Below are positions 1 to 64,000 of a stretch of DNA of 64,000 nucleotides, in pieces. Source of the DNA: Acidobacteriota bacterium (lineage in GTDB: Bacteria > Acidobacteriota > Vicinamibacteria > Vicinamibacterales > UBA8438). The DNA lies in the NCBI GenBank assembly GCA_009838525.1, contig VXRJ01000034.1, positions 186,640 through 250,639 of the forward strand. Reading direction: 5' to 3'. Every line of letters begins with the position of its first letter. The first letter of the stretch is position 1. Below the pieces are notes generated by a model. The model worked only from the letters and a program-made list of their open reading frames with translations. It did no database searches and had not been told where the DNA came from. The position numbers were made by a program, and so were the translations under genes.

Positions 1-955
1 CCCGCCGCACCATCCGACGGTTCCGATCGCTGAAGTAAGCGCAAGTGGAGATAAGGTCGCCGTCCGCCGCTCCGGCTTCCGCGATCTCAATGTGCTGACG
101 CGTGATTGGCCTGTACGGGAAAAGTCCTTTCCCGTACCTTTGAACGGGATACTCGAGGTTCTGCGCCCGCCGCAGGTCGTAGCGCGATCCCGCATCGACA
201 AAACGCAACACGTAGGCTGCGCGGCTGGCGAGTTCGCCGTCCCCGAGCATTACGCTCCTATGAACAACCGTCTTGTTGAACAGCAGCGCGTCGCCGGGCT
301 CGAAATCGTCTTCGACCCGGTGATTCTCAAGTATGTCACCGATGGCCGGTGAATTGAGAATCCCCCCACGCATGGCGAAATACTCGTTCACGCTCGTCCT
401 GACCCCCGCCCGATCCTTGGCCCTGAGCGTCGAGACAACCGCCGGTTCGATTTGGTCAAACACAAACTCACCGGATACGACGTGCTGGGGGACATATGCC
501 ATTCCTCCGTGCTGGCCCTTCGTGTCCACCGAATGCAGCGGCGCCCACAATGTGCATCCGAACTCCTCTGCGAATTGGTACCCGAAACTCTGCGCGCCGA
601 CATGCCACGGGAATCCCTTGCTGACCCCCCTTTCGATTTCGAAGCACAGTTCGAACGTGAGAAAGAGATCGCGTTCTACCAGGTCCGTGAGCGCGTTCCG
701 AAAGTAGCGCCGTTCCAGCAGCTGGAAGATGGCGTCCTTGTTGCTCTCGAAGTCATATTTGGCGCGTTTGAACTGTGAATCCGCCTTGAAGTTGTCAACT
801 GTGCCCCGACGCAGTTCGACTTCGACCCGATCAAGCAGGGCTTCGATAACTTCAGCGTTCAAGAATCCCGCCAGTTTGACGAACCCGTCACGCTGGAACT
901 GCGCCTTCTGCTCCGGAGTAATCCGAAACTCATGATCGAAGGGATGTCGGTTCAT
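1..955 (-). CDS. PhyH-family Fe(II)/2-oxoglutarate oxygenase with H-x-G motif (partial, runs off left edge)
   Basis: Open from an ATG at 955 to the window edge (318 codons, no stop). The protein aligns from its first residue with the divergent gene at 1517-2485 (shared motif DGFVKL near residue 23 and FGYQFA near 124), which fixes the start. In PhyH enzymes a WHxD motif and a distal His bind iron and a distal Arg binds 2-oxoglutarate. Here the proximal motif reads W-H118-V-G120, the distal His is H232 (VVHRS) and the likely 2-oxoglutarate Arg is R245. Replacement of the carboxylate ligand by Gly is the arrangement known in WelO5-type non-haem iron halogenases (Ala in SyrB2), where chloride fills the site. 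Whether this protein halogenates is inference; it could also be a degenerate hydroxylase. Its start overlaps the stop of the upstream remnant (ATGA). It may tailor the polyketide encoded nearby. Confidence 0.8.
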   Translation of the reverse strand, partial: MNRHPFDHEFRITPEQKAQFQRDGFVKLAGFLNAEVIEALLDRVEVELRRGTVDNFKADSQFKRAKYDFESNKDAIFQLLERRYFRNALTDLVERDLFLTFELCFEIERGVSKGFPWHVGAQSFGYQFAEEFGCTLWAPLHSVDTKGQHGGMAYVPQHVVSGEFVFDQIEPAVVSTLRAKDRAGVRTSVNEYFAMRGGILNSPAIGDILENHRVEDDFEPGDALLFNKTVVHRSVMLGDGELASRAAYVLRFVDAGSRYDLRRAQNLEYPVQRYGKGLFPYRPITRQHIEIAEAGAADGDLISTCAYFSDRNRRMVRR

Positions 956-1233
956 ACCTTGTTCTCCTCGTGTTCTGTCGGGGCCAGGGCGCGGGTGCCG
1001 TCGCGGGCGTCGCGATTGTCGAGCGGCAGGAAGTGGCAGTGCGAGACGATGAGTTCGAGCTTGTCGCCGACCTGGTAAATCCGGCTCGGGTCCTCGTAGC
1101 GGATGGTGCCGAACTCATCGGAGCCCGAGGTGTAGCTCATCCCGCTCTCGCCTTTCACGATCGGCCGCACTACCATCGACGCCGGCGCCAAGGTTGCCAA
1201 GCGGACCGAAAACTTCGCGATCCCGCCCGTCAC
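952..1233 (-). pseudogene. C-terminal remnant of a DSD1-like D-serine dehydratase / D-threonine aldolase
   Basis: A 93-codon frame starting at a GTG, with an in-frame TAG three codons upstream and no convincing ribosome-binding site. The segment SDEFGTIRYEDPS followed by QVGDKLELIVSHCH resembles the C-terminal metal-binding domain of fold-III PLP enzymes of the D-serine dehydratase and D-threonine aldolase family, whose zinc ligands lie in an H-x-C or H-x-D motif. Here the motif is H-C-H (residues 65-67). The family is normally about 370-400 residues, and the PLP barrel is missing, so this is probably a truncated gene. Its TGA overlaps the ATG of the PhyH gene by 4 bases, so translation of the fragment could couple to that gene. 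Only about 280 bases separate it from the divergent gene, leaving no room for the lost domain. Confidence 0.5.
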
Positions 1234-1516
1234 CCTCGGCTAGTTCCGTGATTAGCGGGGAGACACCCGGTCATTCCGTCATGATATCATTCACCCGTGA
1301 AGCGCCTGCAGATTCAGTTAGACGAAGCCACCTGCGACGCTCTGCGGAGTTAACGCGGCGGCTCTTGACATCGAATGGGTGGGCGCCCGTCTCCATCGTC
1401 AGGCGCTGGCGCGGGCACAGTCGCGAAACGCGCTCCAACCTGGTGAGTGTGTCGCGCGGTATGGCGTTCGCCATCTTCGCCCCGTGCTCTCGGCAGGAGA
1501 CGATGAGGAGCAAGCC

Positions 1517-2485
1517 ATGACGCGACATTCCTTCGATCATGGGTTTCGCATTACGCCCGCACAAAAGAAACAGTTCGAGCGCGACGGGTTCGTCAAATTG
1601 CCCGGATTCCTGAATGCCAACGTAGTCGAAATGTTGCTTCATCGGGTAGACGCCGAAATGGGCCGAGACGCGGAGAAGACCACGGCGCATTCGCTCCTCA
1701 AGCGGGTCACGTATGACCATAAGGGCGACAAAGGCGACATCTTCGAGCTTTTGGAACGGCCTTACGTCCGGCGGGCTTTGACGGATCTAGTGGAACGGGA
1801 TCTTTTCTTCACTTTCGAGCTGTTCGAAGTCGAAAAGAACGTCAGCCCAGGGCAGCCGTGGCAGGTCGGCGTTCAGAGTTTCGGCTATCAGTTCGCGAGA
1901 GAGTTCGGTTGCAACATATGGGCGCCACTTCATCCTGTGAATGCAAAGGGGCAGCGGGGGGGGGTGGCTTGCGTCCCTCGGCCGGTCATTTCGGGGGAGT
2001 GGGTCTTTGAAATGGAAGCTGCGGTGGTATCGACGCTCAAGGCCAGGGAGGAAGCGGGAGTCAAGACGAGCCTGGCGGATTATTTCGAACTCCGTCACGG
2101 CATCCTCAATTCACCGGTCATGCTTGAGATAATGGAGAACCACCAGGTCGAGGACGACTTCGAACCCGGTGACGTCCTCGTGTTTCACAAGATGGTCGTC
2201 CACAAGAGCATCAGGCTTGAGGAAGGAGAGCTTTCCCGGCGGGCGGCCCACGTGCTGCGCTTTATCGATGCGGGATCACACTACGACCTGCAGCGGGCGC
2301 AAGACCTCGACTATCCGATTCGACAGTACCGGAAGGAACTGCTCCCGTACAAGCCCATCGCGCGTCAGCACATCGAACTCGCCGAAGCGGGCGCAGTGCA
2401 CGGCGACCTCCTGGCGGAGAGCGCTTACTTCAGCGACCGTGGACGTCGGATGATCCGGCGCAAGCGGCCTTCGGGTATGGGGTAG
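1517..2485 (+). CDS. PhyH-family protein lacking the proximal iron ligands
   Basis: 322 residues. The ATG at 1517 is preceded by GAGGAG six bases upstream and matches the start of the paralogue at 955, so upstream in-frame codons are not used. The fold is that of phytanoyl-CoA dioxygenase-like proteins, with the distal His (H229, VVHKS) and the following Arg residues (R241/R242) kept. The proximal iron motif that should read WHxD reads W-Q116-V-G118, so both proximal ligands are gone. By family knowledge such a protein should not hold a normal facial triad; it may be a non-catalytic partner of the neighbouring H-x-G paralogue or use a different chemistry (inference). It is divergent from that paralogue and convergent with the Rieske gene. 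No promoter was firmly identified in the 280 bases upstream. Confidence 0.85.
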   Translation: MTRHSFDHGFRITPAQKKQFERDGFVKLPGFLNANVVEMLLHRVDAEMGRDAEKTTAHSLLKRVTYDHKGDKGDIFELLERPYVRRALTDLVERDLFFTFELFEVEKNVSPGQPWQVGVQSFGYQFAREFGCNIWAPLHPVNAKGQRGGVACVPRPVISGEWVFEMEAAVVSTLKAREEAGVKTSLADYFELRHGILNSPVMLEIMENHQVEDDFEPGDVLVFHKMVVHKSIRLEEGELSRRAAHVLRFIDAGSHYDLQRAQDLDYPIRQYRKELLPYKPIARQHIELAEAGAVHGDLLAESAYFSDRGRRMIRRKRPSGMG

Positions 2486-2659
2486 GGCTCCCGAGCGATT
2501 CGCATGGCGATAGCAGGAAACATGGGACCATGGTTCCCAGCGCGGTCCAACCAGGGAATGGGGGTCGGACCCGGAGGTGCGGGGCGAGTCGGGAGGTCTC
2601 TACGCGGTTCTGACGCCGGAGCGAGGCTTCGGGAGCGCATAGACCGGGGCCTCGCCGCT

Positions 2660-3829
2660 TCAACGTGTCCCTTGACCGGAGGGTCCCGACCCAATCCACT
2701 TGTTGACGCTCTCGTGAAAGAACAGAACGAGTTGTTCCTCCTGGCCGAGCATGTGGGTGTCGTTGACACCATTATGAAGATTCCTCTGCACTTTCTCAGC
2801 CATCGCAAAATCCTCGTCACCGATCACCACGCCGCCGTAAATGAATCGATTCCTGAGGGATTGCTGGCCCGATTCGCCGCCGTATCGATCGGGCAAATAG
2901 ACCAACTCGTATGAATACAGCGTCCTGTCCGGCGCGACAGGAAAGAACCTCAGCATCGAAAAAGCGTGCTCATTAATGATAATTATCGTATTAGGGAACA
3001 GAAAATAGAGAAGCTGCACGAAATCCAACAGATTGGTCTCTTCCTTCGGCATCCGGACCGAATCCATCAAGTGGGCCTTCGCCGCCAGGATGCGCAGATG
3101 TGCGCCTTCCGCGTCATGATCCAGAAACCCGCCATACCCCTTGGCAAGGGTGTTCCGGTGCACGGCGGCGACGTGATATCCCTCCAGGTTCAACTGGATC
3201 AGCAGCTTCCAGTTGGCTTTCTTCTCGGTCACGGTTTTCTTGTACCGCACGTAACGGTCCAGCGCGAAGTGTTCAAAGTCCTCCGAGAAACACCCCAGGT
3301 CTTCGATCGGAGCGAGCGGGCCGTCCTCTTTCGGGTGTACCCAAACGAGTCCCGTGCTCTCTGTTACCGGGAGCTCCTTCAGACCGAGGTCCTGCTTGTT
3401 GATGCCAGGGAAAGCGAATGCACACGGCATGCCGCTCAGCGCGCCGTCCAACCCGTAGGTCCAGCCGTGGAATGGGCACACGAACGCGCGCAATGGTTCA
3501 TCTCTCTCTCTCTCCACCAACGGCGCGCCGCGGTGGCGGCAGGTGTTCATGAAAGCCCGCAGGACACCGTCGTTCCCCCGAACGACGACATAGGGTTGGT
3601 GGTTCCAGTCGCTGAGCATGTATTGCCCGGGCTTGCGTACTCTGTCCACGTGGCCGGCGACGAAGGGGCAATCCGAAAAGACGGTTTCGAGTTCCCGGTC
3701 GAGAATCTCCTGGTTCGTATAGGGGTCCAGAGACAGATGTGAGATTCCTCCGTTAGCCCGTTGGTCCCGGCCTCGCTTCCGAAGCTCCACCATCCTGTCG
3801 AGCAGTGCCATCTGGACATCATGTTTCAT
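2660..3829 (-). CDS. Rieske non-haem iron oxygenase, alpha subunit type
   Basis: 389 residues from the ATG at 3829; the longer open frame upstream has no family similarity and is excluded. The Rieske [2Fe-2S] ligands are visible as C97-x-H99 (TCRHRG) and C118-P-F-H121 (CPFHGW). The mononuclear iron segment has E216-G-Y-H219 and H224 in the order normal for ring-hydroxylating oxygenase large subunits and related demethylases. Electrons would have to come from a ferredoxin or reductase encoded elsewhere, since none is adjacent. No beta subunit is present, which fits single-component Rieske enzymes acting on natural products or quaternary amines. It lies between the PhyH paralogues and the polyketide synthase, so a tailoring role is plausible but inferred. 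The substrate cannot be read from the sequence. Confidence 0.9.
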   Translation of the reverse strand: MKHDVQMALLDRMVELRKRGRDQRANGGISHLSLDPYTNQEILDRELETVFSDCPFVAGHVDRVRKPGQYMLSDWNHQPYVVVRGNDGVLRAFMNTCRHRGAPLVERERDEPLRAFVCPFHGWTYGLDGALSGMPCAFAFPGINKQDLGLKELPVTESTGLVWVHPKEDGPLAPIEDLGCFSEDFEHFALDRYVRYKKTVTEKKANWKLLIQLNLEGYHVAAVHRNTLAKGYGGFLDHDAEGAHLRILAAKAHLMDSVRMPKEETNLLDFVQLLYFLFPNTIIIINEHAFSMLRFFPVAPDRTLYSYELVYLPDRYGGESGQQSLRNRFIYGGVVIGDEDFAMAEKVQRNLHNGVNDTHMLGQEEQLVLFFHESVNKWIGSGPSGQGTR

Positions 3830-4530
3830 CGTTTCGTCCCCATACAGTAAACGTTTCAACAGCCGGAATCGGCGATCAGGAATCCGCCGATCTTGCCGTT
3901 CGCACGGGGTCCCCACTCGGCGTAAGCGCAACGGCGCCTCGCGACGGGGCAGAGGCGCGACATGACGATGGTCCGCCGCCAGAACCCGGCTTCTCCACGA
4001 TGGCCGGTTGGCCCAGCCCACCCTCCGGTGGAGCACGAGCCGCGCCACGGTCGACGGCCCGTGCGACACGTTGCGGTGACGGATCCGCTGATCCGAATCA
4101 TGCTCGTCTCTATCGTCTGGACCGAACACAACCTTCTGACCACGCTCCGATGTTATTGTCGCAAGTAATTCCGGGTCAATTCGTAAACGGCAAAGGCCCG
4201 GTCCTCTTCCGGCGGTACGCCAGCGAGTTTTCCAAGCCCCAGGGAGCACGCGATGGCGCCACCTTGGAGCAGTTGCGGTCGGGAGCCGATTTCGGCGCCG
4301 GACGTCCGACCAGCTGAACCCTCAAATCCTAGCGCCAGTACCCGATTGCCACGTGCCATGGGCCTTACAACGCGTTGACATGGATATCTCAGTCCGGATA
4401 GCGTCGCCGTGCGGCGTGATTGAGCAAGGAGCAAGCGGGCCGGCTGGGGGCGGTGTCTGGATGGATGCAGTTCTCGTGAAGCGCCCTGTGGAGGCGGTGC
4501 GGACGGAATCGATTCCGGTTCCTTGCATCC
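3830..4530. other. 700-base stretch without a recognisable gene
   Basis: Upstream regions of the divergent Rieske (minus) and hydrolase (plus) genes. Short open frames occur on both strands (for example minus 4153-4434 and 3856-4143), but none has a ribosome-binding site, family motif or signal peptide that I recognise. The region may contain decayed coding sequence together with two promoters; I see no convincing promoter boxes. Confidence 0.5.
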
Positions 4531-5463
4531 ATGGTCCTTCCTGACCAGAATCGATCTTCATCCATGGCGACCGAGGCGGTGTGGGAGGTGCCCGAACCAC
4601 TTTCGACGTGTGAAGTCCGTCTGGACGCCGAAACCGTCACCACCGTGCGCCAACACGGCAATCCGTCGGGGCCGAGGGTCTTCGTGAGCCACGCCAGCGG
4701 TCTGGCGACGGATCTCTATTATCCGTACTGGTCGCTGCTCGCGGACGATTACGACCTGATGGTCTACGACCTCAGGAATCACGGCTGGAACAGTGTCGGC
4801 CCCCAGTGGAAGCACAATGTCCCGACACTGATTCACGACCATGACACCATTCTGGAGGCCATCGACCGCGTCTATGGAAGCAAGCTGACCGTCGGGGTCT
4901 TTCATTCGCTCACCACGATTGTCGCGCTCCTCTCCGTCAACAAGTTCTATTCGGCGTTGGTTCTGTTCGATCCGCCCTTGACCAGGGCCGGCATGAGTCA
5001 ACGAGAGCAGCTGGAAGCCGCTGAGCGCACGGCCGCCGCGTATCGGCAGCGGGCCCATCGCTTCAGGAAGCGCGAGGATTTCGTCGAGCTCCTACGGATG
5101 TTCCCAATGTTCCGGCGAAGCGTTCCCGGCGTGCGCGAGCTCATGGCGCGGACCACGCTTCGTCGGTCCGCAAGTGGCGAGGGCTATGAGCTTCGCTGCC
5201 CTCCCGAGTACGAAGCGCAACTAATGCTCTACTGCCGAAGCTTCTTCCCGCTGCTGGATCTCGATCTGCTCGAGTGCCCGACGAAATTCATCGGCGCCGA
5301 CCCCACGATCCCGCATGCGTATCTGCCGGCCCTGGACCCGCGGCTCGCCTCGCTGGTGGACTACGACTTCATCCCGGAAGCAACGCACATGCTGCCACTG
5401 GAAAAACCAGAGGAGTGCGCTGCCCTGACACGCGAGTTCCTGGAGCGGCACGGCCTCGCGTAG
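4531..5463 (+). CDS. alpha/beta hydrolase with altered nucleophile elbow
   Basis: 310 residues from ATG 4531; ATG 4564 (MATEAV) is an equally possible start, and neither has a clear ribosome-binding site. The fold is recognisable from the oxyanion strand (VFVSHASGLATD), the strand VYDLRNHGW, the elbow, an acid candidate (GADPT) and the terminal His in EATHMLP. The elbow reads G-V-F-H-S-L-T rather than G-x-S-x-G: the Ser after His is present but the second Gly is Thr, which is unusual for an active hydrolase. It is convergent with the polyketide synthase gene, which has no thioesterase domain, so a role in releasing or editing the chain in trans is an attractive but unproven idea. No signal peptide is seen, so it should be cytoplasmic. 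Confidence 0.8.
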   Translation: MVLPDQNRSSSMATEAVWEVPEPLSTCEVRLDAETVTTVRQHGNPSGPRVFVSHASGLATDLYYPYWSLLADDYDLMVYDLRNHGWNSVGPQWKHNVPTLIHDHDTILEAIDRVYGSKLTVGVFHSLTTIVALLSVNKFYSALVLFDPPLTRAGMSQREQLEAAERTAAAYRQRAHRFRKREDFVELLRMFPMFRRSVPGVRELMARTTLRRSASGEGYELRCPPEYEAQLMLYCRSFFPLLDLDLLECPTKFIGADPTIPHAYLPALDPRLASLVDYDFIPEATHMLPLEKPEECAALTREFLERHGLA

Positions 5464-5481
5464 CGCCGGTTCGGCCGGCGC
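5463..5481. terminator. hairpin between convergent genes
   Basis: A perfect 7-bp inverted repeat (GCGCCGG, loop TTCGG, CCGGCGC) begins in the last base of the hydrolase stop codon and lies in the 42-base gap between the convergent hydrolase and polyketide synthase genes. There is no T-tract on either side, so termination is plausible but not shown. Confidence 0.4.
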
Positions 5482-5505
5482 CCCGGAGGACTCGCCAGCG
5501 GGGGA

Positions 5506-15906
<10,401 letters not shown>

Positions 15907-16028
15907 CGATTCCTCCGTCTGCGAATGAGGGTATCACGGAGAGGCATCTTCACCCGACATCACGTGTTGCCTTCGGACCCCGATGCCTCGGGCGCCGTTC
16001 TATTTTCTGGCACGGAGAGGAGGCCGTC

Positions 16029-16545
16029 GTGGGACGTTCCGCAACGAAATCTGAGAGCAGCAAGCGGGATGCGAGGACCAAGCTCGCCGAGCACCGCCTG
16101 AGCGTGTTGGAGTTGGCCCGGGAGCTAGGGAACGTCGCCGAGGCGTGCCGCCAGCGCGGACTGGATCGGACGAGCTACGAGGGGAAGCGGCGCTTCCAGA
16201 CCCACGGGTTCGAGGGTCTGAAGGACCTGCCGCCGATCCACAAGAGCCATCCCCAGACGACGCCGCCGGAAACGGTGGAGCGGATCAAGGAACTGGCGCT
16301 GAAGCACCCGGCGTATGGTTGCAACCGTCTTGAAGCGATGCCGTCGCTGGAGGGCCGGCGGGTGTCGTAGATCACGATCCAGAAGATCCTCAACGACAAC
16401 GGTCTGGGCGCGCGGCATGACCGGTTCCTGCATGTCCCCAAGCAGCCCGAGGCCGCGGTGGCGGTATTACACGGCATCGAGCATCGTCTGCTACGAGAGC
16501 GTCGAGGCCCTAGAGGAACCACACCAGACAAGAATGACGTTTACA
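16029..16545 (+). pseudogene. IS481-type transposase remnant
   Basis: The frame from GTG 16029 encodes a helix-turn-helix segment typical of IS481 or integrase-core transposases (LARELGNVAEACRQRGLDR, then GFEGLKDLPPIHKSHP and HPAYGCNRLEA). It meets a TAG at 16368, after which the same frame continues with ITIQKILNDNGLGARHDR, so the stop interrupts a once-continuous gene. That segment is then joined directly to FLHVPKQPEAAVAVLH, a motif that in intact members lies well inside the DDE core, implying an internal deletion. Beyond about 16480 similarity is lost. No terminal inverted repeats or target duplication were recognised. The fragment sits between the PKS promoter and the kinase gene and marks past insertion. 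Confidence 0.75.
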
Positions 16546-16566
16546 TATACATTTCGGGTCTTTATC

Positions 16567-18981
16567 ATGAATTCAGTTGTTATTCTTCCGATAGATGGCT
16601 TTGAGCCTTACTATCATCGGCATGGCAACGAGAGCCACTTGAACGGTCCTGACGAACTGAAACGCGAGAACGCGGCACTACGTGACCGCATCTCCGCGCT
16701 CAGCGCGGCCATCCTGCGGATCAGCGCGAGCCTCGATGTCCACACCGTGCTGCGGGAAGTCGTCGACAGCGCCTGCGCGCTGATTGGCGCCCGCTACGGC
16801 GTGATCACGACCGTCGACGACGCCGGGCAGCCCCAGGAGTTCGTCACTTCCGGCTTCACGCCGGAGGAGCGCCAGGAGTTGGTCGACTGGCCCGAGGGGC
16901 CGCAGCTCTTCGCGCACTTCAAGAGCCTGACGGGCGCGGTTCGGCTCAACGACCTGCACGCCTACGTCCGGTCGCTGGGCTTCGCTCCGGACCTGATGCG
17001 CGAGAAAACCCTGGCCGGCACGCCCATGCGCCACCACGGGGCGCATGTCGGTAGCTTCTTCCTCAACGGGAAGCAGGGCGGGCCGGAGTTCACGCGCGAG
17101 GACGAAGAGATCCTGGTCCTGTTCGCCTCGCAGGCGGCGGCGGCGATAACCAACGCCCGCAAGCACCGCGACGAGCAGCGGGCGCGGGCCGATCTGGAGG
17201 CCCTGGTCGACACCTCGCCGGTGGGCGTCGCGGTCTTCGACGCCCGGACCGGCCATCCGGTGTTGTTCAACCGGGAGGCGAAGCGGATCGTGGGCAGCCT
17301 GGCCGCGCCTGACCGCCCGCCGGAGGAGCTGTTGGGGGTGCTGATCTGCCGGCGCGCCGATGGCCGGGAGGTGGCCCTCGACGAGTTCCCGCTGGCGGAG
17401 CAGTGGACCGATCCCGAGACGGTGCGTGCCGAGGAAATGGTGCTCTCGGTCCCCGACGGCCGGAGCGTCCGGACGCTGGTCAACGCTACGCCGATCCGCT
17501 CGGCGGATGGTGCGGTCGAATCGATGATCGTTACCCTGCAGGACCTGGCGCCGCTTGAGGAGCTGGAGCATCTGCGGGCCGAGTTCCTCAGCATGGTGAG
17601 CCACGAGCTGCGGGTCCCGCTCACCTCGATCATGGGCTCGACGGCCGCCGCGCTGGGCGCCGCACCGCCCGACCCGGCCGAGACGCGCCAGTTCTTCCGG
17701 ATCATCGACGAGCAGGCCGACCACATGCGTGGCTTGATCAACGACCTGCTGGACGCGGGGCGCATCGAGACGGGCACGCTGACGATCGCTCCCGCGGCAA
17801 CGGAGGTGGCCGGCCTGGTGGACGAGGCCAGGACCACGTACCTCAGCGGCGGCGGCCGGCACCCGCTGGAGATCGACCTGCCGGCCGACCTGCCGCAGGT
17901 GATGGCCGACAGACAGCGCATCGTCCAGGTTCTCAACAACCTGCTGTCGAACGCGGCGCGGCACGCTCCCTCCTCGTCGCCCATCCGGGTCGCGGCCGAG
18001 CGGGACGGCGTCTACGTGGCGGTCTCGGTCTCCGACGAAGGCCGGGGCGTGCCGGCGGACCGGCTGCCGCTGCTGTTCCGGAAGCGCGGTGGCTTCGCTG
18101 CGGCCGATCCGGCGCGCGGGTCCGGAGGGCTCGGCCTCGGCATCTGCAAGGGACTGGTGGAGGCCCACGGGGGCCGCATCTGGGCCGAGAGCGAAGGCTC
18201 GGGGCTAGGCACGCGCTTCTCGTTCACGATCCCGGTGGCCGACGAGGCGGCTGCCGCCACCCCGGCCGGCTCCGGTGCGGACGCTTCGCCGCCGGACGAC
18301 GGCCGGACGCGCGTCCTGGTTCTCGACGACGACCCGCAGACGCTGCGCTCGGTTCGGGACGCGCTCACGGCGGCCGGCTACTCCCCCGTCGTGACGGGCG
18401 ACCCGGAGGAGCTGGCTCGGCTCGTCGAGACGAAGCAGCCTCAACTGGTCCTGCTCGACCTGAAGCTGCCGGGGGCGGACGGCATCGAGCTGATGCACCG
18501 CGTCCCCGAGCTGGCCGAGTTGCCGGTCATCTTCATCTCAGGCTACGGCCGCGACGAGACCATCGCGCGGGCCTTGCAGGCCGGCGCCGCCGACTACATC
18601 GTCAAGCCCTTCTCGCCGACGGAGCTGACGGCCCGGGTGCGGGCGACGTTGCGGCGGCTCGGCGACGTGGAGCCGTTCCGGCTCGGCGACCTCGCCATCC
18701 ACTACGAGGAGCGCCGGGTGACGGTCGCGGGCCGCACGGTGCGGCTGACGGCCACCGAGTACGAGCTGCTGCGCGCGCTGTCGCTCAACCCGCGACGGGT
18801 CCACACCTACGACGCGCTGCTGGGCCAGGTGTGGCGCGGCAAGAAAAAAGCCAACGTGCCGCGGTTGCGCGCCTACGTGAAAAGGCTCCGCCACAAGCTG
18901 GGCGATGACGCGGAGCGGCCAGCCTACATCGTGACCGAGCGCCGGGTCGGCTACCGCATGGCCCGGCCGGACGACCCGTGA
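16567..18981 (+). CDS. hybrid protein: GAF-PAS sensor histidine kinase fused to an OmpR-type response regulator
   Basis: 804 residues from ATG 16567 (MNSVVIL); an in-frame ATG at 16534 is possible, and upstream codons belong to the transposase relic. Domains in order: short coiled start, GAF (about 40-195), PAS-like (about 205-320), HisKA with phospho-acceptor H346 (MVSHELRVPL), HATPase with N box NNLLSNAARHAP and G box GLGLGICKG, receiver with acidic pair LDDDPQ, phospho-acceptor D631 (LLDLKLPG) and Lys in VKPFS, then a winged-helix DNA-binding domain (about 695-800; LTATEYELLRAL). Sensing, phosphotransfer and promoter binding thus lie in one soluble polypeptide with no membrane segment, which is uncommon for OmpR-type regulators. 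The start region is AT-rich compared with its surroundings. Targets are unknown; the next intact gene in the same direction is 19639. Confidence 0.88.
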   Translation: MNSVVILPIDGFEPYYHRHGNESHLNGPDELKRENAALRDRISALSAAILRISASLDVHTVLREVVDSACALIGARYGVITTVDDAGQPQEFVTSGFTPEERQELVDWPEGPQLFAHFKSLTGAVRLNDLHAYVRSLGFAPDLMREKTLAGTPMRHHGAHVGSFFLNGKQGGPEFTREDEEILVLFASQAAAAITNARKHRDEQRARADLEALVDTSPVGVAVFDARTGHPVLFNREAKRIVGSLAAPDRPPEELLGVLICRRADGREVALDEFPLAEQWTDPETVRAEEMVLSVPDGRSVRTLVNATPIRSADGAVESMIVTLQDLAPLEELEHLRAEFLSMVSHELRVPLTSIMGSTAAALGAAPPDPAETRQFFRIIDEQADHMRGLINDLLDAGRIETGTLTIAPAATEVAGLVDEARTTYLSGGGRHPLEIDLPADLPQVMADRQRIVQVLNNLLSNAARHAPSSSPIRVAAERDGVYVAVSVSDEGRGVPADRLPLLFRKRGGFAAADPARGSGGLGLGICKGLVEAHGGRIWAESEGSGLGTRFSFTIPVADEAAAATPAGSGADASPPDDGRTRVLVLDDDPQTLRSVRDALTAAGYSPVVTGDPEELARLVETKQPQLVLLDLKLPGADGIELMHRVPELAELPVIFISGYGRDETIARALQAGAADYIVKPFSPTELTARVRATLRRLGDVEPFRLGDLAIHYEERRVTVAGRTVRLTATEYELLRALSLNPRRVHTYDALLGQVWRGKKKANVPRLRAYVKRLRHKLGDDAERPAYIVTERRVGYRMARPDDP

Positions 18982-19064
18982 CGGCCTCGTAACGCGTCCC
19001 GGAATCCGGGGTGCAAGAACCAGACCCTCTGTTGGCTACTCAGGCAGGGCGAGTCGCCTAATTC

Positions 19065-19490
19065 TCACAAGTGACTATAAATAAGAGACTTACTTAAGCC
19101 CCGCCGGTTGTGATTCCCCCGTCCATTACCACACTCCGCGCGGGAATCCAGAGCAACATTCGAGCCGTCCGCGAACCGCTCCGAACCTCGGCAGGTCCAT
19201 TGCCCGCCGCCGTTCAGAGCCAGCAGCTGCCGCAGAACCTCGTCGTCGGAGATGTCCGCCGACCAACCGTACGCGGCGGCCACGGCCGCGTCAAGAGCCT
19301 CGTGCGCATCAGCGAGCCACTGAGGACGGGCGTTGTAGGGGCTCGTCAGCGTGCGCTTCTCCCGGGGAACGAGCCGCTTCGGGTATCCAGGAACCGGCTC
19401 GTCGACCCAAGTCGACCCATTCCGGCGGATTCAGCCAGTGGTCGCGCAACTCGACGAGCCGTTGAGCTTCCAGGGCTTCCGACGTGACAA
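19065..19490 (-). pseudogene. C-terminal fragment of a restriction-system DNA methyltransferase
   Basis: Minus-strand frames contain LVELRDHWLNPPEWVD, then VDEPVPGYPKRLVP, then NARPQWLADAHEALDAAVA and YGWSADISDDEVLRQLLALN. Together these match the conserved tail of large adenine-specific DNA methyltransferases found in type IIG/IIL-like or BREX-like systems. The reading frame is broken by an almost perfect 10-bp tandem duplication (19401-19410 and 19411-19420, both starting GTCGACCCA on the plus strand). Removing one copy restores WVDEPVPGYP exactly. Everything N-terminal to about residue 130 from the end, including the catalytic motif, is missing. After LLALN the frame runs into unrelated sequence. 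This is a dead relic of a defence gene next to mobile DNA. Confidence 0.65.
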
Positions 19491-19638
19491 TCCAGCACCG
19501 GAGGGTACACTTGAGTCGAGGCGCCACGGTCGGTGCGGCGACAGTCTTTGGCATCCGCACTGTCAGTCGAAACCCTGGACGAGGTGCAGACGCTCTTATG
19601 GTCGGATGGGGGCATCCGGCAATCTGTTGGAGAGGGTG

Positions 19639-20337
19639 ATGGAGATGTACGAGATTGATGTCTCGGCTTCGGCGACTGACAGCCGAGAGTTCGGCATCAT
19701 CAAGGACGCCGTACTGGATCGGTATCGTCGGCTCTCGCGACACGCGCCGCGAGAGGATGCACAATACAGGCGCGACGCACCGCCGCGAGAGGTCGCGGCG
19801 AGCGCGTACACGCCGATCATCACAAGTCACACGCAAGTTGTCACCAGCGCCTTCAGGTCCGAGTTGTTCGCGTCTGGTTTCGCGCTGGTTCGACCGACGT
19901 TGGAGGCGCTGCTGAAACAGTCAATGGTTGGCGCCTACGAGGGCGACGACGATGGTTGGAAGCGAATAGTAGGCAGTCGGCTCCGCATTACGCGCAAGAG
20001 TCTGAAAGAGCTAGCAACCAGCCGAGGATGGCCGGACTTGAGTACGCTGTGGGTCGGGCTCTCGCCGTGGCTTAATGACTTTGTGCACGGAGGCCACGGG
20101 CAGCTGTTAAGCAACAGCACCCAGTCCCGTGAGCCTACCTATCCGGCCGACTGGTTCTGGACCGCCATGTTCGTCTCGACGGTAGCCATGCTTGCGACAT
20201 CGGCGTGGTTTTGGGCGCACGTGGGCCATGACGAACGGTGGCAACCGATACTGGACGACATGAGGTCGGAGGACTGGGGAACCCTCACGATTGGTCGCAA
20301 CGGGCAAATCGTGAGGATCATTGGACCGCGCCGCTAG
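19639..20337 (+). CDS. unknown protein, possibly DUF6988-like
   Basis: 232 residues from ATG 19639, with GGAGAGG three to four bases upstream; ATG 19645 is an alternative. The segment FASGFALVRPTLEALLKQSM and the mostly helical character resemble proteins annotated DUF6988, whose role is not known. This assignment is tentative. A hydrophobic stretch near residues 175-195 (FVSTVAMLATSAWFWAHV) could be a membrane helix or a buried core helix. Composition is less GC-rich than the flanking kinase gene, in keeping with an acquired region. It is followed, in the opposite orientation, by two small unknown genes. No function can be assigned. Confidence 0.7.
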   Translation: MEMYEIDVSASATDSREFGIIKDAVLDRYRRLSRHAPREDAQYRRDAPPREVAASAYTPIITSHTQVVTSAFRSELFASGFALVRPTLEALLKQSMVGAYEGDDDGWKRIVGSRLRITRKSLKELATSRGWPDLSTLWVGLSPWLNDFVHGGHGQLLSNSTQSREPTYPADWFWTAMFVSTVAMLATSAWFWAHVGHDERWQPILDDMRSEDWGTLTIGRNGQIVRIIGPRR

Positions 20338-20368
20338 TCGATCCGCGCGGAGCCTCCTCGGGGTTCCG

Positions 20369-20743
20369 CTAGTCCGTTTTCACGGAAACTGGATCTGCTA
20401 CCGTCACGGCGATCGGAGCCACCGTGATGCCCGTTGTTATGTCGTCAAGCGTGCTAGCGATTTGCTCTAGCGCCGTCGCTTGACGGTCCAAGAGGCTGTT
20501 CTGCTCGCCCAGCAGCTCTATGATCTGCGCTAACGCCCTCTCGGTGTCCCTGCTGGCTATGGGTCTTTCTGCAGATGCCACGTTGACGCTCCTCTTCTCG
20601 TTGCCTGGGGTAGACGCGGTTGGGATTCTGCCCCCGAACCACTTGGTTCGCCTACCCTCGGAGCCCGTGGTGAAATCCTGCGTAGCACCGAGAGCGGCGA
20701 GGCGCACGCCCGACAGGGCGCGACGAGGGAGCATATTGGCCAT
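20369..20743 (-). CDS. small hypothetical protein with C-terminal coiled-coil-like helix
   Basis: 124 codons from ATG 20743. No ribosome-binding site is visible, so the start is uncertain and a later start is possible. Residues about 68-105 (ERALAQIIELLGEQNSLLDR and on) form a regular heptad-like amphipathic helix ending in a Val/Thr-rich tail. The N-terminal 60 residues are Arg/Ser-rich and look less convincing as protein. It lies 76 bases downstream of the 20820-21332 gene on the same strand, so the two could be co-transcribed. I recognise no family. Confidence 0.4.
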   Translation of the reverse strand: MANMLPRRALSGVRLAALGATQDFTTGSEGRRTKWFGGRIPTASTPGNEKRSVNVASAERPIASRDTERALAQIIELLGEQNSLLDRQATALEQIASTLDDITTGITVAPIAVTVADPVSVKTD

Positions 20744-20819
20744 ATGTGACCGAGGAGCAACGCCGTTCGGGCGGGATGCATCGCCGCTCGAATGTAGCGG
20801 GGGGTTTCACCACGGGCTC

Positions 20820-21332
20820 CTAGAACGGCAGCTCCTCCTCCACCGTGGGCGTCTGCTGGCGCTGCCTGATGGCTATCAATTCATCGCGCAAGAGGACGCG
20901 TAGAACGACCAGAACGGCATCTGTATCTATTCCGTGGTCGTACGCGACTGCACGAACGCGATCCTTGTAGACTTCGTCTAACTCTTGCGAAACATAGGTC
21001 TTTGCGAATTCGTCGATTCTGTAGTCTTCCGTCAGTTCCTTCACTTGATTAGCGAGCGTGCGGGCCGTCCTGACAGCCCAATCACCAGCCTGCAGAGCCT
21101 TGGCCAACTCCCTTCCGAACGGGGTCACCTTCAGCGGGCTCTTGCTTTCCACCGTACGTGGCGGGGGAAGTCTGTCGAAGATGCCGTCGAGCTTGGACCG
21201 GATCTCGTCCATGAAGGCGGTGACGGCGCCCCGGTGCTCGTCCACCTTGCCCATCCAGTGCGCCAAGTACAGCAGCCCTCCAACGACGGGAACTGCCAGC
21301 GCGACTAGGGTGGGAATCAACCACTCAGGCAT
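20820..21332 (-). CDS. membrane-anchored hypothetical protein
   Basis: 170 residues from ATG 21332, which has GAGG six bases upstream (GAGGATAGTC); this is preferred to the longer open frame. One N-terminal transmembrane helix (about residues 2-24, WLIPTLVALAVPVVGGLLYL) is followed by a helical cytoplasmic region (LDGIFDRLPPP, ALQAGDWAVRTARTLANQV) and a C-terminal tail EEELPF. It has no enzymatic motif and I do not recognise the family. A perfect palindrome (21342-21357) lies just upstream of the ribosome-binding site and may be its operator. Confidence 0.72.
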   Translation of the reverse strand: MPEWLIPTLVALAVPVVGGLLYLAHWMGKVDEHRGAVTAFMDEIRSKLDGIFDRLPPPRTVESKSPLKVTPFGRELAKALQAGDWAVRTARTLANQVKELTEDYRIDEFAKTYVSQELDEVYKDRVRAVAYDHGIDTDAVLVVLRVLLRDELIAIRQRQQTPTVEEELPF

Positions 21333-21341
21333 GACTATCCT

Positions 21342-21357
21342 CAATAGTAGACTATTG
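21342..21357. promoter_or_regulatory. perfect dyad CAATAGT-AG-ACTATTG, candidate operator
   Basis: Seven-base arms separated by two bases, immediately upstream of the ribosome-binding site of the membrane-anchored gene ending at 20820. The ACTATT/AATAGT half-sites recur in the larger dyad upstream of the AlpA-like gene (21835-21857), suggesting a shared regulator; this is inference from sequence alone. Confidence 0.45.
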
Positions 21358-21541
21358 TCTTGGTGCCGGTCGTGCAACCGCGTAGTCAAGTGCCGTACAC
21401 GTCTCGTCCAGCGCCTCGCTGACGAAACAGCATTGAGAACAGTGTTTCGGCCAAAGGCAAGACACGGTCTGCTTCGCTGGCGTTGACACCAGCGTTGGCG
21501 TCATCGCAGCACGTCCTAGTGACCGGTGCCGACGGCCGGCG

Positions 21542-21697
21542 TTACGCGGCGGCGACGGCGACCGCGATCCGGTCTGAGAATCCCCGCCGCCAGTAGTCCT
21601 CCAAGCATCGTCCGGCCTGCCGCACGGTCGGGTGCCGGTGCCCGCAGCATCCGCACTGCTGCCCGAGCGTCGTGTACACGTCCGGTTGCTTCGTCAC
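21542..21697 (-). CDS. small Cys/His-rich protein (51 residues)
   Basis: A GTG at 21697 is preceded by GGAGG at good spacing (GGAGGGCGACA then GTG) and opens a 51-codon frame ending TAA at 21542. The protein contains QQCGCCGHRHPTVRQAGRCL, a compact set of three Cys near two His plus a fourth Cys (C-x-C-C-x2-H-x-H ... C), suggesting a small zinc-binding fold, then a basic aromatic segment EDYWRRGF. Such short Cys/His proteins are common on phages and integrative elements, often near excisionase genes, and here it diverges from the AlpA-like gene. I do not recognise a named family. The ribosome-binding site and motif density make it more than a chance frame. Confidence 0.55.
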   Translation of the reverse strand: MTKQPDVYTTLGQQCGCCGHRHPTVRQAGRCLEDYWRRGFSDRIAVAVAAA

Positions 21698-21828
21698 TGT
21701 CGCCCTCCTGGCTCAGGTTTCCTCGTCGGTTGGCCTCACTCCCGAACGAGCCGCAAACTTCGTGCCAACCGGCGTACTCCGTTCCGGTCGATACGCAGTC
21801 GTCCGTTGCCGTACGGGCGGGAACGAGT

Positions 21829-21860
21829 AGTAATAAACTATTATTAATAAATAGTTTACG
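21829..21860. repeat. AT-rich 32-bp sequence, left copy, containing a dyad
   Basis: Matches the sequence at 25897-25928 in 26 of 32 positions, same orientation, with identical ends (AGTAATAAA and TAGTTTACG). Inside it AAACTATT (21835-21842) and AATAGTTT (21850-21857) form an inverted repeat. It lies about 100 bases upstream of the AlpA-like gene. The pair could be attachment sites of the integrase element or operators of a common regulator. Confidence 0.55.
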
Positions 21861-21956
21861 GTCTTTCTTGTGTGCTACACTCGGCCCTCGCCGTGCCCGG
21901 CGAAACCGCGCAATACCGCCTCGGAACACCCGGGCCGGACAACTGGAGATGCACAC

Positions 21957-22157
21957 ATGACCACGAGACTTCTCACGCTCCGCGACGTGACGGGGATGAC
22001 CGCCCTGTCCCGCTCGGCCGTCTACGCCCTGATGGCCGAGTCCCGCTTTCCGAAGCCGATCCGCATCGGCAGCCGGGCGGTCCGCTGGGTCGAGCAGGAG
22101 GTGCTCGACTTCATCGCCAGCCGTCCCCGAGCTGGTTCGGATCGACCCGCCGCATAG
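21957..22157 (+). CDS. AlpA-type phage/element transcriptional regulator (excisionase-like)
   Basis: 66 residues; ATG 21957 has GGAG eight bases upstream. The sequence RLLTLRDVTGMTALSRSAVY and later FPKPIRIGSRAVRWVEQEV are the hallmarks of the AlpA family of MerR-like winged-helix proteins. These typically control the integrase of P4-like islands or act as excision factors. The tyrosine integrase at 24596-25828 is the natural partner. The AT-rich dyad upstream and its counterpart upstream of the integrase are candidate binding sites. The short C-terminal tail (RPRAGSDRPAA) is likely disordered. Confidence 0.9.
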   Translation: MTTRLLTLRDVTGMTALSRSAVYALMAESRFPKPIRIGSRAVRWVEQEVLDFIASRPRAGSDRPAA

Positions 22158-22567
22158 CCGAGACGCCATCGTCTTCACGACCGGCAGCCACGAGGAACCG
22201 GCGGTGACGAAGAGCGACGGACGACCTGCGGTCGTCGCTGGCTCATGGTCCGTTAGGAGCCATGAGCCAGCAGACCCGATGTGCTACATCGGACTGGCGA
22301 GGGGACGCTGCGCGCCCCCTTCGAACCCCCGCCGTTGCGCCGCCCGGCCGTGCCGGTTGGCGGTTCGCTCGGTCCCCGGGACCTGCGCCGTTCCGGCCCC
22401 TGGCCGGGGCCGCCATATGCTTGCGGGCGCGGTCGCGCGGGCCAGCCCTGTGGCGGGTGTCCCCTCACCGTTGCCGCTGGTATCATCTCGTGGCAGGCCG
22501 TCGCTGAGCGAGCGAGTTCCCCGCGTCTGGCGCCACCAATCGCGCTCCGCTGACAAGAGACCGACCC
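22158..22567. other. 410-base noncoding stretch between the AlpA-like and HU-like genes
   Basis: A plus-strand open frame from GTG 22204 runs through here and into the HU gene in another frame, but it has Pro/Arg/Cys-rich composition and no family motif, so I do not call it. I see no tRNA, repeat or clear promoter; the HU gene promoter must lie in the right part. Confidence 0.45.
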
Positions 22568-22894
22568 GTGACCGAAGGCAAGTTGACCAAGGCTGCGCTC
22601 GTCGAGGAGGTGGCCCAGGTGGCCGATGTTCCGCAGAAGGCCGCCGAGTCCGTCGTCGAGACCGTGCTCGGCAGCATCGTCGAGTCGCTCCGCCGTGGGG
22701 AGAAGGTTGAACTCCGCGGCTTCGGCAGCTTTCGCCTTCGCCGCCGTGCTCCGCGCCTCGGCCGCAACCCCAGGTCCGGCGAGTCGGTGCACGTGCCGTC
22801 GAAGCGCGTCGCCTACTTCAAGGCGGGCAAGGAGCTGAAGGCGTCGGTCAACGGGCAGCCGGCACGACCCGTACCGCCGCCGATGTCCGAGTAG
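22568..22894 (+). CDS. HU/IHF-family DNA-binding protein
   Basis: 108 residues from GTG 22568. The core matches bacterial HU/IHF proteins: LTKAALVEEVAQVADVPQKA (dimerising helices), GEKVELRGFGSFRLRRR, then the DNA-intercalating arm region GRNPRSGE and the terminal KAGKELK helix. An extra Pro-rich tail (about 15 residues, RPVPPPMSE) extends beyond the usual 90-100 residues. It bends DNA. Placed inside the putative integrative element, it may assist the integrase synapse as IHF does for lambda-type recombinases (inference), though a housekeeping nucleoid role is equally possible. Confidence 0.93.
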   Translation: MTEGKLTKAALVEEVAQVADVPQKAAESVVETVLGSIVESLRRGEKVELRGFGSFRLRRRAPRLGRNPRSGESVHVPSKRVAYFKAGKELKASVNGQPARPVPPPMSE

Positions 22895-23555
22895 GCCGGT
22901 GTCGAACCGCAATCCCGTCTCGTCGTCGCCTGCATCACATACCACCGACGCCTAATTCGCCGCGCCAGCGTGTGATTCAGTCAGCGCCCCTCGATCACAG
23001 CCCGAATCACATCCCGCCGGCCCGATCGGCGCACCGGATCGTCCAGTCTTTGCTGGACGGATCACGCCTTCGGCAAAGAAGCGGGCGGACCCAATTGCGC
23101 CGCCCGTAGTGCCGGGAGCGACCCCTCCAAGACCCGCGGTCTTGCGGCGCAATGGGTGTTCCCGAGTCACACCCATCGCGCAGGGGTCGCTCCCGGCGAA
23201 TTGTTCCTTCCAGGAAGGCTGTCGGCGCCGTCGTCAAGGTCGCATCCGGCGCCGTTCCCGTGACGCTGACCGAGCGCACGGCGGCCCCGGTGGCGCCGCC
23301 GGTCGCCGCCGTGGCCACGTCGCCGATCCGGAGGTCGTTGTTCCATGTTCCAACCAGGAGCGACTTGACATCGCCGCGCCAGCGCTGGCTGGAGCACGAG
23401 CGGGTGAAGATCGAGACGGCGGCCGAGCGTCAGCTGAAGGTGCATGGCGAGAACTTGTGCTCGGACGGGGACGCATTGGCTGTGGAACGACCATCGAGCG
23501 GCAGTGCCGCTAGTCTGGGGCATGCGGCCCCATGGCGATTCGCGGGATGGCGCGT
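22895..23555. other. 660-base noncoding stretch rich in inverted repeats
   Basis: No convincing gene on either strand. It contains a simple hairpin at 23039-23058 (CGTCCAG, 6-base loop, CTGGACG), the large branched structure at 23111-23197, and a GC-rich Pro/Ala-codon-like run at about 23270-23320 that is probably not translated. The HU and outer-membrane genes converge on this stretch. Confidence 0.5.
23111..23197. repeat. 87-base three-way-junction inverted-repeat structure
   Basis: Outer arms of 16 bp are perfectly complementary (23111-23126 with 23182-23197; GCCGGGAGCGACCCCT and its complement). Between them are two further hairpins: CAAGACC/GGTCTTG with a CGC loop (23128-23144), and a 13-bp stem with one mismatch (23147-23159 with 23169-23181) and a 9-base loop. 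Only about three junction bases are unpaired. It could be a structured RNA, a bidirectional terminator, a cruciform recombination site or a non-autonomous mobile repeat; the sequence alone does not decide. Confidence 0.7.
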
Positions 23556-24449
23556 TCAGAACCGGTACTTCAGGTTGAGACTGACGCCCCAGAACCGGCT
23601 GGCGTCCGTCGTCATCCGGTACAGGATGGTCTCGCCCCGTCCGACGCTCGACTCGTGGCTGCGAAGCTGGTTCCAGGGCAGCGGCTCGCTCGTGAACTCG
23701 CCGAAATCCACCCAGCGGAACCTCACGCCCAGCGTCACCGGTGCCCGGAGCTGGTAGTCCACCCCCGCGAGCAGTTGGTAGCCGGCCAGGACGTCGGTGA
23801 GCCGTGCGTCGCCGATCGTGGTCGTGCCGGCGATCTTGGCGCGCAGGAGCGGATCGGCAAACGTCGAGATCCGTTCAGGGTCATCGTTGCGCTTCCACAC
23901 GGACTCGTAGTCGAGCGATGCCCGCTCGATGCCGAACCCGGCGCCGAGGTACGGCGTCCAGGCTGCCGACGCCCCGAAGTCGTAGTACGCGTTCACGAAG
24001 GCGCCGTGCGACCGCCAGTCGTCGACGCCGCCAACCGCCAGCTCGATCTCCTGCTCCCCCTTGTCCAGCGTCACGTCGTCGAAGATGTCGATGTCTGACT
24101 GATCGCCATAGATCGTTACGCGGTGGAAGTACTCGCCTTCGAGCCGGACAGGTCCCCAGTCGTAGCCGAGCGCGACGCCCGCCCGGAAGCCGGCGCCCCC
24201 GTCGAACTCGTTGGTCCACGCCGTGAGCGGTGGAGCGGCGTCGCACTCGCCGGCGGCCTCGACGCCGAGCGGGTTGATGATCAGGTCACACTTCGTGCCC
24301 CAGTCGTTGTCCGACCCGTGCACGGTGAGGGGCGGTGCAAGGCTTGTCCCCAGGTCCATCTCGATATACGGCCCGGTCTGGCCCCGGGCGTCGTTGGCGC
24401 ATACGGTCAAGACTGTCATCGCCGTGACAAGTCCGAATCGCCGGTGCAT
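23556..24449 (-). CDS. outer-membrane beta-barrel protein
   Basis: 297 residues from ATG 24449, which has GGAG about six to seven bases upstream. A Sec signal peptide is evident (MHRRFGLVTAMTVLTVCANDARG, cleavage before QTG). The mature part alternates amphipathic strands (FRAGVALGYDW, VRLEGEYFH, PYLGAGFGIER, VTLGVRFRWVDF) and ends in LNLKYRF, the terminal Phe signature for outer-membrane insertion. It belongs with Opa/OmpA-like surface barrels of about eight strands; no peptidoglycan-binding domain is present. It lies inside the putative integrative element, so it may be cargo that changes the host surface (inference). Two Cys in an exposed loop (residues about 55-70) could form a disulfide. 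Confidence 0.8.
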   Translation of the reverse strand: MHRRFGLVTAMTVLTVCANDARGQTGPYIEMDLGTSLAPPLTVHGSDNDWGTKCDLIINPLGVEAAGECDAAPPLTAWTNEFDGGAGFRAGVALGYDWGPVRLEGEYFHRVTIYGDQSDIDIFDDVTLDKGEQEIELAVGGVDDWRSHGAFVNAYYDFGASAAWTPYLGAGFGIERASLDYESVWKRNDDPERISTFADPLLRAKIAGTTTIGDARLTDVLAGYQLLAGVDYQLRAPVTLGVRFRWVDFGEFTSEPLPWNQLRSHESSVGRGETILYRMTTDASRFWGVSLNLKYRF

Positions 24450-24595
24450 CGCTGTCTCCGTGGCCGGCTTCGGTATCGGCCGCTGCGTCCCGGCGGCTGC
24501 TCGGGAAACTGCCTCCAAGGATAGTCGAGCCGGTCAAGCCGACCGAGATGGACCTCCGCGCACGTCTGCGGCGGAGTGCCCTGCCGACTCCGATC

Positions 24596-25828
24596 TCATC
24601 GGTGGAGCGGGGCGGCCTGCCGACATCCTCCGTCCAGGTACTCGGCCCAATCGTCCATGAGCCGCCGCCGACGCTCGAACAGGTCCGACCGCGCGTAGGC
24701 GGCCTCGACCTTGTTTTGGACGACGTGAGCCAGCGCGGCCTCAATGACCTCGCGCGGGTGGTCCGTCTCCTCCGCCGCCCAGTCCCGGAAGCTGGAGCGG
24801 AAGCCATGCGCCACGGCGGCGATCCGATGGTACTGGAGCATCTTCGGCAGCGTCGACGCCGAGATCGCCTTGCCGCTCCGCATGGGAAACACGAGCGGGC
24901 CGCCGTCGCCGAGCGCCCGCGCCGCCTCGAGGATTTCGAGCGCCCTCCCGCACAGCGGGACCCGGTGCTCCCGCTTCGCCTTCATCCGCAGCGCCGGGAC
25001 GGTCCACACGCGGCCGGCCGTGTCCATCTCGTCCCACGTCGCAAGCCTAACCTCCGCCGACCGAGCGGCCGTGAGCACGAGAAACTCGAACGCCAGCTTG
25101 ACGGCGGGCTGCCCGGACTTCGACGTCCGCACGGTCTCGATGGCCGCGGCCACGTCCTTGTGGGGCAGCGCCAGCCGGTGCGTCACGATGTCGTTCTGCG
25201 GGCCGAGCACCGGCAGCACGCGGTCGCATGGGTTGTCGTTCCGCATATCGAGCGCGATCGCCCACTCGATCACCGACCGGATGCGCTGGCGCACCGCCCT
25301 GGCCGTCTCCGCCTTGACGTGCCAGATGGGAGTGAGGATCTCCAGCACGTCGGCCGTGCTGACCTCGGAGACGGGCCGGCGACCGATGCGCGGGAAGGCG
25401 TACCGCTCCATGCTGTTCCACCAGGTCTGCGCGTGCCACCGGCCGCGCCAGCCGCCGCGCTTCTGCTCCAATACGCGCTCGGCGGCCTCGGCGAAGGTGG
25501 GAACGCCGTCAGCGCGGCGTTTCTCGGAGAGCGGGTCGCCGCCGGAGCGCGCCAGCTTGCGGTTGGCCAGGGCCAGCTCGCGGGCCTCGGCCAGTGTGAC
25601 GAGCCCGGCGGCGCCGAGTCCGAGTTCGCGGCGGCGTCCTCGGATGACGATCCGCTGGACCCAGCTTCGCGTTCCGGTGGGCTGGACGAACAGGTACAAC
25701 CCGTTCCCGTCCGCGTGCCGTCCCGGCGGTGCGGACCGGACGAAGGCGGCCGAGAGCGCCCTTTCGGGATGGCGTCCTCGGCGCTTGGTTCTGCGGCGTG
25801 CAGGGGTGGTTTCGGCTACAACATCCAT
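24596..25828 (-). CDS. P4-type tyrosine integrase
   Basis: 410 residues from ATG 25828; the GGGGG tract directly upstream is closer than ideal, so the start could vary slightly. The N-terminal region (PPGRHADGNGLYLFVQPTG) is the DUF4102-like arm-binding domain of P4/CP4-57 integrases, followed by the SAM-like core-binding domain (TFAEAAERVLEQ). The catalytic domain shows Arg in TAARSAEVRL, the H-x-x-R box HGFRSSFRDW, a His in LAHVVQNK and the nucleophile Tyr in AAYARSDL. Such enzymes insert islands site-specifically, usually at tRNA ends; no tRNA was recognised here. With the AlpA-like regulator at 21957 it defines an element of about 4 kb. The AT-rich 32-bp copy at 25897 lies directly upstream. 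Confidence 0.95.
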   Translation of the reverse strand: MDVVAETTPARRRTKRRGRHPERALSAAFVRSAPPGRHADGNGLYLFVQPTGTRSWVQRIVIRGRRRELGLGAAGLVTLAEARELALANRKLARSGGDPLSEKRRADGVPTFAEAAERVLEQKRGGWRGRWHAQTWWNSMERYAFPRIGRRPVSEVSTADVLEILTPIWHVKAETARAVRQRIRSVIEWAIALDMRNDNPCDRVLPVLGPQNDIVTHRLALPHKDVAAAIETVRTSKSGQPAVKLAFEFLVLTAARSAEVRLATWDEMDTAGRVWTVPALRMKAKREHRVPLCGRALEILEAARALGDGGPLVFPMRSGKAISASTLPKMLQYHRIAAVAHGFRSSFRDWAAEETDHPREVIEAALAHVVQNKVEAAYARSDLFERRRRLMDDWAEYLDGGCRQAAPLHR

Positions 25829-25896
25829 TCCCCCATTATATGCAGGAATGAAGCGGATTTCGCGCCGCGTTCTGACCGCTTCGGATCGCGCGTGTA

Positions 25897-25928
25897 AGTA
25901 ATAAATTACTACTAGTCAGTAGTTTACG
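25897..25928. repeat. AT-rich 32-bp sequence, right copy
   Basis: Same orientation and 26/32 identity to 21829-21860, upstream of the integrase start. The conserved outer nonamers and divergent centre are compatible with either attachment-site arms or a regulator-binding site shared by the integrase and AlpA-like promoters. Confidence 0.55.
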
Positions 25929-25970
25929 ATGCCACCTGCACAACGCTGGACCTTGGCGGATACCTATTGG

Positions 25971-27707
25971 TCATTCAGGCAGGGCGAAGACGAAGATGGC
26001 GTTCCCGGCTCTGGGGTTGCGCATCTCCGGCAGCAGATCGGTCGGAATGACACTGGTCCAGCTCGAACCGCCGAGCGGACCGCCGGCCCCGAACGCGATG
26101 TACTGCTTGCCGTCGACCGCATAGCTGATCGGGTAGCCGTTCGACATGGTGGAGAGCCGGCTCTGCCAGAGCTGATCGCCGGTCGCCGCGTCGTAGGCGA
26201 AGATGTAGCGTTCCCAGTCGCCGATGAAGACGAGGCCGCCGGCCGTGGTGAGCGTGGCGGTGTTGTACGGCGCGCGACGGCGGTGGTGCCAGAGCGTGTC
26301 GCCGGTCCGGATGTCCATGGCCCGGACCTCACCCAACTGATCGGGGGCGTCGGGATGGAAGTGGTTCTGCCGGCCCCGCACGCCGCCGGTGCCGCCGCCC
26401 CCGTCACGCCGCTCCACCGGACCGAACGCGGCGGTCTCGCACTGCAGGTTGATCGGGACGTAGAGCGCTGCGGTGTCCGGGTGGTAGGCCATCGCCCGCA
26501 ACGACTTGAAGCCACCCGTGCTCGGGCAGAAGAAGAGCTCCTCGCCGACGTCCACGACGACGCCGTCGCGGTAGGTGAGCTCACCCGTCTCGCGGTTCAG
26601 ATCCATCAGGTTCTGGTAGCCGAGGTCGGTCGCGTTGATGTAGTCGCCGGTTACGCGGTCGAGCTGCCAGAGAATCCCCAGCTTGCCCATGCTGTAGACC
26701 GAAGGCTGTCCGTCCACGTCGATCAGGATTCGCTCGAACGTCTCGTCCATGTCGTGGCTGTCGCCCGGGATGTGCTGGTAGTACCACTGCATCTCGCCGG
26801 TAGCCGGGTCGAGAGCCAGCGTCGAGTTGCTGTAGAGCGCATCGCCGTCGGTGCCGCGGGCGTCGCGCGTCCAGGGCTTCGCCTGCGACGTGCCGTAGTA
26901 GACGAGGCGGTTGACCGGGTCGTAGCTCCCCGGGATCCAGGCGTCGGCGCCGGCGCGGAACAGGAGCGGTAGGTCGCCCCACGAGTCGCCGCCCCGCTCG
27001 CCCGGGCGAGCGATGGTGGACGTTCGCCAGAGAATCTGTCCGGTCCGCCCGTCGACACCGACGATGTAGCAGGTGTCCTCGCGGAACCGCTCGCATCCCC
27101 GCAGGCCGGCAACGACGACGCCGTCCGCGACGACCGGGCCGCTCGAGAAGCCGTAGCCGTCATGGTCGGGGGCGACGTCGGTGTCCCACCGGACGGCGCC
27201 GGTGCGTGCGTCCAGGCCGACGATGTGCGCATCGACAGTGTTCAGCAGGATCAGGTCCTCGTAGATGGCTAGGCTCCGCATCTGCGCCGCCGGGCGGAGC
27301 CGCTCGTCCATTTCGCGGCGGTATTCCCAGATGAAGTCACCAGTGGCGGCGTCGAGCGCCTGCACGACGTTCCCGGGATTGGCGATGTACATCACGCCGT
27401 CACGGACGATCGGTGTCGTCTGCGAAACTCCCGGCTCGAGGCCCCAGGACCAGGCGAGTTGCAGGTCGCCGACGTTGTCGCGCGTAATCTCGTCGAGCGG
27501 GCTGTAGCCCCAGCCGTCGAGCGTGCGCCGCCAGTTGACCCAGTCGCCCGCGTCCGGGTTCTGCAGCACGGCATCGGTGACCGGTCGGACATCGGCCGCC
27601 TGCTGCGCCACGCCCGCCGTTCCCGCCGCGACCAGCGCCGCGCCGATGAGCAGGCCGAAGCGGAGGGGTGACCGGGTAGTACGTCGACGCGCGTTGGCAA
27701 ACGGCAT
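25971..27707 (-). CDS. secreted PQQ-dependent (quinoprotein) alcohol-dehydrogenase-like protein
   Basis: 578 residues from ATG 27707 with GGGAG six bases upstream; the longer frame above it is on non-coding sequence. A Sec signal (RFGLLIGAALVAAGTAGVAQQ) precedes the eight-bladed propeller family core: NWRRTLDGWGYSPLDEI, repeated A-x-D-x-x-TG-x-x-x-W blades (ALDAATGDFIWEY, GLDARTGAVRWDT, TLALDPATGEMQWYY) and a C-terminal GGLVFIGDWERYIFAYDAATG. Family members oxidise alcohols, sugars or aldehydes in the periplasm with PQQ and calcium. There is no CxxCH haem motif, so electrons must pass to a separate cytochrome or quinone. The vicinal Cys pair of methanol dehydrogenases was not seen. It stands alone, divergent from the epimerase gene. 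Confidence 0.88.
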   Translation of the reverse strand: MPFANARRRTTRSPLRFGLLIGAALVAAGTAGVAQQAADVRPVTDAVLQNPDAGDWVNWRRTLDGWGYSPLDEITRDNVGDLQLAWSWGLEPGVSQTTPIVRDGVMYIANPGNVVQALDAATGDFIWEYRREMDERLRPAAQMRSLAIYEDLILLNTVDAHIVGLDARTGAVRWDTDVAPDHDGYGFSSGPVVADGVVVAGLRGCERFREDTCYIVGVDGRTGQILWRTSTIARPGERGGDSWGDLPLLFRAGADAWIPGSYDPVNRLVYYGTSQAKPWTRDARGTDGDALYSNSTLALDPATGEMQWYYQHIPGDSHDMDETFERILIDVDGQPSVYSMGKLGILWQLDRVTGDYINATDLGYQNLMDLNRETGELTYRDGVVVDVGEELFFCPSTGGFKSLRAMAYHPDTAALYVPINLQCETAAFGPVERRDGGGGTGGVRGRQNHFHPDAPDQLGEVRAMDIRTGDTLWHHRRRAPYNTATLTTAGGLVFIGDWERYIFAYDAATGDQLWQSRLSTMSNGYPISYAVDGKQYIAFGAGGPLGGSSWTSVIPTDLLPEMRNPRAGNAIFVFALPE

Positions 27708-27849
27708 GTGAGTCTCCCTGTGCCTCACGATACTACAGGCCTGCCGGTTTGGTGATTCAATGGGAGGCACAGGAGCGCCTTCGGCACGCGAAGCGTCGCG
27801 CCGCCAGGCGCGCGACCATCGCGAGAGCGCCGGCGCCGGGAGGAAGTGG

Positions 27850-28716
27850 ATGACGGTCTTGCTTACAGGAGGGACGGGATTCATCGGGTCGCGCCTGAAG
27901 ACGCGGCTCGAGGAGCTGGGACACACGGTCCGTGTCGTGAGCCGCGGCCCGGGCGGCGACGTCACCTGGGATCCGGACGCCATTCGCGAGGCGGTAAGTG
28001 CGAGCGACGCGGTCCTCCACCTGGCTGGCGAGAACGTGATCGGCCGGCGGTGGACCGCTCGCCAGAAGGAGCGGTTACGCGAGAGCCGGGTGGACACCAC
28101 GCAGCTTCTGGCCCAGGCGGTCGCCGACGCCGGGCCCGCCGTGTTCGTCACGGCGTCGGCAATCGGCTACTACGGCTTCAGTACCTTCCGCCGGTTCACG
28201 GAGCGCGATGGCGCGGGCGACGATTTTCTGGCCCAGCTCAGCGTCGAATGGGAGGCGGCGCGGCAACCCGCAATCGACGCCGGGGTACGGACCGCGACGA
28301 TCCGGATCGGCGTCGTGCAGCATCCGGGCGGCGGGGCGCTGGGGAAGATGTTGCTGCCCTTCCGGCTGGGTGTCGGCGGACCGGTCGGGAGCGGGGAGCA
28401 GTGGATCTCCTGGATCCACATGGACGATCTGCTGGCGATGTTCGAATGGGCGATCGCGAACGATCAGGTTAGCGGCGTCTACAACGGCACGGCGCCGAAT
28501 CCCGCGACGAACCTGGCGTTCTCGAGGGCGCTCGGACGCGTGTTGCGCCGCCCGGCCATCCTGCCCGCGCCGTCGTTTGCGCTGCGTCTCGCGCTGGGTG
28601 AGGCGGCGGAGCTGCTGGTACAGGGGCAGCATGTGCTGCCCGAACGCGCGCTGGCGGAGGGATTCGAGTTCCGGTTCCCGGAGGTTGAGCCAGCCCTGCG
28701 GGACCTGCTGTCGTAG
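27850..28716 (+). CDS. NAD(P)-binding epimerase of the TIGR01777/YfcH family
   Basis: 288 residues from ATG 27850, preceded by AGGAAG. The Rossmann start TVLLTGGTGFIGSRL, the family motif VLHLAGENVIGRRWTARQK, SAIGYYG and SWIHMDDL are diagnostic of this extended short-chain dehydrogenase group (SDR39U1 in animals). The C-terminal DUF1731-like tail (GQHVLPERALAEGFEFRFPEVEPALRDLL, positions about 255-285) is complete. The nucleotide-sugar or other substrate is not established for the family. Length is normal. It is followed 34 bases later by the nuclease-like gene, but the two are not obviously related functionally. Confidence 0.92.
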   Translation: MTVLLTGGTGFIGSRLKTRLEELGHTVRVVSRGPGGDVTWDPDAIREAVSASDAVLHLAGENVIGRRWTARQKERLRESRVDTTQLLAQAVADAGPAVFVTASAIGYYGFSTFRRFTERDGAGDDFLAQLSVEWEAARQPAIDAGVRTATIRIGVVQHPGGGALGKMLLPFRLGVGGPVGSGEQWISWIHMDDLLAMFEWAIANDQVSGVYNGTAPNPATNLAFSRALGRVLRRPAILPAPSFALRLALGEAAELLVQGQHVLPERALAEGFEFRFPEVEPALRDLLS

Positions 28717-28750
28717 TCTGAAGGTCTTCGGAGGCGCCGGTCTACGTCCC

Positions 28751-29974
28751 ATGGAAGCCCACGGAAGTCTGCTACGGCTCACTCGGAAGAACGGCGCGCC
28801 AGCTCAGCTTCTGCGGCGTATTCCTCTTGGTGCCTCCAGCGACAGCGGGGGAGTTGACGAGTCGTTCCTACAGGACTTGCTCTACCGGTACCCGCAGACG
28901 CTGCCAATCGCCGCCATCGATGCAGCGTACGCCGACCCCGTCCCAATCTGCCGCGAACTATCCACGCGAGCCGGCCGCGTGGACGCGCTATATGTCAACG
29001 CTCTCGGCAGGTTGACCCTCGCCGAATTCAAGCTGTGGCGCAACCCTCAGGCGCGCCGCGAAGTGATAGGCCAAATCCTCGACTACACGAAGGAACTTGC
29101 CTCGTGGAGGTACGAAGACCTGCAGCGCGAAGTGTCTAAGGCCCTCGGGACTGACGGGAACACTCTCTACGAACTGGTGAGCAAGCACGAGCCGGGATTG
29201 AATGAGGCCGATTTCGTAGACAACGTGACACGGCACCTGAAGCGTGGCGAGTTCCTGTTGCTGATCATCGGTGACGGCATCCGTGAAGGCGTGGAGAACA
29301 TCGTGGACTTCGTCCAGCGCTACACGGGCTTGCACTTCAATCTGGCTCTGGTGGAGGCCGCTCTGTACCGTGACGGCACCGATCACCTCGTCGTCCAGCC
29401 CCGCGTTCTTGCCCGGACCGAAATAGTGCACCGAATCGTCATCGACGAGGCAACCGGCCGTCGCGTCGGTCCAGATCCGGATCCCGATCCTCTCCCCTAT
29501 GAAGAGCAGAATCTCCAGTTCTGGACCAGGATGCTAGAGGGTTACGCGTTCAAGGCCGTTGACGTGGAGGTCCCGGCGCCGAGCAAGGAATCGACAATCT
29601 ACCTGAAGGTGCCGAATTCCGGTTTCGGCGATTGGGGTCTCTCATTCGGCGCATACCTGTACCGTAAGTCGCCGACGATTGGTTGCTACGTTACCTGCCG
29701 CAAGGACATTCCTTCTGCCGTTCGCGTATACAAGGAACTTGAGACGTTGTTCGAGGAGTTCCGACAGGAGATTGGGAGCGATCTGATTCGGTGGGGCAAC
29801 AGCGCGGGCCGCCCGAGAATTGGATTCAGGCGCAACACCGGGTTGGCTTTTCTGGCGGCAAGTGAGGACCCTGCCAGCCTCGACGATGCCGTCGCGTGGA
29901 TGCGAGAACATCTGGACCGCCTCGTTACGGGTCTCTATCCGCGCTTGCAGCATATGCTCTCCGGGAGGAGTTGA
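28751..29974 (+). CDS. PD-(D/E)XK nuclease-superfamily protein of unknown role
   Basis: 407 residues from ATG 28751; no strong ribosome-binding site is seen. The N-terminal third carries a PD-(D/E)XK-like core: D in RVDALYVNALG, then L-A-E-F-K in LTLAEFKLWRNPQ, followed by REVIGQILDYTKEL, an arrangement typical of restriction-endonuclease-like folds. The C-terminal half (YLKVPNSGFGDWGLSFGAYL, GCYVTCRKDIPSAVRVYKEL) resembles the DUF4268 domain often joined to such nucleases. GC content and codon use are lower than in neighbours, consistent with transfer. A role in DNA defence or repair is possible but not shown, and no partner methylase is adjacent. Confidence 0.7.
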   Translation: MEAHGSLLRLTRKNGAPAQLLRRIPLGASSDSGGVDESFLQDLLYRYPQTLPIAAIDAAYADPVPICRELSTRAGRVDALYVNALGRLTLAEFKLWRNPQARREVIGQILDYTKELASWRYEDLQREVSKALGTDGNTLYELVSKHEPGLNEADFVDNVTRHLKRGEFLLLIIGDGIREGVENIVDFVQRYTGLHFNLALVEAALYRDGTDHLVVQPRVLARTEIVHRIVIDEATGRRVGPDPDPDPLPYEEQNLQFWTRMLEGYAFKAVDVEVPAPSKESTIYLKVPNSGFGDWGLSFGAYLYRKSPTIGCYVTCRKDIPSAVRVYKELETLFEEFRQEIGSDLIRWGNSAGRPRIGFRRNTGLAFLAASEDPASLDDAVAWMREHLDRLVTGLYPRLQHMLSGRS

Positions 29975-30035
29975 CGCAACGTATCCAGTAGGGCAGTGCC
30001 GCCCTCGAATACTGCTTGACCGCTTCAACGCTCAG

Positions 30036-30554
30036 CTACGGGTAGATGATGAACTCGAGCAGGTTACCGTCCGGGTCGCGGATATAGCGGCTGGTGCCGG
30101 TGTCGAGGCCACCGTTGCGGCCGCCCTGGCGAGGCGCCGGACCTTCGATTACGACGGCGCCCACCCGTTCGAGCGCCTGCTCCAGCGCGGCGGCGCTCCC
30201 GCCCCAGACGAAGCAGAAGTCGCCGCACGGCGGCACCGCCTCCGGCGCGCGCAGCGTGAACGTGCCGCTCTCCCAGATCTCGGGGCGATGGAAGTTGATC
30301 TTGCTATCGCCGAAGTGGACCGAGACGATCCGTTCGCCTTCCATCAGCTCGAAACCCAGCCCGCGGTAGAAGTCGACCATCGCCGCAGTGTTCCGCATCG
30401 GCACCGCGACATGATCGAACCGGACGAGATCGGGCGATGCCTGCGCGGTAACAGTGCGCCCGGCGGCCCCCAGTCCCGCCCCGGTGGCGGCGAGCGCCGC
30501 GCTGGCGCGCGCCGTCTGCTTCAGGAACCGCCGTCTGTCTTGCGTCGTGCCCAT
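30036..30554 (-). CDS. Tat-exported VOC (glyoxalase/bleomycin-resistance fold) protein
   Basis: 172 residues. The N-terminus has a twin-arginine signal (DRRRFLKQTARASAALAAT) ending near AQASP. The mature part is one VOC domain: VRFDHVAVPMRNTAAMVDFY opens the first beta-alpha-beta module, and the second ends RYIRDPDGNLLEFIIYP with the usual metal-ligand Glu. First-module metal ligand His is in FDHVAV. VOC proteins bind or convert small molecules using a metal; export through Tat suggests cofactor-loaded folding in the cytoplasm. The substrate is unknown. It shares orientation with the 30613 gene, about 60 bases upstream of it, so the two may be co-transcribed. Confidence 0.85.
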   Translation of the reverse strand: MGTTQDRRRFLKQTARASAALAATGAGLGAAGRTVTAQASPDLVRFDHVAVPMRNTAAMVDFYRGLGFELMEGERIVSVHFGDSKINFHRPEIWESGTFTLRAPEAVPPCGDFCFVWGGSAAALEQALERVGAVVIEGPAPRQGGRNGGLDTGTSRYIRDPDGNLLEFIIYP

Positions 30555-30612
30555 GGTCCCTCCGTCCGGCGGCGCCGGACGCCTCCGTGCGCCCTTGTGG
30601 GCGCGCCTGTCG

Positions 30613-31305
30613 TTAGTCCATCCGGCGCATCTCGAGCGCCGAACCGCCCTGATGCAACACCAGCGCCTCGATCTGCCCGCCGCTGACGCGGAACGAGATG
30701 CGCGCGTTGCTGTCGCGGTAGAAGAAATCGGTTTCGGATTCGGGAAAGATCGCCACCGCTTCCTGGTCGGTCAACTGCGCCAGCAGGTGGTCGCCATCGC
30801 GGGTGATGGTGATAGCGAAGCCGGGCTGCTCCTCGTACTGGCCGACGTAGCGCTCAAGCGTCGCCTTGGGCAGCGCGGCGGCCGGACGGGTAGCGGGGTC
30901 GATCCCGACATCCGACGCAATGCGGTCGGCGCGCCGGCCGAACCCCTGCTGCTCGAAGATCAGGTGATCCACTTCCCGCGTGTCCTGGCGGATGCCGAAC
31001 CGGATGCGAAGGCCTGACTCTACTTCGATGAACTCGGTCTCGGACCTGGGGATCAGCAGCCGCTGTCCCCGGGTGGGCGCCCGGACGTAGAGCCGGTCCC
31101 GGTCGACGAGGATGGTGAGGACGTAGTGCTCCGACAGCGCGTACTGGCCGACGTAGCGCTCCAGCAGCAGCGGGTCGACGTGGATCGCCTGCGCCCGGGC
31201 GACCGCCGGCAAACAGAGGGCGAACGCGACGGCCACCAGGACTGCCACCACGACTGCCGTCGTTACGGCACGACCCTTATTAAGCAATGGAGCCATATAT
31301 GACAA
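30613..31305 (-). CDS. secreted protein with two DUF3471-like domains
   Basis: 230 residues if the TTG at 31305 is used (GAGAGG lies six bases upstream). ATG 31296 is the alternative, without a ribosome-binding site. A signal peptide (AVTTAVVVAVLVAVAFALCLPAVARAQ region) leads into two copies of the short domain beginning LLERYVGQYALSE and TLERYVGQYEEQP, each about 75-80 residues, the DUF3471 pattern often attached to serine hydrolases of the beta-lactamase/transpeptidase type. Here it stands without a catalytic domain, so a ligand-binding periplasmic role is more likely than enzymatic activity. It ends LVLHQGGSALEMRRMD as typical copies do. Confidence 0.78.
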   Translation of the reverse strand: MSYMAPLLNKGRAVTTAVVVAVLVAVAFALCLPAVARAQAIHVDPLLLERYVGQYALSEHYVLTILVDRDRLYVRAPTRGQRLLIPRSETEFIEVESGLRIRFGIRQDTREVDHLIFEQQGFGRRADRIASDVGIDPATRPAAALPKATLERYVGQYEEQPGFAITITRDGDHLLAQLTDQEAVAIFPESETDFFYRDSNARISFRVSGGQIEALVLHQGGSALEMRRMD

Positions 31306-31382
31306 TATGAGCCTCTCGACGCCGCCGCCAGTATTAAATAACTAAGCCCTATGTTTAATGCTCCCCGGCGTTTGTGCGCGCG

Positions 31383-34300
31383 TCAGTACCGGAAGAGGTA
31401 CGACAACTTCCCGAAGACCGCGCGGTTGGTTCGCTCGAACCGATCGTGCGGGAACCGCAGCTCGTCGATCAGCCGCCCCTGCCGGTAGCGATCATCGTAG
31501 CCCAGGTACGCGACCGTCCCGGCGTTGATGCGATAGGTGAACAGAACGTTGTTGCCGAGGGTGCGGGCCAGCGTGTTGTGCTCGGCGATGTACCGGACCA
31601 GCATCCGCGTCGTGAACTGGTACGTGCTCCGGAACCGGTAGATCTGCACGTTGTAGACGTCCGTCCCCGCGAGCGGATTGAAGAACTTGTTGTAGATGCC
31701 GGTCAGTTCCGCCCGCCAGCGTGATGTAGGGCGGCCGGAGATCAGGAAGTTCGCTGACGTGAGGCGGCCGCGGTACGGGCTCGTCTCGTCGTAGAAGATG
31801 CCGTCACCGACGTTGAAGCCGCCGACCACGGAGAGCAGGCGGGCGCTGATGACGCCGAATGCGCCGTATCCCGTCTTCCGGAAGTCGACTTCGCCGAAAC
31901 GCTCGAGGTCGCGGTTGGCGTTGGCCGTGATCGAGATGTTCCGCTGGAACGAGAAGCTCGTCGTGGTCTGGATCTGCTCGTCCTGGAGGACGCCCGAGTG
32001 GTCGAACAGCCGGAGGTAGGTGAGGGACGGCCCCCACGTGATGAGCGTCGACTCGGGCCACCAGCGGTAGCTCACGGTCGTGCTCGCCTGCCGCAGGTTC
32101 ACGCGCGGCAGGAAACCGGTCTGCGTCCAGAAGTCGGGGTCGATGTCGCTGTACGAAGCGTTGTAGCCGAAGTTCCGGCCCTGCCGGATGAAGTCCGCCT
32201 CGAACGCGGGGGCCGTCGTCTCGCCGAATTCCCGATCGCGCGTCGATGAGTTGACGGCGAGAAAACTGAACCGGTGGGTCCGGCCCAGGCGGAACCGGCC
32301 GTCGATCCCGCCGACGCGGTTGTAGTCGTCGCCGAACTGGCGCGACGTCATGATGGCGCCGAGATACGACTCCGGGTAGAGGTCGTAACGCGCCCGGCCC
32401 ACCACCGTCTGCGCCGTCGTGCCGTACCGCGGATCGCCGGCGTCATCGAGCCGGCCCGCCGCTTCGTCATCCGCGACGACCACGCCGAGGGTCGTGTTCC
32501 CCACCTTGCCGGTCAGCTTCCCGCCGAAGCGGGGATCGACGACGGTGCGCGTGTGCATCAGGTTGAGCGTCGTCGCGGTCTGGAAGATCTCCTGTCCTTC
32601 CAGGAAGAATGGACGCTGCTCCGGATAGAAGAGGGCGAAGCGCTGGTTCGTTTCGATCTGCGGCTGATCCGACTCGATCTGCGAGAAGTCCGGGTTGTAG
32701 GTGAAGTCGGCGGTCAGGTTGGGGGTGAGCCCGTACTTGACGCTGACGCCCAGGTCGCCGAACGGATCCGGGACGTTGAATGCGCCGGTGTTCGTGTCGA
32801 GCGAGCCCAACTGGGCGCCGGTCAGTTCCGGCAGGATCTCCAGGTTGCGGCTCCGCGACAGCTCGCGCAGGCCGTCCAGGATGCCGAACTGCGTGAGCTG
32901 CCCGGCGACGCCGCGCGAGATCGGCGACCACGCCTGCGCCTCGGACTTGCCCCGGATGACACGCGTTATCTGAAAGCCCCACCGGTGGGTCTCTGCGGCG
33001 GCGCGCTGGGGGTAGCGGAGGCTCTTGAACGGGATTGCCATCTCCGCCGTCCAGCCGTCCTCGACCACGCGGCCGCTGGTCGTGAAGAGCGCGTTCCACG
33101 AATCGTCTCCCCGGATGCCGAACTGGCCCGAGTTGCTCAACCCGCTCCCGCCGCTGCTGCGGGAGGTGCCGCTCGCGCTGCGGCTCGACGAACGCGACAT
33201 CATGCTGCGGCTGCGCGACGCGCCGCGGCTCCCGTCCGCGTTGACGAGCGAATCGCTCTGCACGCCGTAGCCGTTCACCTCGAACTGATACGCGCGCTGC
33301 TGATCGAGGAACGGATCGAAGAGGATGGCCATCCGGTCGTCGCCGCGTATCTCGTCGCGGTCGGCCCGGTTGGCGCGCATCATTCCCGGGTCGGAGTAGT
33401 GGGCGTAGAAGGCGAAGTAGAGGTTGTCGCGGTCATACGCCATCCACACCTCGGTCTCTTCCGTGCCCGGCGCGCCTTCGATGGGCGCCACCTGCACGAA
33501 TTCCGTGATGTGGGTGGCCGTCTCCCAGACGGAATCGTCCAGGCGGCCGTCGATTTGGGGCGCCTGCGCGGCGAATCCGATGGTGGCTGCCCGCTGGACG
33601 TTCGGGGCTGCCGCGAAGCCGCCGAGGCCGCCGCCGGAGCGCGTTCGGCCCGCCGTCCGCTGCCTGTCGCGCCCGGCCTGGTTCCCGCCATCGCCGCTCC
33701 CCGTCCCGCGGTTGCCGGGCGCCCCGGGCAGCTCCAGGACCCCCGTGACGGCGTTTCCGTCCCGTTCGGCGAAGCCTTCCCCTTCGGCCGGAGGCGCGGT
33801 GGCGCGCCGGCCGCCGCCGCCCAGCGCGCCGGGCGGCCGAGATCGAATGGCGCCGCCGCCGCGACCGACCGGGGCGCTGCCGCGCTCCGCCGGCGTCTCG
33901 CCGCGCGCTCTCGGGGCGTCGCGCCGTTCGGCGACGACGTTCCCCCCGCCGGGCAAGAGTTCCCCGATCCGCGTGGCGAGCTCGTCCTGGGCCTGGAACA
34001 GGTCGTCCAGCGGCGCGTCGATCTTCGCCGTCCCGTGCACGATACCCGCCGCGACGTCGAACAGGCGTGCCGTGATGCGGATTTCGCCGCCGAGCAACTG
34101 GTAGCCCCCCAGGACCAGCCACCGCGCGCCGAGAACCCGGCTGGCGGCCACCGCCGCGTCCTCGGGCGGGGGGGGCGACGCGGCCGGGTCGAGCGCGTTC
34201 CGCAACGCGGCATCGTCGGCCACCGTAACGCCCAGTCCCCAGAGATCGGTAGCGAGTGCTTCCGTGATGCCGTCGCTGATCCAGTCGTCCGCCGGCTCCT

Positions 34301-34454
34301 GACTGACGTTCGCGAAGGGGGCGATGGCGACGGGGCCCGGTGTCTGCGCCCCGGCCGGCGCGCCGGCGCAGACGACCAGCCATACGCACGCTACCGTCGC
34401 GAGCCGCCGCAGGTATCGCGGCGCGCACGACCGCCGCCCTTCTCCGTCCTTCAT
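31383..34454 (-). CDS. DUF5916 outer-membrane protein with FlgO/TolB-like N-terminal domain
   Basis: 1023 residues from ATG 34454 (a GTG at 34463 is alternative). After a signal peptide (VACVWLVVCAGAPAGAQ) comes a domain of about 150 residues (VAIAPFANVSQEPADDWISD, TARLFDVAAGIVHG) like the FlgO/TolB-type lipoprotein domain, then a Gly/Arg/Pro-rich linker (about 180-290), a CBM9-like sugar-binding fold (PQIDGRLDDSVWETA) and a C-terminal DUF5916 barrel ending KLSYLFRY. An unusual Ser/Arg/Gly-rich insertion (SRGASRSRSMMSRSSSRSAS and on, about residues 410-450) interrupts the region just before GDDSWNALF. The DUF5916 group is thought to act in outer-membrane glycan handling, though this is not proven. 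No neighbour clarifies the substrate. Confidence 0.85.
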   Translation of the reverse strand: MKDGEGRRSCAPRYLRRLATVACVWLVVCAGAPAGAQTPGPVAIAPFANVSQEPADDWISDGITEALATDLWGLGVTVADDAALRNALDPAASPPPPEDAAVAASRVLGARWLVLGGYQLLGGEIRITARLFDVAAGIVHGTAKIDAPLDDLFQAQDELATRIGELLPGGGNVVAERRDAPRARGETPAERGSAPVGRGGGAIRSRPPGALGGGGRRATAPPAEGEGFAERDGNAVTGVLELPGAPGNRGTGSGDGGNQAGRDRQRTAGRTRSGGGLGGFAAAPNVQRAATIGFAAQAPQIDGRLDDSVWETATHITEFVQVAPIEGAPGTEETEVWMAYDRDNLYFAFYAHYSDPGMMRANRADRDEIRGDDRMAILFDPFLDQQRAYQFEVNGYGVQSDSLVNADGSRGASRSRSMMSRSSSRSASGTSRSSGGSGLSNSGQFGIRGDDSWNALFTTSGRVVEDGWTAEMAIPFKSLRYPQRAAAETHRWGFQITRVIRGKSEAQAWSPISRGVAGQLTQFGILDGLRELSRSRNLEILPELTGAQLGSLDTNTGAFNVPDPFGDLGVSVKYGLTPNLTADFTYNPDFSQIESDQPQIETNQRFALFYPEQRPFFLEGQEIFQTATTLNLMHTRTVVDPRFGGKLTGKVGNTTLGVVVADDEAAGRLDDAGDPRYGTTAQTVVGRARYDLYPESYLGAIMTSRQFGDDYNRVGGIDGRFRLGRTHRFSFLAVNSSTRDREFGETTAPAFEADFIRQGRNFGYNASYSDIDPDFWTQTGFLPRVNLRQASTTVSYRWWPESTLITWGPSLTYLRLFDHSGVLQDEQIQTTTSFSFQRNISITANANRDLERFGEVDFRKTGYGAFGVISARLLSVVGGFNVGDGIFYDETSPYRGRLTSANFLISGRPTSRWRAELTGIYNKFFNPLAGTDVYNVQIYRFRSTYQFTTRMLVRYIAEHNTLARTLGNNVLFTYRINAGTVAYLGYDDRYRQGRLIDELRFPHDRFERTNRAVFGKLSYLFRY

Positions 34455-34509
34455 GGAAGCCACTAATCATACGGCAACCGCCGTTTCGGGCGGCGCTACA
34501 ATACGTTCG

Positions 34510-34992
34510 ATGGCACTCCCCTGGGCGGCGCGCGCCGCGGCCCTGGCTCTGGTGTTGGTCGTTGCCGCGCCGACCGCCGGCGCGATCCAGACCGACACGT
34601 GGGAGCCGCTCGTCACCACGCGCGGGACCCGTGCGTTCGACGTCGAGTACGAGCTCTGGTACTACGTCAATGTCGTCTTCGAGTCCGAGGTCGAGGCGAC
34701 GGCGGACGGCTACGAGTACCGTTATCGGCTCACCAACAAGGGCGACACGCAGGTGCGCGTGGAGTGGCGCAGCCTCGAGGAGAGCGCGTTCCTCGACCAG
34801 GTGGACAGCGTCGAGGAACTGCGGATGGGGCTCATCGAGCCGGGCGCCGTCACCAACTGGCTGGTCCTGACCAGCAGCGCGCCTCCCGAAGTGGTCGAGC
34901 GCCCGGCCCGCATGTTCGGCAGCGCGCCGTCCGGCAACGAGGCGGTGCAGTTCGCCGGCCCCGCGCCCGCCTACGTCCCGGCGGCGGAGTAA
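34510..34992 (+). CDS. small secreted hypothetical protein
   Basis: 160 residues from ATG 34510. A signal peptide (MALPWAARAAALALVLVVAA, cleavage near AGA-IQT) is followed by a beta-rich domain (FDVEYELWYYVNVVFESEVE, YRYRLTNKGDTQVRVEWRS) resembling an immunoglobulin-like fold for cell-surface or periplasmic use. No known family was recognised. Its 3' end overlaps that of the convergent tannase gene by 22 bases, so the final residues of both are encoded by the same DNA. The upstream gap of 55 bases to the divergent DUF5916 gene must hold both promoters. Confidence 0.7.
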   Translation: MALPWAARAAALALVLVVAAPTAGAIQTDTWEPLVTTRGTRAFDVEYELWYYVNVVFESEVEATADGYEYRYRLTNKGDTQVRVEWRSLEESAFLDQVDSVEELRMGLIEPGAVTNWLVLTSSAPPEVVERPARMFGSAPSGNEAVQFAGPAPAYVPAAE

Positions 34993-37112
34993 TCCACGCG
35001 GCCCGCCTGCCTTTGTTCCGACCAGAGTTCGGACCCCGACCAGATGTCGGGAAACCCGGTCACGTCGTTGTCCTGATCGGGGACTAGTCCTGCCAGTGAG
35101 TCGGGGAAGGTCTCAAAGTAGATGATGAAGATCACGCGCCGAATCTCTCCGTAGTCCGTCACGGAGTAGAAGTGCAGTCGGCCACCCAAGAGCTGGGCGG
35201 CGCCCTGCACCTGCAGTTCGATATTCCGGAAGATCGCGTCGTAGTGCTCCCGGCGCACATCCACCAGATTCACGCCGTAGAAAGGTGGCTCCAGCGACGG
35301 CATCTCCCGAGCAAAACGCTCGCCCCACCGAGGCATGTCGGGGCTGATCTTTGGAAGAGGCTGGAAAGCCGACGGAAACTCTCGATGGGAAGACTCTGGC
35401 GAGGGCACGCGACCAATGTACCTGATAGGCTGCCGGCAGGTGAAGCTCGCCGCGGTCCAGTTCGCGGGGTCGTCCGCCCCGCCGGCCGGTCCAGTATAGA
35501 CGGCCCGCGCCGGCCAGGGGCAGAGGGGCCGCTCGTTGTCGACAACGCCGTCCGTCGCGTGCGTGGCGATGAGCGCGTCGGGCGCCTCGCCGCGTTCGAC
35601 CCAGGCGACGAGCGGCGCCAGGCGGTCCCATGTATCCGGACCCCGTCCGCCCCGGCAATGGCCCATGCCGGGCGCCATGAACAGCCGCGCCCGCTCCTGG
35701 GCCGCCGCCAGGTCGCCCCCGAAGGTGGTCTCGACCATCTCCTCGTAGTACGTGACGGTGGGCTGCGGCACCACCAGCGCGTCGGCCCACCCGTGGTAGA
35801 GGATTAGCTTCCCGTCCTCCTGCCGCAGAAAGCGCGTCAGGTCGGGATCCACGGCGTCCGTGATCGCCTTCATGACGTCGCCCTTCCCGTCCGTGACGTC
35901 GTTGATATCGAACTCCCACCATGCCCATTCAGGTGGCGTCGCGTTCCGGTCCGGCGGCGTGGAAACATCGACCATGTCGGCCGGAGCGACGCCGGGGTCC
36001 TCGTCGTAGAAGAGGTAGTTGAGGTGGTCGCCGCCGAGACCCACCGCCCCCGGCGCAAAGTTGTTCACCGGATACGGAATGAACAGCCGCGGCCACTGGA
36101 GTTCCGAGCCGAGAGGCTTGCCCGCGTAGATCGGTTCGCCGTGGCGGTCGCGCGGCCCGGCATGAAAGTCGCGGACCGTCTGCATCTGCGCGCGCGTAAA
36201 GCACTCGTCGCCGTCGATGTCGTCGATGCACCGGTGCGGCGCGAGGTCGCGGTCCGGATCGAAGTCGCAGCCGAGCGGATCGTCGATCACGCCGTCGGCG
36301 ACGCCGTCGTTGCGGTCGCACGCGGACAGCACCGCGTCGGCCAGGATCTCCACCTTCCGGACGCTGTCGAACCGGCCGTCGCCGTCGGTGTCGAAGCCGA
36401 GCGCGCCGGCGAAGTCGTCGCGGAACATCCGCTGCAGCAGCCAGACCCGCACCGCGTTCATGTCCTGGTAGTGGTTCGCCGGCGCGCCCGCCACGATCCC
36501 GTCGAAGTCGCCGGGGTAGCGCTGCGCCTCCATCAACCCCTGCCGCCCGCCGGTGGAGCAGCCCTCGAAGTACGAGTACTCCGGCTCGGCGTCGTAGTAG
36601 GCGCGCACGAGCGTCTTGCCCGCCATGGCGGTCAGGTGGACGGCCCGATAGCCGAAGTCGATCTCGGCCTGCCGGTTGTTCCAGGCGAACGACGAGCCGG
36701 GCTCCGCGCCGTTGTCGTGGCCGGTGTTGCTGTTGGCGACGGCGTAGCCTTCGGCCACCCGGTGGTCGGCGAAGTCGAGGTCGCCGTCCTTGCCGCCGTC
36801 CCCCCACTTCAAGAAACGGCCGTTCCAGTTGCGCGGCAGCGGTAACTGCGCGTGGAAGTGGATGGCGGGAGGCAGGATGCCCCGCACGTAGCAATAGGGC
36901 TCGCCGGCGCCCGTCTCCGTCACGCCGGCGTGCGTGATCGTCAGGTTTCGAATCTGCTGCAGCGCCTCGCAGCCGGCCCGCTCGTCCGGCGTGGGCGCCG
37001 CCGTCTGAGCCGTTGTCGGTGCCGCGCCGGTCGCGGCAGCCAGCAGCCCCGACAGAACGAACGCGGTTGACGCGACGCCGAGCCGGGCCGTCAGCCGGTG
37101 GTTTCCGCACAT
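34971..37112 (-). CDS. secreted tannase/feruloyl-esterase family protein with C-terminal extension
   Basis: 713 residues; ATG 37112 has GGAGG five bases upstream. After a signal peptide ending near TTAQT, the family catalytic features are clear: nucleophile Ser in FEGCSTGGRQG, acid Asp in YHGWADALV and His in GMGHCRGG. The paired Cys next to Ser and His form the CS-D-HC arrangement of feruloyl esterases, tannases and MHETase. The acidic loop DTDGDGRFDS fits the calcium site of the lid. These enzymes hydrolyse esters of aromatic acids outside the cytoplasm. About 135 residues follow the normal end (after ASFTCRQP), with strands such as RRVIFIIYFETFP, and I do not recognise this part. It is the last gene of the operon starting at 44828, 15 bases after the DUF481 gene. 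Confidence 0.9.
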   Translation of the reverse strand: MCGNHRLTARLGVASTAFVLSGLLAAATGAAPTTAQTAAPTPDERAGCEALQQIRNLTITHAGVTETGAGEPYCYVRGILPPAIHFHAQLPLPRNWNGRFLKWGDGGKDGDLDFADHRVAEGYAVANSNTGHDNGAEPGSSFAWNNRQAEIDFGYRAVHLTAMAGKTLVRAYYDAEPEYSYFEGCSTGGRQGLMEAQRYPGDFDGIVAGAPANHYQDMNAVRVWLLQRMFRDDFAGALGFDTDGDGRFDSVRKVEILADAVLSACDRNDGVADGVIDDPLGCDFDPDRDLAPHRCIDDIDGDECFTRAQMQTVRDFHAGPRDRHGEPIYAGKPLGSELQWPRLFIPYPVNNFAPGAVGLGGDHLNYLFYDEDPGVAPADMVDVSTPPDRNATPPEWAWWEFDINDVTDGKGDVMKAITDAVDPDLTRFLRQEDGKLILYHGWADALVVPQPTVTYYEEMVETTFGGDLAAAQERARLFMAPGMGHCRGGRGPDTWDRLAPLVAWVERGEAPDALIATHATDGVVDNERPLCPWPARAVYTGPAGGADDPANWTAASFTCRQPIRYIGRVPSPESSHREFPSAFQPLPKISPDMPRWGERFAREMPSLEPPFYGVNLVDVRREHYDAIFRNIELQVQGAAQLLGGRLHFYSVTDYGEIRRVIFIIYFETFPDSLAGLVPDQDNDVTGFPDIWSGSELWSEQRQAGRVDYSAAGT

Positions 37113-37127
37113 GGCATCCTCCGTCCG

Positions 37128-38132
37128 TCAGAAACTGATCACGAGCGCGGTCCTCAGTATCGTATCCAGCCCGTCCTTGCGGAGTCGGCCTGTGCCCAGA
37201 TCCACGGTAAGGCCGCCGTTGACGACGGTCTCGAACAGTTCGTCGCCGCTGGACGGTATGCCGTCCGGATCGCGCAGCGCGATGCGCGCGACGATCGCGG
37301 CCTCCTCCAGGGCCGGCTGGTGCTCGTAGAGCCACTGCAGGCTGACGCGGAGCGAAAGGTGATCCGTCATCGCGACGGAAGCGCCGCTGGCCGTGTTGAG
37401 CGAGTAGTCGGAGCGATCCGTCATGTTGACGTTCATCGTCAGGGCGCCGTCGAGCGTCGTGATCGTTCCGAGTTGCTGCCGGTAGTCGCCGTTGATGCGG
37501 AGGCCGGCGAACCGGTTCGCCTTGAAGCCGTCCGTCTCCTCCTCCTCGCGGGTCGTGTAGCTGAACCCGTAGGCGGTGGACAGGGCAAGCGATTCCCGAT
37601 CGGCCCAGGTGTTGCCGACGCCGGCGAAGATCATGTTTCGGTTGCGGATGCCGGCGTCCCGGTTGCGGTCCCAGCTCGCCCCGGCGTGCCAGAGGAAGCG
37701 CTCGCCGAGCTCGCGGTCGTAGCGGCCCTCCAGGAAGTACTGCTCGACATCCGGATCGAGGGGCGGACGGACCACCACCGTCTCGAAGTTCTCGGGCGTT
37801 CCCCCTAGCGGGAAGCGGACGCCGGGCGGGAGCGTGAGGTAGCGCTCGTCGCCGGTGCGCGAGCGGACGCCATCGAAGCGCAGCCGCAGGCGGTGGGCCG
37901 CTCCGCGGACCCGCAGGGTGTTCGAGAAGCCGAGGGTCTGGGTCTCGGCGTTGCCGCCGGTCCGGACCACGCTCAATTCGGTGGCGTTGTCCCAGCCGGG
38001 GTTATCGTCGTCGTCCGTATCGGCGCCGGGGGTCTGGGCGGCCAGTTGCGCCGGCCACAGCACCATCGCGAGGAGCGCGGCGCGCCGTACCCAGTCAGCC
38101 GTGGTCGCACGGCCGACGCCGCTGCCGCGCAG
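37128..38132 (-). CDS. DUF481-family outer-membrane barrel, probable CTG start
   Basis: 334 residues if CTG 38132 starts translation. No ATG, GTG or TTG lies in frame at a suitable place before the signal peptide (RRAALLAMVLWPAQLAAQ). The CTG has a perfect GGAGGT (38145-38140) at seven bases. An ATG at 38054 region would cut the signal peptide in half. The mature protein matches the YdiY/DUF481 pattern: WDNATELSVVRTGGNAETQT, then paired strands (HRLRLRFDGVRSRTGDERY, WHAGASWDRNRDAGIRNRN) and a final LVISF with terminal Phe for outer-membrane insertion. It is the fifth gene of a six-gene operon, 32 bases after the ankyrin gene. Its channel or structural role is unknown. Confidence 0.78.
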   Translation of the reverse strand: MRGSGVGRATTADWVRRAALLAMVLWPAQLAAQTPGADTDDDDNPGWDNATELSVVRTGGNAETQTLGFSNTLRVRGAAHRLRLRFDGVRSRTGDERYLTLPPGVRFPLGGTPENFETVVVRPPLDPDVEQYFLEGRYDRELGERFLWHAGASWDRNRDAGIRNRNMIFAGVGNTWADRESLALSTAYGFSYTTREEEETDGFKANRFAGLRINGDYRQQLGTITTLDGALTMNVNMTDRSDYSLNTASGASVAMTDHLSLRVSLQWLYEHQPALEEAAIVARIALRDPDGIPSSGDELFETVVNGGLTVDLGTGRLRKDGLDTILRTALVISF

Positions 38133-38164
38133 TTCGGGGACCTCCAGGTGCCGCCCGGTCGCGC

Positions 38165-39802
38165 CTATCGGGCGGGGACGTCGCCCGCGCCGCCGAAGAA
38201 CTTCCCGTCGACGCACTGATCCGAACGGCAGTTGTTCTGGAAGGGGGAGCCGAGCGCGACCAGGAGGTCGGCGGTCTCCGGTTTCGGGATGAAGAAGCGC
38301 GACGGCCCGAACGCCATGTCGGCGGGCGAGTTGCCGTCGCGCGTCAACGCGTCGATGCGCGCGCCCTGCTCGACGAGGTAGCGGGCCATTTCCGAGTCGC
38401 CGCGGCCGGCCGCGCCGTGCAGGGCCGTGTAGCCGCGGCTGTCGGTCGCGTTGACGTCGTTCCCCAGCTCGAGGCAGTAGCGGATCGCCTCCATGAACGA
38501 GTCGGGCGCGTTCTGCGTGAAGTTGCCCACCCAGCCGACGCCCGCCGCCACCATCAGGGGCGTCGCGCCGGCGTCGGTCGCCAGGTTGGGATCGGCCCCC
38601 GCCTCGACGAGAATGCGCATCGCTTCGACGTCGGTCGAGTGCGCGGCCCGCCAGAAGGGGGTCGATCCGGCGAAGTCCACCCAGCCGCGGTCGTGCGACG
38701 TCGGGCTGAACCAGAGCTTGCGGAGGAGCCGGGCGTTCGGGTCGGCGCCCGCCGCGAGCAGGTTGCGCATCAGGTCGAGCGAGTCCACCCCTTCCTGATC
38801 CGTCGGCGGATTCGGCGCCCACGAGATCGGCGCGTGCCGCATGTTGACGGTCGCGTAGAGCGGCCCCAGGCCGTCGAGGTTGACCAGGTTCGTGTCGGCG
38901 CCGCGATCGAGCAGGTACTGGGCGACGTCGTAGTGACCGTTGCCGATGGCGATCACCATCGGGCTGCTGCCGTCGCCGCCGCTGACGCGGTCCACGTCGG
39001 CGCCCGATTCGACCAGCGCGCGGACCGCGTCGAGATGGCCCTCGCGCGCCGCGAAGAGCAACGGCGTCAGCCCGCCCATCACCGAGCTGCCCCCCGGGAC
39101 GCGGCGACGCCGATTGGGAATCGGATTGCCGTACTCGTCCAGGCGGTCCTCGATCATCGAAACGACGAACGACATCAACCCGGTCAGCGCGCCGTGCCGG
39201 ACGAGGGCGCGGATCGCGTCCGCGCGGTCTTCCCACGCCGCGAACATCAGCGCGGTCTGGCCGTTCTCGTTCTCGCGCGCGTTGACCCAGGCGCCGCGTT
39301 CGGCGAGGAGGTCGATTGCCTCGACGCTGCCCGCCATGGCGGCCGCCATCAGCGGGGTCGCGCCGGTGGCGGTCGGGATGTTGACATCTGCTTCGGTCGT
39401 GAGCAGCCGGTCGAGCATCGCCGCACTGCCGTTGCTGGCGGCCAGCCAGAGCGGCGTGATCGCGCCGACGCGGGTTCGGGCCATCACGTTGGCGTCGGCG
39501 CCGAGCAGCAGCTCGGCGATCTCGTGGTCGTCGTTGAACGCCGCCCAGTGGAGCGCGGTCATGCCGTCTCCCTGCGGGGCGTTGAGTCGGGCGCGTTCGG
39601 CGATCAGAGTGCGGACGCGCTCGACGTCGCCGTCCCGGGCGGCGTCGGCGAGGGGGGAGTCGGACGCGGCGGCCGGCGAGGCGGTGGTTGCGAGCAGGAA
39701 GAGGGCGGCGAGAAGAATGCCGGCGTGGACGCCGGCGCAGCGGCCGTAGACGCCGGCGCACCGGCCCGGATGCCGTGGACGCCGGCGCACCAGTGATCTC
39801 AT
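38165..39802 (-). CDS. secreted ankyrin-repeat protein
   Basis: 545 residues from ATG 39802, two bases after the DUF1552 stop. The first 28 residues are encoded by GC-rich palindromic repeats (GRCAGVYGRCAGVHAGI) and precede the hydrophobic signal core ILLAALFLLATTASPAAA. About ten ankyrin units follow (for example TALHWAAFNDDHEIAELLL, TPLMAAAMAGSVEAIDLLA, TALHGAAGRGDSEMARYLV), interrupted by longer loops at about 210-235 and 325-370. The C-terminus has a Cys pair (NNCRSDQC). Ankyrin stacks bind proteins; export makes a periplasmic or outer-membrane-associated partner likely. The operon context with DUF1592, DUF1552 and a DUF481 barrel suggests it belongs to a surface complex (inference). Confidence 0.88.
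   Translation of the reverse strand: MRSLVRRRPRHPGRCAGVYGRCAGVHAGILLAALFLLATTASPAAASDSPLADAARDGDVERVRTLIAERARLNAPQGDGMTALHWAAFNDDHEIAELLLGADANVMARTRVGAITPLWLAASNGSAAMLDRLLTTEADVNIPTATGATPLMAAAMAGSVEAIDLLAERGAWVNARENENGQTALMFAAWEDRADAIRALVRHGALTGLMSFVVSMIEDRLDEYGNPIPNRRRRVPGGSSVMGGLTPLLFAAREGHLDAVRALVESGADVDRVSGGDGSSPMVIAIGNGHYDVAQYLLDRGADTNLVNLDGLGPLYATVNMRHAPISWAPNPPTDQEGVDSLDLMRNLLAAGADPNARLLRKLWFSPTSHDRGWVDFAGSTPFWRAAHSTDVEAMRILVEAGADPNLATDAGATPLMVAAGVGWVGNFTQNAPDSFMEAIRYCLELGNDVNATDSRGYTALHGAAGRGDSEMARYLVEQGARIDALTRDGNSPADMAFGPSRFFIPKPETADLLVALGSPFQNNCRSDQCVDGKFFGGAGDVPAR
39719..39793. repeat. GC-rich palindromic repeats within the start of the ankyrin gene
   Basis: Three related units built on GCCGGCGTGGACGCCGGC (8-bp arms around GG), with variants around 39748 and 39775. 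They lie at the 5' end of the coding sequence directly after the DUF1552 stop, as does the related array at 47299-47388. Confidence 0.6.
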
Positions 39803-39804
39803 CG

Positions 39805-41178
39805 CTAGAGGTCCAGCTCGCCGGTGCTGTCGCCGATGCTGTCGGCGTCGACTCCCAGCCGGCGGAGCACCGTCAGCAGCGCGTTTGCCATCGGGGTGCC
39901 GTCGGCGCAGAGCAGGTGGTGATTCCCCTTGAACTGGCCGTTCGCGTGGCCAGCGAGGAACAGCGGCACCCGCAGGTGGTTGTGGACGCTGCCGTCTCCC
40001 ATCGGGCTGCCGTAGAGGACCAGCGACTGGTCGAGCAGGTTGCCGTCGCCGTCGGGCGTTTCCTTCAGCCGCTGAATGAAATGCGCCACCTGGTCGACGT
40101 GGAACGCGTTCAGCTTCGCGAACTCCGCCAGCCGGTCGGGCCGGTTGCCGTGGTGCGACAGCGAATGGAACGGGGTCTCGATGCCCGCCTCGGTGAAGAC
40201 GCGCGAGCTGACGTCGCGCCCCATCTTGAACGCGGCGACCCGCGTCGTGTCCGTCATGAACGCGAGCACCTGCAGGTCGAACATCAGGTTGACGTGGTCG
40301 GTCCAACTGTCGGGCACGCCGATCGGCGAGGCCGGCAGCTCGCGCACGACGGCGGACGCGTTGGTCGCTTCCACGCGCTGAATGCGGCGTTCGATCTCGC
40401 GGACGTCTTCGAGATAGTCGTCCAGGCGAGCCCGGTCGGTGGCCCCGAGGCCCATCTCGAGGTCGTCGATCTTGTCCAGGATGGAGTCGAGGATGGAGGC
40501 GTTCGCGCGGCGCCGCGCCTCGCGTTGCTCCGGCGTCGCCCCGTCGCCGAACAGCCGTTCGAAGGCGACGCGCGGGTCGCGCTCCATCGGGAGCGGGGTG
40601 GTCGGCGACGACCACGAAATCGTGTTGGCGTAGACGCAACTGTAGCCGTAGCCGCAGGCCCCGGTCAGGGAGCCGACGTCCTCGATGCAGAGCTGAAGCG
40701 ACGGCAGCGGCGTCTCTTGGCCGAAAGCCTGCGCGTAGATCTGATCCGCCGACGTGGCGTTGTAGATGTCCGCCCCCTCGGTCATCTTCGCGTGCGCGCA
40801 CGTGAGGAAGGCGGCCGACGACCGCGTGTGGTCCGCCCCCGCCTCGGCTTCGGTCTGCGCCGTCGCCGGGGCGATGTCTGTGTGGCTGACGACGGTCAGG
40901 TAGTCGCGGTGCGGCTCTAGCGACCGGAGGATCGGCGTCATCTCGAAGTCCTTGCCGACCGTCTTGGGCGACCAGTAGTGGAGGCGCGTGCCGTCGCCGG
41001 TGCTGCCCGCGCTGCCGTGCACCATCTCGATGGCGGCGAACCGGGTGCGGGGCGCGGCGGCGGTGCGGCGCGTGGCCGCCATCGCCGGGGCCATCGCGTC
41101 GAGGAACGGCAGGGCGAGCGATACGCCCATTCCCCGCAGCACGGTGCGGCGCGACAGGTGATTACCGGTGATGTACAT
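39805..41178 (-). CDS. DUF1552 protein with Tat signal
   Basis: 457 residues; ATG 41178 follows a GGGAGGGAG ribosome-binding site. A twin-arginine leader (LSRRTVLRGMGVSLALPF) indicates folded export. Motifs typical of DUF1552 are visible: the N-terminal FAAIEMVHG segment, DHTRSSAAFLTCAHAK, CVYANTISWSSPTTPLPMER, and the His-rich segment FHSLSHHG with NHLRVPLFLAG near the C-terminus. The fold belongs to the alkaline-phosphatase-like superfamily in planctomycetes and acidobacteria, but the reaction is not known. DUF1552 genes almost always follow DUF1592 cytochrome genes, as here (39 bases). The pair is thought to work together on an extracytoplasmic substrate. Confidence 0.92.
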   Translation of the reverse strand: MYITGNHLSRRTVLRGMGVSLALPFLDAMAPAMAATRRTAAAPRTRFAAIEMVHGSAGSTGDGTRLHYWSPKTVGKDFEMTPILRSLEPHRDYLTVVSHTDIAPATAQTEAEAGADHTRSSAAFLTCAHAKMTEGADIYNATSADQIYAQAFGQETPLPSLQLCIEDVGSLTGACGYGYSCVYANTISWSSPTTPLPMERDPRVAFERLFGDGATPEQREARRRANASILDSILDKIDDLEMGLGATDRARLDDYLEDVREIERRIQRVEATNASAVVRELPASPIGVPDSWTDHVNLMFDLQVLAFMTDTTRVAAFKMGRDVSSRVFTEAGIETPFHSLSHHGNRPDRLAEFAKLNAFHVDQVAHFIQRLKETPDGDGNLLDQSLVLYGSPMGDGSVHNHLRVPLFLAGHANGQFKGNHHLLCADGTPMANALLTVLRRLGVDADSIGDSTGELDL

Positions 41179-41217
41179 GCCGCGATCTCCCTCCCAGGAC
41201 GCTCGGATCAGTGCATC

Positions 41218-43668
41218 CTACGGCTGAATCGCCGCCCCGGCAACTTCCGCGTCCACGCGCCGCATCGTGAAGGGCGGGCTGGTGACGATCTCCATGACGA
41301 ACGTCGAGAACCGGTGCTCGTCCGCCGCCGCCTGCCGAACCACCTCCCGGACCGCCGGCATGTCGGTCGGTTCCAGGATCCGCCCGAGCGCGAACATCAG
41401 CAGGTTGCGCGTGAAGTTGGTGACGAAGCTCTCTTCATGGCGCTCGATAAAGCGGCGGATGTCGGCCGGACCGGCGACCGCGGTGCCGTCGAACAGCACG
41501 TCGCTCGGATTGATCGGCTCACCGCCGTCGCGCGTCCGCCATGCGCCGGTCGGGTCGAAGTTCTCGAGGGCGAAGCCGACCGGGTCCATGATGCGATGGC
41601 ACGACGCGCAGGCGGGGCTGGCCCGGTGCGCGGCGAGCCGCTCGCGCATCGTCGCGGGCTCTTCGCCGTGCTCGTTCTCGTCGAGCGGCGGGATGTCCGC
41701 CGGGGGGCGGGGCGGCGGCGCGCCCAGCAGCACGTCGAGTACCCAGGCGCCCCGGATTACCGGTGACGTCCGGTTGGCGAGCGACGTGAGGCTCAGGATG
41801 CTGGCATGGCCGAGGAGGCCGCGGCGCGCGTCGTCGGTCACCGGGACGCGGCGGAACCGGTTACCGATGACGTTCGGCACGCCGTAGTGCTCGGCCAGGC
41901 GCTGATCGACGAAGGTGTAGTCGGCGCCGATCAGGTCCGTCACGCCGCGGTTCTCGCGGACGATGCTGTCGAACAGCATCTCCGTCTCGCGCCGCATCGA
42001 CGCGCTCAGGTTCAGGTCCCAGTCCGGATAGAGGAAGACGTCCGGATGCACGTCCTGCAGGTTCTGCAGCCGCAGCCAGTGCGACGCGAAGTTGGTCGAG
42101 AGCGATTCGGCGCGCGGGTCGGCCAGCATCCGCTCCACCTGCGCCTCGAGCACGTCGCGGTCCGACAGCCGTCCGTCCGCCGCCACGTCGATCAGCGCTT
42201 CGTCCGGAAGGCTGCTCCAGAGGAAGAACGACAGTCGCGCCGCCAGTTCCAGGTCGGTCAGCCGGTGGTTCTCGCCCGGCGCGACTCCCGGCGGGGTCCG
42301 CTCGAAACGGAACAGGAACTCGGGGTCGGCGAGAATCGCCTGCAGCCCCATCCGGAGGCCCGCCTCGTGGTCGCCGGCGGCGCGTCCCTCGTCGTAGAAG
42401 CGCAGCAGGCGCGTGCGATCGCCGTCGGTGAGCGGTCGGCGGAAGGCGCGGCGGGCCACGCGCGAGAGGATCTCGTCCGCGCACGCCGTTTCCTCGTCGG
42501 GCGCGCCGGCGCGCGGCCGGCACGTCAGAAGCCGCAGGCGGATCGGCGTCTCGCTGACCCCGGTCACGTCGTACGGCCCGTCGATGCCCAGGTTCCGGAG
42601 GTGCGGCAGCCCCGTCAGCCCGGGGAAATGCCCGGTCGACAGGTCGGCCAGGGCCTGATCGAACGGCATCACGAAGTCCTGCACGGGGCCGGCGGCGCGC
42701 TGAATGAACGCGGCGGAGATCTGCTGCGGGCCGGCGCGGATCGGGATCGGCTCGGTCCGGAGCACGTCGGTCGTCCGCAGCTTGCGGTCGAGGTCCAGCA
42801 GGGCCACCCGCTCGCCGTTCACCGCGATCTCAATCTGTTCTCCTTCGGCCGGGATGTTGTCGCCGAAGAACGCGCCGATGCTGGCGAAGTAGAACGACAG
42901 CCGGAAGACGTACTCGCCGTCGGCGGGGAAGTTGTGGGTGACGGCGACGCCGCCGCGGGTGCCGAACGGCGTGCCGGGGACGTGCCGCATCTGCGAGAAC
43001 GCCTGTGGGACGACGTAGGTGTCGACCGACGGCGTGGCGTCCGGGTCGCCCACCGTCATCCGGGCGATCCGGCCGGCGGCGGTCAGATAGCTCTCGAGCA
43101 GCGTCGGCGAGACGGTCAGGACGTCGGACATGTTGTCGTAGCCCTGGCTCATGTCGTCGGGCGGCAGGAGCGACGTCGCGTCGATCTCCAGCCCGAACAG
43201 GTCGCGGACCGCGTTGGCGTACTCGGTCCGGTTCAGCCGGTGGAGGATGGGCCGCCCCGGGTTGGGCGCCGCCGCCGCGGCACGGTCCAGGCGTGTCTCG
43301 AGCTGATCGATGAACGCGGCGAGGACGGGCGTCTCCGGGCGCGGGCGGCCCTCGGGCGGCATCATGCCGGTCCGCAGCTTGAGGATTACCTGCTCGAACG
43401 TGGCGGGGTCGAGCTCCGGATGCTCCGGATCGACCCCCTCGAGGGTCAGGCCCCCGGTGCGGGCCTGGTCGTTATGGCAGGCGGCGCAGTACTGCCGCAA
43501 CAAGGCGCGCCCGTCCACTTCCGCCCCCGACGGTAGTGCGTCGGCCGGCGCTTGGGCGCTGGCCGGCGCCTGTCCGGACGGCGCCTGCGCGGCCGTCGCC
43601 TCCGCGGCGGTGGCCGGCGTGGCGATCAGGAGCGCGGCGACGACTGGCCAGACCGCAGGTCGGGGCAC
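41218..43668 (-). CDS. DUF1592-family secreted di-haem cytochrome-like protein (DUF1587/1592/1595/1588/1585)
   Basis: 816 residues from GTG 43668, chosen because a signal peptide (MPRPAVWPVVAALLIATP) starts there and the preceding NHL gene stops 18 bases upstream. The N-terminal domain has a c-type haem site C61-A-A-C-H65 and the GGLTLEGVD segment of planctomycete-type cytochromes. Then come the LHRLNRTEYANAVRDLFGLE motif (DUF1587), a beta-rich middle domain (DUF1592-like), LTDLELAARLSFFLWSSLPD, and a second CxxCH in ACASCHRIMDPVGFALENFD (DUF1588). It ends in DUF1585 (TSPPFTMRR). The two haem sites suggest electron transfer for an oxidation carried out with DUF1552. Exact function is unknown. 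Confidence 0.92.
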   Translation of the reverse strand: MPRPAVWPVVAALLIATPATAAEATAAQAPSGQAPASAQAPADALPSGAEVDGRALLRQYCAACHNDQARTGGLTLEGVDPEHPELDPATFEQVILKLRTGMMPPEGRPRPETPVLAAFIDQLETRLDRAAAAAPNPGRPILHRLNRTEYANAVRDLFGLEIDATSLLPPDDMSQGYDNMSDVLTVSPTLLESYLTAAGRIARMTVGDPDATPSVDTYVVPQAFSQMRHVPGTPFGTRGGVAVTHNFPADGEYVFRLSFYFASIGAFFGDNIPAEGEQIEIAVNGERVALLDLDRKLRTTDVLRTEPIPIRAGPQQISAAFIQRAAGPVQDFVMPFDQALADLSTGHFPGLTGLPHLRNLGIDGPYDVTGVSETPIRLRLLTCRPRAGAPDEETACADEILSRVARRAFRRPLTDGDRTRLLRFYDEGRAAGDHEAGLRMGLQAILADPEFLFRFERTPPGVAPGENHRLTDLELAARLSFFLWSSLPDEALIDVAADGRLSDRDVLEAQVERMLADPRAESLSTNFASHWLRLQNLQDVHPDVFLYPDWDLNLSASMRRETEMLFDSIVRENRGVTDLIGADYTFVDQRLAEHYGVPNVIGNRFRRVPVTDDARRGLLGHASILSLTSLANRTSPVIRGAWVLDVLLGAPPPRPPADIPPLDENEHGEEPATMRERLAAHRASPACASCHRIMDPVGFALENFDPTGAWRTRDGGEPINPSDVLFDGTAVAGPADIRRFIERHEESFVTNFTRNLLMFALGRILEPTDMPAVREVVRQAAADEHRFSTFVMEIVTSPPFTMRRVDAEVAGAAIQP

Positions 43669-43685
43669 GGCTTCTGCCGGAACGC

Positions 43686-44828
43686 CTACCGGAGCGCGGG
43701 GTCGGGGCGCCCCATCAGTTCGGTGAAGCTCGCGCCTTCCTTCGGGACGAACTTCTGCGTGAGGCCCTGGATGTTGTCGACCGCGTAGAAGTTCCGGTCC
43801 GCGTCGACCGAGAACTGGTGCAGCTCGCGGAACAGCCCCTGCCCCTCGCCGCCGAGATCGAAGGCGAACTGCGGGTTGCCGTTCCAGTCCAGCTTGATCA
43901 ACTGCGTTTCCTGGTTGTCGGCGATCCAGACCTCGTAGCCGCTCGCATAGATGTCGTTCGGGAACTCGAAGCCCGGCCAGGCCGCGACGGGCGAGATGTT
44001 CGGGTGATACCAGACGGAGCGCGTCGTCTCGTTGAACACCTGGATCCGGTCGTTGTTCCGGTCCGCGACATAGATGCGGCCGATGCTGTCCGTCGCCACC
44101 GCGTGCACGGCGTCGAACTGGCCGCGCTCGATGCCCATCGTCCCCCACGTGGTGACGAAGTTCCCCTCGGCGTCGAACTTCACGACGCGCGAGTTGTCGG
44201 AGTCGGCGACGAAGATCGAGCCGTCCTCGAGGAACGCGATGTCCTGGGGCCGGTTGAAGTTGTTCTCGCCGTCACCCGCCCCTTCCTCGCCGATCGTCAT
44301 GACCAGCTCGGAGCCATCGTTCGTGAACGCGTGCACCTGGTGGTTGGTCTCGTCCACCACCCAGACCTTCCGGTCGGGATCGAACGGGTTGATCTTCACC
44401 TTGTGGGGGCCGGCGCCGCCCTCCCACATCTCGTCCCACTGCGTCCACGACTCGATCATGTTGCCGTCGCCGTCGACGACGAAGATGGAGTTGCGCCAGA
44501 CGCGGTCATCGCCCGCTTCGAGCGCGTTCATGCCGATCGATCCGACGAAGCCGGCGAAACCGGGCGGCACCGGATCGGGCAGGCGGATCTCGCCCCGCTG
44601 CACGATGAAGATTCGGTCCGGCGATTCCGCGAAAACGCCGGTATGCGACCCGAACGCGTGTCCGGCCGGCGCGAACGGCTTCAGCCAGCCCTCGACCACG
44701 TCGTACGGGCTCGGTCCGAGCGGCAACTGCAGCACGAACACGTCCTGAAGCATCGCCGGACGGCCGAGGAGGCCGGACGCGATCACCAGGCCCATCACCA
44801 GTCCACTTACAAGCAGCGACTTCCGCAT
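43686..44828 (-). CDS. secreted NHL-repeat beta-propeller protein
   Basis: 380 residues; ATG 44828 has GGAGAGG about five bases upstream. After a signal or anchor helix (SLLVSGLVMGLVIASGLLG) come at least five NHL/YWTD-like blades, for example FNRPQDIAFLEDGSIFVADS, FDAVHAVATDSIGRIYVADR, EFPNDIYASGYEVWIADN and FSVDADRNFYAVD. This resembles the propeller of peptidyl-alpha-hydroxyglycine amidating lyase and related binding proteins, but the lyase residues were not verified. It is the first gene of the operon NHL, DUF1592, DUF1552, ankyrin, DUF481, tannase; the promoter must lie in the 66 bases shared with the divergent metallo-beta-lactamase gene. Confidence 0.88.
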   Translation of the reverse strand: MRKSLLVSGLVMGLVIASGLLGRPAMLQDVFVLQLPLGPSPYDVVEGWLKPFAPAGHAFGSHTGVFAESPDRIFIVQRGEIRLPDPVPPGFAGFVGSIGMNALEAGDDRVWRNSIFVVDGDGNMIESWTQWDEMWEGGAGPHKVKINPFDPDRKVWVVDETNHQVHAFTNDGSELVMTIGEEGAGDGENNFNRPQDIAFLEDGSIFVADSDNSRVVKFDAEGNFVTTWGTMGIERGQFDAVHAVATDSIGRIYVADRNNDRIQVFNETTRSVWYHPNISPVAAWPGFEFPNDIYASGYEVWIADNQETQLIKLDWNGNPQFAFDLGGEGQGLFRELHQFSVDADRNFYAVDNIQGLTQKFVPKEGASFTELMGRPDPALR

Positions 44829-44894
44829 GGTTACCTCTCCCTGAAACCTCTCCCGCGCTCCACCCTTGCGGCGCGGACCCTAAAATATACCTTC

Positions 44895-45551
44895 ATGACG
44901 CTCATTTTTGAACAGGTCCGGACCGGGGGCGACCGGAACTTCGGCTACCTGCTCGGCGACCGGGACGCCGGCGCGGCGGTTCTCATCGACCCGTCCCCGG
45001 AGCCAACCGCGCTGGCGGAGCGTGCGGCGGCGCAGGGCCTCGCGGTGACGCACATCGTCAACACGCACGGCCATCCGGACCACACCGGCGGCAACGCGGA
45101 GGCGCTGCGCCTGACCGGCGCACCGGCCGTCGCCGCGCACCCCGACTGCCCGATTGGCCCGTCCGTCCCGCTCCCGGACGGCGCCAGCCTGCCTGTCGGC
45201 TCGTTCGTCCTCGAATGCCTTCACGTGCCCGGTCATTGCGCCGACCACCTGACCCTGTACGAGCCGACGCGCCGCCTGCTCTTCACGGGAGACCTGATCT
45301 TCGTCGGCAAGGTGGGGGGCACGAAGACCGCTGCCGACGCGGCGGCCGAGTGGGACAGCCTCCGTCGCGTGCTGGAACACTATCCCGACGAGGCGACCAT
45401 CTGGCCCGGCCACGACTACGGCGTCCGGCCCAGCTCCACGCTCGCCCTGGAGAAGGAGACCAACCCCTTCCTGCGCTGCCGGGACTTCGACGCCTTTCGG
45501 GCGCTCAAGCAGGACTGGCCGCAGTACAAGGCCCAGCTCGGGCTGAAGTAA
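44895..45551 (+). CDS. metallo-beta-lactamase-fold hydrolase (glyoxalase II-like)
   Basis: 218 residues from ATG 44895. The metal-binding motif T-H58-G-H60-P-D62-H63 is intact, followed by His in HVPGHCADH, Asp in LLFTGDLIF and His in WPGHDYG, the full set of zinc ligands of the glyoxalase II/persulfide-dioxygenase class. Lack of the glyoxalase II C-terminal helical domain and the 218-residue size point to a short cytoplasmic thioester or persulfide hydrolase. There is no ribosome-binding site; a TAAAAT box at 44880-44885 ends ten bases before the ATG, so a leaderless transcript is possible (inference). It diverges from the NHL operon. Confidence 0.9.
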   Translation: MTLIFEQVRTGGDRNFGYLLGDRDAGAAVLIDPSPEPTALAERAAAQGLAVTHIVNTHGHPDHTGGNAEALRLTGAPAVAAHPDCPIGPSVPLPDGASLPVGSFVLECLHVPGHCADHLTLYEPTRRLLFTGDLIFVGKVGGTKTAADAAAEWDSLRRVLEHYPDEATIWPGHDYGVRPSSTLALEKETNPFLRCRDFDAFRALKQDWPQYKAQLGLK

Positions 45552-45607
45552 GTTCAAGGGGACGAAGAACCTTTCGATCAGCCGGCCCTAAACCTTTCAA
45601 TCTGCCG

Positions 45608-45790
45608 AGCCTGAACGTCAAGGCGGCCGCAACGGTGACGCCAGCAGATTTTCGCGGACTGCGCAAGCTGGTGGCCGCCGCGGGCGACCGCTTCGCGCAG
45701 GGCGTGGTCCTCTACGATGGCGAAGTGAGCGCCAGCTTCGGTGATCGCCTGTACGCGGTGCCGATTCGCCGCCTATGGGAAACGCCGTGA
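45608..45790 (+). pseudogene. C-terminal remnant of a DUF4143-type AAA ATPase
   Basis: The frame encodes LNVKAAATVTPADFRGLRKL followed by AAGDRFAQGVVLYDGEVSAS and FGDRLYAVPIRRLWET, the conserved nuclease-like tail of AAA ATPases carrying DUF4143. No start codon, P-loop or preceding domain exists, since it begins less than 60 bases after the metallo-beta-lactamase stop. The rest of the 335-base gap between 45551 and 45887 shows no other gene. This is a fossil of a lost gene. Confidence 0.7.
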
Positions 45791-45886
45791 GTCTCCTCAG
45801 CAGGCAACCTCCTCTTGCTCGGCGCCCTTGCCGTCGAGGAGGCGCGCGATGTTGCGAGATGTCGACGCCGTGGCTATTGTCTCGGG

Positions 45887-46768
45887 ATGCGCTGGCGAAT
45901 CCTGTGGGTGCTCGTTCTGGGAGCCCACCTGGTCGGCGCAGCACCGGTCGCCGCGCAGAGTGCCGGCGACCCCGACGTAGAGGCGATTGTGCAACGCATC
46001 CAGGCCTCCGTCGAACACTTCTATTCGCGGGCGCTGCACGTGCTGGCGGACGTTCGAGTTCGCGTGCGGTCGATGGCGCGGGGCTTTCGCGACACCGGTT
46101 TTCCGAGAAGCCTCCTGTACGAGATGCGAGTCGAGTGGGCGGAGGGGGTGGACACTGCGTCGCCCGAGCCGGTCGTGAGGCGACGACTTCTGGAAGCCAA
46201 TGGCCGGCCGGCGGAGCCGGAGGACGAGCCCGAGTGCGCCGACCCTGAGCCGTTCTCGGAAGAACCCCTCGCCATCTTCCTCCCCGCGAGGCGCAACGAC
46301 TTCGTGTTCGACTGGTTCGGGCGCGATCGCGAAGCTGGCCGGGAAACGGACGTCATCGAGTATCGGCTGCGGCGCCACGAAGACCCAACCATCGAGTGGG
46401 AAGGCAACTGCGTCAGCGTCGATCTGCCTGGGCACACTCGCGGAAGGGTCTGGGCCGACGCGGAAAGCGGAGACGTGCTGCGCGTGGACGAGCGCCTGAG
46501 CGGCATGTTCGAGTTTCGCGTGCCGCGCGAGCAGCGTCGCCGGGGCGGGCCGGCGACGATGATCATCGAGAGCTCCACCAGCACGGTCCGCTACCGCCGG
46601 GTGGCGTTCTCCGACCCGGACGAAACGCTGTTGCTGCCCTCGTCGATGGAGTCGATGACGGTCTGGCGGAACGCCGGCGTCACCCGGCAGTTCATCACTC
46701 ATGAGATCTCGAACTACCGGCGGTTCATCACGGGCGCCCGCGTGATTGGGGCTCAGCGGCGGCCCTGA
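45887..46768 (+). CDS. secreted hypothetical protein
   Basis: 293 residues from ATG 45887, chosen because the signal peptide (MRWRILWVLVLGAHLVGAAP, then VAAQ) begins there. The mature region is mixed alpha/beta without repeats: an N-terminal helix (VEAIVQRIQASVEHFYSRAL), a charged middle, and strands GRVWADAESGDVLRVDERLS and VRYRRVAFSDPDETLLLPSS. The latter pattern, an outer-membrane-lipoprotein-sorting-like sheet with a conserved DPDETLLLP turn, occurs in uncharacterised acidobacterial secreted proteins. No catalytic motif was found. It is convergent with the cytochrome c gene, 91 bases away. Confidence 0.75.
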   Translation: MRWRILWVLVLGAHLVGAAPVAAQSAGDPDVEAIVQRIQASVEHFYSRALHVLADVRVRVRSMARGFRDTGFPRSLLYEMRVEWAEGVDTASPEPVVRRRLLEANGRPAEPEDEPECADPEPFSEEPLAIFLPARRNDFVFDWFGRDREAGRETDVIEYRLRRHEDPTIEWEGNCVSVDLPGHTRGRVWADAESGDVLRVDERLSGMFEFRVPREQRRRGGPATMIIESSTSTVRYRRVAFSDPDETLLLPSSMESMTVWRNAGVTRQFITHEISNYRRFITGARVIGAQRRP

Positions 46769-46859
46769 CCGCGCGACCGGTCAGCTTCGGCTGACGGGGC
46801 GGTCGTCGGGATCGCAGAGGTCGCTCCGGACTCGTACGGTCGGGTGCCGCGAGCGGCCA

Positions 46860-47300
46860 TCAGCCGGCGGCGCCCGGCTTCAGGCGGTACTCCCCGGTAG
46901 CGGGATCCTGCTCGCGGTACGTGGCGTGACAGGCGTTGCAGGTCGTTTCAATCTCCCGGGCCTGGCGAGCGGCGGCAGTGCCGTCGACGGATTCCTGCGA
47001 GAGGGCGGTGTCGAGGCTGTCCAGCTTCGTGACGGCGTCGCGGACCCACTGCATGGCGTCCTCGCGGTCGCGCTGCCGCCAGAACGTGATGGTCGTCGCG
47101 AGCTGTTCTCGCGCGCGGACGAAGCGCTCCTTGGCGGCGGCGTAGTCGGCCGCGTCGAGGGCGCGGACGCCGGCATCGAAGTTGGGGCCGACCGTCTCCA
47201 TCGTGCCGGCCAGATGGTCGGCGGTGTACTCGGGGTAGGGGTTCTGGGCGTGCAGGGTGGTGGCAGCCAGTAGCGCCAGGAGTAGTGCGGCCGCGCTCAT
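46860..47300 (-). CDS. small secreted cytochrome c, class II-like
   Basis: 146 residues from ATG 47300, where the signal peptide starts (MSAAALLLALLAATTLHAQ). An upstream in-frame ATG at 47438 would add 46 residues built from 10-residue repeats (SAGLQAGIKR) encoded by the palindromic array. The mature protein is helical, with the haem site C121-N-A-C-H125 near the C-terminus, the class II (cytochrome c-prime) arrangement of a four-helix bundle with the haem on the last helix. It follows the second DUF1592-DUF1552 pair and may be the electron acceptor for it (inference). In the first operon the equivalent position holds the ankyrin gene. Confidence 0.85.
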   Translation of the reverse strand: MSAAALLLALLAATTLHAQNPYPEYTADHLAGTMETVGPNFDAGVRALDAADYAAAKERFVRAREQLATTITFWRQRDREDAMQWVRDAVTKLDSLDTALSQESVDGTAAARQAREIETTCNACHATYREQDPATGEYRLKPGAAG

Positions 47301-47388
47301 GCCGGCGTGGACGCCGGCGGACCTCTTGATGCCGGCCTGGAGGCCGGCGGACCTCTTGATGCCGGCCTGGAGGCCGGCGGACCCGCCG
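47299..47388. repeat. three tandem 30-bp units with perfect palindromes
   Basis: Units at 47299, 47329 and 47359 each hold a palindrome such as GCCGGCCTGGAGGCCGGC (8-bp arms around GG) and a spacer GGACCTCTTG; the third unit ends differently. Because 30 is a multiple of three, the array stays open in the cytochrome frame. Further degenerate units extend to about 47435. Confidence 0.8.
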
Positions 47389-47443
47389 ACGCACCTGCCG
47401 GCGCACCGGCCAGGGCACCGCGTACGCCGGCGCGCCATGGGTT

Positions 47444-48790
47444 CTAGACGGTGAGGCGCGGCAGGTTGCCGGTACCGTCGCCAAACGTCTCCTGCGGGAC
47501 GCCCAGCATCTCGAGGATCGTCATGTGCAGGTTGGCGAGCGGCGTGTCGTCGGCGTAGCGGATGTAGCGCCCGCCGTGGATGCCGGCCGCCTTGCCGCCG
47601 ACGAGCGCGATCGGCAGATCATCGTGGAAGTGCGTGTTGCTGTCGCTGATGCCGGTGCCGTAGAGGAAGAGGGTCGAGTCGAGCATCGAGCCGTCGCCCT
47701 CCTGCAGGTTGGCCATCTTCTCCACGAGGTAGGCGAACTGCGCGAACTGGTGCTGGTTGATCTTGTGGAGCCGCTCCAGTTTGGCCGGCTCGTCCTGATG
47801 GTGTGACAGCGGGTGGTGCGAGTCGGGGACGCCGATCTCCGGATAGGCGCGGCCGCTCACCTCGCGGGCGAGCATGAACGTCGAGATGCGCGTCAGGTCG
47901 GTCTGATAGGCGAGGGCGAGCAGGTCCATCATCAACCGCGCATGCTCGGCATAGTCGTTCGGGACGCCGACCGGCTGATCCACGACCGGTAGCTCCCGCG
48001 CGCTCTGATCCTCCGCCATCTGGATACGGCGCTCGACGTCGCGCAGGGCGTCGGTGTACTCGTCCAGCTTGACCCGGTCGCCCGGGCCGATGACGCGCTC
48101 CAGATCCTTCAGCTCGCTTCCGACCGCGTCCAGGATGCTCCGGTCGCGCCGCAGGCGCTCCATCCGGGCGGCGGGGTCGGTGCTGCCGCTCGTCCCGAAC
48201 AGCCGCTCGAAGACTGCGCGCGGATCGTTCTCGATCGGCAGCGGCGTCGTCGGCGTCCGCCACGCGATGGTGTTGGTGTAGGCGCAGCTCGCGCCCCCGT
48301 CGCAGTTGCCGACCATGGCGTTCGACTCGATGCCGAGCTCCAGCGAGGCGATCTGGGTTTCCTTCGACAGCTCGCGCGCGGCGAGCTGATCCATCGAAAC
48401 GGCGGCGAAGACGTCGGCCCCGCTCGTGATCTTGAACGGTACGCAGGTGAGGAAGGTGCCGGCGGAGCGGGCGTGGTCGCCGCCGCCCTTCACCAGGTTG
48501 GCGGCTTCGTCGTCGAGCCCGCCGCACAGCAGGACGCGGTCCTTGAACGGCTGCAGCGAGGAGAGGGTCGGCGGCAACTCGTCGATCGGTCCCTCCGTCT
48601 TGGGGAACCAGTACGGCATCGACATGCCGTTCGGCACGTAGAAGACGCCGAAGCGGCGGATCGGCGCGGCCGCGGTGCGCTGCAGCGCGGTGAGCGCCGG
48701 GACCATCCCGTCGAGCAGGGGCAGCGCGATCGTCGCGCCGAGTCCGCGCAGCACGGTGCGTCGTGGCAGGTGCGTCTTCGTGATGAACAT
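47444..48790 (-). CDS. DUF1552 protein with Tat signal (second copy)
   Basis: 448 residues; ATG 48790 has GAGGAG eight bases upstream. The twin-arginine leader is LPRRTVLRGLGATIALPLLD. It is a diverged paralogue of the 39805-41178 protein, sharing HARSAGTFLTC, ASCAYTNTIAWRTPTTPLPI, VGVPNDYAEHARLMMDLLAL, SHHPLSHHQ and TLFLYGTGISDSNTHFH. The conserved His-rich and Asn residues suggest metal binding in an alkaline-phosphatase-like fold. It lies 26 bases after the second DUF1592 gene and six bases before the ATG that opens the extended cytochrome frame. Function unknown. Confidence 0.92.
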   Translation of the reverse strand: MFITKTHLPRRTVLRGLGATIALPLLDGMVPALTALQRTAAAPIRRFGVFYVPNGMSMPYWFPKTEGPIDELPPTLSSLQPFKDRVLLCGGLDDEAANLVKGGGDHARSAGTFLTCVPFKITSGADVFAAVSMDQLAARELSKETQIASLELGIESNAMVGNCDGGASCAYTNTIAWRTPTTPLPIENDPRAVFERLFGTSGSTDPAARMERLRRDRSILDAVGSELKDLERVIGPGDRVKLDEYTDALRDVERRIQMAEDQSARELPVVDQPVGVPNDYAEHARLMMDLLALAYQTDLTRISTFMLAREVSGRAYPEIGVPDSHHPLSHHQDEPAKLERLHKINQHQFAQFAYLVEKMANLQEGDGSMLDSTLFLYGTGISDSNTHFHDDLPIALVGGKAAGIHGGRYIRYADDTPLANLHMTILEMLGVPQETFGDGTGNLPRLTV

Positions 48791-48816
48791 CGTTCTGGCT
48801 CCTCGCTCTCGATCCC

Positions 48817-51219
48817 CTACGGCTGATCGGCCGCCACCGCGTTGTCGCGGTTGGCATCCGGAGCGCGCCGCATCCGGAACTGATCGCTTGCGACCACCGC
48901 CTCCACGAGCGACGACCAGCGGTCTCCCTCGCGTTCCAACTGGTCCGAGATCCGCCGGAGCAGCGGCTGATCGGTGTATAGCACGCCTCGTCCGATCGCG
49001 TAGATAAGCAGCTTCTCCGCGACCGTCCGGACGAATTCCCGGTCGCCCTCCGCCAGCAGCGCCTCGCGCAGCGCTCGCGGACTGTCGATGGTGTGGCCGG
49101 ACAACTCGATGGTCGCATTGATCGGCGCGCCGCCGTCGCTCTCGCGCCAGCGGCCGATGGCGTCGAAGTGCTCCATGGCGAAGCCGAGCGGATCCATCCG
49201 CCGGTGGCAGCTTGCACAGACCGGGTTGCGGCGGTGCTGCTCCATCCGTTCGCGCAGCGACGTCGGGTTGGACCGGTCGTTCTCGGCGAGCGGCGGGACG
49301 TTCGGCGGCGGCGGTGGCGGCGGCGCGCCGAGCAGCGTTTCGAGCACCCACAGGCCCCGCAAGACGACGGAGGTCCGGTTGGCGTAGGACGTCACCGTCA
49401 GCAGGCTCGCGTGGCCGAGCAGGCCGTGTCGCCGGTCGTCGTTCCAGCCGACGCGGCGGAAGCGACTGCCGTAGATCCCCTCAACGCCGTAGTGGTCCGC
49501 CAACTGCTCGTTCAGGAACGTGTAGTCGGCCGTCAGCAGTTCGTCGATGGGACGATCCGCGCGCACCTGACTCTCGAAGAACAGCTCGGTCTCGCGCACC
49601 ATCGCGTTCCGGAGCGAATCGTTGAATCCGGCGAAGAGCGCGCCGTCCGGATCCTGGGAGTGGATGTTCCGCATCTGCAGCCACTGCCCCGCAAAGTCGT
49701 TCATGAACCGGGTGGATCGCCGGTCCGCCAGCAGCCGCCGCACCTGGCCGGCCAGCACGCCGGGATCGCGGAGGCGGCCCTGCTCGGCCAGTTCGAGCAA
49801 CTCGTCGTCGGGGACGCTCTTCCAGAGGAAGAACGAGAGCCGGGTGGCCAGCTCCAGGTCGGTCAGCTCGTAGATGGCGCCCGGCTGTGTGTCGACGGGT
49901 TGGCGCTCGACGCGCAGCAGGAAGCCCGGCATGGCGAGCAGCGCCTCGAGCGCGCGCTCGATGCCCGCCTCGAAATCGCGCGCCGCGCGCCCCTCGCGGT
50001 AGACGGTGAGTAACGGATCAAGGTCGTCGTCCGTGACCGGCCGGCGGTAGGCGCGCCGGGCCAGCGTGCCGAGGATCCGCCGCGCGCACGCTTCCTCTGC
50101 CGCGGTCTCCGGGCTCTCCGGCCGGCACGTGAAGATGCGCTGCCGGCTGGGCGTGTTCGCCGGCACGGCGCCGTCGAACGGCCCGGACAGGTACAGCATG
50201 TCGATTCCCGGCAGGTCGGTGGGGACGTTGGGCGAGGGTGCGGAATCGGTGAAGCCGACCGAGACGAGCCGGGTCCCGGCGCGCACGGGGAGGCGGATCT
50301 CCAGCTCGTTGTCGGCGGTCATCCGGTACTCGTGGAGGCGCTGCCCCTCGACGTCGTCTTCCGGGACGGCGATCAACTGCCCGGGATCAGGGCCGGGAAA
50401 CCGCCCGCCGATGTTGAAGCGCCGGATCAGTTCGTGATCGATCCGCAGCTCAATCTGATGCTCGTCTTCCGCGATGCCGTCGATCGTTTCGATCGTCTCA
50501 TTCCGCTTCAGGCGGATGGCGAAGAGGTATTCGCCGTCGAGCGGGAAGTTGTGACGCACGGCGAGCCCGCCATGAGTCGCGAACGGCATGTCGTCGCTGC
50601 GCCGGACGTCGCGCCGTTCGTAACCGACCTTGTAGACCTGCATCACCGCCCGATTGTCGGGACTCCCGACCGCGGCGCGGCTGATCTTCGTCGCCGCGGC
50701 GATGTAGCGGTCCATCAGCGCCGGCGTAATCGAGAGCACGTCGGCGTTGTTGTCGAAGCCGAAACCCGCCATGTCGCTGGGCAGCAGCGCCTCCCCGTCG
50801 ATCTCGAGCGCCAGCAGGTCGTAGATGGCGTTGACGTACTCCAGCCGGTTCAGCCGTCGGGAGGCGACGCGGCCCGGGTCGGGGCGTTCGGCGGCGACCC
50901 GATCGAGGGCGGATTCCAGCGCGCCGGCGAACGCGTCGATCTCGGCCTCATCGGGACGGGGGCGTCCCTCGGGCGGCATCTGTCCGCTCCGGAGCTTGCG
51001 GACGACCCTCTCGAGCGTCTCGGCGTTGCCGGCGATGTCGCCGATGTCGAGCCGGTCGAGCATCAGTCCGGCAGTCTGCAGCCGCTCGTTGTGGCAGGTA
51101 ACGCAGTAGCGGTCGAACAGTACGCGCTCCGGCGCCTGCGCCGCGGCGGACAGCGGTGACAAGAAAACCGCGGTCGCGCACGCGGCCAGCGCGAGACGCA
51201 CCGATAGCAGCCTCGCCAT
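48817..51219 (-). CDS. DUF1592-family secreted cytochrome-like protein (second copy)
   Basis: 800 residues from ATG 51219 (signal peptide MARLLSVRLALAACATAVFL, cleaved near AAAQ). Same architecture as the 41218-43668 protein: haem site C39-V-T-C-H43, the RRLNRLEYVNAIYDLLALE motif, a beta-rich central domain, YELTDLELATRLSFFLWKSV, and a second CxxCH in VCASCHRRMDPLGFAMEHFD. It ends in DUF1585. It is the first gene of the short operon with DUF1552 and cytochrome c. Divergent from the SMUG1-like gene. Having two such sets within 15 kb suggests duplication with different substrates. Confidence 0.92.
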   Translation of the reverse strand: MARLLSVRLALAACATAVFLSPLSAAAQAPERVLFDRYCVTCHNERLQTAGLMLDRLDIGDIAGNAETLERVVRKLRSGQMPPEGRPRPDEAEIDAFAGALESALDRVAAERPDPGRVASRRLNRLEYVNAIYDLLALEIDGEALLPSDMAGFGFDNNADVLSITPALMDRYIAAATKISRAAVGSPDNRAVMQVYKVGYERRDVRRSDDMPFATHGGLAVRHNFPLDGEYLFAIRLKRNETIETIDGIAEDEHQIELRIDHELIRRFNIGGRFPGPDPGQLIAVPEDDVEGQRLHEYRMTADNELEIRLPVRAGTRLVSVGFTDSAPSPNVPTDLPGIDMLYLSGPFDGAVPANTPSRQRIFTCRPESPETAAEEACARRILGTLARRAYRRPVTDDDLDPLLTVYREGRAARDFEAGIERALEALLAMPGFLLRVERQPVDTQPGAIYELTDLELATRLSFFLWKSVPDDELLELAEQGRLRDPGVLAGQVRRLLADRRSTRFMNDFAGQWLQMRNIHSQDPDGALFAGFNDSLRNAMVRETELFFESQVRADRPIDELLTADYTFLNEQLADHYGVEGIYGSRFRRVGWNDDRRHGLLGHASLLTVTSYANRTSVVLRGLWVLETLLGAPPPPPPPNVPPLAENDRSNPTSLRERMEQHRRNPVCASCHRRMDPLGFAMEHFDAIGRWRESDGGAPINATIELSGHTIDSPRALREALLAEGDREFVRTVAEKLLIYAIGRGVLYTDQPLLRRISDQLEREGDRWSSLVEAVVASDQFRMRRAPDANRDNAVAADQP

Positions 51220-51340
51220 AAGCGCAAGTCTACCGCGCACCGCCGGGCGTTTGCTACCCGGGAATCGTGCCGTCCTGCTGCGATTCGGTGGGCGGAGTCG
51301 TCTTGCCGACGCGCCGCGCGGATGCTGGTAGGGTCTGGCC

Positions 51341-52057
51341 ATGGACGTCCTCGTAGCGGTTGCCGAAAAACTGCAGGAAAGGACCCGCCCCCTCCGGTTC
51401 GACGGCCCCGTCTCCCACGTGTATGCCCCGCTCGACTACGCCTGGGCGCCGCACCGCATGTACCTGGAGCGCTACGGGCGCGGGCCGCGGGAGATTCTCT
51501 TCGTCGGCATGAATCCCGGCCCGTTCGGAATGGCGCAGACCGGCGTGCCGTTCGGGGACGTGACGATGGTGCGGGACTGGCTCGGCATCGAGGCGCCGGT
51601 GGGGCGGCCGGAGCGCGAACATCCGCGGCGGCCCGTGCTCGGCTTCGGGATTGGTCGGGGAGAAGTGAGCGGCGCGCGTCTCTGGGGCTGGGCCCGGGAC
51701 CGTTTCGGGACGCCGGAGCGCTTCTTTCGGCGCGCCTTCGTGTGGAACTACTGTCCCCTGTGTTTCGTCGACGACGGCGGGCGCAACGTCACCCCCGACA
51801 AGCTGCGTCCCCGCGAGGCGCGCGAGCGGCTGTTCGCGATCTGCGACGAGGCGCTGGCCGCGACGGTGGAGCACCTGCGGCCCGCCGTGGTGGTGGGCGT
51901 CGGCCGGTTCGCGGCCGACCGCGCCCGCCCGATCGCGGAAGCGGCCGGCGCACGATGCGGCGCCGCGCCCCATCCGAGCCCGGCCAGCCCGGCCGCGAAC
52001 CGTGGTTGGCCTGGGATCTTCGACGCCGCCCTTCGCGAGCTGGATGTCGACATATAG
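51341..52057 (+). CDS. SMUG1-like uracil-DNA glycosylase family protein
   Basis: 238 residues. The uracil-glycosylase superfamily motifs of the SMUG1 branch are visible: motif 1 FVGMNPGPFGMAQTGVPFG (catalytic Asn after GM in this branch), the FVWNYCPLCFVD strand that forms the base pocket, and motif 2 AAPHPSPASPAANRGW with the catalytic His. In animals and some bacteria these enzymes remove uracil and hydroxymethyluracil from DNA. The length is close to that of known members. The 5' flank of 121 bases is shared with the divergent DUF1592 operon. No repair partner is adjacent. Confidence 0.92.
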   Translation: MDVLVAVAEKLQERTRPLRFDGPVSHVYAPLDYAWAPHRMYLERYGRGPREILFVGMNPGPFGMAQTGVPFGDVTMVRDWLGIEAPVGRPEREHPRRPVLGFGIGRGEVSGARLWGWARDRFGTPERFFRRAFVWNYCPLCFVDDGGRNVTPDKLRPREARERLFAICDEALAATVEHLRPAVVVGVGRFAADRARPIAEAAGARCGAAPHPSPASPAANRGWPGIFDAALRELDVDI

Positions 52058-52099
52058 TGAGTCGTGGCCGCGGGCCGCAATCCAAGAGGGAGACGAGCC

Positions 52100-54091
52100 A
52101 TGCGATTCGCTATCCGAAGACGGTTGTCGCTGCGTCGATCGAGGATTGCTGCCGGGGCCTTCGCGGCGTTCGCGGTGACGGCGCTGCTTGCGGCCCCGGC
52201 ACTGGCCCAGGCACCCGACCGGAGCCCCGCCGCGGACTGGCCGACCTACAACCGCGACCTGGCGGGGACACGCTACTCGCCCCTCGACCAGATCAACACC
52301 AGCAACGTCGGCGAGCTGCAGGAAGTCTGGTCGTACCGCTTCCATCCCGAGGACGGCTTCATCGAAGGCCCGAGTCCGGCGGAGCTCTTCCAGCAGGTCA
52401 CGCCCATCGTGGTGGACGGCGTCATGTACCTGGCCGCCGGCAACCGCGTGGTCGCCCTGCGGCCGGAGACCGGCGAGGAGATCTGGCGGCACGAGCTGAG
52501 CGAGGGGCTGGCGTCGTTCCGCGGCGTCGCCTACGGGCCGGCCACCGACGCCCACGAGGCCCGCATCTATTTCACCAGCCTGTCGAAGGTCATCGCTCTG
52601 AAGGCGGCGACCGGCGAGCGCGACGCCGCGTTCGGCGACGGGGGAGAGGCGGCGCTGCGCATCCCCTACACCGGCGTGCCGGTTATCTACGACGACACCC
52701 TGATCCTCGGATCGAGCGCCTTCGGACCGGGGCAGCTGCACATCGCGCCCCACTTGAACCAGCCGCGGGGCGGGGGAGAGCCTACGCGGGCCTGGCCGCG
52801 GGCTATCGACGCGACGACCGGCGCCCTGCTCTGGGAATTCCCGACCCTGCCCACGGAGAACGACTTCGGCAGCGAGACGTGGGGCAACCAGAGCTGGCGC
52901 AACCGCATCGGAAACAACGTGTGGGCGTTCACGCTCACCGTCGACGAAGAGCGGGGCCTCGTCTACATGCCCGTCAGCAGTCCCGGCTCGAACTTCTATG
53001 GCGGCGACCGCCCCGGTTCCAACCTCTTCGCCAACTCGACCATCGCCATCGACATCCGGAGCGGCGAGCTCGCGTGGTACTTCCAGAACATCCACCGCGA
53101 GCTGTGGGACTACAACCTGCCGCCGGCGCCCGGCCTGCTCGACATCGAGCGCGACGGCGAGGTCATTCCCGCCGTCGCACAGGTCGGCAAGTCGGGCTGG
53201 ATGTTCATCCTGAACCGGGTGACCGGCGAGCCGATCCACGGGATCGAGGAGCGGCCGGTGCCCGTCGGCGACGTGCCCGGCGAGCAGTACTCGCCGACCC
53301 AGCCCTTTCCCCTCGCGCCGCCCGCGGTCTCGCGGGTCAGCGTCGGCCCCGACGACATCGTGACGCCCGACGACACCACTCCAGAACACGCGGCCGCCTG
53401 CCGCGAGCTGTGGGACACCGTCGGCTACTACAACGACGGGCCGTACACGCCCATCCGGTACCGGCAGGAAGGCACGCCGCCGTCGCTCGTATTCCCCGGC
53501 ACCGGCGGCGGCGTGAACTGGAACGGGACCGCCTACGATCCCGAGCTCGGCTACCTCTTCGTCAACTCCAAGGACGCGCCGATCAGCGGCTGGATGGTGG
53601 AGAACGAAGAGTACGGTCCCGGCGTCGAGGACCAGGTGGCTTTCGTCCGCGAGGCCGGCCCGCCGTTCGAGGCCCCCATCTTCGACGCGGCCGGCGAGCG
53701 GCTCGGTGCGCTGCCCTGCTTCAAGCCGCCCTGGGCGAGCCTCTACGCGGTCCACGCGGCCAGCGGCGAGATCGCGTGGCAGGTGCCGCTGGGCATCGAC
53801 GAGCTCCTGCCCGAGGGCAAGCAGCGCGTCGGCAGCCGGAACGTCGGCGGCGCCATCGTCACCGCGGGCGGCCTCGTGTTCATTGGCGCGACCGTCGACC
53901 GCCGCTTCCGGGCGTTCGACTCCCGCACCGGCGAGGAGCTGTGGACGGTCGCGTTCGACTACAACGTCGAGGCGGTCCCCATCACCTACGCGGGCAGCGA
54001 CGGAAGACAGTACGTGGCGGCGAACGTCTCGGCGCCGGCCAGCGGCGAGCCGCGCGGGAACGAGCGGCTGGTAGTTTTCGCGCTGCCTTGA
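52100..54091 (+). CDS. secreted PQQ-dependent glucose-dehydrogenase-like quinoprotein
   Basis: 663 residues; ATG 52100 has GAGGGAG about seven bases upstream. A signal peptide with Arg-rich start (RRRLSLRRSR) and core GAFAAFAVTALLAAPALAQ precedes the propeller: WPTYNRDLAGTRYSPLDQIN, blades such as VVALRPETGEEIWRHELSEG and HAASGEIAWQVPLG, the VNWNGTAYDPELGYLFVNS segment, and GGAIVTAGGLVFIGATVDRR near the end. This matches the soluble-domain pattern of membrane glucose dehydrogenases without the membrane anchor. There is no CxxCH haem, so an external electron acceptor is needed. It would oxidise sugars or alcohols in the periplasm. It follows the SMUG1-like gene after 42 bases; the pairing is probably incidental. 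Confidence 0.9.
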   Translation: MRFAIRRRLSLRRSRIAAGAFAAFAVTALLAAPALAQAPDRSPAADWPTYNRDLAGTRYSPLDQINTSNVGELQEVWSYRFHPEDGFIEGPSPAELFQQVTPIVVDGVMYLAAGNRVVALRPETGEEIWRHELSEGLASFRGVAYGPATDAHEARIYFTSLSKVIALKAATGERDAAFGDGGEAALRIPYTGVPVIYDDTLILGSSAFGPGQLHIAPHLNQPRGGGEPTRAWPRAIDATTGALLWEFPTLPTENDFGSETWGNQSWRNRIGNNVWAFTLTVDEERGLVYMPVSSPGSNFYGGDRPGSNLFANSTIAIDIRSGELAWYFQNIHRELWDYNLPPAPGLLDIERDGEVIPAVAQVGKSGWMFILNRVTGEPIHGIEERPVPVGDVPGEQYSPTQPFPLAPPAVSRVSVGPDDIVTPDDTTPEHAAACRELWDTVGYYNDGPYTPIRYRQEGTPPSLVFPGTGGGVNWNGTAYDPELGYLFVNSKDAPISGWMVENEEYGPGVEDQVAFVREAGPPFEAPIFDAAGERLGALPCFKPPWASLYAVHAASGEIAWQVPLGIDELLPEGKQRVGSRNVGGAIVTAGGLVFIGATVDRRFRAFDSRTGEELWTVAFDYNVEAVPITYAGSDGRQYVAANVSAPASGEPRGNERLVVFALP

Positions 54092-54151
54092 CACCGGCAG
54101 GCGCTACGTTGAGGCCGTCGCCGTCGTCCTCGACGGCGTGAGGTTGAACCG

Positions 54152-54218
54152 TTGACATGCAAGCGCACACTTGCATATCATGGGCCCCTGACATGCAAGC
54201 GAGCACTTGCCTGATAAT
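54152..54218 (+). promoter_or_regulatory. promoter with tandem dyads for the ArsR-VOC operon
   Basis: TTGACA (54152-54157), 17 bases, TATCAT (54175-54180) forms a good sigma-70 promoter. The spacer is filled by the dyad ATGCAAG-CGCACA-CTTGCAT (54157-54176). A second copy of the dyad lies 36 bases on (54193-54210), preceded by CTGACA and followed by GATAAT (54213-54218). Repressor binding would block both boxes. Confidence 0.7.
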
Positions 54219-54224
54219 GTTCTT

Positions 54225-54515
54225 GTGGACGTGTATCGCGCGATCGCTGACCCTACCCGGCGGGCCATCCTGGACGAACTTGTCGATCGGTCAGGCCAGT
54301 CGCTCTTCGAACTCTGCGCACGCCTGACCATGAAACACGGCATCAACTCCTCACGGCAGGCGATCACGCAGCACCTGGACGTCCTGGAGGCCGCCGGGCT
54401 GATTAGCACGAGGCGCGAGGGAAGGTCGAAGCTCCATTGGTTCGAGGGCGGCCCGCTGAAGGCCATCACGGAGCGTTGGCCGATCTCGACAGATGAAAGG
54501 GAGTTTGAAAGATGA
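54225..54515 (+). CDS. ArsR-family transcriptional repressor
   Basis: 96 residues from GTG 54225; an in-frame TTG at 54207 lies inside the operator dyad and is less likely. The start VYRAIADPTRRAILDELVDR and helix pair ARLTMKHGINSSRQAITQHLDVLEA are those of ArsR-type winged-helix repressors. RREGRSKLHW is the wing. No Cys metal-sensing motif was seen, so it probably senses something other than thiophilic metal. It overlaps the VOC gene by four bases (ATGA), a pairing common among ArsR-like regulators. The two dyads upstream are probable autoregulatory operators. With no ribosome-binding site, a leaderless start from the second promoter is possible. Confidence 0.85.
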   Translation: MDVYRAIADPTRRAILDELVDRSGQSLFELCARLTMKHGINSSRQAITQHLDVLEAAGLISTRREGRSKLHWFEGGPLKAITERWPISTDEREFER

Positions 54516-54898
54516 GAATTCACCTGGCCAGCGTCCCGGTAGACGACCAACGGAAGGCACTTCGCTTCTACACGGAAACGCTTGGCTTCCAGTTGAAGCA
54601 CAACATTCCCCTGGGAGAGCACGCCTGGATCACTGTGGTATCCGAGGAGGCTCCGGAGGGGACACAGTTGGTGCTCGAGCCCGATGCCCATCCCGCGGTG
54701 CGTCCGTTCAAGAGAGCGCTCGTAGAGGACGGTATCCCCTGGACCTCCTTCGCGGTCGACGACGTCGAAGCCGAACACGAGCGTCTCCTGGCAAGAGGTG
54801 TGCGATTCGTACAGCCGCCAACAGACCTCGGGACTGTTATTGTCGCGGTATTCGACGATTCGTGCGGCAACTTGATCCAGATTGCAGAGGAGAAGTGA
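54512..54898 (+). CDS. VOC-fold (glyoxalase-like) protein
   Basis: 128 residues; its ATG overlaps the ArsR stop, so translation is coupled. One VOC unit is visible: IHLASVPVDDQRKALRFYTE opens module one, and TDLGTVIVAVFDDSCGNLIQ closes module two with a Glu-less end (LIQIAEEK), where many members have a metal-ligand Glu. The group includes small-molecule binding and fosfomycin- or bleomycin-type resistance proteins and uncharacterised enzymes. The ArsR partner suggests induction by the ligand or substrate. No export signal, so it is cytoplasmic. Confidence 0.9.
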   Translation: MRIHLASVPVDDQRKALRFYTETLGFQLKHNIPLGEHAWITVVSEEAPEGTQLVLEPDAHPAVRPFKRALVEDGIPWTSFAVDDVEAEHERLLARGVRFVQPPTDLGTVIVAVFDDSCGNLIQIAEEK

Positions 54899-54926
54899 CG
54901 GCGAGGTGCTTGCGCCGTAGAGTTTC

Positions 54927-54988
54927 GCGCCAGCTAAACTTCCAACGCGCCGGGCACGCTTTTGCGCCAGCTAAACTTCCAACGCGCC
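54927..54988. repeat. 25-bp direct repeat upstream of the amidohydrolase
   Basis: Perfect copies at 54927-54951 and 54964-54988 (beginning GCGCCAGCTAAACTTCC), 37 bases apart start to start, with three further matching T residues ahead. The 37-base period is about 3.5 helical turns. They lie 34 bases before the start codon and may bind a regulator or derive from a duplication. Confidence 0.85.
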
Positions 54989-55021
54989 CGCACGGGCGCG
55001 CGTGCTCGCAAGGAGGCAGGA

Positions 55022-56164
55022 GTGACGACCATGGATGACATCTCGCGACGGACGTTCTTCGGTCGAGCGGCGGCGGGGGCCCTCGGGGCCGCGGCGGGAA
55101 CGGCTGGTCTGCCCGGCTCGATGCGCGCTCGTGCCCAGACCCAGCGCACGGCGGCGCCGAGCGGTCCTCGCGCCGACTGGCTGGCGCTGACCGACGAGGC
55201 CGTGGTGGAACCGGAGCTGCCCATCATCGACCCGCACCACCACCTGTGGGATCGCCCTGGCAACCGCTACCTGTTGGAGGAGTTGCTCGAGGACACGAAC
55301 ACGCACAACGTCCGTCAAACCGTCTTCGTCGAGTGCACGTCGATGTATCGGGCGGACGGTCCGGAGGAGCTCCGTATCGTGGGCGAGACGGAGTTCGTGC
55401 AGGGCGTCGCCGCCATGAGCGCGAGCGGCCAGTACGGTGAAACCCGGGTGGCGACCGGGATCGTGGGGTCGGCCGACCTGCTCCTCGGCGACCGCGTGGC
55501 GCCGGTGCTCGAGGCGCAGATCGCGGCCAGCCCGCAGCGCTTCCGGGGCGTCCGCCATCGGGCCGCCTGGGCGGAGCCGCCCGTCGTGGCGCGGCGTCCG
55601 ACCGGACCCGAGCATCTGCTTCTCGATCCCGAGTTCCGTCGTGGCTACGCGCACCTGCGCCCCTACGGACTCACGTTCGAGGGCTGGCTCTATCACACCC
55701 ACATTGCAGACCTGGCCGACCTCGCGGATGCGTTCCCCGACACGACCATCATCTTCAACCACCTCGGCGGGCCCATCGGGATCGGGCCCTACGCCGGACG
55801 CCATGACGAGGTCTTCGAGGTCTGGAGGCCAGCCGTGACCGAGCTGGCCCGACGTCCGAACGTGGTGGCGAAGGTGGGTGGGATCCAGATGGTCGTTAAC
55901 GGCTACGGCTGGCACGAGCGCGACCGGCCGCCGACCTCGGACGAGTTGCTCGAGGCCAACGGCGACTGGTATCGCCACATCATCGAGGCGTTCGGGCCGC
56001 AGCGCTGCATGTTCGAGAGCAACTTCCCGGTCGACAAACTGTCGTGCTCGTACACCGTGCTCTGGAACCAGTTCAAGAAGCTGACGCGGGGGTTCTCGGC
56101 CGACGAGCGGGCGGCGATGTTCCACGACACCGCGTTACGGGTCTACCGGCTCCCGCGGGTCTGA
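55022..56164 (+). CDS. Tat-exported amidohydrolase-2 (lactonase/decarboxylase-like)
   Basis: 380 residues from GTG 55022, which has AGGAGG five bases upstream; ATG 55031 is 14 bases away. A twin-arginine leader (SRRTFFGRAAAGALGAAAG) precedes the TIM-barrel amidohydrolase: the metal motif IIDPHHHLWDRP near the start, VFVECTSMYR, HTHIADLADLADAFPDTTII with FNHLGG, and the terminal Asn/Asp segment CMFESNFPVDK. The family includes 2-pyrone-4,6-dicarboxylate lactonase and L-fucono-1,5-lactonase. Export is unusual for these, which are normally cytoplasmic. The substrate is unknown. A 25-bp direct repeat lies upstream. It converges with the permease gene, 34 bases away. Confidence 0.9.
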   Translation: MTTMDDISRRTFFGRAAAGALGAAAGTAGLPGSMRARAQTQRTAAPSGPRADWLALTDEAVVEPELPIIDPHHHLWDRPGNRYLLEELLEDTNTHNVRQTVFVECTSMYRADGPEELRIVGETEFVQGVAAMSASGQYGETRVATGIVGSADLLLGDRVAPVLEAQIAASPQRFRGVRHRAAWAEPPVVARRPTGPEHLLLDPEFRRGYAHLRPYGLTFEGWLYHTHIADLADLADAFPDTTIIFNHLGGPIGIGPYAGRHDEVFEVWRPAVTELARRPNVVAKVGGIQMVVNGYGWHERDRPPTSDELLEANGDWYRHIIEAFGPQRCMFESNFPVDKLSCSYTVLWNQFKKLTRGFSADERAAMFHDTALRVYRLPRV

Positions 56165-56197
56165 CAAGGCAAGAGACGACGGTCGACACCGGAACCG

Positions 56198-58846
56198 CTA
56201 CTCGGTCCGCAACGCCACGATCGGGTCCACGCGTGTGGCCCGGCGAGCCGGGACGTAGCAGGCAAGCGCGGCAATGGCGAGCAGAAGTGTCGGGGCGAGC
56301 ACGAGCGTCAGCGGATCGACCGGGCTGACCGCGTACAACATGCCGGCAATCAGACGCCCGAAGGCGACGACGAGCACGAGCCCCAGGACGATACCCGCAA
56401 TGGCTGGTCTCAAGCCGCGGGCGAGGATCTCGCGGACGATGCCGTCGGACGTCGCACCGAGCGCCCGGCGGACACCGATGTCGCGCGTCTGGTGGCTCAC
56501 GATGTACGACAGCACGCCGTAGAGACCGACGGCGGCCAACACGAGCGCCAGCGCCGCGAAGCTGCCGAACAGCGCACCGGCGAGACGACGTTGCCAGATT
56601 CGATTCTCGACTCGACGGTCATAGGTCTGCACGTCCAGGAACGACTGGTTGGGATCCGTCTCCCCGACAATCGCCGTCGCCGCCCGGGCGATGATCATCG
56701 GATCGCCCCTGGTGCGAATGACGTAGTACGGACCCCTGGTCCCGACCTGGGCCTGCGCGCGATAGAGCTCGAATCCCGGCTCGCCGTCGAGCTCGTGGTG
56801 GAGTACTGGGGCCGATACGCCGACCACCGTCCACCAGACATGCGGTCGCCCCGTGCTCTCGAGTTGCAGCCGTTGGCCGATTGGATCGCCACCGGGCCAG
56901 AGCCGGTCGGCGAGACGTTGGCTGACCACGGCCGTTGGAAGCGTGTCGAATCGGTCCCGATCGTCGAAGGCGCGTCCCCGGCGGATGGCGATGTCCATCA
57001 CCTCGAAGTAGTCCGGTCCGACCGAGTGGTGGTTGACGTACGGATTTCTGACCTCATCGTCCGGACCTTGTCCGGTGACGCGTATGGCCACCGGCGCGCG
57101 CGGCGCGCCGCCCATCGGCAAGTTGTCGTCGAAGGTCACCGCCGTCACCCCGGGCAGCTCACGGAACCGCGACACGACACGATCGTGAAACGCACGCTCC
57201 TTCTCGAACGTGTCGTACGCCGCCCACCCCAACTCGACCCGAAACGTCAGCGTGTTCGCCGTGTCGAACCCGCGATCGACGCTAGTGAGGCGCCAGACGC
57301 TCTGCAGCATCAGGCTGGCGCCGGCGACGAGGACCACCGCGAGTGCGACCTCTCCCACGACGAGCAGCGTCCGCGGCAGACGGTGTTGGACGCCTTCTGA
57401 CGATCCTCTTGTGCCCTCCTTAAGTGCGGCGTACGGCTGCTGCGAGGCGATACGGACCGCCGGCATGAGCCCGGTGACTAGTGCTGTCAGCACCGCGACG
57501 CTCATGAGAAAAGCCGCCACGTGCACGTCCACGTCGATCTGCATCCACGGAGGAAGCTGGACCGGGACCAGCCTCGTCAGCACCCGAACGCCGGCGAGCG
57601 CCAGTACCGCTCCCACGGCCGCGCCGCCAAGGGCGAGGACGATGCTGTCACCCTGGATTGCAGGGATGACGCGCCAGCGACCCGCTCCCAGGGCCGCGCG
57701 CTCGGCCATCTCACGGTGGCGCGCGATCGCGCGCGACAGCAGGAGGTTCGCCACGTTGGCGCACGCGACGGCCAGGACCAGCGCCACGGCGCCGAACAGC
57801 AGCAGCACGTACGGCCGGATCTGACCGGAGTACATTTCGCGAAGCGGGGTGACGCGAAAGCCGAGGCCGGCATTGGTGGCTGGGAATTCGCGCTCGAGCC
57901 GGTGCGCCAGGTCATCGATGGCGTCTCGCGCTCGCTCGAGGCCGACACCGGGCGCAAGGCGCGCAAGGACGTACCGCTCGCGGACGTCACGCCGCCGATA
58001 CGACTGCGGGTCGGGCGCGATACCGGCGCTGCGGAAGAGATCGGAATGCGATGGAAAGTTGAACGCGGGCGGCATCACCCCGTGAATCGTGTAGCCGGGC
58101 GCGCCGTCGAGCGTCATCGATCGCCCGACGATATTCGGGTCCCGGTTGAACTTGCGCACCCACAGGCCGTGGCTGATGACGAGTCCGAAGCTGCGGGTGC
58201 GATCGAAGCTGGCGGGAAACGTCGATCCGACGAGCGGCTCGATCCCGAGCAGGCGAAAGAGATTATGGGTCGTGATCGTCGCTTGCAACTCTTCAGGTGT
58301 CCCGAAGCCGCTGGCGTTGTACATGCCCTGATCGGTGTACATCGCGGCGTCCTCGATCACCGGAAGCGCCAGCAGATCATCCAGCTCTGGCACTGCCAGC
58401 GCGCCGCCGTCCGCGTCGCCGCGGACGCTCGTCACGCGCACGAGCCGATCGGGCTCTCTGAACGGCGGATCCCGCAGCAGCAGACTGTTAATGGCGCTGA
58501 AAACGGCGGCGTTCGCGCCGATGCCGAGCGCCAGCGAGAGAATGGCAACGGCCGCGAACGCCGGGCGCTTGGCCAGGGACCGAATGCTGTCGCGGACGTC
58601 GCGACCGAACTGGAGCCCGGACAGCCAGGCCCAACCGTCACGCACCGCGTCCTTGTGCGCTTCGACGCTGCCAAACTTGGCGCGCGCCCGTCGGCGCGCT
58701 TCCCGCGGGTCGACTCCCGTCTCGCGCACCAATCGCTCCGTTTCCATGTCGAGATGGAAGCGGAACTCCTCGTCCATCCGCTGCTCGGCCTCTTCACGAA
58801 ACAGCAGACGGCGGAGAAGGGAGCGGGCGGCGCCCACCCACCGCAT
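56198..58846 (-). CDS. orphan MacB-like ABC permease of the acidobacterial duplicated type
   Basis: 882 residues; ATG 58846 overlaps the PadR stop by one base (a GTG three bases earlier is alternative). The N-terminal cytoplasmic segment EAEQRMDEEFRFHLDMETER with REARRRARAKFGSVEAHKDA is diagnostic of the duplicated orphan permease group abundant in acidobacteria. Two MacB/FtsX-like permease modules follow, each with a periplasmic domain and four helices overall patterns: AAVAILSLALGIGANAAVFS, then LLFGAVALVLAVACANVANL, and later FGSFAALALVLAAVGLYGVL and RVDPIVALRTE at the end. No ATPase gene is adjacent, as is usual for the group, so the transport partner is elsewhere or the protein works without one. 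Confidence 0.93.
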   Translation of the reverse strand: MRWVGAARSLLRRLLFREEAEQRMDEEFRFHLDMETERLVRETGVDPREARRRARAKFGSVEAHKDAVRDGWAWLSGLQFGRDVRDSIRSLAKRPAFAAVAILSLALGIGANAAVFSAINSLLLRDPPFREPDRLVRVTSVRGDADGGALAVPELDDLLALPVIEDAAMYTDQGMYNASGFGTPEELQATITTHNLFRLLGIEPLVGSTFPASFDRTRSFGLVISHGLWVRKFNRDPNIVGRSMTLDGAPGYTIHGVMPPAFNFPSHSDLFRSAGIAPDPQSYRRRDVRERYVLARLAPGVGLERARDAIDDLAHRLEREFPATNAGLGFRVTPLREMYSGQIRPYVLLLFGAVALVLAVACANVANLLLSRAIARHREMAERAALGAGRWRVIPAIQGDSIVLALGGAAVGAVLALAGVRVLTRLVPVQLPPWMQIDVDVHVAAFLMSVAVLTALVTGLMPAVRIASQQPYAALKEGTRGSSEGVQHRLPRTLLVVGEVALAVVLVAGASLMLQSVWRLTSVDRGFDTANTLTFRVELGWAAYDTFEKERAFHDRVVSRFRELPGVTAVTFDDNLPMGGAPRAPVAIRVTGQGPDDEVRNPYVNHHSVGPDYFEVMDIAIRRGRAFDDRDRFDTLPTAVVSQRLADRLWPGGDPIGQRLQLESTGRPHVWWTVVGVSAPVLHHELDGEPGFELYRAQAQVGTRGPYYVIRTRGDPMIIARAATAIVGETDPNQSFLDVQTYDRRVENRIWQRRLAGALFGSFAALALVLAAVGLYGVLSYIVSHQTRDIGVRRALGATSDGIVREILARGLRPAIAGIVLGLVLVVAFGRLIAGMLYAVSPVDPLTLVLAPTLLLAIAALACYVPARRATRVDPIVALRTE

Positions 58847-59181
58847 CACGTGCTCCGCAACACCGCGCTAAGGCCTTCCGCGAAGCGCTGCCAACTGTCG
58901 ATCTCCTCGCCGAGCGCTCGCCGGCCCGACGGCATCAGCCGGTAGTAGCGCGCCCGCCTGTTGTTGTCCGTCGTTCCCCAGTCGCTGCGAATCAGCCCCT
59001 GCTTCTCGAGGCGCTGGAGGGCCGGATACAGCGAGCCCTGGTTGACCTCCAGCACCCCCGAGGACATCTGCTGGATCCGTTGGCCAATGCCCCAACCGTG
59101 CATCGGCCCAAGCGAGAGTGTTTTCAGGATCACCAAGTCGAGGGAGCCTCGAAGGTCGTCCCTCTGGGGGCGAAGGGTCAC
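58846..59181 (-). CDS. PadR-family repressor
   Basis: 111 residues from GTG 59181, which has GGAGG five bases upstream; the GTG two codons earlier overlaps that site. The winged-helix signature is clear: LRGSLDLVILKTLSLGPMHG, GSLYPALQRLEKQGLIRSDW and RARYYRLMPSGRRAL, ending with a short dimerisation helix (ALGEEIDSWQRFAEGLSAVL). In acidobacteria PadR genes of this subgroup typically precede the orphan permease and control it. The stop overlaps the permease start, so expression is coupled. A dyad in the upstream promoter is a probable operator. Confidence 0.93.
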   Translation of the reverse strand: MTLRPQRDDLRGSLDLVILKTLSLGPMHGWGIGQRIQQMSSGVLEVNQGSLYPALQRLEKQGLIRSDWGTTDNNRRARYYRLMPSGRRALGEEIDSWQRFAEGLSAVLRST

Positions 59182-59234
59182 GGTCACCTCCTTGCCGCGT
59201 CTCCCAGCGCCGCCGTACAGTTTCTTCTAGCCAT

Positions 59235-59271
59235 CTAGAGGAACAATAGCCAGAGCTCCTCTAGCTGTCAA
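59235..59271 (-). promoter_or_regulatory. promoter and PadR-operator candidate
   Basis: On the minus strand TTGACA (59271-59266), 17 bases, TATTGT (59248-59243) gives a good promoter for the PadR-permease operon. The inverted repeat CTAGAGGA (59235-59242) and TCCTCTAG (59257-59264), 14 bases apart, covers the spacer and lies beside the -10 box, in keeping with autorepression. Confidence 0.65.
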
Positions 59272-59307
59272 CAGGACGCTAGGAACGCGCAGGAGACAAT
59301 ACGCGCG

Positions 59308-59784
59308 ATGGAAATCGAACCCTACGACGACTCCAGGCTTGATGCGGTGGTTCGGCTATCGCTGCGAGCCTGGGAACCCGTCTTCGAGTCCATCGAGAAG
59401 GCGATGGGCGCCGACATCTTTCGCGAGCAGCATCCGGACTGGCGCGTGACCCAGCGGAGCGCGGTCGAATCCGTCTGCTCGCAGGAGGATTGCCACGTCT
59501 GGGTCGCCTTGGAGGGCTTCCAGACGGTGGGATTCGTCGCCCTGAAGCTTCACCCCGAGGAGCGCATGGGCGAGATCTACATGATCGCCGTGGATCCCGA
59601 TTTCCAGCGGCGGGGAATCGCGGCGGCACTCACCAGGCACTCGCTTGCCTGGTTCAAGGAGGCCGGCATGACGACCGTGGTGGTGGATACCGGAGGAGAC
59701 CCAGGGCATGCTCCGGCCCGCCGAACCTACGAGTCTGCGGGCTTCCGCCGGGTCCCGATCGCGAGGTACTTCAAGAAGTTGTGA
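59308..59784 (+). CDS. GNAT-family N-acetyltransferase
   Basis: 158 residues from ATG 59308. The acetyl-CoA-binding motif A is IAVDPDFQRRGIAAALTRHS (the R-x-x-G-x-A type Q-R-R-G-I-A loop), preceded by strand EIYMIAV and followed by the motif B region TYESAGFRRVPIARYFKKL. It is a single GNAT domain of normal length with no signal peptide. The acceptor (amine of a small molecule or protein) cannot be predicted. It diverges from the PadR operon, and the 77-base interval contains the PadR promoter; its own promoter is not evident. Confidence 0.92.
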   Translation: MEIEPYDDSRLDAVVRLSLRAWEPVFESIEKAMGADIFREQHPDWRVTQRSAVESVCSQEDCHVWVALEGFQTVGFVALKLHPEERMGEIYMIAVDPDFQRRGIAAALTRHSLAWFKEAGMTTVVVDTGGDPGHAPARRTYESAGFRRVPIARYFKKL

Positions 59785-59860
59785 GCACGGGCGCTGAGAG
59801 GGCTACCCCTGCCGCGAGGTTACCGCTATAGTGCTTCGCACAATACCGAAAGGGCATGGC

Positions 59861-61483
59861 ATGATACCGAAGATGTTCGCCACAGTTCGGTTGCTCATCA
59901 CCGTTTGCCTGCTCGTCGCAGCCGGTGTGGCGACAGTGGCGGCCCAGGCCCCGGACCTGCGTCTCGTGACGGCGGTGGCGGACCAGGATCGAGGCGCCGT
60001 GTTCGCCCTGCTCGACGAGGGAGTGGACGTCAACCTGGCGCGGGCGGACGGCGCGACGGCGCTGCTTTGGGCGGCGCACCTCGACGACTTGGAGGTCGCC
60101 GAGCGGCTGATCGCGGCCGGCGCCGACGTCAACGCAGCGGACGACCATGGCGTCACGCCGCTGGAGCGCGCGGCGGAGAACGCCAGCCTCCCGATGATCG
60201 AGGTGCTTCTGGCCGCCGGGGCGCACGCGAACGCAGCCCAGGAGAGCGGCCTGACGCCGCTCATGACGGCGGCGCGGACCGGCGATCCTGCGATCGTCCG
60301 CGCCCTGCTCGACGCCGGCGCGAACGTCGACGCCCTCGTGCACGCCACGCGCAGCACGGCGCTGATGTGGGCGGTGTCGGAACCGCACCCGTCCATCGTC
60401 CGCCTGCTGCTCGACGCCGGCGCCGATCCGTCGGCATCGACCGTCAAGGGGTTCACGCCGCTGATGTTCGCCGCCAGCAACGGCGACGTCGAGACGGCGC
60501 GCGGGCTGGTAGCGGCGGGCGCCGACATCAATGCTCCGAGCGCGGACGGGACGCACCTGTTGCCGTTCACCATCGTGGGTGGCCAGGCCGACTTCGCGAT
60601 GTTCCTGATCGAGGAGGGGGCCGATCCGAACGGGACGATGAACGGTGTTCCGGCGCTTCACGCGGCGTCGGGCGGAGTCGGCACGTGGCTGCTCGACTGG
60701 TATCGCCGGCATGGCCGCGGCGGACTGTACCGCCGGCCGGGCGCCGCCCGTCTCAGCGGTCAGGCGAGGCTGCCGATCGTGCGCGCGCTGCTGGATCGGG
60801 GCGCCGACCCGAACGGCCGGATCGCGTCGTCCGCGATGATCATGAGCTACATCGGCTACCCGAAGAAGGGCGCGTTCGAGCCGTTCGCCTGCGGAACCGG
60901 CGATCTGCGCGGCGCCACACCGCTCTGGGTCGCCGCCTTCGACATGAACGGCGCCGGCGGTCAGGTGTTCAGCCGCGGCGCGAGCCGGACGTCCAGCGGC
61001 GTCGAGATCCTCGAGACCCTGCTCGCGGCGGGCGCGGATCAGCACCTGACGACGGACGACGGCACCACGCCGCTGATGGCGGCGGCCGGGCTGGGCCGCG
61101 CCACGTACACGCCGCGCGAGCCGCGTGGCGTCCGGTCGCCCAGCGCCGAGGCGGCGGTCGAGCTGCTGGTGGAGGCGGGCGGCGACATCAACGCCGTCAA
61201 CGAGGCGGACTTCACCGCGCTGCACGGCGCCGCGTTCCGCGGCCTGAACGAGGTGATCGAGTATCTCGTCGCACAGGGCGCCGACATCGACGCGCGCGAC
61301 TTCCGCGGCCGCACTGCCTACCGGATGGCGGAAGGCTCGAAGCAGTCGTTCCAGTTCCAGAGCTGGCCCGAAACCGCGGCCCTGCTCGCGGAGTTGGGTG
61401 CAAACACCCGGCTCGGCATTCCGGGCACGGTGCAGGAGCGCTTGCGCGACGTCCCGGCCTTCGTGGAAAACGACCAGCCCTGA
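59861..61483 (+). CDS. secreted ankyrin-repeat protein
   Basis: 540 residues from ATG 59861. The signal peptide has the core VRLLITVCLLVAAGVATVAAQ. At least nine ankyrin units follow, such as TALLWAAHLDDLEVAERLIA, TPLERAAENASLPMIEVLLA, TPLMFAASNGDVETARGLVA and TALHGAAFRGLNEVIEYLVA, with longer inserts at about 270-300 and 310-370. It is similar in layout to the 38165-39802 protein, and the two may be paralogues, but here no palindromic repeat lies at the start. It ends with an extended GIPGTVQERLRDVPAFVEN tail. It precedes the TonB receptor by 72 bases in the same direction, so the two may be co-transcribed and work at the cell envelope. Confidence 0.88.
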   Translation: MIPKMFATVRLLITVCLLVAAGVATVAAQAPDLRLVTAVADQDRGAVFALLDEGVDVNLARADGATALLWAAHLDDLEVAERLIAAGADVNAADDHGVTPLERAAENASLPMIEVLLAAGAHANAAQESGLTPLMTAARTGDPAIVRALLDAGANVDALVHATRSTALMWAVSEPHPSIVRLLLDAGADPSASTVKGFTPLMFAASNGDVETARGLVAAGADINAPSADGTHLLPFTIVGGQADFAMFLIEEGADPNGTMNGVPALHAASGGVGTWLLDWYRRHGRGGLYRRPGAARLSGQARLPIVRALLDRGADPNGRIASSAMIMSYIGYPKKGAFEPFACGTGDLRGATPLWVAAFDMNGAGGQVFSRGASRTSSGVEILETLLAAGADQHLTTDDGTTPLMAAAGLGRATYTPREPRGVRSPSAEAAVELLVEAGGDINAVNEADFTALHGAAFRGLNEVIEYLVAQGADIDARDFRGRTAYRMAEGSKQSFQFQSWPETAALLAELGANTRLGIPGTVQERLRDVPAFVENDQP

Positions 61484-61555
61484 TCCGGCCGGCCAACGCG
61501 GGCCCGCACGTTCCCTATCGCCATGTCGCTATCCGACGGAAGGAAGCGCGAAGAC

Positions 61556-64000
61556 ATGGACGCCGCCCGACGTTCGGCTCTTCTGGTCCTGCTTGCATTC
61601 TGCACAGTGTGGTTGGCAGCGGGAAGCGCTGCCGCCCAGGACGCGACGCTCTCCGGGACCGTCACCGACACGACCGGGGCCGTACTGCCCGGCGTCACCG
61701 TGGAGGCGCGTGACGCGGCCGGCGGTCCGCCGCACATCGTGGTCACCGATGGTTCCGGCATGTTCACGATCTCCGTGCCGCCCGGCGCCTACGACGTGAC
61801 GTTCACGCTGCCCGGTTTCCACGCGGCGACGCGCGGCGCCGTGGCGGTTAGCGCGGGGGCGACGGCGACCGTCGACATGGAGCTGGTGGTCGAACTCGAG
61901 GAGCGGGTGGTCGTGGTCGGCAGCCGCGCCCAGCCTCGGTCGGTCACCGAATCACCAGTCCCAATCGACGCCATCCCGTTCGAGGAGGTGGCGAGGCAGG
62001 GGGCAACCACTCTCGACTACCAGTTGAGAAACCTGGTTCCCTCGTTCAATGTCGCCACGCATCCGATCAGCGGCGCCGCTTCGCTGGTGCGGCCGGCCAG
62101 CCTGCGCAATCTCGCGCACGACCACACGCTGGTGCTCGTCAACGGCAAGCGCCGCCATCGCTCGGCAATTCTCGTCTGGTTCGGGGGCGTGACGGACGGG
62201 ACGCAGGGGCCGGATATCTCCACCATCCCGGCGATCGCCCTGCGGCAGGTTGAAGTGCTGCGCGACGGTGCCTCGGCGCAGTACGGCTCGGACGCCATCG
62301 CCGGGGTGATGAACTTCCTGCTCAAGGACAGCCGCAGCGGAGGCAGTCTCGAGTTCGATACGGGAACCTACCGTGCGGGCGATGGCGACGCGTACCGCGT
62401 GGCCGGCAACGTCGGGCTGCCGCTCGGTGACACAGGCTTCGCCAACCTAAGCCTGGAGTACGGCAATGCCGGCCCAACAGACCGCAGCGTGCAGCGCGCC
62501 GATGCGGCGGCGCTCATCGCGGCCGGCAACACCGCCGTGGCCGACCCGGCGCAGCCGTGGGGCAACACGACCAGCGAGGATGACCTCAAGCTGTTCGGCA
62601 ACTTCGGGCACCTGTATTCGAATGGCCTGCAGCTCTATGGTCACGCGAACTATGCCAACCGGACCTCCGACCAGGGGTTCTACTTCCGAAACCCCAACAC
62701 GCGAGCCAATATTTTCAGTCTCGACAGCGGCAGAACGCTGCTGGTCGGGGACGTACTCGACGCGCGCGACGGCATCCGGGACGGTACGGCGGGCTGCCCT
62801 ACGGTGGCGATTACCGCCCACCGGCCGGACCCGGCCGCGCTGGGGCGGGTTTTCGACGACCCGAACTGCTTCACCTTTCAGGAGATAGCCCCGGGCGGGT
62901 TCACGCCGTCGTACAGCGGAGTCATCACCGACCTGTCGGCGGTCGCCGGCGTGCGGCGCGTCGCAGAGAATGGCCTTACCTGGGACGCCAGCGCCAGCTA
63001 CGGCGCGCACGAGGCCGACTTCTTCATCTTCAACACCGTCAATGCGTCGCTTGGCCCGGCGAGCCCGCGCGACTTCGATCCGGGCCTCTACCGGCAGGCG
63101 GAGGTCAACCTCAACGTCGACGTCTCCTACGCCGCGTCCGACGTAGTCCACTTGGCCGGAGGGGCCGAGTGGCGGGACGAGCGTTTCACGATCGGCGCCG
63201 GCGAACGGCCCTCGTGGGAAGTCGGACCCTACGCGGCGCAGGGCTTCGTCTCCGGTTCCAATGGCTTTCCGGGTTTCCCCGACTACACGGCCGGAACCTG
63301 GACCCGGGCGAATGTCGCCCTCTATGGGGACGTCGAGCTGCGCGGACGGGATGACCGCTGGACTCTCGGCGGGGCGTTGCGCGTCGAGCGCTTCGACGTC
63401 TTCGGCGCGACGACGAACGGCAAGCTGTCAGCCCGCTACCGGCTGGCCGACGCGGTGTCCGTGCGCGGCGGGGTCAGCACCGGGTTCCGCGCGCCGACGC
63501 CCGGCCAGCAGAACACGTTCAACGTGCAGTCGACCATCAATCCCGAGACGCTGGACCTCGTCGACAGCGCCACCGTGCCGTCCACCTACCGGGCCGCGCA
63601 GCTCCGGGGCGGCCAGCCGCTCGGCCCCGAGACGTCGGCCAACACGACGGCCGGAATGGTATTTGACACCGGACCCTTCACGCTGACAGCCGACTACTTC
63701 CAGGTGGACGTCACCGATCGCCTCGCGCTGTCGCAGAACTTCACCCTCGAAGCCGACGAGCGCGCGCTGCTCCTGTCCGAAGGCATTACGTCGGCCCGGA
63801 CCCTGGCCTTCTTCCGGTTCTTCATCAACGACTTCTCGACGCGGACGCGGGGGATCGACGTCGTCTCGACTTATGCGCCGCCGGCCCTGGGCGGCGGCAC
63901 CATTTTCAGCTTCGCCCTGAACCACACCGACACGGAGGTAACGGAGGAATCGGACCTGCTGGGCCCCGGCGACGTGCTTGCCATAGAGCGGGGCGTGCCG
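61556..64000 (+). CDS. TonB-dependent outer-membrane receptor (partial, cut by right edge)
   Basis: 815 codons open to the window end. ATG 61556 starts the signal peptide (RRSALLVLLAFCTVWLAAG) and has AAGGAAG upstream; an in-frame ATG at 61523 is possible. Domains: a carboxypeptidase-regulatory-like/CNA-B fold (TLSGTVTDTTGAVLPGVTVE to about residue 115), the plug domain (DAIPFEEVARQGATTLDYQL, VLVNGKRRHRS, VEVLRDGASAQYGSDAIAGV) and barrel strands (YGNAGPTDRSVQ, FRAPTPGQQNTFNVQS). The N-terminal fold suggests uptake of large organic substrates. The TonB box was not identified with confidence. The C-terminus lies beyond the window. Confidence 0.93.
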   Translation, partial: MDAARRSALLVLLAFCTVWLAAGSAAAQDATLSGTVTDTTGAVLPGVTVEARDAAGGPPHIVVTDGSGMFTISVPPGAYDVTFTLPGFHAATRGAVAVSAGATATVDMELVVELEERVVVVGSRAQPRSVTESPVPIDAIPFEEVARQGATTLDYQLRNLVPSFNVATHPISGAASLVRPASLRNLAHDHTLVLVNGKRRHRSAILVWFGGVTDGTQGPDISTIPAIALRQVEVLRDGASAQYGSDAIAGVMNFLLKDSRSGGSLEFDTGTYRAGDGDAYRVAGNVGLPLGDTGFANLSLEYGNAGPTDRSVQRADAAALIAAGNTAVADPAQPWGNTTSEDDLKLFGNFGHLYSNGLQLYGHANYANRTSDQGFYFRNPNTRANIFSLDSGRTLLVGDVLDARDGIRDGTAGCPTVAITAHRPDPAALGRVFDDPNCFTFQEIAPGGFTPSYSGVITDLSAVAGVRRVAENGLTWDASASYGAHEADFFIFNTVNASLGPASPRDFDPGLYRQAEVNLNVDVSYAASDVVHLAGGAEWRDERFTIGAGERPSWEVGPYAAQGFVSGSNGFPGFPDYTAGTWTRANVALYGDVELRGRDDRWTLGGALRVERFDVFGATTNGKLSARYRLADAVSVRGGVSTGFRAPTPGQQNTFNVQSTINPETLDLVDSATVPSTYRAAQLRGGQPLGPETSANTTAGMVFDTGPFTLTADYFQVDVTDRLALSQNFTLEADERALLLSEGITSARTLAFFRFFINDFSTRTRGIDVVSTYAPPALGGGTIFSFALNHTDTEVTEESDLLGPGDVLAIERGVP

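Follow-up and report, generated by a model that had tools for sequence, protein, structure and literature searches.

A candidate origin of transfer with a three-way-junction core on integrative elements of Acidobacteriota and other bacteria

What is the role of a large, almost fully paired fold that lies in noncoding DNA of an Acidobacteriota bacterium, between an HU gene and a gene for a beta-barrel outer-membrane protein (23556-24449, minus strand)? We analysed a 64,000-nucleotide stretch of contig VXRJ01000034.1 (the window). Folding of positions 23111-23197 exactly reproduced the structure that an earlier note on this DNA had described over 87 bases, a perfect 16-bp outer stem that encloses hairpins of 13 and 7 bp and leaves 3 junction bases unpaired, and the gene assignments bear out its placement between HU and a surface-protein gene. 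The minus strand folds with -70.2 kcal/mol (z -9.3) and the plus strand with -64.1 kcal/mol (z -8.6), and no dinucleotide shuffle was as stable as the native sequence on either strand. The bases directly past the outer stem read GAATTG (plus) or ACTACGG (minus). The absence of a T-run directly after the stem on both strands speaks against an intrinsic terminator, and we agree with the previous judgement that the fold is too elaborate for one. A covariance-model search of the window against Rfam at gathering scores returned no family, and a search of nine element loci at a relaxed threshold gave sub-threshold matches only. Among these, Twister-P5 (E 3.2) appeared at one of the nine loci and was taken as chance.

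The junction is part of a larger unit. Similarity to copies in loci L056, L074, L005, L060, L058, L057 and others places the limits of the conserved sequence at about 22951-23219, so that the coordinates given earlier hold for the junction but not for the conserved unit of ~270 bp. Along this unit, a palindrome is followed by the junction, further hairpins, TGTGA-type direct repeats and an inverted copy of the repeat motif (Table 1). The CCTTCC-type motif of the left palindrome (CCTTCC-GGAAGG) is kept both in solo copies and in copies that reside in ICEs.

Table 1. Parts of the conserved element and of the island that carries it, in window coordinates.
Feature	Position	Strand	Basis or remark
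Whole conserved element, oriT-like unit	22951..23219	-	Extent of similarity and alignment of copies
Left palindrome CCTTCCTGGAAGG	23206..23218	-	Copy alignment
Three-way junction	23111..23197	-	Outer stem 23182-23197 with 23111-23126, core GGGAGCGACCC / GGGTCGCTCCC
Hairpin 1, 13 bp	23147..23181	-	Folding; element-specific motif TGTGAC at 23166-23171
Hairpin 2, 7 bp	23128..23144	-	Folding; sequence varies, pairing kept
Third hairpin CGGGCGG...CCGCCCG	23082..23106	-	Loop GCAAT conserved within the subtype of the window copy
Fourth hairpin GTCCAG...CTGGAC	23041..23058	-	Copy alignment
Two direct repeats TGTGAT, 12-bp spacing, iteron-like	22994..23011	-	
Inverted copy GAATCACA of the repeat motif	22971..22978	-	
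Tyrosine integrase, P4-type	24596..25828	-	PF13356, PF22022, PF00589
AlpA-type regulator/excisionase candidate	21957..22157	+	PF05930
HU-family DNA-binding protein gene	22568..22894	+	PF00216
Candidate att repeat TCAGGCAGGGCGA, far island end	19040..19052	+	Weak 13-mer
Candidate att repeat, 3' end of the PQQ-dehydrogenase gene	25975..25987	+	

The earlier note had proposed to count copies and to look for covariation; the element is not a single copy without covariation, as three copies are present in its own genome, more occur in relatives, and compensatory base changes are found. Two of the three copies lie on another contig, 1.5 kb apart and beside full and truncated integrase genes. A structural model (R1) built from 15 copies located elements in 7 of 60 genomes, all of the same family, and ~25 further same-strand copies occur in six related genomes. 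In the 15 aligned copies, 92.7% of the pair cells are paired, compared with 32-48% when the partner is slid; 10 pairs have changed on both sides, compared with 6.2 +/- 1.5 in shuffles, and 23 cells are double-changed, compared with 8.5 (0 of 500 shuffles), numbers that sequence kinship inflates and that we therefore regard as good but not final support for a fold kept by compensatory changes. The two-hairpin junction is the minimum-energy fold in 90 of 97 distinct copies from many phyla (median z -7.1). In these folds the element strand has more G-U pairs (123 of 3474 pairs) than the complement (73 of 3367), with a binomial p of ~0.001 that leaves relatedness uncorrected.

The hairpins and the repeats are linked by sequence. 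The hairpin-1 motif, TGTGAC in the window copy, recurs in the downstream repeats of the same element. The longest word shared by hairpin 1 and the repeats has 7.73 letters in own pairs and 6.77 +/- 0.12 when partners are swapped (0 of 500 as high), whereas a control region between hairpin 1 and the repeats gives 6.41 and 6.20 letters, respectively. The hairpin-1 motif and the downstream repeats thus co-vary between elements. Identical 6-mers repeat at a spacing of 23 bp in 27 of the 67 distant copies, where 2.5 would be expected; in the near copies the spacing is 12 bp (12 of 27, with 1.0 expected). Both spacings are close to multiples of the helical turn, as for proteins that bind one face of the DNA.

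A stem-core pattern, GGAGCGACCC and GGGTCGCTCC separated by 42-72 bases, gave at least 120 matches in named genomes, chiefly from Acidobacteriota and Gemmatimonadota but also from Gammaproteobacteria and a few others; the invariance of the core among these matches is in part a product of selection, since the pattern itself demanded it. Most of the matches belong to the element family by extra features. Eight distant genomes contain 4 to 25 copies each, and the reversed control pattern gave 0 matches. Phage and plasmid records yielded no element match, and pattern matches in the viral contigs L076 and L077 were rejected as the rest of the element is absent. L082, L093 and L134 were also excluded from the family; they resemble GTAG-type REP hairpins, and the string GGAGCGACC that they have in common with the element probably reflects convergence. 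Most of the data are MAGs, and many of the element-bearing bins presumably come from marine sponges. Sponges are among the habitats of Palauibacterales (PMC10469786). Two ICE segments, in L126 and L147, are 91% identical over 7.9 kb, and their bins are assigned to Gammaproteobacteria and Gemmatimonadetes, which represents either a recent cross-phylum transfer or mis-binning. Element pairs ~250 bp apart recur in several places (L115 6458-6802, L118 436-775, G101:C62, G107:C39/C49/C58 and G105:C78). The pair in L115 is arranged head to head, and the pairs look like two islands joined at their element ends.

We clustered 630 neighbouring proteins into families. One of them, ORF-R (~300-340 aa), is represented by 43 proteins in 40 loci and nearly always flanks the element on one particular side, its stop codon lying mostly 133-174 bp away. 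A coupling-protein (T4CP) family occupies the opposite side, often with its start 36 bp from the element, and tyrosine integrases occur in 36 element loci. Among 94 copies, 18 lie beside both a coupling protein and ORF-R (14 without and 4 with an integrase), 21 beside ORF-R (11 with ORF-R only, 10 with an integrase in addition), and 22 have only an integrase in view. The remaining 33 show none of the three, in short contigs, at contig ends or in 8-kb views. An HU-family gene is located near some other copies too. Genes of a hybrid histidine kinase/response regulator family adjoin several copies (window 16534-18981; L057, L058, L059, L092); they may often be carried as cargo or may flank the insertion site. 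One copy lies near a gene (L063 802-2055) whose start, inspected by eye, looks like that of an IS110-like transposase; no other copy has such a gene nearby, and a link to bridge RNAs was dropped.

A complete conjugation cluster of the MPF_T type is contained on one 98-kb contig (L198, L199). The genes follow in the order integrase, HTH, primase-helicase, a small gene, a 301-aa winged-helix gene, ArdC, VirB11, coupling protein, the element, ORF-R, VirB8, VirB6, a gene in the position of TrbJ, VirB10, VirB9, VirB4, VirB3, VirB2 and AlpA; TrbL and VirB8 are also among the assignments used for this cluster. None of its scanned products matched a canonical relaxase family. The element is located ~8 kb from the integrase gene, inside the transfer operon, and in ICEs it sits between the co-directional ORF-R and T4CP genes. 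This interval is not a universal position, as ORF-R and T4CP overlap with no element between them in two Acidobacteriota ICEs of the same family (L203, L204). The cargo that borders the complete ICE contains an HmaC-like ATPase (L199 13511-16687; PADLOC E 6e-98), which suggests an anti-phage defence system. Three kinds of integrated element have been distinguished, namely ICEs, iMOBs with an oriT and a relaxase, and iOriTs with an oriT only (PMC11389934). If ORF-R stands for the relaxase region, our copies sort into the same three groups.

A search of the relatives with the ORF-R alignment, that is with protein and not with DNA, recovered close homologues in 4 of 7 element-bearing and in 0 of 53 other genomes (Fisher p 7e-5). 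Distant homologues from other families of the order are ~33% identical and are followed by an intergenic region and a coupling-protein gene. In L208 and L212, a long inverted repeat lies in this interval; it carries GAGCGACC...GGTCGCTC or a close variant, and its interior forms no clear three-way junction. These loci were found by protein and not by a DNA motif, and their repeat thus lends unbiased support to the stem core.

We modelled ORF-R with AlphaFold2 (pLDDT 87, 28 sequences). In the predicted model, the N-terminus is similar to winged-helix regulators (Z about 8). A separate model of the C-terminal part (pLDDT 86) matches EndoMS/NucS (Z 7.3), N.BspD6I (6.5), XisH-like proteins (6.2), McrC (5.8) and PaqCI (5.6). 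These best matches are mostly PD-(D/E)XK nucleases, and because single scores this low can be chance, our reading relies on their agreement in kind. SdaI, which combines a winged helix with a nuclease domain, matches residues 91-306 of the whole model (Z 7.8). Foldseek returned no match with E < 0.001 for the ORF-R models, so that the fold assignment comes from a second-look structural aligner. Together, the models point to a winged helix and a PD-(D/E)XK-like fold as the probable architecture. Comparison of ORF-R with Pfam, NCBIfam and PDB sequences gave nothing above chance other than weak winged-helix matches, none of the 28 proteins matched PF13814 (Replic_Relax) at E<=5, and no replication-initiator match was found. 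By eye, the ORF-R alignment (A5) contains no invariant PD...(E/D)xK residues. Because an obvious catalytic motif is absent, ORF-R may be an accessory protein or a diverged relaxase. The gene beside one distant ORF-R homologue (L212:2151-3113) matches PF13814 with E 3e-5 and 24.6 bits, below the cut-off of 25.3; other members of this neighbour gene family (301-343 aa) gave no PF13814 match.

The window copy is a solitary element. Its genome, which is 97% complete, yielded no homologue of ORF-R or of the coupling protein, and the copy could therefore be a relic. We propose from the sequence that it rides on an island of ~7 kb with the integrase, the AlpA-type gene and HU, bordered at 19040 and 25975. 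In the window as well as in G010 and G026, the integrase lies at the 3' end of a PQQ-dehydrogenase gene, and similarity to integrase-less relatives ends at 25975-25978, where the 13-bp repeat of 19040 begins. A direct-repeat search for att sites found this single 13-mer, but 98 of 300 random comparisons also share one; as the repeat by itself is not significant, the borders stay a proposal. The earlier idea of a folded substrate on a mobile element gains support from this integrase-bearing setting and from the multiple copies. A second repeat is present at 22237-22329, a noncoding stretch of ~90 bp (...CCCGATGTGCTACATCGG...) that is 94.6% identical to L005 2667-2757 and 76-80% identical to sequences in L075 and L067; its relatives lie near other element copies in varying orientation. 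Outside the proposed island, the protein encoded at 28751-29974 weakly matches the candidate defence family PDC-S11 (PADLOC).

Our favoured reading, which we consider reasonably probable, is that the element is the oriT of a new family of ICEs that employ MPF_T-type (trb/virB) secretion and lack a recognised relaxase. We infer this function from anatomy, position and distribution: conjugation genes lie alongside (the 18 copies next to T4CP and ORF-R, and L198/L199), the inverted and direct repeats are suited to relaxosome proteins, and the element also occurs alone on elements without transfer genes, as in the integrase-only copies and the window copy. Structure, conservation, the co-variation and phasing of the repeats, the position in conjugation clusters and the association with ORF-R and integrases were computed, whereas nicking, the strand transferred, mobilization in trans and the role of ORF-R are inferred. 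ORF-R, perhaps with a Replic_Relax-like partner, would bind both the phased repeats and their counterpart motif in hairpin 1. Cutting would affect the folded strand, which would then pass to the adjacent coupling protein. The window island would rely on its own integrase for excision and on the presence of a helper ICE for transfer. A further step would make ORF-R the enzyme that nicks the DNA, in a new relaxase class, and would have it recognise a folded three-way-junction oriT by a repeat code, in which hairpin 1 and the phased repeats share one motif; we regard this as possible but doubtful.

Phased repeats and large hairpins also describe replication origins, and the element could serve these mobile elements as a cis-acting DNA site of another kind, either an iteron-type origin or a single-strand initiation site or single-stranded promoter of the leading region, which would turn the transferred single-stranded DNA double-stranded or switch on early genes. 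The G-U excess on the element strand, which suggests that one strand folds singly, and the primase-helicase of the ICE are in line with such a site, but integrase-only islands would gain little from it without an oriT, and ORF-R lacks a match to replication initiators. We consider this fairly unlikely as a replacement for an oriT, with which a replication or initiation role may coexist.

The small structured RNA that the earlier note envisaged has a lower probability still; it could act on the conjugation operon, for instance as a leader that attenuates T4CP expression, or be encoded by the mobile elements and work in trans. Compensatory changes, G-U pairs and the position between co-directional ORF-R and T4CP genes could be understood in this way. 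However, the strand favoured by G-U pairs is antisense to the ORF-R/coupling-protein operon, which mildly disfavours a leader; taken together, the G-U excess and the antisense orientation argue mildly for one strand folded as single-stranded DNA. Phased direct repeats are unexpected for an RNA, the operon is absent around solo copies, and no Rfam family was matched. The phased repeats, the place of the element within conjugation clusters and its occurrence on islands without such a cluster are better explained by a cis-acting DNA site than by a stand-alone RNA.

A REP-like unit, also raised in the earlier note, or a MITE-like one moved by a transposase in trans, would explain the up to 25 dispersed copies per genome, and a few pattern matches with a similar core (L082, L134) are indeed GTAG-type REP hairpins, which we liken to those of Xanthomonadaceae. 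These hairpins contain the string GGAGCGACC as well, but they are simple hairpins with a GTAG foot and have neither the second hairpin nor the phased repeats. In the element family the GTAG/GGAG foot is not conserved and reads CTAC, TTAC or otherwise, the core is a three-way junction, and the copies travel within larger elements beside ORF-R, coupling-protein or integrase genes, with the ORF-R stop and the T4CP start at fixed distances, which makes a non-autonomous transposable unit distinctly improbable. An attachment or recombination site for the integrase (attP or attC-like), to which the integrase genes near many copies could point, is very improbable, because the element lies ~8 kb inside the complete ICE within the transfer operon and the window island has its candidate att repeats elsewhere.

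We compared the candidate oriT with known systems. Like known oriTs and those of iOriT and iMOB islands, it is noncoding, combines inverted with direct repeats and lies beside genes of the coupling-protein or relaxase type, and like iOriTs it occurs as a solitary site on integrase-bearing islands (PMC11389934). It differs from known oriTs in its three-way-junction core with a strongly conserved GGAGCGACC stem, in the duplication of the repeat motif inside a hairpin, and in a neighbouring protein that is no recognised relaxase. A literature search for an oriT with a three-way junction found nothing relevant. The MOBC relaxases, such as pAD1 TraX and CloDF13 MobC, are related to restriction endonucleases (PMC6499999), and PF13814 is called MobC by CONJscan (PMC5357655). 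The winged helix and probable restriction-endonuclease-like fold predicted for ORF-R resemble this class, and a Replic_Relax-like gene adjoins ORF-R in related loci, but ORF-R lacks a PF13814 match, its nuclease motif looks degenerate, and the systems that carry the element are MPF_T ICEs of Acidobacteriota and Gemmatimonadota. Relaxases of the SGI1/MpsA type and TcpM/MobK are likewise non-canonical and reside on integrative mobilizable elements and plasmids (PMC6414798, PMC8152469). MpsA and TcpM/MobK are tyrosine-recombinase-like, whereas the proposed partner ORF-R is not a tyrosine recombinase.

Many conjugation-type secretion systems have no recognised relaxase nearby, and since at least 2011 it has been asked whether some of these MOBless T4SS rely on relaxases of an unknown kind (PMC3158045). 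For one family of such systems, the element offers candidates for both the oriT and its partner protein. It also provides a searchable sequence signature for hitch-hiking islands; its copies number up to 25 in a genome, the hosts are largely uncultured, and there are signs of transfer between phyla. If ORF-R were the nicking protein that recognises the folded oriT, this would explain a set of MOBless systems in Acidobacteriota, Gemmatimonadota and Gammaproteobacteria, together with the many solitary oriTs that surround them.
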